Positions 1 through 39,405 of a stretch of DNA of 39,405 nt are shown here, in pieces; the stretch's first letter is position 1; every line of letters begins with the position of its first letter. The translations under genes and the position numbers were made by a program. The notes below the pieces were generated by a model. It was not told the origin of the DNA and made no database searches. It worked only from the letters and a program-made list of their open reading frames with translations. The DNA is from an uncultured Oscillospiraceae bacterium (GTDB lineage Bacteria; Bacillota; Clostridia; Oscillospirales; Oscillospiraceae), in NCBI GenBank assembly GCA_947625845.1, contig CANQQB010000015.1, positions 1 to 39,405 on the forward strand, written 5' to 3'.

Positions 1-91
1 AAAGACATATCTCATATTTCCCTTGCATTTTGCAATCAGTGAAATCAATTTTGATTGCAAAGGAAAAAGTGAACTTTCCGGCAGAGAAAGC

Positions 92-122
92 AAAAAGCCG
101 AAAACCTGTGATTTCAAGGCTT
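92..122 (-). terminator. Possible terminator after tRNA-Arg
   Basis: On the minus strand, downstream of the tRNA, AAGCC pairs with GGCTT and is followed by a short T run. The stem is only five base pairs with a long loop, so this is a weak call. A separate 10-bp inverted repeat (TTTGCAATCA at 29-38 with TGATTGCAAA at 52-61) lies just beyond and has no T tract. Confidence 0.3.
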
Positions 123-135
123 CCAGCTTTTCGAT

Positions 136-212
136 TGGCACCCCAGAGGGGATTCGAACCTCCGACCTACCGCTTAGGAGGCGGTCGCTCTATCCTGCTG
201 AGCTACTGGGGC
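136..212 (-). tRNA. tRNA-Arg (anticodon CCT)
   Basis: The minus strand folds as a full cloverleaf. The acceptor arm GCCCCAG pairs with CTGGGGT (first pair G-U), the discriminator is G, and the 3' CCA is encoded. The anticodon loop CTCCTAA gives anticodon CCT, which reads AGG arginine codons. The T arm carries the usual GGTTCGAATCC. The gene lies 26 bases past the terminator hairpin of the ATPase operon and has its own promoter. Confidence 0.97.
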
Positions 213-224
213 ACGTGCTTTGCT

Positions 225-253
225 ATTGTAATGGAAAACCGGGTCCGTGTCAA
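225..253 (-). promoter_or_regulatory. Promoter of tRNA-Arg
   Basis: On the minus strand TTGACA (253-248), a 17-base spacer and TACAAT (230-225) place the transcription start a few bases before the tRNA 5' end. The -35 hexamer lies in the loop and 3' arm of the terminator hairpin of the upstream ATPase operon, so the end of one unit and the start of the next share the same bases. Confidence 0.65.
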
Positions 254-266
254 GCACGGACCCGGT
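238..266 (-). terminator. Terminator of the V-ATPase operon
   Basis: A perfect 12-bp stem, ACCGGGTCCGTG paired with CACGGACCCGGT, has a 5-base loop and is followed on the minus strand by TTTCC. It lies 19 bases after the stop codon of ntpD. The T tract is short but the stem is very stable. Confidence 0.7.
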
Positions 267-284
267 CGTGTTTCAAACGAAATA

Positions 285-938
285 CTATCTCTCGTAGTGG
301 TGTGCGTCCTGGAGGACCATTTCCTTCACCTTCATGAGCCGGACCTTGGTGGAGGACTCGTTTTCCGCCAGCTTCATGGTGATGTACCGGATGTTCTCCT
401 GCAGCTCCGGGATCATCACGTACTCCAACGCGTTGACCCGGCGGCGGGTCTTCTCGATATCCTCCGCCAGAAGCTGCATGGTCTTCTCCACCTGGGCCAG
501 CTCCAGCATGTCCTCGAACACCGCGTACAAACGGCTCAGCGCGTCGTCCAGCTCGCCGCTGGTCTGGGCAAAGCCGTAGGGGAGCTGCCCGTTCTGGTCG
601 GGCGACTGGCTCGTAAACTCGTAAACCGGCACGTTCACGCTCATGATGTTCTTGTGGTGCACGTCCAGCTCCACCCGCTGCCGGGCGTAGAGCAGGCTCT
701 GCTCCAGCATCTCCGGGCTCATGACGGCGCTGGCCATGCTCATGGCGGCAAAGGCGCCGGACAGCCCCTCGTCCACCTTCTCCCGCAGGACCTTGTTGCG
801 CCGCACGATGTCCATGAACTGGCGCATTTCCTCGTCCCGCTTGTCCTTTAAGAGCTTGTGGCCGCGGGTGGCCGTGCGGAGCCGGCCTTTGAGCTGGTTC
901 AGCACCATCCGGGTCGGGGTCACAGCGCTTTTCGGCAT
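285..938 (-). CDS. ntpD: V-type ATP synthase subunit D (central stalk)
   Basis: This 217-residue protein is the central rotor shaft of the V1 sector. It transmits rotation between the A3B3 catalytic head and the membrane ring. The family's N-terminal signature is visible (PTRMVLNQLKGRL, near residues 8-20), followed by a long heptad-rich helix and a second C-terminal helix (YEFTSQ loop, then ALEYVMIPELQENIRYI). Length and composition match the family. The ATG is preceded by GAGGTGATC. It is the last gene of the operon, 34 bases after ntpB, and is followed directly by a strong hairpin terminator. Confidence 0.95.
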   Translation of the reverse strand: MPKSAVTPTRMVLNQLKGRLRTATRGHKLLKDKRDEEMRQFMDIVRRNKVLREKVDEGLSGAFAAMSMASAVMSPEMLEQSLLYARQRVELDVHHKNIMSVNVPVYEFTSQSPDQNGQLPYGFAQTSGELDDALSRLYAVFEDMLELAQVEKTMQLLAEDIEKTRRRVNALEYVMIPELQENIRYITMKLAENESSTKVRLMKVKEMVLQDAHHYER

Positions 939-972
939 AAGATCACCTCGCTATCGGGCTGTCAAAGCCCGC

Positions 973-2355
973 TCATTCCTCCGCCTTTTTGGGCATATAC
1001 TTCTCGATCTGCTCCACCTTCACGCGCTTCAGCTCGCTGCGGGGCAGCAGGCTCAGAAGCTCCCAGCCCAGGTCCAGCGTCTCGATGATGGACCGGTTGG
1101 TCTGGTTGCCCTGGTTGACGTAGCGCTGCTCGAACTCGTCGGCGAATTTGGCGTACTGCTTGTCGGTCTCGCTCAATGCCGCCTCGCCAAGAATGGTCAT
1201 CAGCTCCTTGGCCTCCTTGCCGGCGGCGTAGGCCGCGAAGAGCTGGTTCATGGTGCCGGCGTGGTCCTCGCGGGTACGGCCCTCGCCCACGCCCTTGTCC
1301 TTCAAACGGCTCAGGCTGGGCAGCACGTCCACCGGGGGCACGATGCCCTTGCGGTGCAGCTCACGGCTCAGGATGATCTGGCCCTCGGTGATGTACCCGG
1401 TCAGGTCGGGGATGGGGTGGGTCTTGTCGTCCTCGGGCATGGTCAGGATGGGGATCATGGTGATGGACCCCTTCTTGCCCACTCGCCGGCCGGCACGTTC
1501 GTACAGCGTCGCCAGGTCGGTGTACATATAGCCGGGATAGCCGCGCCGTCCGGGGACCTCCTTCTTGGCCGCGGAGACCTCGCGCAGGGCCTCGGCGTAG
1601 TTGGTGATGTCGGTCAGGATGACCAGCACGTGCATATCCTTCTCAAAGGCCAGGTACTCGGCCGCCGTCAGGGCCATACGGGGGGTGGAGATACGCTCCA
1701 CGGCGGGGTCGTTGGCCAGGTTGGAGAAGACCACGGTCCTGTCGATGGCGCCGGTGCGGCGGAAGTCGTTGATGAAGTACTCGGATTCCTCGAAGGTGAT
1801 GCCGATGGCGGCGAACACCACGGCGAAGCTCTCGTCGGTGCCAAGCACACGGGCCTGCCGGGCGATCTGGGCGGCCAGGGCCGCATGGGGCAGACCGGAG
1901 CAGGAGAAGATGGGCAGCTTCTGGCCGCGGACCAGGGTGTTCAGTCCGTCGATGGTGGACACGCCGGTCTGGATGAACTCGGCAGGGTAGGCGCGGGCGG
2001 AGGGGTTCATGGGCAGGCCGTTGATGTCCTCATACTTCTCCGGCAAAATGGCGGGGCCGCCGTCGATGGGCTCGCCCATGCCGTTGAAGACCCGTCCCAG
2101 CATGTCCTCGCTGACGCCAAGCTGCAGGGGGTGGCCCAGAAACCGGACCTTGGACCCGGCCAGGTTGATGCCCTGGGCGCTCTCGAAAAGCTGCACCACG
2201 GCCACGTCGCCGTCCACCTCCAGGACCTTGCAGCGGCGCTTTTCCCCGCTGGGCAGCTCGATCTCCGCCAGCTCGTCATAGGTGACGCCCTCCACGTTCT
2301 TGACCATCATCAGAGGGCTTGCTATCTCGCTGATCGTCTGGTATTCGCGGATCAT
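973..2355 (-). CDS. ntpB: V-type ATP synthase subunit B
   Basis: This 460-residue protein is the non-catalytic nucleotide-binding-fold subunit that alternates with subunit A in the V1 hexamer. The characteristic [17 protein letters not shown] segment replaces a true Walker A loop, as is normal for B subunits, and the conserved [22 protein letters not shown] segment follows. It ends in a lysine-rich tail ([10 protein letters not shown]). Its ATG overlaps the ntpA stop by four bases (ATGA), which suggests translational coupling. The length is typical of bacterial V/A-type B subunits. Confidence 0.97.
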
Positions 2356-4118
2356 TGGTCCTCACCTCCCGCTGTCAGCTTCTGGATATCGTCTTTCATG
2401 GCCTGTTCGATCTTGGCGTACTCGTCCGCGTACTTATCGGGGGCCACCATCTTGGCACGGCCCACCAGCTCACGGGACGGGATGGTGAACAGGCTGTTCA
2501 GCTCCGCGCCCTTCGCCATCGCGGCGCGGCACAGCTCGTCATAGCGGATGATCATGCCCAGAAGACGGAACTGCTTATCGTAAGACGAATAGGCGTCCTC
2601 GTCCACAAAGGCGTTCTGCTGCAAAAAGTCCTCCCGGAGCATCTTGGCGGTCTCCAGGGTCATCTGGTCGGCGTCGGACAGGCTGTCCCGGCCCACCAGC
2701 TTGACGATCTCGTTCAGGCTCTCCTCCTCCTGCAAAATGGCCATCGCCTTGTCCCGCAGGGCCATGAAGCCGGGGAACTGCTCGTCGTACCAGTCCTTGA
2801 GGGTGTCAACATACAGGCTGTAGGACGTGAGCCAGTTGATGGCGGGGAAGTGTCGGGCGTAGGCCAGGGAGCTGTCCAGCCCCCAGAACACCTTGACGAT
2901 GCGCATGGTGGACTGGCTGACGGGCTCGGAGGTATCGCCGCCGGGAGGGGACACGGCGCCGATGGCGGTGATGGATCCCTGGCGGCTGTCGCTGCCCAGG
3001 CACTCCACCACGCCGGCACGCTCGTAGTACTGGGCCAGACGGCTGGCCAGATACGCGGGGTAGCCCTCCTCGCCGGGCATTTCCTCCAGACGGCCGCTCA
3101 TCTCACGCAAAGCCTCTGCCCAGCGGGAGGTGGAGTCGGCCAGCACGGCCACGTCGTAGCCCATATCCCGGAAGTACTCGGCGATGGTGATGCCGGTGTA
3201 GATGCTGGCCTCGCGGGCTGCCACGGGCATATCGGAGGTGTTGGCGATCAGCACGGTCCGCTGCATCAGGCTCTCCCCGGAGCGGGGGTCCTTCAGCTCG
3301 GGGAACTCCATCAGCACGTCGGTCATCTCGTTGCCGCGCTCGCCGCAGCCGATGTAGACCACGATGTCCACGTCGGACCACTTGGCCAACTGGTGCTGGA
3401 CCACGGTCTTGCCGCTGCCGAAGGGGCCGGGCACGGCGGCCGTGCCGCCTTTGGCGATGGGGAACAGGGTGTCGATGACCCGCTGGCCGCTGTTCATGGG
3501 CCGGCTGGGCATATACTTGTGTTTATAGGGCCGGGCCACGCGCACGGGCCACTTCTGCATCATGGTGACCTTATGCTCGCCGCCCTTGTCGTCCTTCACC
3601 ACGGCCACCGTCTCGTCCACGGTGTACTTGCCGCCGGAGATGGACTTGACCACGCCGGCCACGTCGGGGGGCGTCATGATCTTGTGCAGGATGGCGGTAG
3701 TCTCCTGGACCGTGCCCAGCACGTCGCCGCCCTTGACGATATCCCCGGCCTTGACGGTGGGTTTGAACTCCCACAGCTTTTTCCGGTTCAGGCTGGCCAC
3801 CTCCACGCCTCTGGCGATGGTGTCGCCGGTGGCGTCCCGTATCTCGGTCAGGGGCCGCTGGATGCCGTCGTATATATTGGTCAGAAGCCCCGGCCCCAGC
3901 TCCACGCTCAGGGGCGTGCCGGTGGTCTCCACCTGCGCCCCCGGCCCCAGGCCGGACGTCTCCTCATAGACCTGGATGGAGGCGCTGTCCCCCTTCATCT
4001 GGAGGATCTCGCCGATCAGCCGCTGGCTGCCCACGCGCACCACGTCGGACACGTTGGCGTCCGCCAGGCCGGTGGCCACCACCAGCGGGCCGGAAACTTT
4101 TGTGATCGTTCCGCTCAT
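2352..4118 (-). CDS. ntpA: V-type ATP synthase catalytic subunit A
   Basis: This 588-residue protein is the catalytic ATPase subunit of V1. The Walker A motif GPFGSGKT lies at residues 231-238. The family-specific non-homologous insertion precedes it (about residues 115-190, from [22 protein letters not shown] onward). The Walker B and catalytic region includes [22 protein letters not shown]. The start ATG follows AGAAGG by seven bases. A 53-base gap separates it from the preceding subunit F gene, the longest gap in the operon, whereas subunit B follows with a 4-base overlap. Confidence 0.97.
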
Positions 4119-4171
4119 GCTTCAACCTTCTTTCGGTAAAGATAATCCCAAAGAGGGGGATAATTTACAAA

Positions 4172-4492
4172 TTATAAAATGTTGGCGCCGACGGCTCGTT
4201 CCACGGCCGCCTGGAGCGCCGACTGGCCCAGGCCCAATGACCCGTCCTTGCCGGGTATCAGGATGACCGCCGGGCGGGGCACGTCCTTGAACTTATCGAT
4301 GTCCGCCTTCAAAGGCTCCGCCAGATTTTCCTCCAGGTACACCACGGCGTACTCGTCCGGCTGGTCGGCCTTGGTGATGCGCCGGAATATGTCGTGGGCT
4401 TCCGCCGCCTCCCGTACGGGAAACGTGTCCAGCCCCAGGGCCTTGAACCCGATGACCGTGTCCGGGCTGCCGATGACCGCGATCTTATACAT
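4172..4492 (-). CDS. ntpG: V-type ATP synthase subunit F (NtpG in Enterococcus naming)
   Basis: This 106-residue protein matches the small Rossmann-like central-stalk subunit that binds subunit D. MYKIAVIGSPDTVIGFKALG is the classic N-terminus and the TKADQPDEYAVVYLEENLA region follows. A longer upstream ATG exists, but MYKIAVIG is the family start and overlaps the ntpC stop by eight bases, so I chose it. The gene sits between subunits C and A, as in the Enterococcus hirae ntp operon. Confidence 0.93.
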   Translation of the reverse strand: MYKIAVIGSPDTVIGFKALGLDTFPVREAAEAHDIFRRITKADQPDEYAVVYLEENLAEPLKADIDKFKDVPRPAVILIPGKDGSLGLGQSALQAAVERAVGANIL

Positions 4493-5477
4493 AGCTATCA
4501 CGCAACCTTTCCCGCAGCGTCTCCGGGGCCAGACCGCTCCGCTTGCCCAGCAGGACCATGCGCGCCGCGGTGATCTCCGCCTCCAGGCTGGCAAGATACG
4601 CCACCGCCACCGCCGGGCCGAAGGGCGTCTGCTTGGCGGCGGTCAGGTACTCCGTCAGCACATTGTCGCAGGCCCGCTCGAAGGCCGCCAGCGGCGCGCC
4701 GTCCACGGCCTGCTGTCCCAGCTCCGCGCACTTTGCCAGGGCTCTGTCGTGGAAGACCTCCGTCACGCCCTCGGCATAGGCACGGCACACCCGGTCGGGG
4801 GACACGTTGCCGCCGGCGATCACCGCCGTGCGCAAAAGCCCCTCGTCCATGTGCCCTCTAATGCAGCGCACCGCGCTGCGCAGGTTCGCCACATCGATGG
4901 ACAGGCGCACATAGCCCGTGTAAAAGTCCGTGGAGAGCGTGCCCGTCACGGCCAGCATCTCGGCGAAATAGGCCTTATCCAGCCCCATGTCCGAAAGCTG
5001 GGGGTTGGACGTGCGGGCCAGGGTGGTGCGAGCCTCCCGGATGGCCGAGGCCAGCGCCTCGGGCACGTCCTGCCAACTGTCGGAAGCGTAGGCCTCCGCC
5101 AATACCCTGGGCGGCACCCGGCCGCAGGCGGACAGCAGCCGCTCCCGGTCCCGGGGGGCGGCCTCGCCTTTGACCAGCACCTTGGCGTTGTGGTAATCGT
5201 ATTTGAGGCGGCAGGCGGTCACGATGTCCTTCTCCGGACAGAGCTTTTCAAACTCCGCCAGAAACGCGGCCCGCCGGGCCTGGAAGGCCTCCTCCAACTG
5301 CCCGTCCGTGGCGCCGGATAAATCGGGGAACCCGCACTCGGTCAGCACACGGGCAGCCTCGTCGAAGTCCGCCGCCTCCGCCATCTGTTCCAGCCGCTTT
5401 TGGCCCAGCAGGGAGTTCTCCCTGGCCCGGATGTAGGTGGACAGGAACAGGTATTCAGTATCCTTGACTTTTGACAA
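4485..5477 (-). CDS. ntpC: V-type ATP synthase subunit C (d-type, rotor-ring cap)
   Basis: This 330-residue protein links the central stalk to the c-ring. MSKVKDTEYLFLSTYIRARE and the following helix-rich repeats match the family, including the segment FLAEFEKLCPEKDIV and the C-terminal EAEITAARMVLLGKRSGL. I placed the start at TTG 5477 because AAGGAGG lies seven bases upstream. An ATG at 5531 would extend the protein into the ntpE coding region with no ribosome binding site and a non-homologous tail. Confidence 0.92.
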   Translation of the reverse strand: MSKVKDTEYLFLSTYIRARENSLLGQKRLEQMAEAADFDEAARVLTECGFPDLSGATDGQLEEAFQARRAAFLAEFEKLCPEKDIVTACRLKYDYHNAKVLVKGEAAPRDRERLLSACGRVPPRVLAEAYASDSWQDVPEALASAIREARTTLARTSNPQLSDMGLDKAYFAEMLAVTGTLSTDFYTGYVRLSIDVANLRSAVRCIRGHMDEGLLRTAVIAGGNVSPDRVCRAYAEGVTEVFHDRALAKCAELGQQAVDGAPLAAFERACDNVLTEYLTAAKQTPFGPAVAVAYLASLEAEITAARMVLLGKRSGLAPETLRERLRDSYV

Positions 5478-5523
5478 GAGAAAACCTCCTTGTCTTTTGT
5501 TGCCGGGAGCCGGCCCGGCGCCG

Positions 5524-6123
5524 TCAGCCAAACAGCTCCGCCGCCACCTGGGAGGCCATATTCTCCCGCGCCTGGGCCATCAGCGCCTCCACCGTGCAAT
5601 TGACGGACACGCTGCCCTGCCGGACGATCAGGCCCTTGCCGAAGTCCCCGGCCTGGTCGGCCAGGGTGAGCTTCGCGGTCTTCCCGGCGGCCTTCAGGGC
5701 GGCGTTGGCCCTGTTCACCACGGCCTTGCCGCAGGCGGCCTTGTCGGCGGCGGAGAGCACCAGCTCCTCCGTGCCGGTGACGGCAGCACGTGCGGCCAGG
5801 TTGGCCAGGAACGCCGTGTACTCGTCCCCCTTCATGGCGTTCAGACGCGCCTCGGCCTTGTCGAAGGCGTCCGCCACCAGGGACTGCTTGAAGCCCAGAA
5901 CGCTCTTGCGGGCCTCCATATCGGCGGTCTTGGCCAGGCGCTGGACCCGGTCCTCCGCGGCGGCCACGCCCTGGCGGACCTTCTCCCAGTAGCCCTCCTG
6001 AGCCTTTTTCTCACCCTCGGCCCGGATGGCGTCGCACTGGGTCTTGGTCTCACCGGCGATACGGGCGGCGTCCGCCACGGCGTCCGTCTCAATACGGGCC
6101 GTGATCTTGTCGATGCCGTTCAT
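5524..6123 (-). CDS. ntpE: V-type ATP synthase subunit E (peripheral stalk)
   Basis: This 199-residue protein has the long charged N-terminal helix expected of the peripheral-stalk E subunit (about residues 1-95, rich in Ala, Glu, Lys and Arg), followed by a mixed alpha/beta C-terminal domain that binds the V1 head (VNCTVEALMAQARENMASQVAAELFG at the end). It pairs with the coiled-coil subunit encoded by the first gene of the operon. AAGGAAG precedes the ATG. It lies 20 bases after ntpK and 46 bases before ntpC. Confidence 0.9.
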   Translation of the reverse strand: MNGIDKITARIETDAVADAARIAGETKTQCDAIRAEGEKKAQEGYWEKVRQGVAAAEDRVQRLAKTADMEARKSVLGFKQSLVADAFDKAEARLNAMKGDEYTAFLANLAARAAVTGTEELVLSAADKAACGKAVVNRANAALKAAGKTAKLTLADQAGDFGKGLIVRQGSVSVNCTVEALMAQARENMASQVAAELFG

Positions 6124-6143
6124 AAACGCTTCCTTTCCGGGTC

Positions 6144-8562
<2,419 letters not shown>

Positions 8563-8563
<1 letters not shown>

Positions 8564-8877
8564 CAGCCGTTCACGATCCTTTCCACGATCTTGTCCACGA
8601 CCGCGTCCATCTTCCGCTCGGCACGGGCCTTCATGGCCGCCTGCCGGTTGCGGGTGTTGGACGCCAGCACGCCCGCGTCCTCCTTGGCCTTGTCGTCGGC
8701 CTTGCGGATCAGGTCCTTGACCTCGGCGGCGGCCTTATCGTCGGCTGCGGCGGCCATAGATTTCACCGCGTCCTCGGCCTCCTGGACGCTGCGGCGGGCC
8801 TCCGCCTGCGCGGCGGCACGGATCTGGCGGGCCTTTTCCTCGGCCAGGGCTATGGTATCCAGCGCCTGCAATGACAT
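8563..8877 (-). CDS. ntpF: V-type ATPase peripheral-stalk coiled-coil subunit (G/H, NtpF-like)
   Basis: This 104-residue protein is almost entirely a charged, alanine-rich helix (ALAEEKARQIRAAAQAEARR, then further A/E/K/D heptads), as in the G or H subunit that pairs with subunit E in the peripheral stalk. I chose the ATG at 8877 because GGAGG lies eight bases upstream. A longer frame to 8985 would begin inside the promoter region. Being first in the operon matches ntpF of Enterococcus hirae. The family assignment rests on position and composition more than on motifs. Confidence 0.85.
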
Positions 8878-8956
8878 ATGCGATACACCTCCAAACCTCT
8901 CCGGCTCAGAACTATTGCGGAAAAAATACACAAAATATGGTATTACAACCTTTCTA

Positions 8957-8985
8957 ATAATACACGGACTTTGTGAAACTTGCAA
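8957..8985 (-). promoter_or_regulatory. Promoter of the V-ATPase operon
   Basis: On the minus strand TTGCAA (8985-8980), a 17-base spacer and TATTAT (8962-8957) lie about 80 bases before the ntpF start. The surrounding bases are the only AT-rich stretch between the two flanking GC-rich genes. Confidence 0.55.
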
Positions 8986-9016
8986 CAGTTATTTTCCGGT
9001 TTTGCACAAAAATCTG

Positions 9017-10114
9017 TCACACCCCGGCCAAAGTCTCCCGCGCCTCTTTCCCGGCGCTGCGGGCCAGGGTCTTGATGGCCTCCAGCGCCGCGCCGCGGGT
9101 AGTCTCATCCATGTCCGACACGGAGCGGATGAAGCTTCTGGCCGTGTCGAACCAGTTCTCCTTCATCTCATGCATGGTGCGGAAATTGGTGTCCGTCAGC
9201 AGGGTATAGATCACACCCACGAACTGCTCGAACTGCTCCGGCGTCATGTCCTTTGTCCACTCCCGGACGGTCCCGGCCAGAAACTCGCTGCCGCCGGTCA
9301 CCGTTTCCAGGCACACGAACCCCGGTCCCAGCACCTCCCAGGAGTACACGTCGTGCTGACCCAGGCCGGACTCGGTGCTGTGCACCACCGTGTGGCCCTC
9401 CGGGTGGGCCAGCAGCATGCCCACCACGGAGGACTGGGGCACGAAGGTGTGCAGCCGCGTCACGACGGCCCGGTAGCCGTCCGTTTGCAGCACGTCGTCG
9501 AAAAAACCGGGGCCGTCGTAGTTATACACCCCGTCGATGCGGGCCTGCACGCCGGGGGAACAAAACGCGCCGGCGTAGACCGCCAGGTTGCCGCCTTTCG
9601 AGTGGCCGCACAAAATGAGCCGGCCGGGGACCTTCTCCGCCATGCGCTGCACATACTCCACGGCGCTTTTCTGTCCCGGCACCGGGCAGCGGTAGGACAT
9701 GTCCAGGTCCTCCTTCCAGCCCACCACCGTGTTGTCCGTGCCCCGGAACACGATGGCCGTGCTGTCCGGACCCAGGCGCACGGTGATGGCGGAGAACTGG
9801 GTCTGGATCACGTCGTCCAGCACGCTCTCCTGCATGCCCATTTCCAGCTCCCCAAACCGGCGGGAATCGGCCAGGGCCGGCAAGAGCTCCTCGTCCCGCA
9901 GCCGCCAGCGCTGCTCCGTCCTGAGCGCCTGGTCCGCCAGGGCCGGCGCCGCCAGGGACCTGATGGGCACGAACCCCTCCGGCAGGGGGGAGGCGAAGTA
10001 CTCAAAGGGCACGTAGGAAAACCGCGCCAAAATCATCCCGTCCACCGGGTTAAAGGGCGCCTGGTCCATGGTCAGATCCCCCCGCCAGGCGAGATAGTCA
10101 AACAGATCGGCCAT
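9017..10114 (-). CDS. DUF2974 alpha/beta-hydrolase-like protein
   Basis: This 365-residue protein looks like the DUF2974 family, sometimes described as Mbeg1-like and lipase-related. A nucleophile elbow GHSKGGNLAVYAG (Ser172) and an upstream lipase-type strand IVFRGTDNTVVGWKEDLDMSY (about residues 121-141) are clear. There is no signal peptide, so the protein is likely cytoplasmic. The substrate is unknown. The start is the ATG at 10114, with AAAGGAG 11 bases upstream; a longer frame to 10300 runs back into the next gene. It lies 23 bases downstream of the DUF1643 gene and is probably cotranscribed with it. Confidence 0.8.
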   Translation of the reverse strand: MADLFDYLAWRGDLTMDQAPFNPVDGMILARFSYVPFEYFASPLPEGFVPIRSLAAPALADQALRTEQRWRLRDEELLPALADSRRFGELEMGMQESVLDDVIQTQFSAITVRLGPDSTAIVFRGTDNTVVGWKEDLDMSYRCPVPGQKSAVEYVQRMAEKVPGRLILCGHSKGGNLAVYAGAFCSPGVQARIDGVYNYDGPGFFDDVLQTDGYRAVVTRLHTFVPQSSVVGMLLAHPEGHTVVHSTESGLGQHDVYSWEVLGPGFVCLETVTGGSEFLAGTVREWTKDMTPEQFEQFVGVIYTLLTDTNFRTMHEMKENWFDTARSFIRSVSDMDETTRGAALEAIKTLARSAGKEARETLAGV

Positions 10115-10137
10115 TATGTATAAAGCTCCTTTCCGAT

Positions 10138-10752
10138 TTATAAACAGCTTTCGCAGTACGCCGCCGCGTCGAAGCTGTCCAGCGTGCTGTCTTTTCTCAG
10201 ATACAGCGGATGGTGGGGGTGGCCTTTTTTGCTCCGGGCTCCGGCGGTGTACCACACCGCGCCGTATCGGCGGCCCACGTCGATCATGTCCTGTACGCAC
10301 CGCTTGAGGTACCCCCGCGTCTCGATGACGCTCCCCCAGGCTGCCCAGACCGCCGGGGCCGGTCCCGCGTGGGACAAAACATAGTCGAACGCCGCCATAT
10401 TCTCCCGGTGCAGCCGCTCGTCCATGGTCCTGTCCATGTCCTCGGGACGGGTGGCCCGCTGGGCGTAGACGTTGAACATGACGAAGCTGTCGTAGCCGTT
10501 GTGCGCCGCGATGCGCTGCACGCTCTTGAGGGTGTTGTCCAGGTCATCCGGCGCCGCCGTGGAGGGGTTCACGCCGATGCACACCAGTGGCTTTTCCCCC
10601 CGCGTGCCCAATATATATCGGTATTCGGTGTAAAAATCCGGCACGTACAGCCACTTGTCGGGGTCGTACCCCCCGGACAGGCCGGACCGGGCAAACGCCT
10701 CGTCAAAGCTCAGTATTTCCAGCGCCGCCGTGGGCGCGGACGGGATATGCAC
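10138..10752 (-). CDS. DUF1643 domain protein
   Basis: This protein of about 204 residues carries the DUF1643 signature: LVCIGVNPSTAAPDDLDNTL followed by RIAAHNGYDSFVMFNVYAQR and, later, a VWAAWG strand. The molecular function is not established. I chose the GTG at 10752 because AGGAGG ends seven bases before it; another in-frame GTG nine bases upstream sits too close to the ribosome binding site. Two overlapping TATAAT boxes lie upstream (minus strand, about 10779-10790), but I see no good -35. The region is a divergent promoter shared with the U32 gene. Confidence 0.8.
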   Translation of the reverse strand: MHIPSAPTAALEILSFDEAFARSGLSGGYDPDKWLYVPDFYTEYRYILGTRGEKPLVCIGVNPSTAAPDDLDNTLKSVQRIAAHNGYDSFVMFNVYAQRATRPEDMDRTMDERLHRENMAAFDYVLSHAGPAPAVWAAWGSVIETRGYLKRCVQDMIDVGRRYGAVWYTAGARSKKGHPHHPLYLRKDSTLDSFDAAAYCESCL

Positions 10753-10789
10753 GCCGCTCACCTCCTTTTGGCCTCCTATTATATTATAA

Positions 10790-10818
10790 TTGACAGGGAT
10801 GAAAAAGGGAAGTACAAT
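10790..10818 (+). promoter_or_regulatory. Promoter of the U32-family gene
   Basis: A consensus TTGACA (10790-10795), a 17-base spacer and TACAAT (10813-10818) lie 29 bases before the start codon. The -35 abuts TATAAT-like boxes on the opposite strand that probably serve the DUF1643 gene. Confidence 0.7.
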
Positions 10819-10846
10819 CGGAAAAAACGCGAAGGAGGCGGCGCGG

Positions 10847-12874
10847 ATGAAGCCGGAGATATTGGCCCCCGCCGGCGGCGAACAGCAGCTTCCGGCCGCC
10901 GTCCGCTGCGGGGCGGACAGCGTCTACCTGGGCACGGGCGAGCTAAATGCCCGGCGCAGCGCCGCCAACTTCACCTCGAAGGCGCTTTCGCAGGCCGTGC
11001 GCTACTGCCATACCCACGGGGTGAAGGTCTACGTCACCGTGAACACGCTGGTGACGGACGGGGAACTGCCCCTGTTGGAGCGCACGGCGGACGCCATCGC
11101 CGCCGCCGGCGCCGACGCCGTGATCCTGCAGGATATGGCCGCGCTGCGGCTGTTCGCCGCCAAATACCCGCTCCTTCACCGGGTGGCGTCCACCCAGACC
11201 GCCGTACACAACACCGACGGCGCTAAATTTTTACAGGACGCGGGCTTTGACAGCTTTGTGCTGGCCCGTGAGCTGACCCTGGGGGAGATGGAGAAGATAT
11301 GCGCCGCCGTATCCATCCCGGCGGAGGCGTTCATCCATGGGGCGCACTGCATGTGCCTTTCCGGGGCCTGCACCCTGTCCGCCATGCTGGGAGGCCGCAG
11401 CGGCAACCGGGGCCTGTGTGCCCAGCCCTGCCGCCTGGACTGGAAATGCGCCGGGGCCGACCACGCGCTGTCCCTGAAGGACATGAGCCTCATCCGCCAC
11501 ATGGCCGCTCTCCGGGACGCGGGGGTCGCCACGGTGAAGATCGAGGGCCGTATGAAGCGGCCCGAGTACGTGGCCGCGGCCGTCACCGCCTGCATAAACG
11601 CCCGCGCGGGCCTGCCCTTTGACGAGAAAACGCTGGCCGCCGTGTTCTCCCGCGGCGGCTTCACCGACGGATACCTGACGGGAAAACGGGACAGGAGCAT
11701 GTTCGGCTATCGCACCCGCGAGGACGTGACGGGCGCGGAAAAGGTCCTGCCGGACCTGGCGTCCCTGTACCGGAACGAGACGCCGCTCATCCCCGTGGAC
11801 ATGGACTTTTCCCTGACGCCGCATTTGACCCGCCTGACCGTCACCGACGGGACAAACGCCGCCGATGTGACCGGCCCGGTCCCCGAGCCCGCGCGGACAA
11901 AGCCCCTGGACGAGGCGCGGGTCCGGGAGCAGCTCTCCAAGACCGGCGGGACACAATATTATGTTAACTCTCTGCGGGCCGAACTGACCCCCGGCCTGAC
12001 CCTCCCCGCGTCGGTCCTGAACGGCATGCGCCGGGACGCGCTGGCGAAGCTGGACGATCTCCGGGGCCGGGTCCCGGCGGTCAAACCCCGGCCCTACGCG
12101 CCGGTGACGCCTGTCCGGCGGGAGCACCCTTCTCCCTCGCTCCTGTGGGGGCGGTTCTATCGGGCAGAACAAATCACCCAATCCGAGGCGCTGGAAAAGC
12201 TGATATTGCCTCTGTGGGAACTCTCCCCCGCTCTGCTGGACCGGTACGGCTCCAAGCTGGTGGGCCAGCTCCCGGCAGCGCTGTTCCCGGAGGATGAGGA
12301 CGGGCTGGAACGGCGTCTCGCGGCTTTGCGGGACGGGGGGCTCCGGGAGGTCTGGACGGACAATATCTATGGCATAGCGCTGGGGAAACGCCTGGGGCTC
12401 ACCGTCCGGGGCGGGTTCGGGCTGAACATCCTGAACGGCCAGGCAATGGATTATTATGTCAACTCTGGCCTGGCCAGTCTGACCGTCTCCTTCGAGCTTC
12501 CCATGACCAAAGTCAAGGCTCTGGACGCGCCTGTCCCCTGGGGGATCGCGGCCTACGGCTGCCTGCCGCTGATGCGGTTTCGGGCCTGTCCGGTCCGTGC
12601 CCACATGGGCTGCGCGGCCTGCGGCGGGCACGGCTCCCTCACGGACAGGCGGGGCGTCCAATTTCCCGTGGAGTGCGGCGGGCAAAAGTACGCCAGCCTT
12701 CTCAACAGCGTGCCGTTGGATATTGCCGGCCGTGACGGCCCCGGCGACTTTCGGCTTCTCTGGTTCACACGGGAGACGCCGGCGGCATGCGGCGCCGTCG
12801 TCGACCGGTTCCTGACCGGCCAGGCAGCCGACGGTCCCCGCACCGGGGGATTGTATTATCGAACCCTTCTTTAA
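10847..12874 (+). CDS. U32 family peptidase / RlhA-type protein
   Basis: This 675-residue protein begins MKPEILAPAGGEQQLPAAV, the standard U32 opening. The U32 signature EAFIHGAHCMC (about residues 160-170) and the cysteine cluster C168, C170, C175, C191 and C195 (GNRGLCAQPCR) suggest an Fe-S site, as in RNA-hydroxylating U32 proteins such as RlhA, which modifies 23S rRNA. A DUF3656-like middle and further Cys residues (HMGCAACGG, near residue 590) complete the long form. The ATG at 10847 follows GAAGGAGG; an upstream in-frame TTG overlaps the promoter. Whether the protein modifies rRNA or tRNA is not resolved here. Confidence 0.85.
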   Translation: MKPEILAPAGGEQQLPAAVRCGADSVYLGTGELNARRSAANFTSKALSQAVRYCHTHGVKVYVTVNTLVTDGELPLLERTADAIAAAGADAVILQDMAALRLFAAKYPLLHRVASTQTAVHNTDGAKFLQDAGFDSFVLARELTLGEMEKICAAVSIPAEAFIHGAHCMCLSGACTLSAMLGGRSGNRGLCAQPCRLDWKCAGADHALSLKDMSLIRHMAALRDAGVATVKIEGRMKRPEYVAAAVTACINARAGLPFDEKTLAAVFSRGGFTDGYLTGKRDRSMFGYRTREDVTGAEKVLPDLASLYRNETPLIPVDMDFSLTPHLTRLTVTDGTNAADVTGPVPEPARTKPLDEARVREQLSKTGGTQYYVNSLRAELTPGLTLPASVLNGMRRDALAKLDDLRGRVPAVKPRPYAPVTPVRREHPSPSLLWGRFYRAEQITQSEALEKLILPLWELSPALLDRYGSKLVGQLPAALFPEDEDGLERRLAALRDGGLREVWTDNIYGIALGKRLGLTVRGGFGLNILNGQAMDYYVNSGLASLTVSFELPMTKVKALDAPVPWGIAAYGCLPLMRFRACPVRAHMGCAACGGHGSLTDRRGVQFPVECGGQKYASLLNSVPLDIAGRDGPGDFRLLWFTRETPAACGAVVDRFLTGQAADGPRTGGLYYRTLL

Positions 12875-12924
12875 GGGCTTTTCCCGGCATAAGTATGTTC
12901 TATTAAAACAACAGGAGGTGCCCC

Positions 12925-13485
12925 ATGGGGCTTTGGGAGCTTTTCATATTGGCGCTGGGTCTGTCCATGGACGCCTTTGCGGTGAGCATCTGCAAGGGGC
13001 TGGGTCTGGGGAAGATCAAGCCCCGGCACATGTGCCTGGCCGGGGCCTGGTTCGGGGGCTTTCAGGCGCTGATGCCCCTGATCGGGTTTTATCTGGGCCG
13101 CTTCTTCGCCGACATCGTGACGGCCTACGACCACTGGGTGGCCTTCGTGCTGCTGGCCTTCATCGGCGGCAAGATGATCTGGGAGGCGCTCAACGGCGAG
13201 GAGGAGGACGTGGACGCGGCCATGGACGCGAAAACCATGTTCCTGCTGGCGGTGGCCACCAGCATCGACGCGCTGGCGGTGGGCGTCACGTTCGCGTTCC
13301 TGGACGTGGACATCTTACCGGCGGTGCTGTTCATCGGGGCCGTCACGTTCGTCTGCTCGGCACTGGGGGTGAAGGTGGGCAGCGTGTTCGGCGCCCGGTA
13401 CAAGCAAAAGGCGGAGCTGGCCGGCGGCGGCGCTTTGGTGCTTATTGGCCTGAAATTATTGTTGGAGGGGCTGGGTATTTTGTGA
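12925..13485 (+). CDS. mntP: Manganese efflux pump MntP
   Basis: This 186-residue protein has six hydrophobic helices in two homologous halves. Each half carries the characteristic aspartate motif: LSMDAFAVS (Asp16) and TSIDALAVG (Asp115), the residues implicated in Mn2+ transport in MntP. It would export manganese across the plasma membrane. AGGAGG lies six bases before the ATG. The upstream gap of 50 bases is too short for a yybP-ykoY manganese riboswitch, so riboswitch control, common for this family, is not seen. Confidence 0.93.
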   Translation: MGLWELFILALGLSMDAFAVSICKGLGLGKIKPRHMCLAGAWFGGFQALMPLIGFYLGRFFADIVTAYDHWVAFVLLAFIGGKMIWEALNGEEEDVDAAMDAKTMFLLAVATSIDALAVGVTFAFLDVDILPAVLFIGAVTFVCSALGVKVGSVFGARYKQKAELAGGGALVLIGLKLLLEGLGIL

Positions 13486-13507
13486 CAATTGCCGGGGCCG
13501 GTCCCCG

Positions 13508-13536
13508 TTGTAAAAAACCGTTAAAATGTGTATAAT
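13508..13536 (+). promoter_or_regulatory. Promoter of glnS
   Basis: TTGTAA (13508-13513), a 17-base spacer and TATAAT (13531-13536) lie 38 bases before the glnS ATG, in an AT-rich patch following mntP. A small CGGGG/CCCCG hairpin just upstream could end mntP transcription but is weak. Confidence 0.65.
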
Positions 13537-13574
13537 TTTACATATATTTTACCAAGGAAAGCGAGGCGTGCGCT

Positions 13575-15242
13575 ATGGACGAGAACGCGAAAAACTTCAT
13601 ACTGGACTTTGTGACGGAGGACATCGGCCCCGGAGGCCGGTTCGAGGGCATGCAGGTGCACACCCGCTTCCCGCCGGAGCCCAACGGCTACCTGCACATC
13701 GGCCACTGCAAGGCCCTGTGCATCGACTTCGGCACGGCGGAGCGCTTCGGCGGCATCACCAACCTGCGCATGGACGACACCAACCCCGCCAAGGAGGACA
13801 CCGAGTACGTGGACGCCATCAAGGAGGACATCCACTGGCTGGGCTTCGACTGGGGGGACCGGTTCTTCTACGGCAGCGACTACTTTGAAAAGACCTACGA
13901 GCTGGCGGAGGGCCTCATTAAAAAGGGTCTGGCCTACGTCTGCGAGCTGACGCCGGAGCAGTTCCGGGAGTATCGCGGCGACGTGGGTACCCCTGCCCGG
14001 AGTCCCTGGCGGGACAGGCCTATCGAGGAGAGCCTGGACCTTTTCCACCGCATGCGGGACGGGGAATTTCCTGAGGGCAAGTATACGCTGCGGGCCAAGA
14101 TCGACCTGGCCAGCGGCAACTTCAACATGCGCGACCCGGTGCTGTACCGCATCCGGTATATCGAGCACCACCGGCAGGGGACCAAATGGTGCGTGTTCCC
14201 CATGTACGACTTCGCTCACCCCATCCAGGACGCGCTGGAGGGCATCACCCACAGCCTGTGTTCCCTGGAATATGAGGACCACCGGCCTCTGTACGACTGG
14301 GTCATCCAGAACACCGACGTGCCCAGCAAGCCCCGGCAGATCGAGTTTTCCCGCCTGGGCATCAACCACACCGTCATGAGCAAGCGCAAGCTGCGCAAGC
14401 TGGTGGAGGAACACTATGTCTCCGGCTGGGACGACCCCCGTATGCCCACCCTGTGCGGCCTGCGCCGCCGGGGCTATACCCCCACGTCCATTCGGACCTT
14501 CATCAACCGCATCGGCGTGAGCAAGGTCACCAGCACCGTGGAATACTTCTTCCTGGAGCACTGTCTGCGGGAGGAGCTGAACCTCACCGCTCCCCGGCGT
14601 ATGGCGGTGCTGCGGCCGGTAAAGCTGGTCATTACCAACTACCCGGAGGGACAGACCGAGACGTTCGAGGTGGAGAACAACAACCTGGACGCGTCCGCCG
14701 GTACCCGGCCGGTGAGCTTCAGCCGGGAGCTGTGGATCGAGAGCGAGGACTTTCTGCCCGCGCCGGTGCCTAAGTATAAAAGGCTCTATCCAGACGGGCC
14801 AGAGTGCCGTTTAAAGGGCGCCTATCTCATCAAATGCACCGGCTATGAGACGGACGACGAGGGCAGCGTCACCGTCTTCGCCGAGTACGACCCCGACACC
14901 CGGGGCGGCGACCCCGCCGACGGGCGCAAGGTCAAGGGCGGCACCATCCACTGGGTGAACGCCGCCGACTGCGTGGACGCGGAGGTCCGGCTGTACGACG
15001 ACCTGTTCGCCGATCCGGAGCCGGACGCGGCGGAGAATTTCCTGGACTGCCTGAACCCCGCCTCCCTGGAGGTGCTCACCGGCTGCAAGGCGGAGCGGGC
15101 TCTGGAGAATGCCAAGGCCCCGGAGAGCTTCCAGTTTTTGCGCACCGGGTACTTCGCCGTGGACAACAAGGACTCCGCACCCGGCCATCTGGTGTTCAAC
15201 CGCTCCGTGGCGTTGAAGGACGGCTTCAAGCCCAAGGCGTAA
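13575..15242 (+). CDS. glnS: Glutamine--tRNA ligase
   Basis: This 555-residue class I aminoacyl-tRNA synthetase charges tRNA-Gln directly. The HIGH motif is HIGH at residues 41-44 (PPEPNGYLHIGHCKA) and the KMSKS-type loop is VMSKRK at 267-272. The C-terminal beta-barrel anticodon-binding region spans about residue 340 to the end (RRMAVLRPVKLVITNYPEG). The RFPPEPNGYLHIGH form and the ICTHSL-type region (EGITHSLCSLEYEDHRPLYDW) are GlnRS-type, not GluRS-type. Most Firmicutes instead make Gln-tRNA with GatCAB, so this gene was probably acquired in the lineage. It is a monocistronic unit with its own promoter and terminator. Confidence 0.95.
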   Translation: MDENAKNFILDFVTEDIGPGGRFEGMQVHTRFPPEPNGYLHIGHCKALCIDFGTAERFGGITNLRMDDTNPAKEDTEYVDAIKEDIHWLGFDWGDRFFYGSDYFEKTYELAEGLIKKGLAYVCELTPEQFREYRGDVGTPARSPWRDRPIEESLDLFHRMRDGEFPEGKYTLRAKIDLASGNFNMRDPVLYRIRYIEHHRQGTKWCVFPMYDFAHPIQDALEGITHSLCSLEYEDHRPLYDWVIQNTDVPSKPRQIEFSRLGINHTVMSKRKLRKLVEEHYVSGWDDPRMPTLCGLRRRGYTPTSIRTFINRIGVSKVTSTVEYFFLEHCLREELNLTAPRRMAVLRPVKLVITNYPEGQTETFEVENNNLDASAGTRPVSFSRELWIESEDFLPAPVPKYKRLYPDGPECRLKGAYLIKCTGYETDDEGSVTVFAEYDPDTRGGDPADGRKVKGGTIHWVNAADCVDAEVRLYDDLFADPEPDAAENFLDCLNPASLEVLTGCKAERALENAKAPESFQFLRTGYFAVDNKDSAPGHLVFNRSVALKDGFKPKA

Positions 15243-15252
15243 TGAAAAACAG

Positions 15253-15287
15253 ACCGCGCGGGACTTGACAGACAAGTTCCGCGCGGT
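15253..15287 (+). terminator. Terminator of glnS
   Basis: A 15-bp stem (ACCGCGCGGGACTTG with CAAGTTCCGCGCGGT, one G-T wobble) has loop ACAGA and is followed by TTTAT. It starts 11 bases after the glnS stop. The -35 of the next promoter lies inside it. Confidence 0.8.
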
Positions 15288-15294
15288 TTATAAT
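15265..15294 (+). promoter_or_regulatory. Consensus promoter embedded in the glnS terminator
   Basis: A perfect TTGACA (15265-15270) and a perfect TATAAT (15289-15294) are 18 bases apart on the plus strand. No plus-strand gene follows for 1.5 kb; instead the predicted transcript runs antisense to a 27-codon ORF and ends at a strong terminator. That makes it the likely promoter of a small RNA. Confidence 0.6.
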
Positions 15295-15360
15295 AAGCAT
15301 ACAAAAGGGCGCTGTGACAAGCGGTCAGCCCGAGAAGATTGCGGTTTTAAAAGAGAACCG

Positions 15361-15444
15361 TCACCGTGCCGGGTGGCGGTTCGTCCTTCTTATCGTTAAC
15401 GTTAGCGTATATCTTCCGATATGTAACGTCAGCGTAATAGGCAT
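15361..15444 (-). CDS. 27-residue peptide, possible type I toxin-like ORF
   Basis: ATG at 15444 has GGGGGTG six bases upstream. The peptide alternates hydrophobic and polar residues (MPITLTLHIGRYTLTLTIRR) and ends NRHPAR, a beta-strand-like, strongly cationic pattern. The stop codon lies inside a 10-bp hairpin (15356-15381) followed by CTCTTTT. The predicted mRNA 5' leader (around 15473-15498) is complementary to its own 3' end (15307-15328), a feature known from type I toxin mRNAs. It lacks the hydrophobic span usual in such toxins, so the function is not established. It could also be a chance ORF inside a structured RNA of the other strand. Confidence 0.45.
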   Translation of the reverse strand: MPITLTLHIGRYTLTLTIRRTNRHPAR

Positions 15445-15518
15445 ACGCCTCACCCCCTTTTGAGAGGTGTGACTGACCGCCTGCCGCTTACAGCGCCCCG
15501 GTGCAAAGCACCGTGGAC

Positions 15519-15547
15519 AGGATACCATACAATGCCATAAAATGCAA
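15519..15547 (-). promoter_or_regulatory. Weak promoter candidate for the 27-codon ORF
   Basis: On the minus strand TTGCAT (15547-15542), a 17-base spacer and TATCCT (15524-15519) would start an mRNA near 15512. The first bases of that mRNA form a CGGTGC/GCACCG hairpin, which then leads into the complementary leader. The hexamers are only partial matches. Confidence 0.3.
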
Positions 15548-15549
15548 CA

Positions 15550-15584
15550 GCCCCCAGGCCGCGCCGCGGCCTGGGGGCATTTTT
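15550..15584 (+). terminator. Strong terminator of the antisense RNA
   Basis: GCCCCCAGGCC pairs perfectly with GGCCTGGGGGC across a GC-rich loop and is followed on the plus strand by ATTTTT. The T tract exists only in the plus direction. Confidence 0.8.
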
Positions 15585-16016
15585 CCGCTCAAATGAAAGT
15601 ACGCCGCGGGCGTCTTTCACTTTTGTGATTACGAACTGTAATATATCCGGCAAAATGAACAGGTTCTTCCATTCATTTCCACATCATTTTTCAATCCTTC
15701 CCACCCCCCGGCTGTTCCCCCGGTCCCGGGAAGCCGCGTTTTTCCGCGCTTTTTTCGACGGCCCGCTCTTTAAAGAAAGTTTAACATAATTCTTTACTCA
15801 TTTCTAATTCGGAATGTTATCGACATTTTCAACAGAGATTTCAACAGCCCTTCAGCCTTTACGCTGTCGTCCTTCGGGCCGCTTTTGGAAATTTCTTCAA
15901 ATTCTGCAAACGCGTCCAGCAACAAATAGTTTCAATTTTAGATTTAACATAACGCGGGAATTTTCACTTCCCCCGCGCCTGGCAAAGAACCGTCCGATGC
16001 AAATGCACACATGCCG
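15585..16016. other. Intergenic region between the small-RNA locus and radC
   Basis: This stretch is AT-richer than its surroundings. A hairpin around 15595-15616 (GAAAG...CTTTC arms) could terminate in either direction. On the minus strand 15794-15931 is open for 45 codons with protein-like composition (AEFEEISK, then KAEGLLKSLLKM), but it has no ribosome binding site and no ATG near its start; it may be a gene remnant. I see nothing else. Confidence 0.4.
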
Positions 16017-16718
16017 TCATAAGCACGACAGATAGCCGCTGTCCGCCATGGACACAAAGTCGTCGTCGCCTATCACGATGTGGTCCGTCAGGGTCACGCC
16101 CACCTCCGCCAGCACCTGGCGCACGTGGAGGGTGACGGCCACGTCCTCTTTGGAGGGTATGGCCAGGCCGCTGGTGTGGTTGTGGGCCAGAACAGCGTAG
16201 GTGGCGTTCTGGCTCAGGGCCAGCTGCACGATGCCCCGGATGTTCACGCCCACGGAGATGGTGCCGCCCCGGCCGACCTCCCGGCAGTCCAGCACCTTCA
16301 GCTTGGCGTCCATGCACACCATGTACATCCGCTCCTCCCGGAAGGTCAGAAACCGGGGCAGCAGATACCGGCCCACCGCGTCGCTGTCGTTCAGGACGGT
16401 GCCCGGACCGGCCTTGGATATGAAATACCGCCGGGCCGCCTCCGGCACAAGATGGATCAGCACCGCCGCGTTGTCCCCGATGCCCTCCACCGTTTTCAGC
16501 GCCTCCGGCGTGGCCTCGAACACCCCTTCCAGGCTGCCGAAGACCTCCAGCAGCCGGTGGGCGGTCACGTTGGTGTCCTTGCGGGGCTGGGCGTAAAATA
16601 ACAGAAGCTCCAAAACGCTGTGGTCCTCGAAGTTGTCCAGGCCGTAGCGCATGAAACGCTCCCGCATGCGCTCCCGGTGGTTGGCGTGGGGATTTTTCTC
16701 TCTGTCCTGCATGACCAT
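16017..16718 (-). CDS. radC: RadC family JAMM-domain protein
   Basis: This protein of about 233 residues matches the RadC family. The N-terminal helix-hairpin-helix-like region (ALKTVEGIGDNAAVLIHLVPE) precedes a C-terminal MPN/JAMM domain with the metal-binding motif AHNHTSGLAIPSKED. RadC was named for a repair phenotype, but its biochemical role is uncertain. I chose the ATG at 16718 because AAGGA lies eight bases upstream; an ATG at 16736 has no ribosome binding site. It is transcribed divergently from rodA. Confidence 0.92.
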   Translation of the reverse strand: MVMQDREKNPHANHRERMRERFMRYGLDNFEDHSVLELLLFYAQPRKDTNVTAHRLLEVFGSLEGVFEATPEALKTVEGIGDNAAVLIHLVPEAARRYFISKAGPGTVLNDSDAVGRYLLPRFLTFREERMYMVCMDAKLKVLDCREVGRGGTISVGVNIRGIVQLALSQNATYAVLAHNHTSGLAIPSKEDVAVTLHVRQVLAEVGVTLTDHIVIGDDDFVSMADSGYLSCL

Positions 16719-16755
16719 GATTCCGATCCTTAACATATTCTTAAAAAGCGGGCCG

Positions 16756-16784
16756 TTGCCTCCGTCCCGCTTTTGTGTTATACT
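16756..16784 (+). promoter_or_regulatory. Promoter of rodA
   Basis: TTGCCT (16756-16761), a 17-base spacer and TATACT (16779-16784) lie 46 bases before the start codon. The -35 lies in the loop of an AAAAGCGGG/CCCGCTTTT inverted repeat (16744-16774). Confidence 0.5.
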
Positions 16785-16830
16785 CCTGGCTGTGTGCTGC
16801 CCCCATGCGTCTGGGGAAGGAGGTCAAAGC

Positions 16831-17991
16831 GTGAAGCTGAAATTTTCCGATATCCGCGCGTTTCTCAAGCGGGCGGATATGTTGCTGTTTTTCCTGTGCC
16901 TGGCCGCGTCCGTCATGGGCCTGGTGGCCATATCCAGCGCCACGAAGACCATGGGCCGGTCCTATATCTACGTGCAGTCCTTCGCGCTGCTCATCGGCGC
17001 GGCGCTGTATTTCGTCTTCACCGTCATCGACGCGGACGTGTTCGCGGACCAGTGGCCGCTGCTGGTGGTGGCGGAGTTCGGCCTCATCGCCCTGCTGCTG
17101 ACGCCTCTGGGCTATAAGGACGACACCGGCAACCGGGCCTGGCTGCGGTTTCTCGGCATCGGCATCCAGCCGGCCGAGGTGGTAAAAGTCATCTATATCG
17201 TGCTGACCGCCAAACACATGACATACCTGAAGGAATACCGGAACCTGAGCTCGCCGCTGAGCGTGTTCCAGCTGGTGGGGCACCTGATGCTGCTGTTCGC
17301 GCTGTATATGGTCATATCCAGCGATCTGGGAAACGCGCTGGTGTTCTTCTTCGTATTCGTGGTGATGGTGTTCGCGGCGGGGATCAAGCTGTACTGGTTC
17401 CTCTTTGGCGGCGCGGCCGTGGCGCTGGCGGTGCCGCTGGCGTGGAACTATGTGTTCAGCGACAACCAGAAAAACCGCATCCTGCTGCCCTATATCCAGG
17501 ACCAGATCGACCCCTCCGGGTACGGCATCAGCTGGGAGCCCACCAGGGCCAAGCTGGCCCTGTCCTCCGGACGGCTGTGGGGCACCGGGCTGTACCAGGG
17601 CACCCAGACCCAGACCGCCGAAGGCGGCCTTCGAAGCAAGCACGCGGACTATATCTTCGCCTGCATCGGCGAGGAAATGGGCATGATCGGCTGCATCGTG
17701 GTCATATTGCTGCTGGTGGCCATCATCGTCCGGTGCGTGTACGTGGGGCTGCACTGTCACAGCACCTTCGGCATGCTGGTGTGCGTGGGCGTGGCGGCGA
17801 TGGTCTGCTTCCAGCTTTTCAACAGCGTGGGCATGTGCACGGGGCTGACGCCGGTCATCGGCCTGACGCTGCCGTTTTTCAGCTACGGCGGCTCGTCATT
17901 GTTCACCATGTTCGCCGCCATGGGCATCGTCTCCGGCATCCGATACCGACCAAAACCGGCCCAGTTCCGGTCCTATTCTCTGGAATACTGA
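16831..17991 (+). CDS. rodA: RodA/FtsW-family peptidoglycan glycosyltransferase
   Basis: This 386-residue membrane protein of the SEDS family polymerises lipid II during cell elongation or sporulation. About ten hydrophobic segments are present. Visible SEDS motifs are GIQPAEVVK (Gln113-Glu116), the extracellular-loop motif KHADYIFACIGEEMG, whose Asp273 aligns with the catalytic aspartate of FtsW/RodA, and the C-terminal TGLTPVIGLTLPFFSYGGSS. I chose GTG 16831 because GGAAGGAGG ends seven bases before it; an upstream in-frame ATG would lie in radC. It has no adjacent PBP; the second SEDS protein in the window does. Confidence 0.9.
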   Translation: MKLKFSDIRAFLKRADMLLFFLCLAASVMGLVAISSATKTMGRSYIYVQSFALLIGAALYFVFTVIDADVFADQWPLLVVAEFGLIALLLTPLGYKDDTGNRAWLRFLGIGIQPAEVVKVIYIVLTAKHMTYLKEYRNLSSPLSVFQLVGHLMLLFALYMVISSDLGNALVFFFVFVVMVFAAGIKLYWFLFGGAAVALAVPLAWNYVFSDNQKNRILLPYIQDQIDPSGYGISWEPTRAKLALSSGRLWGTGLYQGTQTQTAEGGLRSKHADYIFACIGEEMGMIGCIVVILLLVAIIVRCVYVGLHCHSTFGMLVCVGVAAMVCFQLFNSVGMCTGLTPVIGLTLPFFSYGGSSLFTMFAAMGIVSGIRYRPKPAQFRSYSLEY

Positions 17992-18000
17992 CTTGTCACG

Positions 18001-18034
18001 AAAAAGCAGCGGAGCGTTGGTTCTGCTGCTTTTT
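18001..18034. terminator. Bidirectional terminator between rodA and the DUF975 gene
   Basis: AAAAAGCAGC (18001-18010) pairs perfectly with GCTGCTTTTT (18025-18034), giving a T tract on both strands. It lies between the two convergent genes, nine bases past the rodA stop. Confidence 0.8.
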
Positions 18035-18044
18035 CCTTTATCCA

Positions 18045-18848
18045 TTATTCATTCGGCTGGTCCACAGGCGGGGCGTAATAGGACGCGTACTGTCCGGCTG
18101 TCGCCTCGTAAAACCCGGCCAGGGTCACCTGTATATACACCGACACCCATATGGCCAGCAGCAGCCCCGCGATGGGGATCACCGCGCACAAAAGTGCCCA
18201 GCCCAGAAAGCTCAGCTCCAGCTTGAAAAGCTCCCACCGGTGCCCGCGCATCATCTCCCGGCTCAGGGCCACGCACTTCATGCACCCCAGCCCCGGATTA
18301 TCCAGCATGATGAAGGGGGCCAGCCGGTAAGCGTACATGGCCATCAGCATGGGGATCAGCAGGGGCAGACCAAACAGCAGCCACATCTCGTTAAACGTGC
18401 GCACGACCAGCATCGAGACCGGCAGGACGTATAAAAGCGACCACAGGGACACCAAAAGCGCCGGGAGTATCTGTATCAGCAATGTCCGGAAGAACATGCC
18501 GAACCCGTCGAACAGATCGCCCGCGTCGGCTTTTTGCCGCCGCCAGACGCGCAGGGTGTAGATGATGAAGCCCATGGTCATCTCCATGCCCATGATCTCC
18601 AGTGCCAGCTGCAAAGGCCGGCCCAGACCGCCCACCTGGCTCGTTGCGGGCACATAGACCAGCTCCCCCTCCACGGCCGCGGTGATCATGGTCTTGTATG
18701 CCGCCAGGGAACCGCTCAGATGCATGCCCAGCACCGTCAGTACGGCGGTGATGACGGTCAGCAGCAGCGCCACCCAATAGGGGTTGGGCCTGGCCTGGCG
18801 CATGGCCTCTTTGGCTTGGCGCTTCAGTTCTTTTCTGTCCACTGTCAC
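18045..18848 (-). CDS. DUF975 family integral membrane protein
   Basis: This 267-residue protein has about six hydrophobic segments and the DUF975 opening MTVDRKELKRQAKEAMRQARPNPYWVALLLTV. The later motif PGLGCMKCVALSREMMRGHRWELFKLELSFLGW is typical of the family. The function is unknown. Translation probably starts at GTG 18848, with AAGGAG nine bases upstream. It is the last gene of a likely minus-strand unit with the Gx and NusG-II genes, after a 21-base gap. Confidence 0.8.
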   Translation of the reverse strand: MTVDRKELKRQAKEAMRQARPNPYWVALLLTVITAVLTVLGMHLSGSLAAYKTMITAAVEGELVYVPATSQVGGLGRPLQLALEIMGMEMTMGFIIYTLRVWRRQKADAGDLFDGFGMFFRTLLIQILPALLVSLWSLLYVLPVSMLVVRTFNEMWLLFGLPLLIPMLMAMYAYRLAPFIMLDNPGLGCMKCVALSREMMRGHRWELFKLELSFLGWALLCAVIPIAGLLLAIWVSVYIQVTLAGFYEATAGQYASYYAPPVDQPNE

Positions 18849-18869
18849 GTTCTTTCTCTCCTTTCCACG

Positions 18870-19382
18870 CTAAAAACCGCGTCTTTCCTGATATTTTCCC
18901 AGCGCCCGCACCAGGTACATGGCCCCCAGGCCGGTGAAGGCTCCGGTGACGATGGCGGAGGCGAGCAGCGCAGGGCCGTACCAGAACAAAGCCGGCGTCT
19001 TCGTCACCGCCACCGCCGTTAAAAGCTGGCCGGCGTTGTGCCCGATGGCGCCGAATACGCTCACCACCCACAAAAGCTTCTCCGGGAAGAGCTTCAGGAT
19101 ACATGCCATCACGGTCCAGGACAGGACCCCTCCCGCCAGGGAGAAGAGTATGGCGGAAAAGCTCCCGGCGAACAGGCTGCCCAGCACGACGCGCAGCAGC
19201 AGGATACACCCCGCCTCCCGGCGGCCAAGCACAACCATCGCCGTCAGCGTCACAACGCTGGCCAGACCCAGCTTCACCCCCGGCACGGGGATGGGCGGCG
19301 GTATCTGCCCCTCCAGCACCCAGATCGTCAGCTCCACCGCCGTCAGCAGCGCCATAAACACAAGTTTTCGCGTCTTGCTCAT
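18870..19382 (-). CDS. Gx transporter family protein (heptaprenyl-diphosphate synthase component I-like)
   Basis: This 170-residue protein has five or six membrane segments and the family pattern ALLTAVELTIWVLEGQIPPP, GVKLGLASVVTLTAMVVLG and GHNAGQLLTA. The family is annotated as heptaprenyl diphosphate synthase component I or Gx transporter, with a resemblance to ECF-type substrate-binding subunits; the substrate is not known. I chose the ATG at 19382, 11 bases after the stop of the NusG-II gene. This pairing with a NusG domain II gene is common in Clostridia. The ribosome binding site is weak, so coupling is likely. Confidence 0.85.
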   Translation of the reverse strand: MSKTRKLVFMALLTAVELTIWVLEGQIPPPIPVPGVKLGLASVVTLTAMVVLGRREAGCILLLRVVLGSLFAGSFSAILFSLAGGVLSWTVMACILKLFPEKLLWVVSVFGAIGHNAGQLLTAVAVTKTPALFWYGPALLASAIVTGAFTGLGAMYLVRALGKYQERRGF

Positions 19383-19393
19383 ATCCCGATACT

Positions 19394-19732
19394 TCAATCT
19401 TCTATCTCGATCACCAGGTGGTGGGGCAGGCATACGATGGGGATGGCCCCGCTGTCAATGGCCCCCTGCTTCACGCAGTCCCGGTTGGGGCAGTCCGCGT
19501 CCACGACGGCGATCTCGCCGTGGCTCACCCGGACGGTGTTATGGCCGTATTCCGTCTCCACCGTGAACTCGTAGGGTACCGCCGCGGCGGTCAGGTCCAC
19601 CGTCCGCACCGGCTCCCCGTCCACGGACACCACCGCCTGACGGCCAACGGTCCCCCGCAGCAAATATGTTCCCGCACCCAGCGCCGCCAGAACGGCGAAC
19701 AGCGCCAGCCAAAAAACTGTTTTCCGCTTCAT
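19394..19732 (-). CDS. NusG domain II-containing membrane-anchored protein
   Basis: This protein of about 112 residues has an N-terminal membrane anchor (VFWLALFAVLAALGAGTYLL) and then a small beta domain ending ADCPNRDCVKQGAIDSGAIPIVCLPHHLVIEI, the NusG_II family signature with its conserved Cys pair. It is probably exposed outside the membrane. The family occurs next to Gx transporter genes, as here, but its role is unknown. The start is uncertain: ATG 19732 has no clear ribosome binding site, and a short upstream reading frame beginning at 19764 ends on its ATGA. Confidence 0.8.
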   Translation of the reverse strand: MKRKTVFWLALFAVLAALGAGTYLLRGTVGRQAVVSVDGEPVRTVDLTAAAVPYEFTVETEYGHNTVRVSHGEIAVVDADCPNRDCVKQGAIDSGAIPIVCLPHHLVIEIED

Positions 19733-19772
19733 GGTATGTTGAGAATGCAAAACACTATACTCATAATGTAAT

Positions 19773-19801
19773 AATATACTCTTTCATGTCCTTTGCGTCA
19801 A
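19773..19801 (-). promoter_or_regulatory. Promoter of the NusG-II/Gx/DUF975 unit
   Basis: On the minus strand TTGACG (19801-19796), a 17-base spacer and TATATT (19778-19773). The flanking sequence GCGGCGG before the -35 and AAAGAGTATA around the -10 closely match the integrase promoter at 22490-22518. Confidence 0.6.
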
Positions 19802-19820
19802 CCGCCGCCTCGTGGTCGCT

Positions 19821-20042
19821 CGCGGCAGGCGTGCCCGTTGGGAGCCCTGGTAATAAGGAAGAGGATTTAAATGATTCTCTCCCTCAGTCGCCGCCAAAGG
19901 CGGCGACAGCCCCCTCGTCAGAGGGGGCCGCGCTGCGGCGCGAGGAGGACAACCCTCCAGTCAGCGCCAAGGGCGCTGACAGCCCCCCTTACACAGGGGG
20001 GCCGTTCGATATGGAAGCGTCCCCGGCAAAGCCGGGGACGCA
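19821..20042. repeat. Dispersed GC-rich hairpin repeat, copy A
   Basis: Several palindromic modules sit side by side: GCAGGCGTGCCCGTTGGGAG, CGCCGCCAAAGGCGGCG, GCCCCCTCGTCAGAGGGGGC, CAGCGCCAAGGGCGCTG and CGTCCCCGGCAAAGCCGGGG. Similar modules recur near 20598, 33819 and 39260. The last hairpin (20018-20042) may terminate the peptide operon that ends at 20047. No coding potential is credible here. Confidence 0.75.
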
Positions 20043-20046
20043 ATTT

Positions 20047-20217
20047 TTATGGCTGCTTCATATTTCCATCCACGACCAATTGTCCATTTACCTGGTCCGT
20101 GGGATCGTTCGCGTCCAGCGATTCGTAGTGAAATTGCGGCTTAGAATATTCCATTCCCCCGGAGACGGCTTCCAGATCGTTCTCGTCCAGAGCGGCAGGC
20201 TTCTTTTCCTCGTTCAT
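20047..20217 (-). CDS. Small peptide with double-glycine leader (bacteriocin- or RiPP-like)
   Basis: The 56-residue product begins MNEEKKPAA and carries LDENDLEAVSGG at residues 10-21. This is the pattern of leader peptides cut after Gly-Gly by C39-peptidase ABC exporters. The remaining 35 residues (from MEYSKPQF to DGNMKQP) contain no Cys and are acidic to neutral. AAGGAG lies eight bases before the ATG, and the ATG overlaps the stop of the upstream peptide gene (ATGA). No transporter, protease or modifying enzyme lies next to it, so export would need machinery elsewhere. I know of no named family for it. Confidence 0.65.
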   Translation of the reverse strand: MNEEKKPAALDENDLEAVSGGMEYSKPQFHYESLDANDPTDQVNGQLVVDGNMKQP

Positions 20218-20407
20218 GACTGCTGCTCCTTATCCTCGTCCGCGCCGAACATCTTCTTTGCCAAGTCCCAGCCCTTGTCTGCCCACGTTTTCGACTCGAT
20301 TTTCTGTCCCCACTCGTCCTCGGGGCCCGTCCCGCCGATCACGGCGTCCAGGGCGGCGTCGTTTAATTCGGGGTTACCCCCCCGCGAATTTTTTGCTCTT
20401 CGTTCAT
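20214..20407 (-). pseudogene. Second double-glycine leader peptide, frame disrupted
   Basis: From ATG 20407 (AAGGAGG eight bases upstream) the frame reads MNEEQKIRGG and then stops after 14 residues. The frame carrying ELNDAALDAVIGG and a tail of about 38 residues with three Trp (DEWGQKIESKTWADKGWDL, then AKKMF) is offset by one base. The shift falls in an A6 run followed closely by a G7 run; adding one base to either run, or removing two, would give a continuous peptide of about 63-64 residues. It may be a sequencing error, a phase-variable switch, a slippage site or a dead gene. The tail looks like an amphipathic helix. Confidence 0.6.
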
Positions 20408-20448
20408 GGTATGTTCCTCCTTGTTTATTCCCCGTCCGGGGTGCTCTC

Positions 20449-20477
20449 AGTATTGAACAAAATGGGAAAAACGTCAA
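20449..20477 (-). promoter_or_regulatory. Promoter of the double-glycine peptide pair
   Basis: On the minus strand TTGACG (20477-20472), a 17-base spacer and AATACT (20454-20449) lie 42 bases before the first peptide ATG. The next upstream gene-free bases form a long hairpin, so the pair is a separate transcription unit. Confidence 0.5.
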
Positions 20478-20522
20478 GGGGTTTGTCCTGAAATGCAGAA
20501 AATGCGACCTGAATTGCACGTC

Positions 20523-20587
20523 AGAACGGCTTTGGAGATGCCAGGACCTCGCAAGCGAGGCCCTGCGCATCGGCCAGAGCCGTTCTT
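20523..20587 (+). other. Long imperfect hairpin upstream of the peptide operon
   Basis: AGAACGGCTTTGG pairs with CCAGAGCCGTTCT around an inner CCTCGCAAGCGAGG hairpin; the structure spans about 65 bases. TTCCTTTTTCCC follows on the plus strand, so it may act as a terminator in that direction or belong to the adjoining repeat family. Confidence 0.45.
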
Positions 20588-20597
20588 CCTTTTTCCC

Positions 20598-20990
20598 AAC
20601 GGGCAGGCGTGCCCGTTGGGAGCCCTGTTCAATAAGGAAAGGATTTAAAAATCTCTCCCTCAGTCAGCGCGGAGCGCTGACAGCCCCCTCGTCAGAGGGG
20701 GCCGGCCCCTCCGGGGCCGATTCGGGGGCATAGCCCCCGCCTCCCCCTGACGGGGGAGGTGGCGCGGCTTCGCCGCGACGGAGGGAGAGAAACATTAAAA
20801 TCCCATGTAGTCCACGGCTTTGCCGGGGACACATTTACGCGGAGGCGGGGACACCACCATTGGCAATCCCCCCGCCCGCCGATGGCGGGCACCCCCCTTT
20901 GACAAGGGGGGCTTTCCATAAGGAAGAGGATTTAAAATCCATCGCAGTCCCCGACGCAAGGCGGGGGCACATTTTTGTGCGGCAAGGGGA
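20598..20990. repeat. Dispersed GC-rich hairpin repeat, copy B
   Basis: This copy has the same modules as copy A (GCAGGCGTGCCCGTTGGGAG, CAGCGCGGAGCGCTG, GCCCCCTCGTCAGAGGGGGC). It adds further ones shared with copy C, notably CCGCCCGCCGATGGCGGGC followed by CCCCCCTTTGACAAGGGGGG. The phrase AAGGAAGAGGATTTAAA also recurs from copy A. It ends immediately before the left attachment site of the integrative element. I see no gene in it. Confidence 0.75.
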
Positions 20991-20992
20991 AG

Positions 20993-21004
20993 TAACAGTT
21001 TACA
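20993..21004. repeat. Left attachment site (attL core)
   Basis: TAACAGTTTACA is repeated exactly at 30624-30635. The left copy lies just outside the integrase gene, and the change from GC-rich repeats to AT-rich sequence occurs here. Confidence 0.7.
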
Positions 21005-21103
21005 GATAACACAAACAATACATCGTTCGGCATAATACCACAATATATTGTGTTTTCTCAAAGTTAGATATACCATATTTCGTAATTATCGTTATGCGTG
21101 TTT

Positions 21104-21130
21104 GGTAAAATCGGGTAAAACCGGGTAAAA
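21104..21130. repeat. Three tandem GGTAAAA repeats, possible integrase arm sites
   Basis: GGTAAAA occurs at 21104, 21114 and 21124, exactly ten bases apart, between the left end and the integrase gene. A further GTGGTAAAAAC lies near the right end (30536-30546). Helical phasing near the ends suggests arm-type binding sites for the integrase, as known in Tn916-like systems. Confidence 0.45.
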
Positions 21131-21165
21131 CTGTGCCACCATTTATGGTACAAAAAGTGGTACGC

Positions 21166-22440
21166 TCATGCCGTTGCTGGTAGCAGCTTGCCTTCCAGCG
21201 CGGCAAAGGATTTGGTTTGCTTCTTTTGCGTAACCGTATAATACACGTCCATTGTGATTTTAATGGTTGCGTGGCCCATAGTCTCTTGGATTAGCTTTAG
21301 GTTACTTTCATTCTCGCAGAGCCGGGTACAAAACGTGTGCCGGAGGATATGTGCGGAGATATGCGGCAATAGCTGTGGCTCTCGGTTCTCTGCCTCGGCC
21401 CTGGCTTGTTCGGCTTTGTTGTAATGTGCTACTATTGATTTTAGTATTGTGTTGACATTTGCGGGCGAAACAACTTCGCATTGTCTGTTTTGGAAAGCAA
21501 AATTAGTATAGCCGTCAATCGCGCCTTTGGTAAACCCGTGTTGCTTTTGGCGCTGATACTCTTTGATTAGGGCGTTTTTCACCGGCTCCAACATGGGAAT
21601 TTGCCGGACTGAATTATCGGTCTTTGGCGTATCGGCATGAAACCTATAATGCTTCGTCTCGTCCCGGCGCTTCATAACCGTGTGATTGACATACACATAG
21701 CCATTGACTAAATCCAAATCCTCCCAGCGCATACCAACGGCTTCACCAACACGGCAACCCGTCCCCAGCATAAACAGAAAGAGCGGGTACCAATGCTGAT
21801 ACTTTCTATTGGTCTGCACATACTCCATAAAAGCGGCTTGCTGTTCCTCAGTCAAAGCCTCTTTTTTTGTTTTCTGCCAGCCAATAGTCTTTTTCAATTC
21901 GGCCAAGACGCCATCGGTCGGATTTGTGCGGATATAACCGTCCCGGATAGCAACTCTAAAGACTGGATGCAAAACCGCATTGATAATCTCTATCGTGCTA
22001 GGTAAGAAATCCATGTCGTCATATAGACCATAATAAAGCCGTTGAATATCACTGTAATTAATGTCTGCAATCTTTTTTTGCCCTAAGTCATTGCGTATCG
22101 TGTGATTATAGTAGTAAGTATAATTTTCGCGTGTAGACTTCTTCCAGCCCTTTTTATTCGCGGCATACCTATCAAAGCAATCATTGAGTGTTAGCTTCTT
22201 GCCGGAGAAAGAATCAACTTTATCAAAAATATCTTGTTGTATTTCTTTCTCTAACACCTTCAGACATTTGCCCAACGGCTTGCCCTGTGGCGGTCTGTCG
22301 CTCTCTGTCAAAGTCCAGCTATATACGCTGCGCTTCACCCCCTTTGCATCAGTGTAGCGATATTCATACCGCCCATCTTTACGCTGATACTCGTTTGCTC
22401 CCAATTTGCGATGCTTCGCGTCCCGGCGTTCATTAGCCAT
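21166..22440 (-). CDS. int: Tyrosine recombinase / integrase
   Basis: This 424-residue protein integrates and, with a directionality factor, excises the element. An N-terminal arm-binding domain (GANEYQRKDGRYEYRYTDAKG, about residues 14-34) precedes a core-binding domain and a C-terminal catalytic domain. Catalytic residues are visible: Arg230 (GTGCRVGE), Lys273 (TPKT), His364 and Arg367 (HILRHTF), His390 (GHATIKIT) and nucleophile Tyr400 (MDVYYTV). The architecture is like Tn916-family integrases. The ribosome binding site is AAAGGA and a consensus-like promoter lies 50 bases upstream. The gene is complete and reads toward attL. Confidence 0.95.
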   Translation of the reverse strand: MANERRDAKHRKLGANEYQRKDGRYEYRYTDAKGVKRSVYSWTLTESDRPPQGKPLGKCLKVLEKEIQQDIFDKVDSFSGKKLTLNDCFDRYAANKKGWKKSTRENYTYYYNHTIRNDLGQKKIADINYSDIQRLYYGLYDDMDFLPSTIEIINAVLHPVFRVAIRDGYIRTNPTDGVLAELKKTIGWQKTKKEALTEEQQAAFMEYVQTNRKYQHWYPLFLFMLGTGCRVGEAVGMRWEDLDLVNGYVYVNHTVMKRRDETKHYRFHADTPKTDNSVRQIPMLEPVKNALIKEYQRQKQHGFTKGAIDGYTNFAFQNRQCEVVSPANVNTILKSIVAHYNKAEQARAEAENREPQLLPHISAHILRHTFCTRLCENESNLKLIQETMGHATIKITMDVYYTVTQKKQTKSFAALEGKLLPATA

Positions 22441-22489
22441 CAGAAATCCTTTCTGGCGGAACGCAACAACAGCAGATTGCTAGTGTAAT

Positions 22490-22518
22490 ATTATACTCTT
22501 TTGCGGTCGTTACGTCAA
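22490..22518 (-). promoter_or_regulatory. Promoter of the integrase gene
   Basis: On the minus strand TTGACG (22518-22513), a 17-base spacer and TATAAT (22495-22490). The surrounding bases, GCGGCGG before the -35 and AAAGAGTATAATATTACA over the -10, resemble the chromosomal promoter at 19773-19801. Confidence 0.65.
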
Positions 22519-22559
22519 CCGCCGCTCATTGTCAATGTACCAAGTATTTACTTTATCGT

Positions 22560-22754
22560 TCATATTGCAGATAAAGACAGCACCCAGCGTTCAAAGGGTA
22601 CACGCTTAATTCGTGTCCAAGAACCCACCTTAAAAACCCAATCCGGCGTGGGCTTGCTGTCAATTATATTTTTCAATCTATCTTGACCTATCATTGAATA
22701 AGCTGACGCTTCTTCAACGGATAGGACATATTTCTCAGACGGTGAAAGTGTCAT
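22560..22754 (-). CDS. Excisionase-like small DNA-binding protein
   Basis: The 64-residue product (MTLSPSEKYVLSVEEASAYS, then IGQDRLKNIID and PDWVFKVGSWTRIKR) has the winged-helix layout of MerR/Xis-type excisionases: a helix-turn-helix beginning LSVEEASAYS and a basic wing. It lies directly upstream of the integrase, where Tn916-type elements carry xis, and probably directs excision. I chose the ATG at 22754 because AAAGG precedes it by seven bases; a TTG ten codons earlier has no ribosome binding site. Confidence 0.75.
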   Translation of the reverse strand: MTLSPSEKYVLSVEEASAYSMIGQDRLKNIIDSKPTPDWVFKVGSWTRIKRVPFERWVLSLSAI

Positions 22755-22962
22755 TGTTGTGCCTTTCTGAATGATATTCGTCAATTATTAAATAATTATT
22801 CATTTCTATCTTCTCGTATCTCCGAAAAAATTCCCGCTAATTATTAAACTTAAATTGCGCACATGCAGTATTTATTGCATTTTAGCAATTAGCCGATAGG
22901 CCAGATATGGACAGCGCCCATATCCAGCCCACCGATATACGGGGGATTCGCTTACAGACTAA

Positions 22963-24225
22963 TCATGTGTCCTGCACTCCATATACTCCTATGTATGGGT
23001 CAACCGTGCTTTCTAATAACAACAAATCGTCAATCTTTTTCTTTATACCTCTTGCAATGGCTTTGTCTTTTGCAGTTTTGCTCTTATTGTACTTCTTGTA
23101 AAGCGTCTGGTAGTATCGCAAATTCTCACATTGATTACGAGACAAGATTGGATGTTGTTTATAGATTCGAGCTAATTCCGAATCATCACTATAAATGTAA
23201 TCCGCAAAATCCCAAAACACTTTCAAGACATCATCGGAAGATAACGGATAACTAGCATTAGCGCCACTCTCATCATCCATATTATTAACTTCATGTATAT
23301 ATTGCTCCTGTCTCAAATTGCTTTCTTGCAAATCACTCAATTCTATTTTGCGGTTACTAATTTTCAATAAAATGTCTACAAACTCTCTATTTCTGCGTTG
23401 TATATTCAAAAATCGCTTTTCGATGCAATGCGTCCTTCCGGTATTGTATTTTTCTATTATATCTAAGATGTCACATGATAATAGGTTATAATTTTGATAT
23501 TCCGGTTTATCCTCCATATCAAATTCACTTTCTCGGCGATTTATAATGTTACCAAAAGCGCTAATATAAATTGAGCACAATACCCTTGCATCGCTTTCCG
23601 AATCAAGGTGTTCATATTTGCGATATGGGCAAAAGCAAGGTTTACCGGGCTCTAATACTTCAATTCTCGAATTGTAATCAGAATTTATAGGCGATTCTTC
23701 TTTGTGTGCCTCTGCAAGCAGTTTTGCACGGCCATAAAAGCGTGGCAATTTACCCATAATGTGCCGATATACACGAATTGCATTACAATCACTTAAATTT
23801 GTTCTGTAATAATCTATCGCGCTATCAACATCAGCTCCAATATGGTATTTGTCGTCACTAACGCCAAGTCTTATATATACATCTTTGTGATTTTCACTTT
23901 GGCTAATCCAATCATAATAGCCATGGAGCGTCTTTATTATTTCTTGAGTTTGCAAAACGCCATTTGTAACAATAGATAACTTCCCAAGAGGAATATTATT
24001 CCGTATCAATCCATCAAGAAAGTATTTCATGCCGTCAACATTCAGTGTCGGCTCACCGCCAGTGAAGATAATTGAATCAATAGAATTTGTTTGTTCTAGT
24101 AGTCTGTCCATTATCGAATAAGACATATCTACATTCTGCGCGTCCCCGCGCATACAGTGTGCGCACTTCAACTGGCATCTCCTTGTTATCTCTAGATAAA
24201 TTTCATTAAAAGCTATCTTTCTCAT
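22963..24225 (-). CDS. Radical SAM protein of unknown function
   Basis: This 420-residue protein has the radical SAM cluster motif CQLKCAHC (Cys17, Cys21, Cys24) within the first 25 residues, then FTGGEPT (about residues 54-60) for SAM binding and SIVTNG. Further cysteines at 197, 199, 217 and 251, with SAFGNIINR between the last two, could hold an auxiliary cluster, but the SPASM pattern is not complete. The C-terminal 150 residues are charged and not recognised. The start has AGAGGA eight bases upstream. It is cargo in the integrative element; a precursor peptide is not evident next to it. Defence, RNA or peptide modification are all possible. Confidence 0.8.
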   Translation of the reverse strand: MRKIAFNEIYLEITRRCQLKCAHCMRGDAQNVDMSYSIMDRLLEQTNSIDSIIFTGGEPTLNVDGMKYFLDGLIRNNIPLGKLSIVTNGVLQTQEIIKTLHGYYDWISQSENHKDVYIRLGVSDDKYHIGADVDSAIDYYRTNLSDCNAIRVYRHIMGKLPRFYGRAKLLAEAHKEESPINSDYNSRIEVLEPGKPCFCPYRKYEHLDSESDARVLCSIYISAFGNIINRRESEFDMEDKPEYQNYNLLSCDILDIIEKYNTGRTHCIEKRFLNIQRRNREFVDILLKISNRKIELSDLQESNLRQEQYIHEVNNMDDESGANASYPLSSDDVLKVFWDFADYIYSDDSELARIYKQHPILSRNQCENLRYYQTLYKKYNKSKTAKDKAIARGIKKKIDDLLLLESTVDPYIGVYGVQDT

Positions 24226-24244
24226 TCCATCTATCCTCTCTTAT

Positions 24245-24535
24245 GAACTTACCATAACTTAATTCCTGTGAATTTAATTTATAATATATATATTATTCAT
24301 GTATATATAATATATAATCTGGCGCAAAGCGCCAAAAGCGGGCTTCGCCCGTACATATATTTCTTAGATATTCTTTTATACCATAATTATTATAATTAAA
24401 TAATTATAGAATAGATAAGAAATATATGTTGTCATTAAAATATTATATAAATACATGATTTATATAATTATTATATAATAATATATTATATATATAGACT
24501 ATAATAATATATATTATATATATATAAAGGGGAAA
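24245..24535. other. Extremely AT-rich island with two hairpins
   Basis: About 290 bases of nearly pure A and T, full of TATATA runs, are interrupted only by two adjacent GC hairpins near 24321-24352 (GGCGCAAAGCGCC and CGGGCTTCGCCCG). It lies between the radical SAM and HU-like genes and must hold the promoter of the former. It could be a replication or transfer origin, or a DNA-bending region bound by the HU-like protein. No gene is visible. Confidence 0.55.
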
Positions 24536-24633
24536 AATTGATTTTGATTCTGGGCGGGACATGTGTGCTGCCACTATGTAGAGAAACACGATTTCTCTCT
24601 GGTAGGCCCAGGAAAAATTTTTTCTAACTTTCT

Positions 24634-24996
24634 TCATAGGTCTTTTAGAAAATACATTAGCTCTGCGTCATTCTTCTCGTTTAGCTCTTTAATAAATGGC
24701 TTGCGCCATATCGTCTTAATGCGCAGCTTCGGCTTCAACGCCTTTACTTCGCCGGTCTGGAAATCATGCTTTGCTCGTTTGCCCGAAATATAAGGCTTGA
24801 ACGTGCAAAGTTTAAAAATCTCTACTTCTTCGCCGTTCAGCAGAGCTTGACGTATCTCGTCCACAAAGTCATTTATTGCGTATTCAATCGCCGGTCGATT
24901 GCGGAAATGGCCGCACTTGTGCTTGCTCCGCGCCGTTACTCTGTCTATCAAGACTGGCAGCGTTGTCCGTTTCGCCTGATAGTAGGAATATCCCAC
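24634..24996 (-). CDS. HU-like DNA-binding protein
   Basis: The 120-residue product resembles the HU/IHF fold in its second half: INDFVDEIRQALLNGEEVEI is the helical dimerisation part, KLCTFKPYISGKRAKHDFQ the beta arm region (HU has FGTF there), and WRKPFIKELN the C-terminal helix. It would bend or coat DNA, perhaps during excision. The start is uncertain: I used GTG 24996, preceded by GGAG at 11 bases; the frame is open back to a TTG at 25095. The N-terminal 40 residues are not recognised. Confidence 0.6.
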   Translation of the reverse strand: MGYSYYQAKRTTLPVLIDRVTARSKHKCGHFRNRPAIEYAINDFVDEIRQALLNGEEVEIFKLCTFKPYISGKRAKHDFQTGEVKALKPKLRIKTIWRKPFIKELNEKNDAELMYFLKDL

Positions 24997-25099
24997 TGTA
25001 ATTACATCTCCATTCCAAAATGCGTCCTGTGGCCTCTCAGTTAGCCCACAAGAGCGTTTATATTCTTTTCCGTGTCTTTGCCCACCCTCGCACAAACGC

Positions 25100-25400
25100 C
25101 GTTAGAGGCTAAATAACGGCCTCTGGTGGCGTCTCGTTTTTATTGCCTCTTTGCGGCTCTGTGGCCGATATGCTGGACGCCGAACCTCTGTTCAGGCGCT
25201 AGGCCAGCTCCCGGAAGTTATAACGCTTGCCGCCAGCGTGACGGTCTGGCCGTCAACCGGGTACAGTCCCCCGTAGGACAATCGCGGCTTATTCTCGGTG
25301 CTTCCTCACCGGGCGCATAGCTGCGCAAGTCAACCGCCAAGAGCGGGACACACCCCCATTTGGGATTGTTGAAAAAATGGCAATAAAAACACCTTCGCGT
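25100..25400 (-). other. GC-rich, hairpin-dense intergenic region (candidate structured RNA)
   Basis: This gene-free stretch is far more GC-rich than the rest of the element. On the minus strand it contains successive perfect stems: GCGCA-GCTA-TGCGC, CGGTG-AGGAAG-CACCG, GACGG-CCAGA-CCGTC, CGCC/GAAC-AGAG-GTTC/GGCG with one bulge, and a longer-range GGCGTC/GACGCC pair. GCCGTTA/TAACGGC closes its 3' side near 25101-25123. It would lie between the DUF5659 and HU-like genes in the same transcript. No known RNA family was recognised, and the strand is not certain. Confidence 0.45.
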
Positions 25401-25537
25401 ATAAGGCACTTTTTCGCGCCTCTGAGAGCGTTTATGCTAGGTGGTATCCTCTATGCACTCCCCCGCCGCTATCGTTGTTCTAGGCTTATCCTGTGGCTTG
25501 CTACGCCCATAAATATGCGGAAGGTGGATTGTTTCCC

Positions 25538-25750
25538 TTATCTTTCGTGCAAAGGCTCATAATCGCATTTTACGATTTGCCATTTATCTATCGCGTCATG
25601 CAATGCAGGTGATTCACAGAAACGATACACGTTCCGGCCTGGTATGTTTTTGTGTGGTAATACCGCAACGAGGACGAATCCATTCAGCATCAGGTATCCC
25701 GCTAATCGTTGATTGTATATAATGTAATAATTTCGTTGTTCGTTATTCAT
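25538..25750 (-). CDS. DUF5659 domain-containing small protein
   Basis: The 70-residue product (MNNEQRNYYIIYNQRLAGYL, then MLNGFVLVAVLPHKNIPGRNVYRF and CESPALHDAIDKW) matches the DUF5659 pattern of a tyrosine-rich strand, a GYLMLNGF helix and a phage-type RNVYRF strand. The family is common in phages and integrative elements and has no known function. Its ATG overlaps the stop of the preceding 403-residue gene by four bases, so the two are likely translated together. Confidence 0.7.
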   Translation of the reverse strand: MNNEQRNYYIIYNQRLAGYLMLNGFVLVAVLPHKNIPGRNVYRFCESPALHDAIDKWQIVKCDYEPLHER

Positions 25751-26958
25751 GTTTCTACTACCCCATACCTTTTCTTGACCTCATTTGAAGGTTCAAACAT
25801 TTTATAGCGCCCAGCTTCGATTAAATCCGCAGTTTCCAATAATTTCTCTAAATAAATATCCGGCATCTGCTGGTTTGGGTTTTTCTTTTTCTGCTTTTGC
25901 TCATATCGTACTATGCGGCGGATACTATCAGCTTTAAGTTTGCGTCCGGCAATTAATGCGCTCTGGTAATCACAATAAACAATCGACCTACTTCTACGCC
26001 TATCGCCTAAGCGTTTGAGTGGCCTGAAATCTATAACAAATTTTGATTTACCGCTTTTCTCAGTCCGTTCAAATATTCTATACCCTAATGCTGTTCTCTG
26101 TTCTCCGCTGGTGAAGATAATATTGATATACGAAGGTAATACCATTGTTGTATTCGGCCCATAATGGTGGCTTCTACCCAAACACCAGATGTCTTTATCT
26201 AATTCAAGCGAGCTAGGATATGGATATACTTTTCCTAAAAAATCCTTAAAAAATTCGTATGATGAATTAAGCCATTTATCATCAATTGTCGCGTCAGCAT
26301 ATCCCGGCTTTGATTTTTTCTCTATCTCATTTGTACAGCGCCCCTTCATGTGGGAATAATGGGATTGTAATTGTTCTTTCACTGGCCTTGTAGGTTCCCA
26401 CCGAATGAATTTAATGCTCTCGTCTTTTCTGAACCTAAACTTGTGTCCTTTAATTCTAGCATAAAGATATTTTACATATCTATTATAATCTAAAACTTTT
26501 AAATTCTTCACTTCCCATTTCCGCGTAAAATCGGCAATATGTTTTTTCTTGTAATCTGCAAAGAAAATACTTTGATATGATGCTTCCGGCTGGTAATTAT
26601 TTACTGTTTCGCACCATGAAATCCTGTCGTTTACAATTATCTTATCTTTCGCATCTGGAAAGAATACTCTCTTAATCAACTTTGGAATAGATATTTCTCT
26701 TGTTTCTCCGTTATCAAATTCAATTATATATCCTTCAATAACGCCGTAATATTTATCTTTGGTATAAATTGGTGGTATCTTTTTGCGCCCATTTCCATAT
26801 GAAGGGTACAATCGGCAATAATCTGTAAATATGTATTTTGTTGCCCCCGGTATTTCATATGCGCGTTCGTCAGGAAGCAGCGATATGAATAGTGGCGGCG
26901 GGACTTCTTTAGGTATGTACATTCTGTCTTTGTCGTATATATTGCAATTGATAATCAT
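25747..26958 (-). CDS. Phage-type protein with HNH/AP2-like region
   Basis: This 403-residue protein is not recognised as a whole. The N-terminal part (IFTDYCRLYPSYGNGRKKIP, then GVIEGYIIEFDNGETREI) is beta-rich. Around residues 215-285 the order SHMKGRCTNE, DKWLNSSYEFFKDFLGKVY, LELDKDIWCLGRSHHYGPNT and VLPSYINIIF resembles phage homing-endonuclease-like proteins that combine a DNA-binding W/RC motif with an LDKDI...YGP...INxxF core. The C-terminus is basic (EQKQKKKNPNQQ). It may bind or nick DNA. The start has AAAGG about ten bases upstream. Confidence 0.55.
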   Translation of the reverse strand: MIINCNIYDKDRMYIPKEVPPPLFISLLPDERAYEIPGATKYIFTDYCRLYPSYGNGRKKIPPIYTKDKYYGVIEGYIIEFDNGETREISIPKLIKRVFFPDAKDKIIVNDRISWCETVNNYQPEASYQSIFFADYKKKHIADFTRKWEVKNLKVLDYNRYVKYLYARIKGHKFRFRKDESIKFIRWEPTRPVKEQLQSHYSHMKGRCTNEIEKKSKPGYADATIDDKWLNSSYEFFKDFLGKVYPYPSSLELDKDIWCLGRSHHYGPNTTMVLPSYINIIFTSGEQRTALGYRIFERTEKSGKSKFVIDFRPLKRLGDRRRSRSIVYCDYQSALIAGRKLKADSIRRIVRYEQKQKKKNPNQQMPDIYLEKLLETADLIEAGRYKMFEPSNEVKKRYGVVET

Positions 26959-27515
26959 GACTTTTATCGCCTTTCCGAATTTTAATTAGTAGTTTAGTCT
27001 TTCAAGATATTTGTCAATGTTTGTATCGTTTCCGTTTATCACCTAATCTTTCTCATATCCATACAAACGCAAAAATGGCTATGCAATTGCCATAGCTGGC
27101 ATCACATAGCCCGTATAACTATCAACAACCGCACCTATCTTATAATAGGACTACACAAAACTAGAGCAACTGTTTGTGCGGCTTACTCGGCCAAATACGA
27201 TTCAAATTTACGCTTCTTACTGTTGACTATGTTGTTATATCAATTTTTTGCCTTTTCTGGTTTACTGTATTATACCACAAAACACCCCGTTTTGTCAAGG
27301 AAAACTTTAGGAATCTATAAAAATTATATCCGTCATTTGTCTGCTGCTGCAAATAATCTATACATTACACATACCTGGTCATATGTAAAGTATTTGAGCG
27401 TTCTATTGTTCCTGCTTATATTATAATATACGCCGCGCACCTTCAAAAATCCTTTATTTTTTCTAAAAAAGTTATTAGATTATTGAGGCGCTATCAGAAT
27501 ATAATTTTATAGAAC
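26959..27515. other. AT-rich intergenic region of about 590 bases
   Basis: No convincing gene is present; short frames on both strands lack ribosome binding sites. A small hairpin GCTATG/CATAGC lies near 27081. On the plus strand TTGTCA (27293-27298) followed 18 bases later by TATAAA could start an RNA that would end at the terminator at 27516-27548, giving about 220 nt, but the match is weak. The promoter of the 403-residue gene should lie near 26970-27060, yet no clear pair of hexamers is seen. Confidence 0.35.
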
Positions 27516-27548
27516 ATCCCGCTAGGTATTACGCCAAGCGGGATTTTT
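27516..27548 (+). terminator. Plus-strand terminator facing the DUF2442 gene
   Basis: ATCCCGCT pairs with AGCGGGAT over a 13-base loop, followed by TTTTT on the plus strand. All neighbouring genes are on the minus strand, so it either ends an unannotated plus-strand RNA or, less well, ends the DUF2442 transcript. Confidence 0.55.
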
Positions 27549-27552
27549 CTAT

Positions 27553-27726
27553 TCATTTTGTTCGCCTTCCATACTCATAAATAATATCGCTAGGCAAGTC
27601 AATATCATCATTCCAATAGACGCACGTCCGGCTCTGGTCTAATTGTACTTGCTGGAACAGCCCGGAAACATCCCTCAGTAAGCTATACCCCGGTAGCTGC
27701 ATATCCTCTTTCACGTCGTAGACCAT
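27553..27726 (-). CDS. Short DUF2442-like protein
   Basis: The 57-residue product ends VYWNDDIDLPSDIIYEYG, which matches the C-terminal signature of DUF2442 proteins (V.W.....L.PD.LYE). Typical members have 75-100 residues, so about one N-terminal strand pair is missing. DUF2442 genes are frequent partners in toxin-antitoxin-like pairs. The ATG shares one base with the stop of the ribbon-helix-helix gene (TAATG), implying coupled translation; there is no ribosome binding site of its own. Confidence 0.6.
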   Translation of the reverse strand: MVYDVKEDMQLPGYSLLRDVSGLFQQVQLDQSRTCVYWNDDIDLPSDIIYEYGRRTK

Positions 27727-28142
27727 TAAACAATATCATTTATACACGGGTCATTTGTAATTGCTTCGCTTCTCTTGCACGGCTTCTCATAGCCGCCGCC
27801 CGGTATAAGATTGCTGCCGTCTATGGCATCTGCGGCGTCTTGGAGCGGGTCTTTCGGAGATAGAATGTCCGGGGCTTCATGCTCTATGCGCATCTTCACA
27901 GCCTTTAGAATATAGCCGTTTAGTGTTTCTTCGGCTTGCGCTGCCGCTCGTTCAATCTGCGTTTTTGTAGGCATATTACCATTCCTTGGTTTACGTATTT
28001 TTCGCTTGTCCACTTTTCCCTGGTTATCCTCTGCTGCATCCGCTTTAATGTCCGATTCTTTTTCAATCCTCAATAGAACTTTGTCGTATGCTGTCCGCTC
28101 ATATTTACCTGTTGCTGCGATTTGTGCTTTGCTTACCGGCAT
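27726..28142 (-). CDS. Ribbon-helix-helix (Arc-like) DNA-binding protein
   Basis: The 138-residue product begins MPVSKAQIAATGKYERTAYDKVLLRI, the usual opening of Arc-type RHH proteins with the DNA-contacting strand at YDKVLLRI. The two helices follow after an insertion of about 30 residues (TKTQIERAAAQAEETLNGYI and LKAVKMRIEHE). A Gly/Pro-rich tail of unknown role ends the protein. It probably represses the divergent promoters upstream, where three CGCTAGC sites lie. AAAGGA precedes the ATG closely. With the DUF2442 gene it could form a toxin-antitoxin-like pair. Confidence 0.65.
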   Translation of the reverse strand: MPVSKAQIAATGKYERTAYDKVLLRIEKESDIKADAAEDNQGKVDKRKIRKPRNGNMPTKTQIERAAAQAEETLNGYILKAVKMRIEHEAPDILSPKDPLQDAADAIDGSNLIPGGGYEKPCKRSEAITNDPCINDIV

Positions 28143-28197
28143 ATCGTTCCTTTCCGGGGGTCTTATATAAAGTCGCCCTTACTCCTAGTATACCATG

Positions 28198-28226
28198 ATT
28201 ATAGCACAAAAATCTATCGCTAGCAA
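28198..28226 (-). promoter_or_regulatory. Leftward promoter of the RHH/DUF2442 pair
   Basis: On the minus strand TTGCTA (28226-28221), a 17-base spacer and TATAAT (28203-28198). One CGCTAGC copy overlaps the -35, so a bound repressor would block it. Confidence 0.55.
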
Positions 28227-28296
28227 TAGGTAAACGTAACAAAATTATATCGCTAGCTTTATACATTTCGCCGATTGACTTTCTATGTCGCTAGCG
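28218..28296. promoter_or_regulatory. Three CGCTAGC palindromic operator-like sites
   Basis: CGCTAGC occurs at 28218-28224, 28251-28257 and 28289-28295 (the last extended to the 8-bp palindrome CGCTAGCG), each in an AT-rich TATCGCTAGC-like context. One overlaps the -35 of the leftward promoter and one lies in the spacer of the rightward promoter. They are natural operator candidates for the adjacent RHH protein. Confidence 0.6.
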
Positions 28297-28303
28297 TTAT
28301 ATT
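28275..28303 (+). promoter_or_regulatory. Rightward promoter of the element's plus-strand operon
   Basis: TTGACT (28275-28280), a 17-base spacer and TATATT (28298-28303) lie 50 bases before the first gene. The spacer contains CGCTAGCG, placing the putative operator exactly where a repressor would exclude RNA polymerase. Confidence 0.65.
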
Positions 28304-28352
28304 ATAGACACAAAGGAAATCATACCGCTACAGTATAAAGGAGATACGCACC

Positions 28353-28628
28353 ATGACTACCGCCGAACTTACCAAAAAAGCCCATGACCTGAAGGGACTT
28401 ATGGCCCTTATCGACGAGGCCCAGGCCCAGGCCGACGCCATCCGGGATGAAATCAAAGCGGAAATGACCGAACAGGACACCGACGAACTGCGGGCGGGCA
28501 ACATCAAAATCACATGGAAGGCTGTCACCACTTCCCGCCTTGACAGCTCGGCGCTTAAAAAGGCCCTCCCCGACGTGGCCGCGCAATACATGAAAACCAC
28601 CACAACGCGCCGGTTTAACGTGGCCTAA
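28353..28628 (+). CDS. Phage-type small protein with coiled-coil N-terminus
   Basis: The 91-residue product starts with an Ala/Glu/Asp helix (LIDEAQAQADAIRDEIKAEM, about residues 19-38) and ends with a compact beta region containing IKITWKAVTTSRLDSSALKK and TTTTRRFNVA. Proteins with this TWK...SRxD...TRRF pattern are frequent in phages and integrative elements and have no assigned role; some lie next to recombination genes. AAAGGAG precedes the ATG. It is the first gene of the plus-strand operon. Its base composition is more GC-rich than the left arm, suggesting a mosaic origin. Confidence 0.7.
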   Translation: MTTAELTKKAHDLKGLMALIDEAQAQADAIRDEIKAEMTEQDTDELRAGNIKITWKAVTTSRLDSSALKKALPDVAAQYMKTTTTRRFNVA

Positions 28629-28686
28629 ATCCTCTAGCTGTGCTATCGGCTATACGGGCAAACAAAAAGACAGGAGATATAAAAGC

Positions 28687-29052
28687 ATGGGAAGAAACAT
28701 CATTCAGACGGCGCATTTATACCGGGTGGAGATACGCGCCCCCGGCCCCATAGCGGAACAAGCTAAAGAAATAGCAAAGCGCATCAACGCCGCAATCCCC
28801 GCCGCCGAACTGCTGACCATTGAAACCGTTAGAGGCATCCAGGACGCCGACGCCGACGCCGTATCACTCATTTACCGCCCCGGCGACTGGAACCCCGCCG
28901 CCATCGTGGAAGCAATCAACGCCGATATAACCCCTATTTTTGGCGGGCTGGATTACAGCATATTTGAACGGGAAACACGGGAGCGCATAGCCAATCAGGG
29001 CGGGACACTGGACATCACAACACGGGACACCAATATAACCGATAGGCTGTAA
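28687..29052 (+). CDS. Hypothetical protein of the element's plus-strand operon
   Basis: The 121-residue product is not recognised. It is a soluble alpha/beta-looking protein with no membrane segment or signal peptide. Its N-terminus IIQTAHLYRVEIRAPGPIAE is followed by a helix AKEIAKRINAAIPAAEL and, later, DADADAVSLIYRPGDWNPAAI. The ribosome binding site AGGAG is clear and the gene lies 58 bases after its neighbour, so it is very likely expressed. It has no cysteines. Confidence 0.65.
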   Translation: MGRNIIQTAHLYRVEIRAPGPIAEQAKEIAKRINAAIPAAELLTIETVRGIQDADADAVSLIYRPGDWNPAAIVEAINADITPIFGGLDYSIFERETRERIANQGGTLDITTRDTNITDRL

Positions 29053-29062
29053 AGGGGGAGCC

Positions 29063-29236
29063 ATGGAGAAAGAACTAACTGACTACATAGCGCATTATAC
29101 CGGGACACCATACAGCACCGCACAAAATATCGCAAGGCGCATCATAGACACCATAGAGAACGGCGACACATTCACCGCTGACGATATGTTAGCCCCCTAC
29201 GGGCTGGACACCGCCGACGTGCTGACAGCGGCATAA
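29063..29236 (+). CDS. Small hypothetical protein (57 residues)
   Basis: ATG 29063 follows AAAGGGGGAG by two bases, ten bases after the preceding stop. The product (MEKELTDYIAHYTGTPYSTA, then QNIARRIIDTIENGD and FTADDMLAPYGL) looks like a three-helix peptide. It resembles the next gene's product in its opening MEK/MEN, an IA/IT helix near the start and an II/IM helix before a GD turn, so the pair may have arisen by duplication. The function is unknown. Confidence 0.6.
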   Translation: MEKELTDYIAHYTGTPYSTAQNIARRIIDTIENGDTFTADDMLAPYGLDTADVLTAA

Positions 29237-29259
29237 TACAAAGGGAGGATATATAAAAG

Positions 29260-29418
29260 ATGGAGAACCTTATAAAGTACATTACCACTCATACGACTAT
29301 GAAAGAGGAAGAAGCGGCGGGATATGCTTACGACATTATGTGCTGCCTGAAGGACGGCGACAAAGCACAAGCGGATTTTCTGCTGTCCTCTATCCTCTAT
29401 CTGAATCCCCCGGTATAA
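29260..29418 (+). CDS. Small hypothetical protein (52 residues), paralogue-like
   Basis: ATG 29260 follows AAGGGAGG at 11-12 bases. The product opens MENLIKYITTHTTMKEEEAA, continues GYAYDIMCCLKDGDKAQADF and ends LLSSILYLNPPV. Two adjacent Cys lie in the central helix. Its layout parallels the 57-residue neighbour (N-terminal helix, second helix ending in a GD turn, hydrophobic C-terminal helix). A GGCGGC/GCCGCC hairpin at about 29464-29481 follows and may terminate the operon. The function is unknown. Confidence 0.6.
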   Translation: MENLIKYITTHTTMKEEEAAGYAYDIMCCLKDGDKAQADFLLSSILYLNPPV

Positions 29419-29621
29419 TGCCGGGAAAATGGCAAAAACGATAATAAAACCAAAATTTGATAGGGCGGCATTTTTGCCGCCTATATCAATACTTTTACGG
29501 GCTAAAAAGGTGCACCTTTATACACCTATCAATCCGGGCGGGAAATTACATCTATAAATCTTCTCCCCGGAATATACAGACATCCAAAAAATACGGACAC
29601 ATTTATAGAGGGGTTTAAGCT

Positions 29622-30233
29622 ATGGAAAGCAAGACTTTTTATTATGCCCGTGTATCATCGAGGGAACAGCACCTTGACAGACAACTACAAGCCTTTATCA
29701 ATATGGGAGCGGGTGAGCGGGATATAATAACAGATAAGGAAAGCGGGAAAGACACGAACCGCCCCGGCTATCAATCATTAAAAATGGGATTGCTGCGCCG
29801 TGGGGACACCCTTGTTATTAAATCGCTTGACAGATTGAGCCGTAACAAGGCGGATATTAAAAACGAGCTGCAATACTTCAAGGATAACGGCATCAGGGTT
29901 AAAATACTTGACATCCCCACCACTATGACCGACTGGCCGGACGGTCAAGAATGGGTGCTTGAAATGGTCAATAACATCTTGATAGAAGTGCTGGGGACTA
30001 TCGCACAACAGGAGCGGGAAACCATCAAGGCAAGGCAAGCTGAAGGAATCGCGGCGGCAAAGGCAAAGGGAAAGCATTTAGGACGGCCCCGGCTGACTGT
30101 GCCGGACAACTGGAACAGTGTAATTTCTGACTGGCAAGCCGGGAAAATAACGGCGGTCAAGGCAATGGAACTGACAGGCTGCAAAAAAGCATCATTCTAC
30201 AATCTGGTCAAAAGGACAAGCGGCGGGGTGTAG
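29622..30233 (+). CDS. Serine recombinase (resolvase/invertase family)
   Basis: The 203-residue product opens TFYYARVSSREQHLDRQL, with catalytic Ser12 in the YARVS motif, and has the arginine-rich LDRLSRNKADI motif near residues 69-79. The long helix E (VNNILIEVLGTIAQQERETIKARQAEGI) and a C-terminal helix-turn-helix (GKITAVKAMELTGCKKASFYNLVKR) complete a small resolvase. It may resolve multimers or invert DNA; it is too small to be a large serine integrase. GAGGGG lies before the ATG. A 14-bp palindrome AAAGGTGCACCTTT (29506-29519) in the 200-base upstream gap may be a recombination or control site. Confidence 0.92.
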   Translation: MESKTFYYARVSSREQHLDRQLQAFINMGAGERDIITDKESGKDTNRPGYQSLKMGLLRRGDTLVIKSLDRLSRNKADIKNELQYFKDNGIRVKILDIPTTMTDWPDGQEWVLEMVNNILIEVLGTIAQQERETIKARQAEGIAAAKAKGKHLGRPRLTVPDNWNSVISDWQAGKITAVKAMELTGCKKASFYNLVKRTSGGV

Positions 30234-30242
30234 GCCCCGCCG
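30221..30242 (+). terminator. Terminator overlapping the recombinase stop
   Basis: CGGCGGGG pairs with CCCCGCCG over a 6-base loop that contains the TAG stop codon, followed by TTATT. The T tract is weak. Confidence 0.5.
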
Positions 30243-30623
30243 TTATTCACTTGACACCGCCCCACCGGGGGAGGTAGGGGGAGGGGGTGCATACCACAGA
30301 GGGGTGTGTTTACATCTTTAAATCATTAAATAATCGCTCTGATGCCCCCATGTGATACACTTCCATATCATGAATTATTTTCATTTTATACCTCAGCGGG
30401 CAAAGCTGACAGCGCCGAGCGGGACGTGTTTAGCCTTTGCCTTTCCCGGCTGGTGTGCTATAATACTAAGGCAAAATGAGAGGGAGCCGGAAGGCCCCCT
30501 CTGGTAGCAATTCTGCGGCGTCACCGCCATCAAAAGTGGTAAAAACTTGGTACACGGACAATTTTGAGACTATTTAAGAACCAGCAAACCCTTGAAAACA
30601 CTGGGAATCTTGAAATTGGTAAC
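30243..30623 (+). other. Right-end non-coding region with outward promoter
   Basis: This 380-base stretch holds G-rich tracts (30266-30288), then TTGCCT (30437-30442), a 16-base spacer and TATAAT (30459-30464), pointing out of the element toward the FHA-FtsW operon. A GAGGGAGCC/GGCCCCCTC hairpin follows at 30480-30501. A 33-codon frame (30476-30577) starts just after the promoter but has a poor ribosome binding site, so I do not call it. GTGGTAAAAAC at 30536 may be an integrase arm site. Confidence 0.45.
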
Positions 30624-30635
30624 TAACAGTTTACA
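30624..30635. repeat. Right attachment site (attR core)
   Basis: TAACAGTTTACA is identical to 20993-21004. Its last six bases, TTTACA, are the -35 hexamer of the promoter of the downstream chromosomal operon. Confidence 0.7.
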
Positions 30636-30658
30636 TTTTAGTTACAAGAATGTATAAT
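30630..30658 (+). promoter_or_regulatory. Promoter of the FHA-FtsW/PBP operon
   Basis: TTTACA (30630-30635), a 17-base spacer and TATAAT (30653-30658) lie 31 bases before the start codon. The -35 is part of the attachment core, so it is present both before and after insertion of the element. Confidence 0.65.
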
Positions 30659-30689
30659 GTCAGGAGATTCCGGCAAAGGAGGCGGGGGT

Positions 30690-32498
30690 GTGGACATTCT
30701 GACGCTGATCTTCGGCAAGGCCGGCCCTATGCTGGCCAACCTGTCCCGGTACGTGCTGCCGCTGGTGGCGGTGGCCATCGTGGCCCGGTGCGTGCGCAGC
30801 ATGCTCCGGGAGCGGTATGAGCCGGAGACGTGGGCCTATCTTTACATGACCGGCAACATCATGGTCCCCCTGCGCCACTGGGAGTGCATTCTGGGCCGGG
30901 CCAGGAGCGTGGACGGACAGGTGGACGACCCCTCCGTGGAGAAGATGCACGCCTGTCTCATCCGCAGTCCCCAGGGGGACTGGACGGTGTATAATCTGGG
31001 CAAAGGCGAGACGTACGTCAACGGCGAGCCTGTCCGGACCGGCGGGGCCGTCGTACGGGACGCGGACGTGCTGACATTGGGGCAGATCTCCACAAGGTTC
31101 GTGGACCTGACGGAGCAGGAGCGGGCCAGTCTGCTCAAATACCGCCACGCACCCGGCCGGCATGTGCGGCCCAGCGTGACCATGCTGCTGCTGACGGTGT
31201 TTCAGATACTTCTCCTGCTCCAGCAGCTCACATACAACCCGGACGCGGGGGTGGGCGTGGCCATGGGCTTCGCCATCCTGGCCACGGTCCAGTGGAGCTA
31301 TTTCATCGTGGTCCGGGCGTCGGGCCAGCGGGGCTTCGAGCCGGAGATACTGGCGCTGTTTCTGTCCACGGTGGGCATGAGCGTGTGCGCGTCCAAGACG
31401 CCGGACGACATGTTCAAGCAGATCATCCTGTTTCTGGTCGCCATAGGGCTGTTCGTGTTCATGTGCCTGTGGCTGCGGGACTTAAAGCGGGTCCAGGCCA
31501 CGCGGCTGTTCGCGGCGGTGGCCGCGGTGGGGCTGCTGGCCGTGACGCTGGTCATCGCCCCGGTGCGAAACGGGGCCAGAAGCTGGATCCAGTTCGGCAC
31601 GCTGACCGTCCAGCCGTCGGAGTTTGTAAAGGTGCTGTACGTCTACGCCGGGGCGGCCACGCTGGACAGGCTGTTCGTGAACCGGAACCTGATCTTCTAC
31701 ATCGGCTTTTCCGCCGCGTGCGTGGGGCTGCTGGCCCTGATGGGCGACTTCGGAACGGCGCTGGTGTTTTTCGTCACGTTTCTGGTCATATCCTATATGC
31801 GCTCGGGCAGCTTCGCCACCGCCTTTCTGGCCGTGGGAAGCGCGGTGCTGGCGGTGATGGTGGTGCTGTCTTTGAAGCCGGAGACCCTGAGCCGCTTCGC
31901 CGTGTGGGGCCACGTGTGGGAGGATGTGTACGACAAGGGCTACCAGCAGGTGCGGGCCATGAGCGCCGCCGCCAGCGGCGGGCTGTTTGGCCAGGGCGCC
32001 GGCAACGGGTGGCTCATCGACATCGTGGCCGCAGAGACGGATATGGTCTTCGCCGTCATCAGCGAGGAGATGGGACTGCTCACGGCGCTGGCCTGCGTGG
32101 GGTCGCTGCTGGCCCTGGCGGGGTTCGTGGTCAAAAACGCGTCCTCCGGCCGGTCCAGCTATTTCGTCATCGCGGCCGCCGCCACGGTGAGCATGATGCT
32201 GGTACAGATCATTTTGAACGTGTTCGGTCCCATGGACATCCTGCCCTTCACGGGCGTCACGTTCCCCTTCGCGTCCATGGGCGGCACCAGTCTGCTGTCG
32301 TTCTGGATGCTGCTGTCCTTCATCAAAAGCTGCGACACCAGAGCCAACGCCAGCTTCGCCGTGAAGCGGCCGGAGAAGTTCTCCGGCGGCGTCGGCGTGG
32401 ACGACGAGGGGGACGACTATATCCCCCAGGATGGCTATGAGACGGACGGCGGGTACTATGACGACGACGGGTACTATCAGGGAGGGCGCTCGGAATGA
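30690..32498 (+). CDS. FHA domain-FtsW/RodA fusion glycosyltransferase
   Basis: This 602-residue protein has an N-terminal membrane segment (about residues 14-33), a cytoplasmic FHA domain (about 65-140) and a SEDS glycosyltransferase of about ten helices. FHA landmarks Gly69-Arg70, His87 and Asn111-Gly112 are present, but the position of the phosphothreonine-contacting Ser is Glu84 (VEKMH rather than VSRKH). SEDS motifs are VQPSEFVKV, AETDMVFAVISEEMG with the catalytic-type Asp, and GVTFPFASMGGTS. It would polymerise peptidoglycan with the overlapping PBP. I chose GTG 30690, seven bases after AAAGGAGG; an ATG at 30657 lies inside the -10. The acidic C-terminal tail is Asp/Tyr/Gly-rich. Confidence 0.9.
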   Translation: MDILTLIFGKAGPMLANLSRYVLPLVAVAIVARCVRSMLRERYEPETWAYLYMTGNIMVPLRHWECILGRARSVDGQVDDPSVEKMHACLIRSPQGDWTVYNLGKGETYVNGEPVRTGGAVVRDADVLTLGQISTRFVDLTEQERASLLKYRHAPGRHVRPSVTMLLLTVFQILLLLQQLTYNPDAGVGVAMGFAILATVQWSYFIVVRASGQRGFEPEILALFLSTVGMSVCASKTPDDMFKQIILFLVAIGLFVFMCLWLRDLKRVQATRLFAAVAAVGLLAVTLVIAPVRNGARSWIQFGTLTVQPSEFVKVLYVYAGAATLDRLFVNRNLIFYIGFSAACVGLLALMGDFGTALVFFVTFLVISYMRSGSFATAFLAVGSAVLAVMVVLSLKPETLSRFAVWGHVWEDVYDKGYQQVRAMSAAASGGLFGQGAGNGWLIDIVAAETDMVFAVISEEMGLLTALACVGSLLALAGFVVKNASSGRSSYFVIAAAATVSMMLVQIILNVFGPMDILPFTGVTFPFASMGGTSLLSFWMLLSFIKSCDTRANASFAVKRPEKFSGGVGVDDEGDDYIPQDGYETDGGYYDDDGYYQGGRSE

Positions 32499-33805
32499 AA
32501 AAAGTCACGAACCGCGCGCTCTCCGTGCTGGTGCTGGCCGCGCTGGTGGTGACCGGTCTGGGCGTGTACATGTTCCGGCTGGTGCGGGACGGGGGCGACT
32601 GGGCCACGTTTTACGCCAACGACAGCATCTATACCGACGGGCTTTTGAACCGGGGCTCCGTCACGGATAGAAACGGCGCCGTGCTGGCCGCCGCGGGCGA
32701 GGACGGGTTCCACTACGCCGAAAACGGCTCCGTGCGCCGGGGGTGCCTGCACGTGGTGGGCGATCTGGAGGGCAACATCGGCACAAGCGTGCTGAGCATC
32801 TTCCGGGATAAGTTCATCAACTACTCCTTCCTGACTGGCACCACCACCAAGGGCGGGTCCATGAAGCTGACGTTGGACGCGGACATATCCACTGCGGCCT
32901 ACGACGCGCTGGGCAGCAACAAGGGTACGGTGCTGGTGTGCAACTACCAGACCGGGGAGATACTGTGCATGGTGTCCACGCCGGGGTGGGACCCGGAGCA
33001 GGGCGTGCCGTCAGAGCCCGGCGACGGGGCGTTCATCAACCGGGCCGTCAGCTCCACGTTCACGCCGGGGTCCGTGTTCAAGCTGGTGACCATGGCCGCC
33101 GCCATCGAGAATATCCCCGATATCTGGGACCAGACCTTCACCTGCACCGGCAGCACCGTGATAGGCGGGCAGACCGTCAAGTGCTCCGGCACCCACGGGA
33201 CCATCACCGTGGAACAGGCGCTGGCGTGCTCCTGCAACGTGGCGTTTGGGGAGATATCCCGTCAGCTTGGGGGAGCGCTCATCAGCCGGTATGCGGAGAA
33301 ATACGGCCTCACCAGTGCCCATACTCTCAACAAGGATATCCCCACCGCCGCAGGCAGCGCTCCCGCCGCAACCGGCGACGGCGACGCCGCCTGGGAGGGC
33401 ATCGGCCAGTACGAGGACCTGGTGAACCCCTACGCGTTCCTGCGGTTCGTCGCCGCCATCGGCAACGGGGGCACCGTGGTGGAGCCGACCATATTGTACG
33501 GCAAGCGCTGCGGGACTACCGAGCTTATGGAGCCGTCCACGGCCAAGACGCTCTCGGAGATGATGAGCTACAACGTGGCCTATGAGTACGGCGGCGCGGG
33601 CAATTTTCCGGGGCTGGAGCTGCACGCCAAGACCGGCACCGCCGAGACCTACGGCGGCTCCCACGCCTGGTTCGCCGGGTTTATCACCAACGCCAACGCG
33701 CCGCTGGCCTTCGTGGTCCTGGCCGAGCGGGCCGGCAGCGGCTACGGCGTGGCCGCGCCGATCGCGAGGACGGTATTACAGAAAGCCGTACAAGTGCTGG
33801 GGTGA
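32495..33805 (+). CDS. pbpA: Class B penicillin-binding protein (PbpA-like transpeptidase)
   Basis: This 436-residue protein has an N-terminal anchor (about residues 8-29) and an extracytoplasmic transpeptidase domain. The three active-site motifs are S193-V-F-K196, S246-C-N248 and K379-T-G381. It crosslinks peptidoglycan made by its SEDS partner, whose gene it overlaps by four bases (ATGA). Pairing of FHA-containing, FtsW/RodA and PbpA genes is known from actinobacteria; here FHA and FtsW are fused. The pedestal domain is short compared with PBP2 or PBP3. The gene symbol is by analogy. Confidence 0.92.
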   Translation: MKKVTNRALSVLVLAALVVTGLGVYMFRLVRDGGDWATFYANDSIYTDGLLNRGSVTDRNGAVLAAAGEDGFHYAENGSVRRGCLHVVGDLEGNIGTSVLSIFRDKFINYSFLTGTTTKGGSMKLTLDADISTAAYDALGSNKGTVLVCNYQTGEILCMVSTPGWDPEQGVPSEPGDGAFINRAVSSTFTPGSVFKLVTMAAAIENIPDIWDQTFTCTGSTVIGGQTVKCSGTHGTITVEQALACSCNVAFGEISRQLGGALISRYAEKYGLTSAHTLNKDIPTAAGSAPAATGDGDAAWEGIGQYEDLVNPYAFLRFVAAIGNGGTVVEPTILYGKRCGTTELMEPSTAKTLSEMMSYNVAYEYGGAGNFPGLELHAKTGTAETYGGSHAWFAGFITNANAPLAFVVLAERAGSGYGVAAPIARTVLQKAVQVLG

Positions 33806-33818
33806 TATTACCGCTTAT

Positions 33819-34089
33819 GGCCCCCTTGTGAAAGGGGGCTGGCAGCGCGAAGTGCTGACTGGGGGATTGTCGTCGCCGCTCGCTGGGCTAGGCCGGGATT
33901 CGCCGCAAGCGGCAAACCCCGGATAGCCAGCGGCGCCTCCTCTCCCCACGCGGTAAGCGTGCCGCGTGGGGACCCCACGGCAATCCCCCCGCCCGCCGAT
34001 GGCGGGCACCCCCCTTTGACAAGGGGGGCTTCCACAATGTGCGGCTTCGCCGCGGATCAGATATCCTTACACAGGGGGCCGCAATAAGG
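33819..34089. repeat. Dispersed GC-rich hairpin repeat, copy C
   Basis: It begins GCCCCCTTGTGAAAGGGGGC and includes CCGCCCGCCGATGGCGGGC with CCCCCCTTTGACAAGGGGGG (shared with copy B). It also includes CGGATAGCCAGCGGC plus GCGTGCCGCGTGGGG, which occur in inverted orientation in copy D. It separates the PBP gene from the ABC-F gene and can terminate the former. No gene is visible. Confidence 0.75.
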
Positions 34090-34099
34090 AAAACAATAT

Positions 34100-35983
34100 A
34101 TGATCGATATATCGCTGCAAAATGTGAAAAAGGGCTTCGGGGGGACGGAGATCCTCCGGGGCGTGAGCTTTGACGTACAGGCCGGGGAGCGGGTGGCGCT
34201 GCTGGGTCCCAACGGGGCCGGCAAGACAACCCTGCTTCGCGTGCTCACCGGCGCGCTGGAACCGGACGAGGGGACCGTGGTCTTGGCCGCGGGCAAGCGG
34301 GTGGGACTGATCTCCCAGATACCCGTCTATCCGGAGGGGTACACCACCGAGGATGTGCTCCGCTCCGCGTTCCGGCACCTGGACCGTATCCGGGAGAAGA
34401 TGACGGCTTTGGAGGCCGCGATGCAGACCGACGACTCCCCCGCCACTCTGGCAAGGTACGACGCGCTGGCGGCGGAATACGACAGGCTGGGGGGCTATAA
34501 CACCGACTTTGAGCGGGACAGGGTTGCCAACGGCCTGGACATCGGCCCCGCTATGCGGGCGCAGCAGTTCGACAGCCTCTCCGGCGGGGAGAAGACGCGG
34601 GTGAATCTGGCGCGGCTTTTATTGGAGGACACGGACATATTGCTGCTGGACGAGCCCACCAACCATTTGGACCTCAAGAGCACCCAGTGGCTGGAGGATT
34701 TTCTGCTGCGCTTTCCGGGCACCGTGCTCACTGTGAGCCACGACAGGTGGTTTCTGGACACGGTAGTCCAAAGGACCATCGAGCTGGACCAGGGGGTGTG
34801 CCGGTTTTACGCGGGCAACTACAGCTTCTATATCGCCGAAAAGCAGCGGCGGTATCAGGAGATGCAGCGGCAGTACGAAAAGAGCCAGCGGGAGATCGCC
34901 CATTTGGAGCAGGCGGCCAGGGACCTGCGGCTGTGGGCGTTTCTGGGCAACGACAAGCTCTATAAGCGGGCGTTTTCCATGGAAAAGCGTATCGCCAAAT
35001 TGCAGACGGCTCCCAAGCCCACGAGAGAACGGAAGCTCAACGTCAGGTTCAAGGAGCGGGAACTGTTGGGCGACGAGGCGCTGGTGATAGACGACCTGGG
35101 CAAGAGCTTCGGGGACAAGAAGCTCTTCGAGCACCTGGAGCTTTTGATACGGCCCGGCGAGCGGGTGGCCGTCATGGGCGACAACGGCAGCGGCAAATCC
35201 ACGCTGGTGAAGATCATTCTGGGGGAAGTTACCCCCGACGCGGGGTATACCCGGTTAGGGCCCGCCGTGCGCACGGCGTACCTGCCACAGCAGGTGACCT
35301 TCGACCACCCCGAGCGGACACTGGCGGACACGCTCATATACGACGACAAAGCCCTGCCTCAGGACGCGCGGGACCGGCTGGCCGCGTTCAACTTCACCGG
35401 CGAGGACGTATTCAAGACCGTGGGCAGTCTCTCCGGCGGGGAGCAGAGCCGGCTGCGGCTGTGTATGCTCATGAAGTCGGACATCAACTTTCTCATTCTG
35501 GACGAGCCGACGAATCACCTGGATATCGCCAGCCGGGAGTGGATCGAAAACGCTCTGGACGATTACGGCGGGACGCTGCTGTTCGTCAGCCACGACCGGT
35601 GGTTCACGGACCGATTCGCCACCCGGATATGGGAGCTCAAGGAGGGCGCTCTCACGGACTTCGCCGGGGGGTACACGGAATTTCAGGCCTACAAGGCCCG
35701 GCAGACGGAGCTCGATCTGGCCGCCAAGCACCATGAGGCCAAGGCCCCCAGGTCGCCAAAACAGGCCCGGCCCGTCCGTGCCGGCGACCCGGCCAAAAGG
35801 CTGGCCCGGCTGGAACGGGAGATCGAAAAGCTGGAGAGCGCCATCGGCGCGCTGACGGCGCAGGAGGAAGAGCACGCCACGGACTACCAAAAGCTCATGG
35901 AGCTGGGGGAGGAAAAGGCGGCTTTGCAGGAAAAGCTGGACGGCCTGTATGGCGAGTGGGAGGCGCTGGCGGAGGATGGGTGA
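34100..35983 (+). CDS. ABC-F family ATPase
   Basis: This 627-residue soluble protein has two ABC domains in one chain and no membrane segments. The first domain has Walker A GPNGAGKT (36-43), signature LSGGEKTR and Walker B LLLDEPTNHLD. The second has GDNGSGKST (about residue 360), LSGGEQSR and LILDEPTNHLD. A linker helix rich in Arg, Gln and Lys lies between them (RRYQEMQRQYEKSQREIAHL). A C-terminal coiled coil (RLARLEREIEKLESAIGALT) is of the Uup/YdiF type. ABC-F proteins act on ribosomes. AAGGA lies nine bases before the ATG. Antibiotic protection cannot be inferred. Confidence 0.93.
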   Translation: MIDISLQNVKKGFGGTEILRGVSFDVQAGERVALLGPNGAGKTTLLRVLTGALEPDEGTVVLAAGKRVGLISQIPVYPEGYTTEDVLRSAFRHLDRIREKMTALEAAMQTDDSPATLARYDALAAEYDRLGGYNTDFERDRVANGLDIGPAMRAQQFDSLSGGEKTRVNLARLLLEDTDILLLDEPTNHLDLKSTQWLEDFLLRFPGTVLTVSHDRWFLDTVVQRTIELDQGVCRFYAGNYSFYIAEKQRRYQEMQRQYEKSQREIAHLEQAARDLRLWAFLGNDKLYKRAFSMEKRIAKLQTAPKPTRERKLNVRFKERELLGDEALVIDDLGKSFGDKKLFEHLELLIRPGERVAVMGDNGSGKSTLVKIILGEVTPDAGYTRLGPAVRTAYLPQQVTFDHPERTLADTLIYDDKALPQDARDRLAAFNFTGEDVFKTVGSLSGGEQSRLRLCMLMKSDINFLILDEPTNHLDIASREWIENALDDYGGTLLFVSHDRWFTDRFATRIWELKEGALTDFAGGYTEFQAYKARQTELDLAAKHHEAKAPRSPKQARPVRAGDPAKRLARLEREIEKLESAIGALTAQEEEHATDYQKLMELGEEKAALQEKLDGLYGEWEALAEDG

Positions 35984-36737
35984 GCGCACACGGGCGCAAA
36001 AAGCGCTGTATATCGCGGCAGGCCTCTGTCTCGCGGCCAGTATATTCTGTGGGTTCGTACCCGTGGGCTACCAGATGTCGGCGCTGGTGTTTCTGGCGCT
36101 GAGCGTGTGGCTGGCGCTGTTCGCGCTGTTTTCCCGGCGCAATACCCGCGTCAGCCGGACCATGCGGGCGCTGCTGGCGCTGGCCATCGTGGTGGGGTTT
36201 CCCCTGTTTCTCGTGGCGGAGATACCGGTGCTGCGGGACGCGCGGGGCAGCGAGGATACCACCGCGCCATGGCTCATCGTCTGCGGCGCGGGGGTGAACG
36301 GCTCCACCCCCTCCCGCTCCATGACCGACAGGCTGGAAAAGACACTGGAGTGGATGGACGAAAACCCCGGCAGCGCGGTCATACTGTCCGGCGGGCAGGG
36401 ACCGGGCGAGGACCTGTCCGAGGCTCAGGCGATGCGCGGCTGGCTCGCGGCCAGAGGCGTGGACACGGACAGGCTCTTATTGGAGGATAAATCCTCCAAC
36501 AGCTATGAAAACCTGGTCAACTCCCTGGCGCTTATCCAGGCCGATGGCGGGGACAGCGCCGGGAAGGTGGCCATACTGTCCAGCGAGTATCACCTGCACC
36601 GGCTGGGCTGGATGGCGAAAAAGCTGGGCTGTGAGCCGGTATTGGTGGCCGCGCGGACGACGAAAGTCAGCCTGTTTATTAATTACGCCATCCGCGAGGC
36701 GTGCGGCATGTGGAAAATATGGCTGCTCGGCATGTGA
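35976..36737 (+). CDS. YdcF/SanA-like DUF218 membrane protein
   Basis: This protein of about 253 residues has three hydrophobic segments in its first 95 residues, then an extracytoplasmic or cytoplasmic DUF218 domain: PWLIVCGAGVNGSTPS, ILSGGQGPGEDLSEAQAM, and SSNSYENLVNS followed by KVAILSSEYHLHRLGWMA. The family binds nucleotide-like ligands or acts in envelope integrity; its reaction is not settled. I chose the ATG at 35976, which overlaps the ABC-F stop by eight bases, though an in-frame ATG at 35949 is possible. It is probably cotranscribed with the ABC-F gene. Confidence 0.85.
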   Translation: MGERTRAQKALYIAAGLCLAASIFCGFVPVGYQMSALVFLALSVWLALFALFSRRNTRVSRTMRALLALAIVVGFPLFLVAEIPVLRDARGSEDTTAPWLIVCGAGVNGSTPSRSMTDRLEKTLEWMDENPGSAVILSGGQGPGEDLSEAQAMRGWLAARGVDTDRLLLEDKSSNSYENLVNSLALIQADGGDSAGKVAILSSEYHLHRLGWMAKKLGCEPVLVAARTTKVSLFINYAIREACGMWKIWLLGM

Positions 36738-36775
36738 GCGGCCTGCAAACATAAGGAAAGAAGGAACAAACGACT

Positions 36776-37153
36776 ATGCTGGAAAAGACCCACACACCCG
36801 ACGCGCCGGAGGCCATCGGTCCCTACTCCCAGGCCGTATCCGCCGGCGGCTTCTTATTCGCCTCCGGCCAGATCGCCCTGATGCCCGGCACCGGGGCCAT
36901 CGACGGAGCGTCCATCGGCGAGCAGACCGATAGGGCCTGCCGGAACGTACAGGCCATTTTGCAGGCCAACGGCCTTACGTTCGAGGACGTGGTGAAGACC
37001 ACCTGCTACCTGGTGCATATGGGCGACTTCGCCGCCTTTAACGAGGTCTACGCCAAATACTTCACCGGCCGGCCGGCACGGTCCTGCGTGGCGGTGAAGG
37101 AGCTGCCCAAGGGCGCGCTGTGCGAGATCGAGGTCGTCGCCAGGCTGCGGTGA
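36776..37153 (+). CDS. ridA: RidA family reactive-imine deaminase
   Basis: The 125-residue product has the RidA opening (HTPDAPEAIGPYSQAV), the middle GFLFASGQIAL and the catalytic arginine in RPARSCVAVKELPKGALCEIEVVA. RidA hydrolyses reactive enamine/imine intermediates such as 2-aminoacrylate made by pyridoxal-phosphate enzymes; it is a cytosolic trimer. Length is typical. AAGGA precedes the ATG at ten bases. The gene lies 38 bases after the YdcF-like gene and ends before the flavodiiron promoter. Confidence 0.95.
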   Translation: MLEKTHTPDAPEAIGPYSQAVSAGGFLFASGQIALMPGTGAIDGASIGEQTDRACRNVQAILQANGLTFEDVVKTTCYLVHMGDFAAFNEVYAKYFTGRPARSCVAVKELPKGALCEIEVVARLR

Positions 37154-37162
37154 CTGTCAGTC

Positions 37163-37191
37163 TTGCAACTTGTCCCATATATGGGTATAAT
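37163..37191 (+). promoter_or_regulatory. Promoter of the flavodiiron-rubredoxin genes with internal palindrome
   Basis: TTGCAA (37163-37168), a 17-base spacer and TATAAT (37186-37191). The last 12 bases of the spacer are the perfect palindrome CCCATATATGGG (37174-37185), a likely operator that would block RNA polymerase when occupied. Confidence 0.65.
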
Positions 37192-37226
37192 AGGATAACA
37201 TTTTGAAATCCCAAGGAGGAAAACGC

Positions 37227-39080
37227 ATGTACTGTGTGAAAAAGGTCACCGAGTCCGTCAGCTGGATCGGCGGCAACGACCGGCGCATCAGCCTTTTTGA
37301 GAACGTGTACCCCGTGCCGAACGGGGTGAGCTACAACTCCTATTTCGTCAAGGACACCCAGAACGTGGTGGTGGACACGGTGGACCGTTCCGTCCGGGAC
37401 GTGTTCTTCGAGAACATCGCCCACCTGCTGGACGGCGAGGACCTGCACTTCCTCATCGTCAACCACATGGAGCCGGACCACGCCGCCACCATCGAGGAGC
37501 TGGCCCTGCGCTATCCCAATGCGAAAATCGTGTGCAACGCCAAGATCGCGGCCATGATGAAGCAGTTTTTCTGTTTCGACGTGGACAGCCGGGTCCATCT
37601 GGTCAAAGAGGGCGACACCCTCTGCACCGGCACGCACACCTTCGCCTTCGTGATGGCCCCCATGGTCCACTGGCCGGAGGTCATGATGACCTATGAAACC
37701 AGCGAAAAGCTCCTGTTCTCCGCGGACGCCTTCGGCTCCTTCGGGGCGCTGGACGGCGGCATCTTCGCCGACAGGGCCTCCATGGACAAGGTGTACATGG
37801 ACGAGGCAAGGCGGTATTACACCAACATCGTGGGCAAGTACGGCAACCAGGTCCAGGCGGTGCTGAAAAAGGCCGCCGGGCTGGATATCGCCATGATATG
37901 CCCCCTGCACGGGTACGTCTGGCGGCGGAACATCGGGGACTTCATCGACAAGTACGTCCACTGGAGCGGGTACACCCCGGAGGACAGCGAGGTGCTGATC
38001 GCCTACGCGTCCGTGTACGGCCACACGGAAAACGCCGCCGAGATCGTCGCGGCGCGGCTGGCCGAACAGGGCGTGCGCAGCGTGCTGTACGACGTGTCCG
38101 TGACCCATGCGTCCACCATCGTGGCCGAGGCGTTCCGGTGCAGCCATATCGTGTTCGCCTCCACCACCTATAACGCCGGCATATTCGTGAACATGGAAAA
38201 CCTCCTGCACGATATCGCGGCCCACAACCTGCAAAACCGGACCGTGGCGCTGGTGGAGAACGGCTCCTGGGCTCCCACGGCGGGCAAGCTCATGCGGGAT
38301 ATCCTGGCGCCGATGAAGAACATGACCATCCTGGACGCGTCCCTGACCCTCCGCTCGGCGTTGAAGGAGGACCAGTTGGGGCAGCTCCAGGCCCTGGCCG
38401 ACGCGGTGGCCGCCGATATAAAGGCGCAGGAGGACGCCGCTCACGCCAAAAACGCCAAGGAGCCCTCCGCCATCGACTCCGCCGCCATCCGTACCCTCAG
38501 CTACGGCCTGTTCGTGCTGACCGCAAAGGATGGGCAGAAGGACAACGGCTGCATCATCAACACCGTCCAGCAGGTCACCGGCAAGCCCCTGCGGGTGTCT
38601 ATCGCGGTGAATAAGGAAAATTACACCCACGATATGGTCGCCAAGACCGGGGTGTTCAATGTGTCCGTGCTGACCACCGCGGCGCCTATGAGCCTTTTCG
38701 AGCACTTCGGCTTTGAGTCCGGCCGGAATACGGAAAAGCTGGCGGGGTACGTGGACGCGGCCAAGAGCGCCAACGGTCTTTGCTACCTGACCCGGTACGC
38801 CAACGCCTATATCGCCGCGAAGGTGGTCCAGGCCGTGGACTGCGGCACCCATACCCTGTTCATCGCCGACGTGACCGAGGCGAAAAAGCTCTCCGACGAG
38901 CAAAGCTGCACCTATCAGTACTACTTCGACCACATCAAGCCCAAGCCCCCCGTGCTGGAGAAGAAAAAGGGCTTCGTGTGCAAGGTCTGCGGCTACGTGT
39001 ACGAGGGGGACGAGCTGCCCGCCGATTTCGTGTGCCCGCTGTGTAAGCACGGCCCCGAGGACTTTGAGCCTTTGGGCTGA
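37227..39080 (+). CDS. Flavodiiron protein fused to flavin reductase and rubredoxin domains
   Basis: This 617-residue cytosolic protein reduces O2 (or NO) to protect an anaerobe. Domains in order: a metallo-beta-lactamase diiron domain (about 1-250) with ligands His80, Glu82, Asp84, His85, His148, Asp167 and His228; a flavodoxin domain (about 255-395, [15 protein letters not shown]); a flavin-reductase domain (about 425-560, [19 protein letters not shown]); and a C-terminal rubredoxin (about 582-617) with CKVCGY and CPLC. It therefore combines what in Moorella are FprA and Hrb (high-molecular-weight rubredoxin). I chose ATG 37227, since AAGGAGG ends seven bases before it. Confidence 0.93.
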
Positions 39081-39100
39081 GAAATAAGGAGGATAAAAAT

Positions 39101-39256
39101 ATGAAGTACGTTTGCGATCTGTGCGGCTGGACCTATGACGAGGCCGCCGGCGACCCGGAACACGGTATCGCTCCCGGCACCAAGTGGGAGGACCTGCCCG
39201 CCGATTTCGAGTGCCCCCTGTGCGGCGCGGGGAAAGAGAGTTTCAGCAAAGAGTGA
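39101..39256 (+). CDS. Rubredoxin
   Basis: The 51-residue product has both iron-binding pairs, CDLCG (Cys5, Cys8) and CPLCG (Cys38, Cys41), and the family strand [22 protein letters not shown]. It carries one electron per Fe(Cys)4 centre and likely feeds the adjacent flavodiiron protein, although that protein also has its own rubredoxin domain. AAGGAGG lies eight bases before the ATG, 20 bases after the previous stop, so the two are cotranscribed. Confidence 0.95.
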
Positions 39257-39259
39257 AAA

Positions 39260-39405
39260 GCCGGTCCCCTCGTCATAGGGGAGAAAGCGGCGCCAGCCGC
39301 ACATTGTTGACGGCCCCCCTGTGTAAGGGGGGCTGTCACGCGCCTATTGGGGCCCCCGCGCGGCACGCTTGTCGCGTGGGGAGAGGAGGAGCCGCTGGCT
39401 ATCCG
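39260..39405. repeat. Dispersed GC-rich hairpin repeat, copy D (cut by window end)
   Basis: Modules include GCCCCCCTGTGTAAGGGGGGC and a 46-base segment from GCGGCACGCTT to GGCTATCCG that is nearly identical, in inverted orientation, to part of copy C. It follows the rubredoxin gene and may terminate it. It continues past the end of the window. Confidence 0.7.

Follow-up and report, generated by a model that had tools for sequence, protein, structure and literature searches.

A candidate type I toxin-antitoxin family of Oscillospirales with a predicted beta-hairpin peptide on an exchangeable RNA chassis

A short reading frame facing a consensus promoter

Does a 27-codon reading frame that lies opposite a perfect consensus promoter encode the toxin of a type I toxin-antitoxin system, a harmless micropeptide under antisense control, or nothing beyond the stem of a structured repeat? 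We asked this of a locus in a 39,405-nucleotide stretch of DNA (hereafter the window), which is contig C15 of the 2.5-Mb, 134-contig genome of an uncultured Oscillospiraceae bacterium. The neighbours of the locus are a gene for a class I (E and Q) tRNA synthetase (13575-15242; PF00749) on one side and, on the other, a RadC-like gene on the minus strand (16017-16736; PF04002). A preliminary description had listed a perfect TTGACA-18-TATAAT promoter and a strong terminator on the plus strand and, opposite them, a reading frame with a ribosome binding site, a hairpin at its stop codon and mutually complementary flanks; all of these elements are present (Table 1). The ATG of the reading frame, at 15444 on the minus strand, is preceded by AAAGGGGGTGAG. 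An upstream in-frame ATG at 15528 would extend the product to 55 amino acids, and conservation across the family starts only at the ATG that follows the Shine-Dalgarno sequence.

From these and the comparative data below, we put at roughly three in four the probability that the locus is a chromosomal type I toxin-antitoxin system with a new, beta-hairpin class of toxin carried on an exchangeable RNA chassis, its transcripts, toxicity and mode of inhibition being those that we infer from sequence. According to this model, a weak promoter on the minus strand would drive an mRNA of about 212 nt for a cationic beta-hairpin peptide of 25-30 amino acids. This mRNA would be born translationally silent: a local hairpin would hold its Shine-Dalgarno sequence, and two long-range helices, ending in the mRNA's own terminator, would zip its 5' and 3' ends together. 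The opposing promoter, a strong one, would give rise to an antisense RNA of about 90 nt, reaching from the 3' arm of the mRNA to the hairpin at the toxin stop codon, which would pair with the mRNA 3' end, could replace the mRNA 5' arm with its own 5' half, and would block translation, bring about degradation, or both. The chassis would be modular, the same RNA parts serving the beta-peptide in some loci and holin-like transmembrane peptides in others.

Table 1 Features of the locus, in window coordinates, with the evidence for each.
Feature	Position	Strand	Basis or remark
27-codon ORF, proposed toxin peptide, MPITLTLHIGRYTLTLTIRRTNRHPAR	15361-15444	-	homologues under purifying selection
Shine-Dalgarno core GGGGG, 8 nt 5' of the ATG	15453-15457	-	
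Shine-Dalgarno-sequestering hairpin CACCTCTCAAAAGGGGGTG	15451-15469	-	fold predictions, window and family
Proposed mRNA promoter TTGCAT-17-TATCCT with TG extension, 7/12 consensus bases	15519-15547	-	conserved in alignment by eye
Hairpin GGTGCTTTGCACC at the 5' end of the proposed mRNA, whose start is predicted at ~15512	15500-15512	-	alignment, fold
Closing stem, 5' arm (pairs with 15307-15315)	15490-15498	-	swap test, fold
Closing stem, 3' arm, then TTTT; proposed mRNA terminator	15307-15315	-	alignment, swap test, fold
Second long-range helix, 5' arm GGCGGTCAGTC (pairs with 15321-15331)	15471-15481	-	swap test, fold
Second long-range helix, 3' arm GGGCTGACCGC	15321-15331	-	swap test, fold
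Stop-codon hairpin: ORF end on minus strand, proposed antisense intrinsic terminator on plus strand	15355-15382	.	13 consensus pairs
Antisense promoter TTGACA-18-TATAAT, predicted start ~15301	15265-15294	+	pattern counts, family conservation
Proposed antisense (antitoxin) RNA, ~90 nt	15301-15392	+	covariance model match
Strong terminator, 13-pair hairpin and ATTTTT, outside the conserved unit	15550-15584	+	would stop a read-through antisense transcript

The peptide and its family

A search of related genomes for the ORF and both complementary arms with a covariance model had been proposed as a check on the locus; searches of related genomes recovered a family of related elements. The peptide consensus is approximately MRITLHIGxFTVTIIVKSRNRHSAK, and distant members carry inserts such as KRTHKKNRHSAK. 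For the analysis of coding selection, seven of the 62 ORFs listed were dropped (five with alternative upstream starts, the L109 entry, which has an insertion, and L078, whose end is short) and identical ORF DNAs were removed, leaving 53 distinct ORFs. Among these, entropy at codon positions 1, 2 and 3 was 0.53, 0.47 and 1.23, and dN/dS for the ORF body was 0.25 overall and 0.18, 0.03, 0.11 and 0.13 within subfamilies A (14 ORFs), B (8), C (23) and D (8). Subfamilies A and B had been collected by DNA searches, not peptide searches, with the ORF recognised afterwards by its motif. Judged by these substitution patterns, the ORF is a real gene under purifying selection. The preliminary description had named loss of the frame in homologues as grounds for abandoning its reading; instead the frame is kept, with dN/dS well below 1. 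A spurious ORF is ruled out by the same low values. The last codons differ from the rest of the ORF because the stop hairpin holds them: here dN/dS was 0.32-0.78 within subfamilies and, by eye, replacements of Asn by Ser or by Asp are matched by compensating changes across the hairpin. The loops of this hairpin also look mutually inverted among copies (GGGCAG versus CTGCCC, for example in L038, L041, L043 and L045), and the inversion alters the C-terminal residues of the peptide (PAR, PGR, RAG, SAK).

Selection on the frame bears on the proposal that the locus is a mobile RNA or REP-like repeat that works as an RNA, or as a DNA hairpin, and in which the ORF would be incidental or would serve only to keep the structure. 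Such an element would account for the multiple intergenic copies, the strong structure and the covariation described below. It would also suit the joining of foreign sequence at the stop hairpin: copies L050, L059 and L132 (G010, G011) and L051 (G017) break into foreign sequence in or near the hairpin loop, which is an insertion-sequence-like targeting of the hairpin. The foreign sequence at the break is identical in L050, L059 and L132, and the breaks lie near contig ends. However, third-position bias and a low dN/dS in the ORF body, including in the subfamilies gathered by DNA search, together with a strong and conserved Shine-Dalgarno site, speak against this, and constraint from RNA structure fits the last codons only. 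We consider an origin of this kind very improbable.

The peptide had previously been described as beta-patterned rather than a membrane helix, and structure prediction points the same way. As the window peptide is shorter than the length limit of the AlphaFold2 tool, the model was made on L109, a 30-amino-acid homologue, using 16 sequences; it places strands at residues 2-7 and 10-15, with a pTM of 0.30 and a mean pLDDT of 73.9 (90 and 80 in the first two ten-residue blocks, 52 in the tail). Membrane type I toxins are described as alpha-helical membrane peptides in a review (PMC8309996). In place of the alpha-helical transmembrane domain of Fst-, Hok- or TxpA-like toxins, the L109 model has a beta-hairpin, and the toxin candidate is predicted to be a cationic beta-hairpin peptide of 25-30 amino acids. 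Four family peptides gave nothing above cut-off in Pfam, NCBIfam, PHROGs or PADLOC, the sole NCBIfam match below cut-off being to ArfC (12.6 bits, cut-off 32), and a known protein or structure was rejected as an explanation on the ground that none scored above cut-off. Six family peptide strings had no occurrence in the literature searched, and among the matches listed from the type I toxin-antitoxin literature the family appeared in no title or abstract opening.

By sequence similarity, the locus belongs to a multi-copy family found in Oscillospirales, in other Bacillota and on phage contigs. In its own genome, a DNA search gave four places at E below 1e-5: one is the window copy, and the remaining three are on contig C30, where one copy lacks the ORF start. 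When the same kind of search was applied to 60 genomes, 35 of them from the genus, matches were found in 20, own genome included, all within the genus; a peptide match at E <= 0.05 was present in 20 of the 35 genus genomes, the match in G023 being partial. More widely, a peptide profile reached 28 of 394 genomes of an order sample at E <= 0.01 (18 at E <= 1e-4, own included), where five weak matches sit inside ORFs of more than 700 amino acids. In a class sample of 391 genomes it reached two, its own and another with a 14-residue partial match, and in a phylum sample 5 of 398, own included, with 10 matches in one genome. In this distant phylum member, G1017, four of the ten matched peptides (L150, L153, L156, L158-L164) have an internal stop, and the set is expanded and partly decaying. 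A DNA pattern search found 16 stretches in contigs, all of them Oscillospiraceae MAGs. The copy inspected in Vescimonas fastidiosa is intergenic among annotated genes, and the gene table, itself incomplete, lists no gene beneath it. The 861-kb plasmid record of strain MM35 of this species holds 5 DNA matches.

Thirteen IMG/VR loci were matched by the peptide profile and two unannotated gut phage records by DNA search; tblastn with one family peptide against a phage collection gave no match. For three of the 13, the neighbouring genes were annotated. In L104 the element has the tape measure gene on one side and, on the other, a protein of unknown function encoded after the major tail protein; in L108 it is flanked by a tail protein and by an XkdN-like protein; and in L100 it comes ahead of a holin gene. 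Such placements would be expected of autonomous cargo.

Two predicted opposing RNAs

The 212-nt mRNA predicted for the window folds at z = -8.2, and none of 200 shuffles folded as well. We then compared the duplexes formed by the 5' and 3' arms of each element with those formed after swapping arms between elements. Across 52 elements (the set leaves out five alternative starts, L078, identical ORFs and two cut-off or N-holding elements, and keeps L109), the mean was -49.8 kcal/mol for own arms versus -42.8 kcal/mol for swapped ones; none of 2000 permutations did as well, and the total lay about 12 standard deviations out. The own arm beat the average foreign arm in 48 of the 52 elements and was no better than it in four (L040, L056, L069 and L119). 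By this measure the 5' and 3' flanks of the mRNA co-evolve, and its structure is selected. In the 84 of 86 elements that were folded, the Shine-Dalgarno sequence was in a local hairpin in every case, compared with 42 of 150 control ORFs. At least 8 long-range pairs were predicted in 81 of the 84; since about half of the control ORFs (74 of 150) reach a similar count, only the swap test serves as evidence on this point. By prediction, the toxin mRNA is silenced by its own structure.

Promoters were scored downstream in 85 and upstream in 81 of the 86 elements. For the mRNA, a promoter of at least 10/12 was found in 35 of 81 elements versus 7 of 245 control windows, the other 46 elements having none that good, and the window's own mRNA promoter is weak by this score. 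The conserved unit ends, in an alignment judged by eye, at about 15547, at the -35 box of this promoter. The antisense promoter is stronger and more general: a score of at least 11/12 facing the ORF was reached in 80 of 85 elements versus 10 of 258 control windows, and L069, whose ORF end is also altered, alone scored below 10. The exact TTGACA-18-TATAAT pattern occurs twice in the window against 0 expected from 100 shuffles, and nine times in the whole genome, which has no copy of the reversed pattern.

A covariance model of the antisense module, based on an alignment of 47 sequences (A4), the window copy among them, matched the window at 15299-15396 with 90.9 bits, which defines a conserved module of about 98 nt. 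Six of the paired positions of its stop hairpin show double-sided changes. Judging from this conservation, the putative antisense gene appears to be itself selected. Its predicted start coincides with the predicted mRNA terminator, and a terminator scan lists the stop-codon hairpin as terminator-like on the plus strand.

Where the antisense RNA ends is the point on which we depart from the preliminary description, which had it run for about 280 nt across the entire ORF to 15584. The terminator there is strong, and in the window copy the T-rich stretch that follows the stop hairpin is weak (CCTTCTTA), both of which would favour the longer RNA. Against it, the far terminator is, by eye, not conserved and lies outside the conserved unit, which led us to reject the 280-nt RNA as the main form; the conserved module stops at the stop hairpin; and the antisense-only copies inspected mostly keep the stretch from promoter to hairpin, with a few ORF codons (by eye). 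In 34 of 52 elements a plus-strand run of at least four T follows the hairpin, several divergent modules have it followed by CTTTTT or ATTTTT, and six aligned holin-like modules, described below, continue with CTTTTT, CTTTTTT or CTTCTT. The recurrence of hairpin and T-rich stretch across the family places the antisense 3' end at about 15385-15395, not at 15584. A single RNA spanning the ORF is in our judgement unlikely, and the antisense RNA probably measures about 90 nt, covering only the 3' end of the ORF.

Comparison with known RNAs gave no family for this region. Rfam had nothing at E <= 1 in 15200-15620, and the only gathering match in the window, a tRNA at 139-212, leaves no known structured RNA as a candidate. 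Among ten related loci at E <= 0.5, there were matches to mir-3116 (L196), mir-192 (L237) and atoC RNA (L079), all below the gathering score and probably due to chance; the last is full-length, between the antisense module at L079:1556-1662 (-) and atoC RNA, with 32 bits (gathering 50) and E 0.017.

One chassis for two kinds of peptide

When the covariance model was run against the 35 genus genomes, own included, matches were found in 25 at E <= 0.01. There were 61 hits at E <= 1e-3, of which 36 carry a full beta-peptide. The other 25 were sorted by eye into five intact holin-like loci, one holin-like orphan, 13 broken beta-type modules, four that were undecidable (contig end, insert or N run) and two spurious hits. 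The five holin-like ORFs are MTYSELFEFCLVIIGIISLFIQAKKK (three, in the own genome), MSTMEVLTLFLVLIGICNLFIQIYKKK and MVSFAELFQYSLVIIGVIGLVIGVCKKK. We also inspected 11 weaker full-length hits (eight with E 0.001-0.01 and three up to E ~3), eight of which have comparable hydrophobic ORFs ending in lysines; of the others, L241 has a different, less hydrophobic 32-amino-acid ORF, L212 lacks an ORF and L238 appears truncated. The holin-like ORFs mostly end in KKK, and the own genome holds at least five such loci (L195, L196, L197 and L211, on contigs C7, C74, C17 and C38).

The holin-like loci (L195, L196, L197, L201, L207, two at L211, L234-L237, L239 and L240) resemble the beta-type loci in their kind of 5' leader, Shine-Dalgarno hairpin, stop hairpin, 3' arm and antisense promoter, and differ from them in encoding a hydrophobic, helix-like peptide with a lysine end. 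The likeness was close between the beta-type L128 and the holin-like L196: 87 of 101 positions are identical in the 5'UTR (z 16) and 75 of 85 in the 3'UTR and antisense promoter (z 11), whereas the ORFs align no better than shuffled sequence (z 0.3). In L129 the leader carries other sequence, its 5'UTR likeness to holin-like loci is low (z 1.5-1.9), and the 3' part is common. Four holin-like peptides, three from chassis loci and one from L130, had no Pfam match above cut-off, and one showed an NCBIfam likeness to PepG1 of 12.7 bits, below the cut-off of 70. It is from their form, hydrophobic with a lysine tail, not from a family match, that we infer the holin-like ORFs to be toxins. That the beta-peptide fills the slot of such a peptide is the strongest argument for its being a toxin as well.

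At L130:1239-1319, a hydrophobic ORF of 26 amino acids, MTVEETILLLNLLAVVIFGVITITKK, follows directly on three tandem beta-type copies, the first of them truncated; it has a strong Shine-Dalgarno site, and a consensus promoter faces its 3' end.

In the 13 broken beta-type modules of the 35 genus genomes the antisense half persists although, by eye, the ORF is lost or broken, and 12 of them retain the antisense promoter. Conversely, two of 38 full peptides were without a module; each of these two lies at a contig end, where its ORF continues into other sequence. The 13 are not independent, because tandem copies are among them, and mutational bias could give a similar asymmetry between antisense-only and toxin-only copies. 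The pattern recalls zor/orz of E. coli, for which antitoxin-only orz loci, orphan antisense copies without a toxin as here, are reported (PMC11264685).

These copies also help to weigh the possibility that the peptide is a regulated but non-toxic factor, acting for example at the membrane, ribosome or envelope, and that the likeness to toxin-antitoxin systems is only regulatory. Coding selection alone is no proof of toxicity, and the predicted fold is unlike that of known membrane toxins. Yet patchy presence, tandem and phage-contig copies, a chassis shared with holin-like ORFs and antisense-only copies all suit a toxin better than a housekeeping factor, and we regard a non-toxic role as a minor possibility. 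The type I toxin-antitoxin-like reading, already put forward in the preliminary description, is supported by arm co-evolution, Shine-Dalgarno sequestration and the strong antisense promoter, and also fits the multi-copy and phage-contig occurrence, the holin-like chassis and the excess of antisense-only copies.

Several features have counterparts in known systems. Ibs/Sib of E. coli occurs in several intergenic copies, each with a very short ORF that an antisense RNA faces, and in hok/sok of E. coli the mRNA ends are folded together; as far as Rfam tells (none at E <= 1), the sequences of both are unrelated to this locus. Closer in arrangement is Fst/RNA II (par of pAD1), which (PMC7472228) shares with our locus a short toxin ORF, opposing promoters, a Shine-Dalgarno sequence sequestered in a stem-loop, a toxin mRNA with its 5' end tied up, chromosomal and mobile-element copies, and an antisense RNA that meets the mRNA 3' end and ends in a hairpin. 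In contrast to the transmembrane helix of Fst, a beta-hairpin is predicted for the family peptide; our locus also differs in that the last codons of the ORF contain the proposed antisense terminator and in that a separate terminator is proposed for the toxin mRNA, at its opposite end. Antisense pairing in par uses direct repeats, DRa and DRb, that span the start codon. CD2517.1-RCd8 of C. difficile (PMC6563280) is similar in belonging to Clostridia and in having a small unannotated ORF, prophage copies and an overlapping convergent antisense RNA. The C. difficile pairs, likened here by description alone, differ in their hydrophobic toxins with a lysine-rich C terminus (PMC6563280).

A more far-reaching proposal, which we regard as evenly balanced, is that these loci form an unnamed, widespread superfamily of Bacillota type I toxin-antitoxin systems, in which one chassis carries either beta-hairpin ORFs, a new structural class, or ORFs for holin-like helices. 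The last codons (NRH/KKN or KKK tails, giving hairpin and T-run) would be shaped by the antitoxin terminator, and orphan antisense copies would act as antidotes against incoming phage copies. Charged C-terminal tails would then be explained, in sequence, as the antisense terminator read backwards. A beta-hairpin class of toxin would point to a further mechanism by which a peptide of 25 residues can damage the cell, and a chassis that exchanges its ORF would open genomes to mining for toxins via the RNA: the covariance model holds only the last codons of the ORF and nevertheless found the holin-like loci. In uncultured Oscillospiraceae and on phage contigs, such loci may help to exclude phages or to maintain prophages.

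Finally, some observations concern the setting. A Tn916-type integrase (Pfam Integrase_DNA and Phage_integrase) lies at 21166-22440 (-) of the window, part of which may therefore be an integrated element. The second perfect TTGACA-18-TATAAT of the window is at 27269-27298 (-), about 310 bases upstream of a 403-amino-acid minus-strand ORF (26958-25747) without a Pfam match at E <= 1e-5. Copies, one of them truncated, were seen by eye directly downstream of apparently the same synthetase gene end in G000, G032, G034 and G017 (window 15243-15560, L038, L039 and L051), and this shared position in four genomes of the genus suggests that the site has been held for some time.
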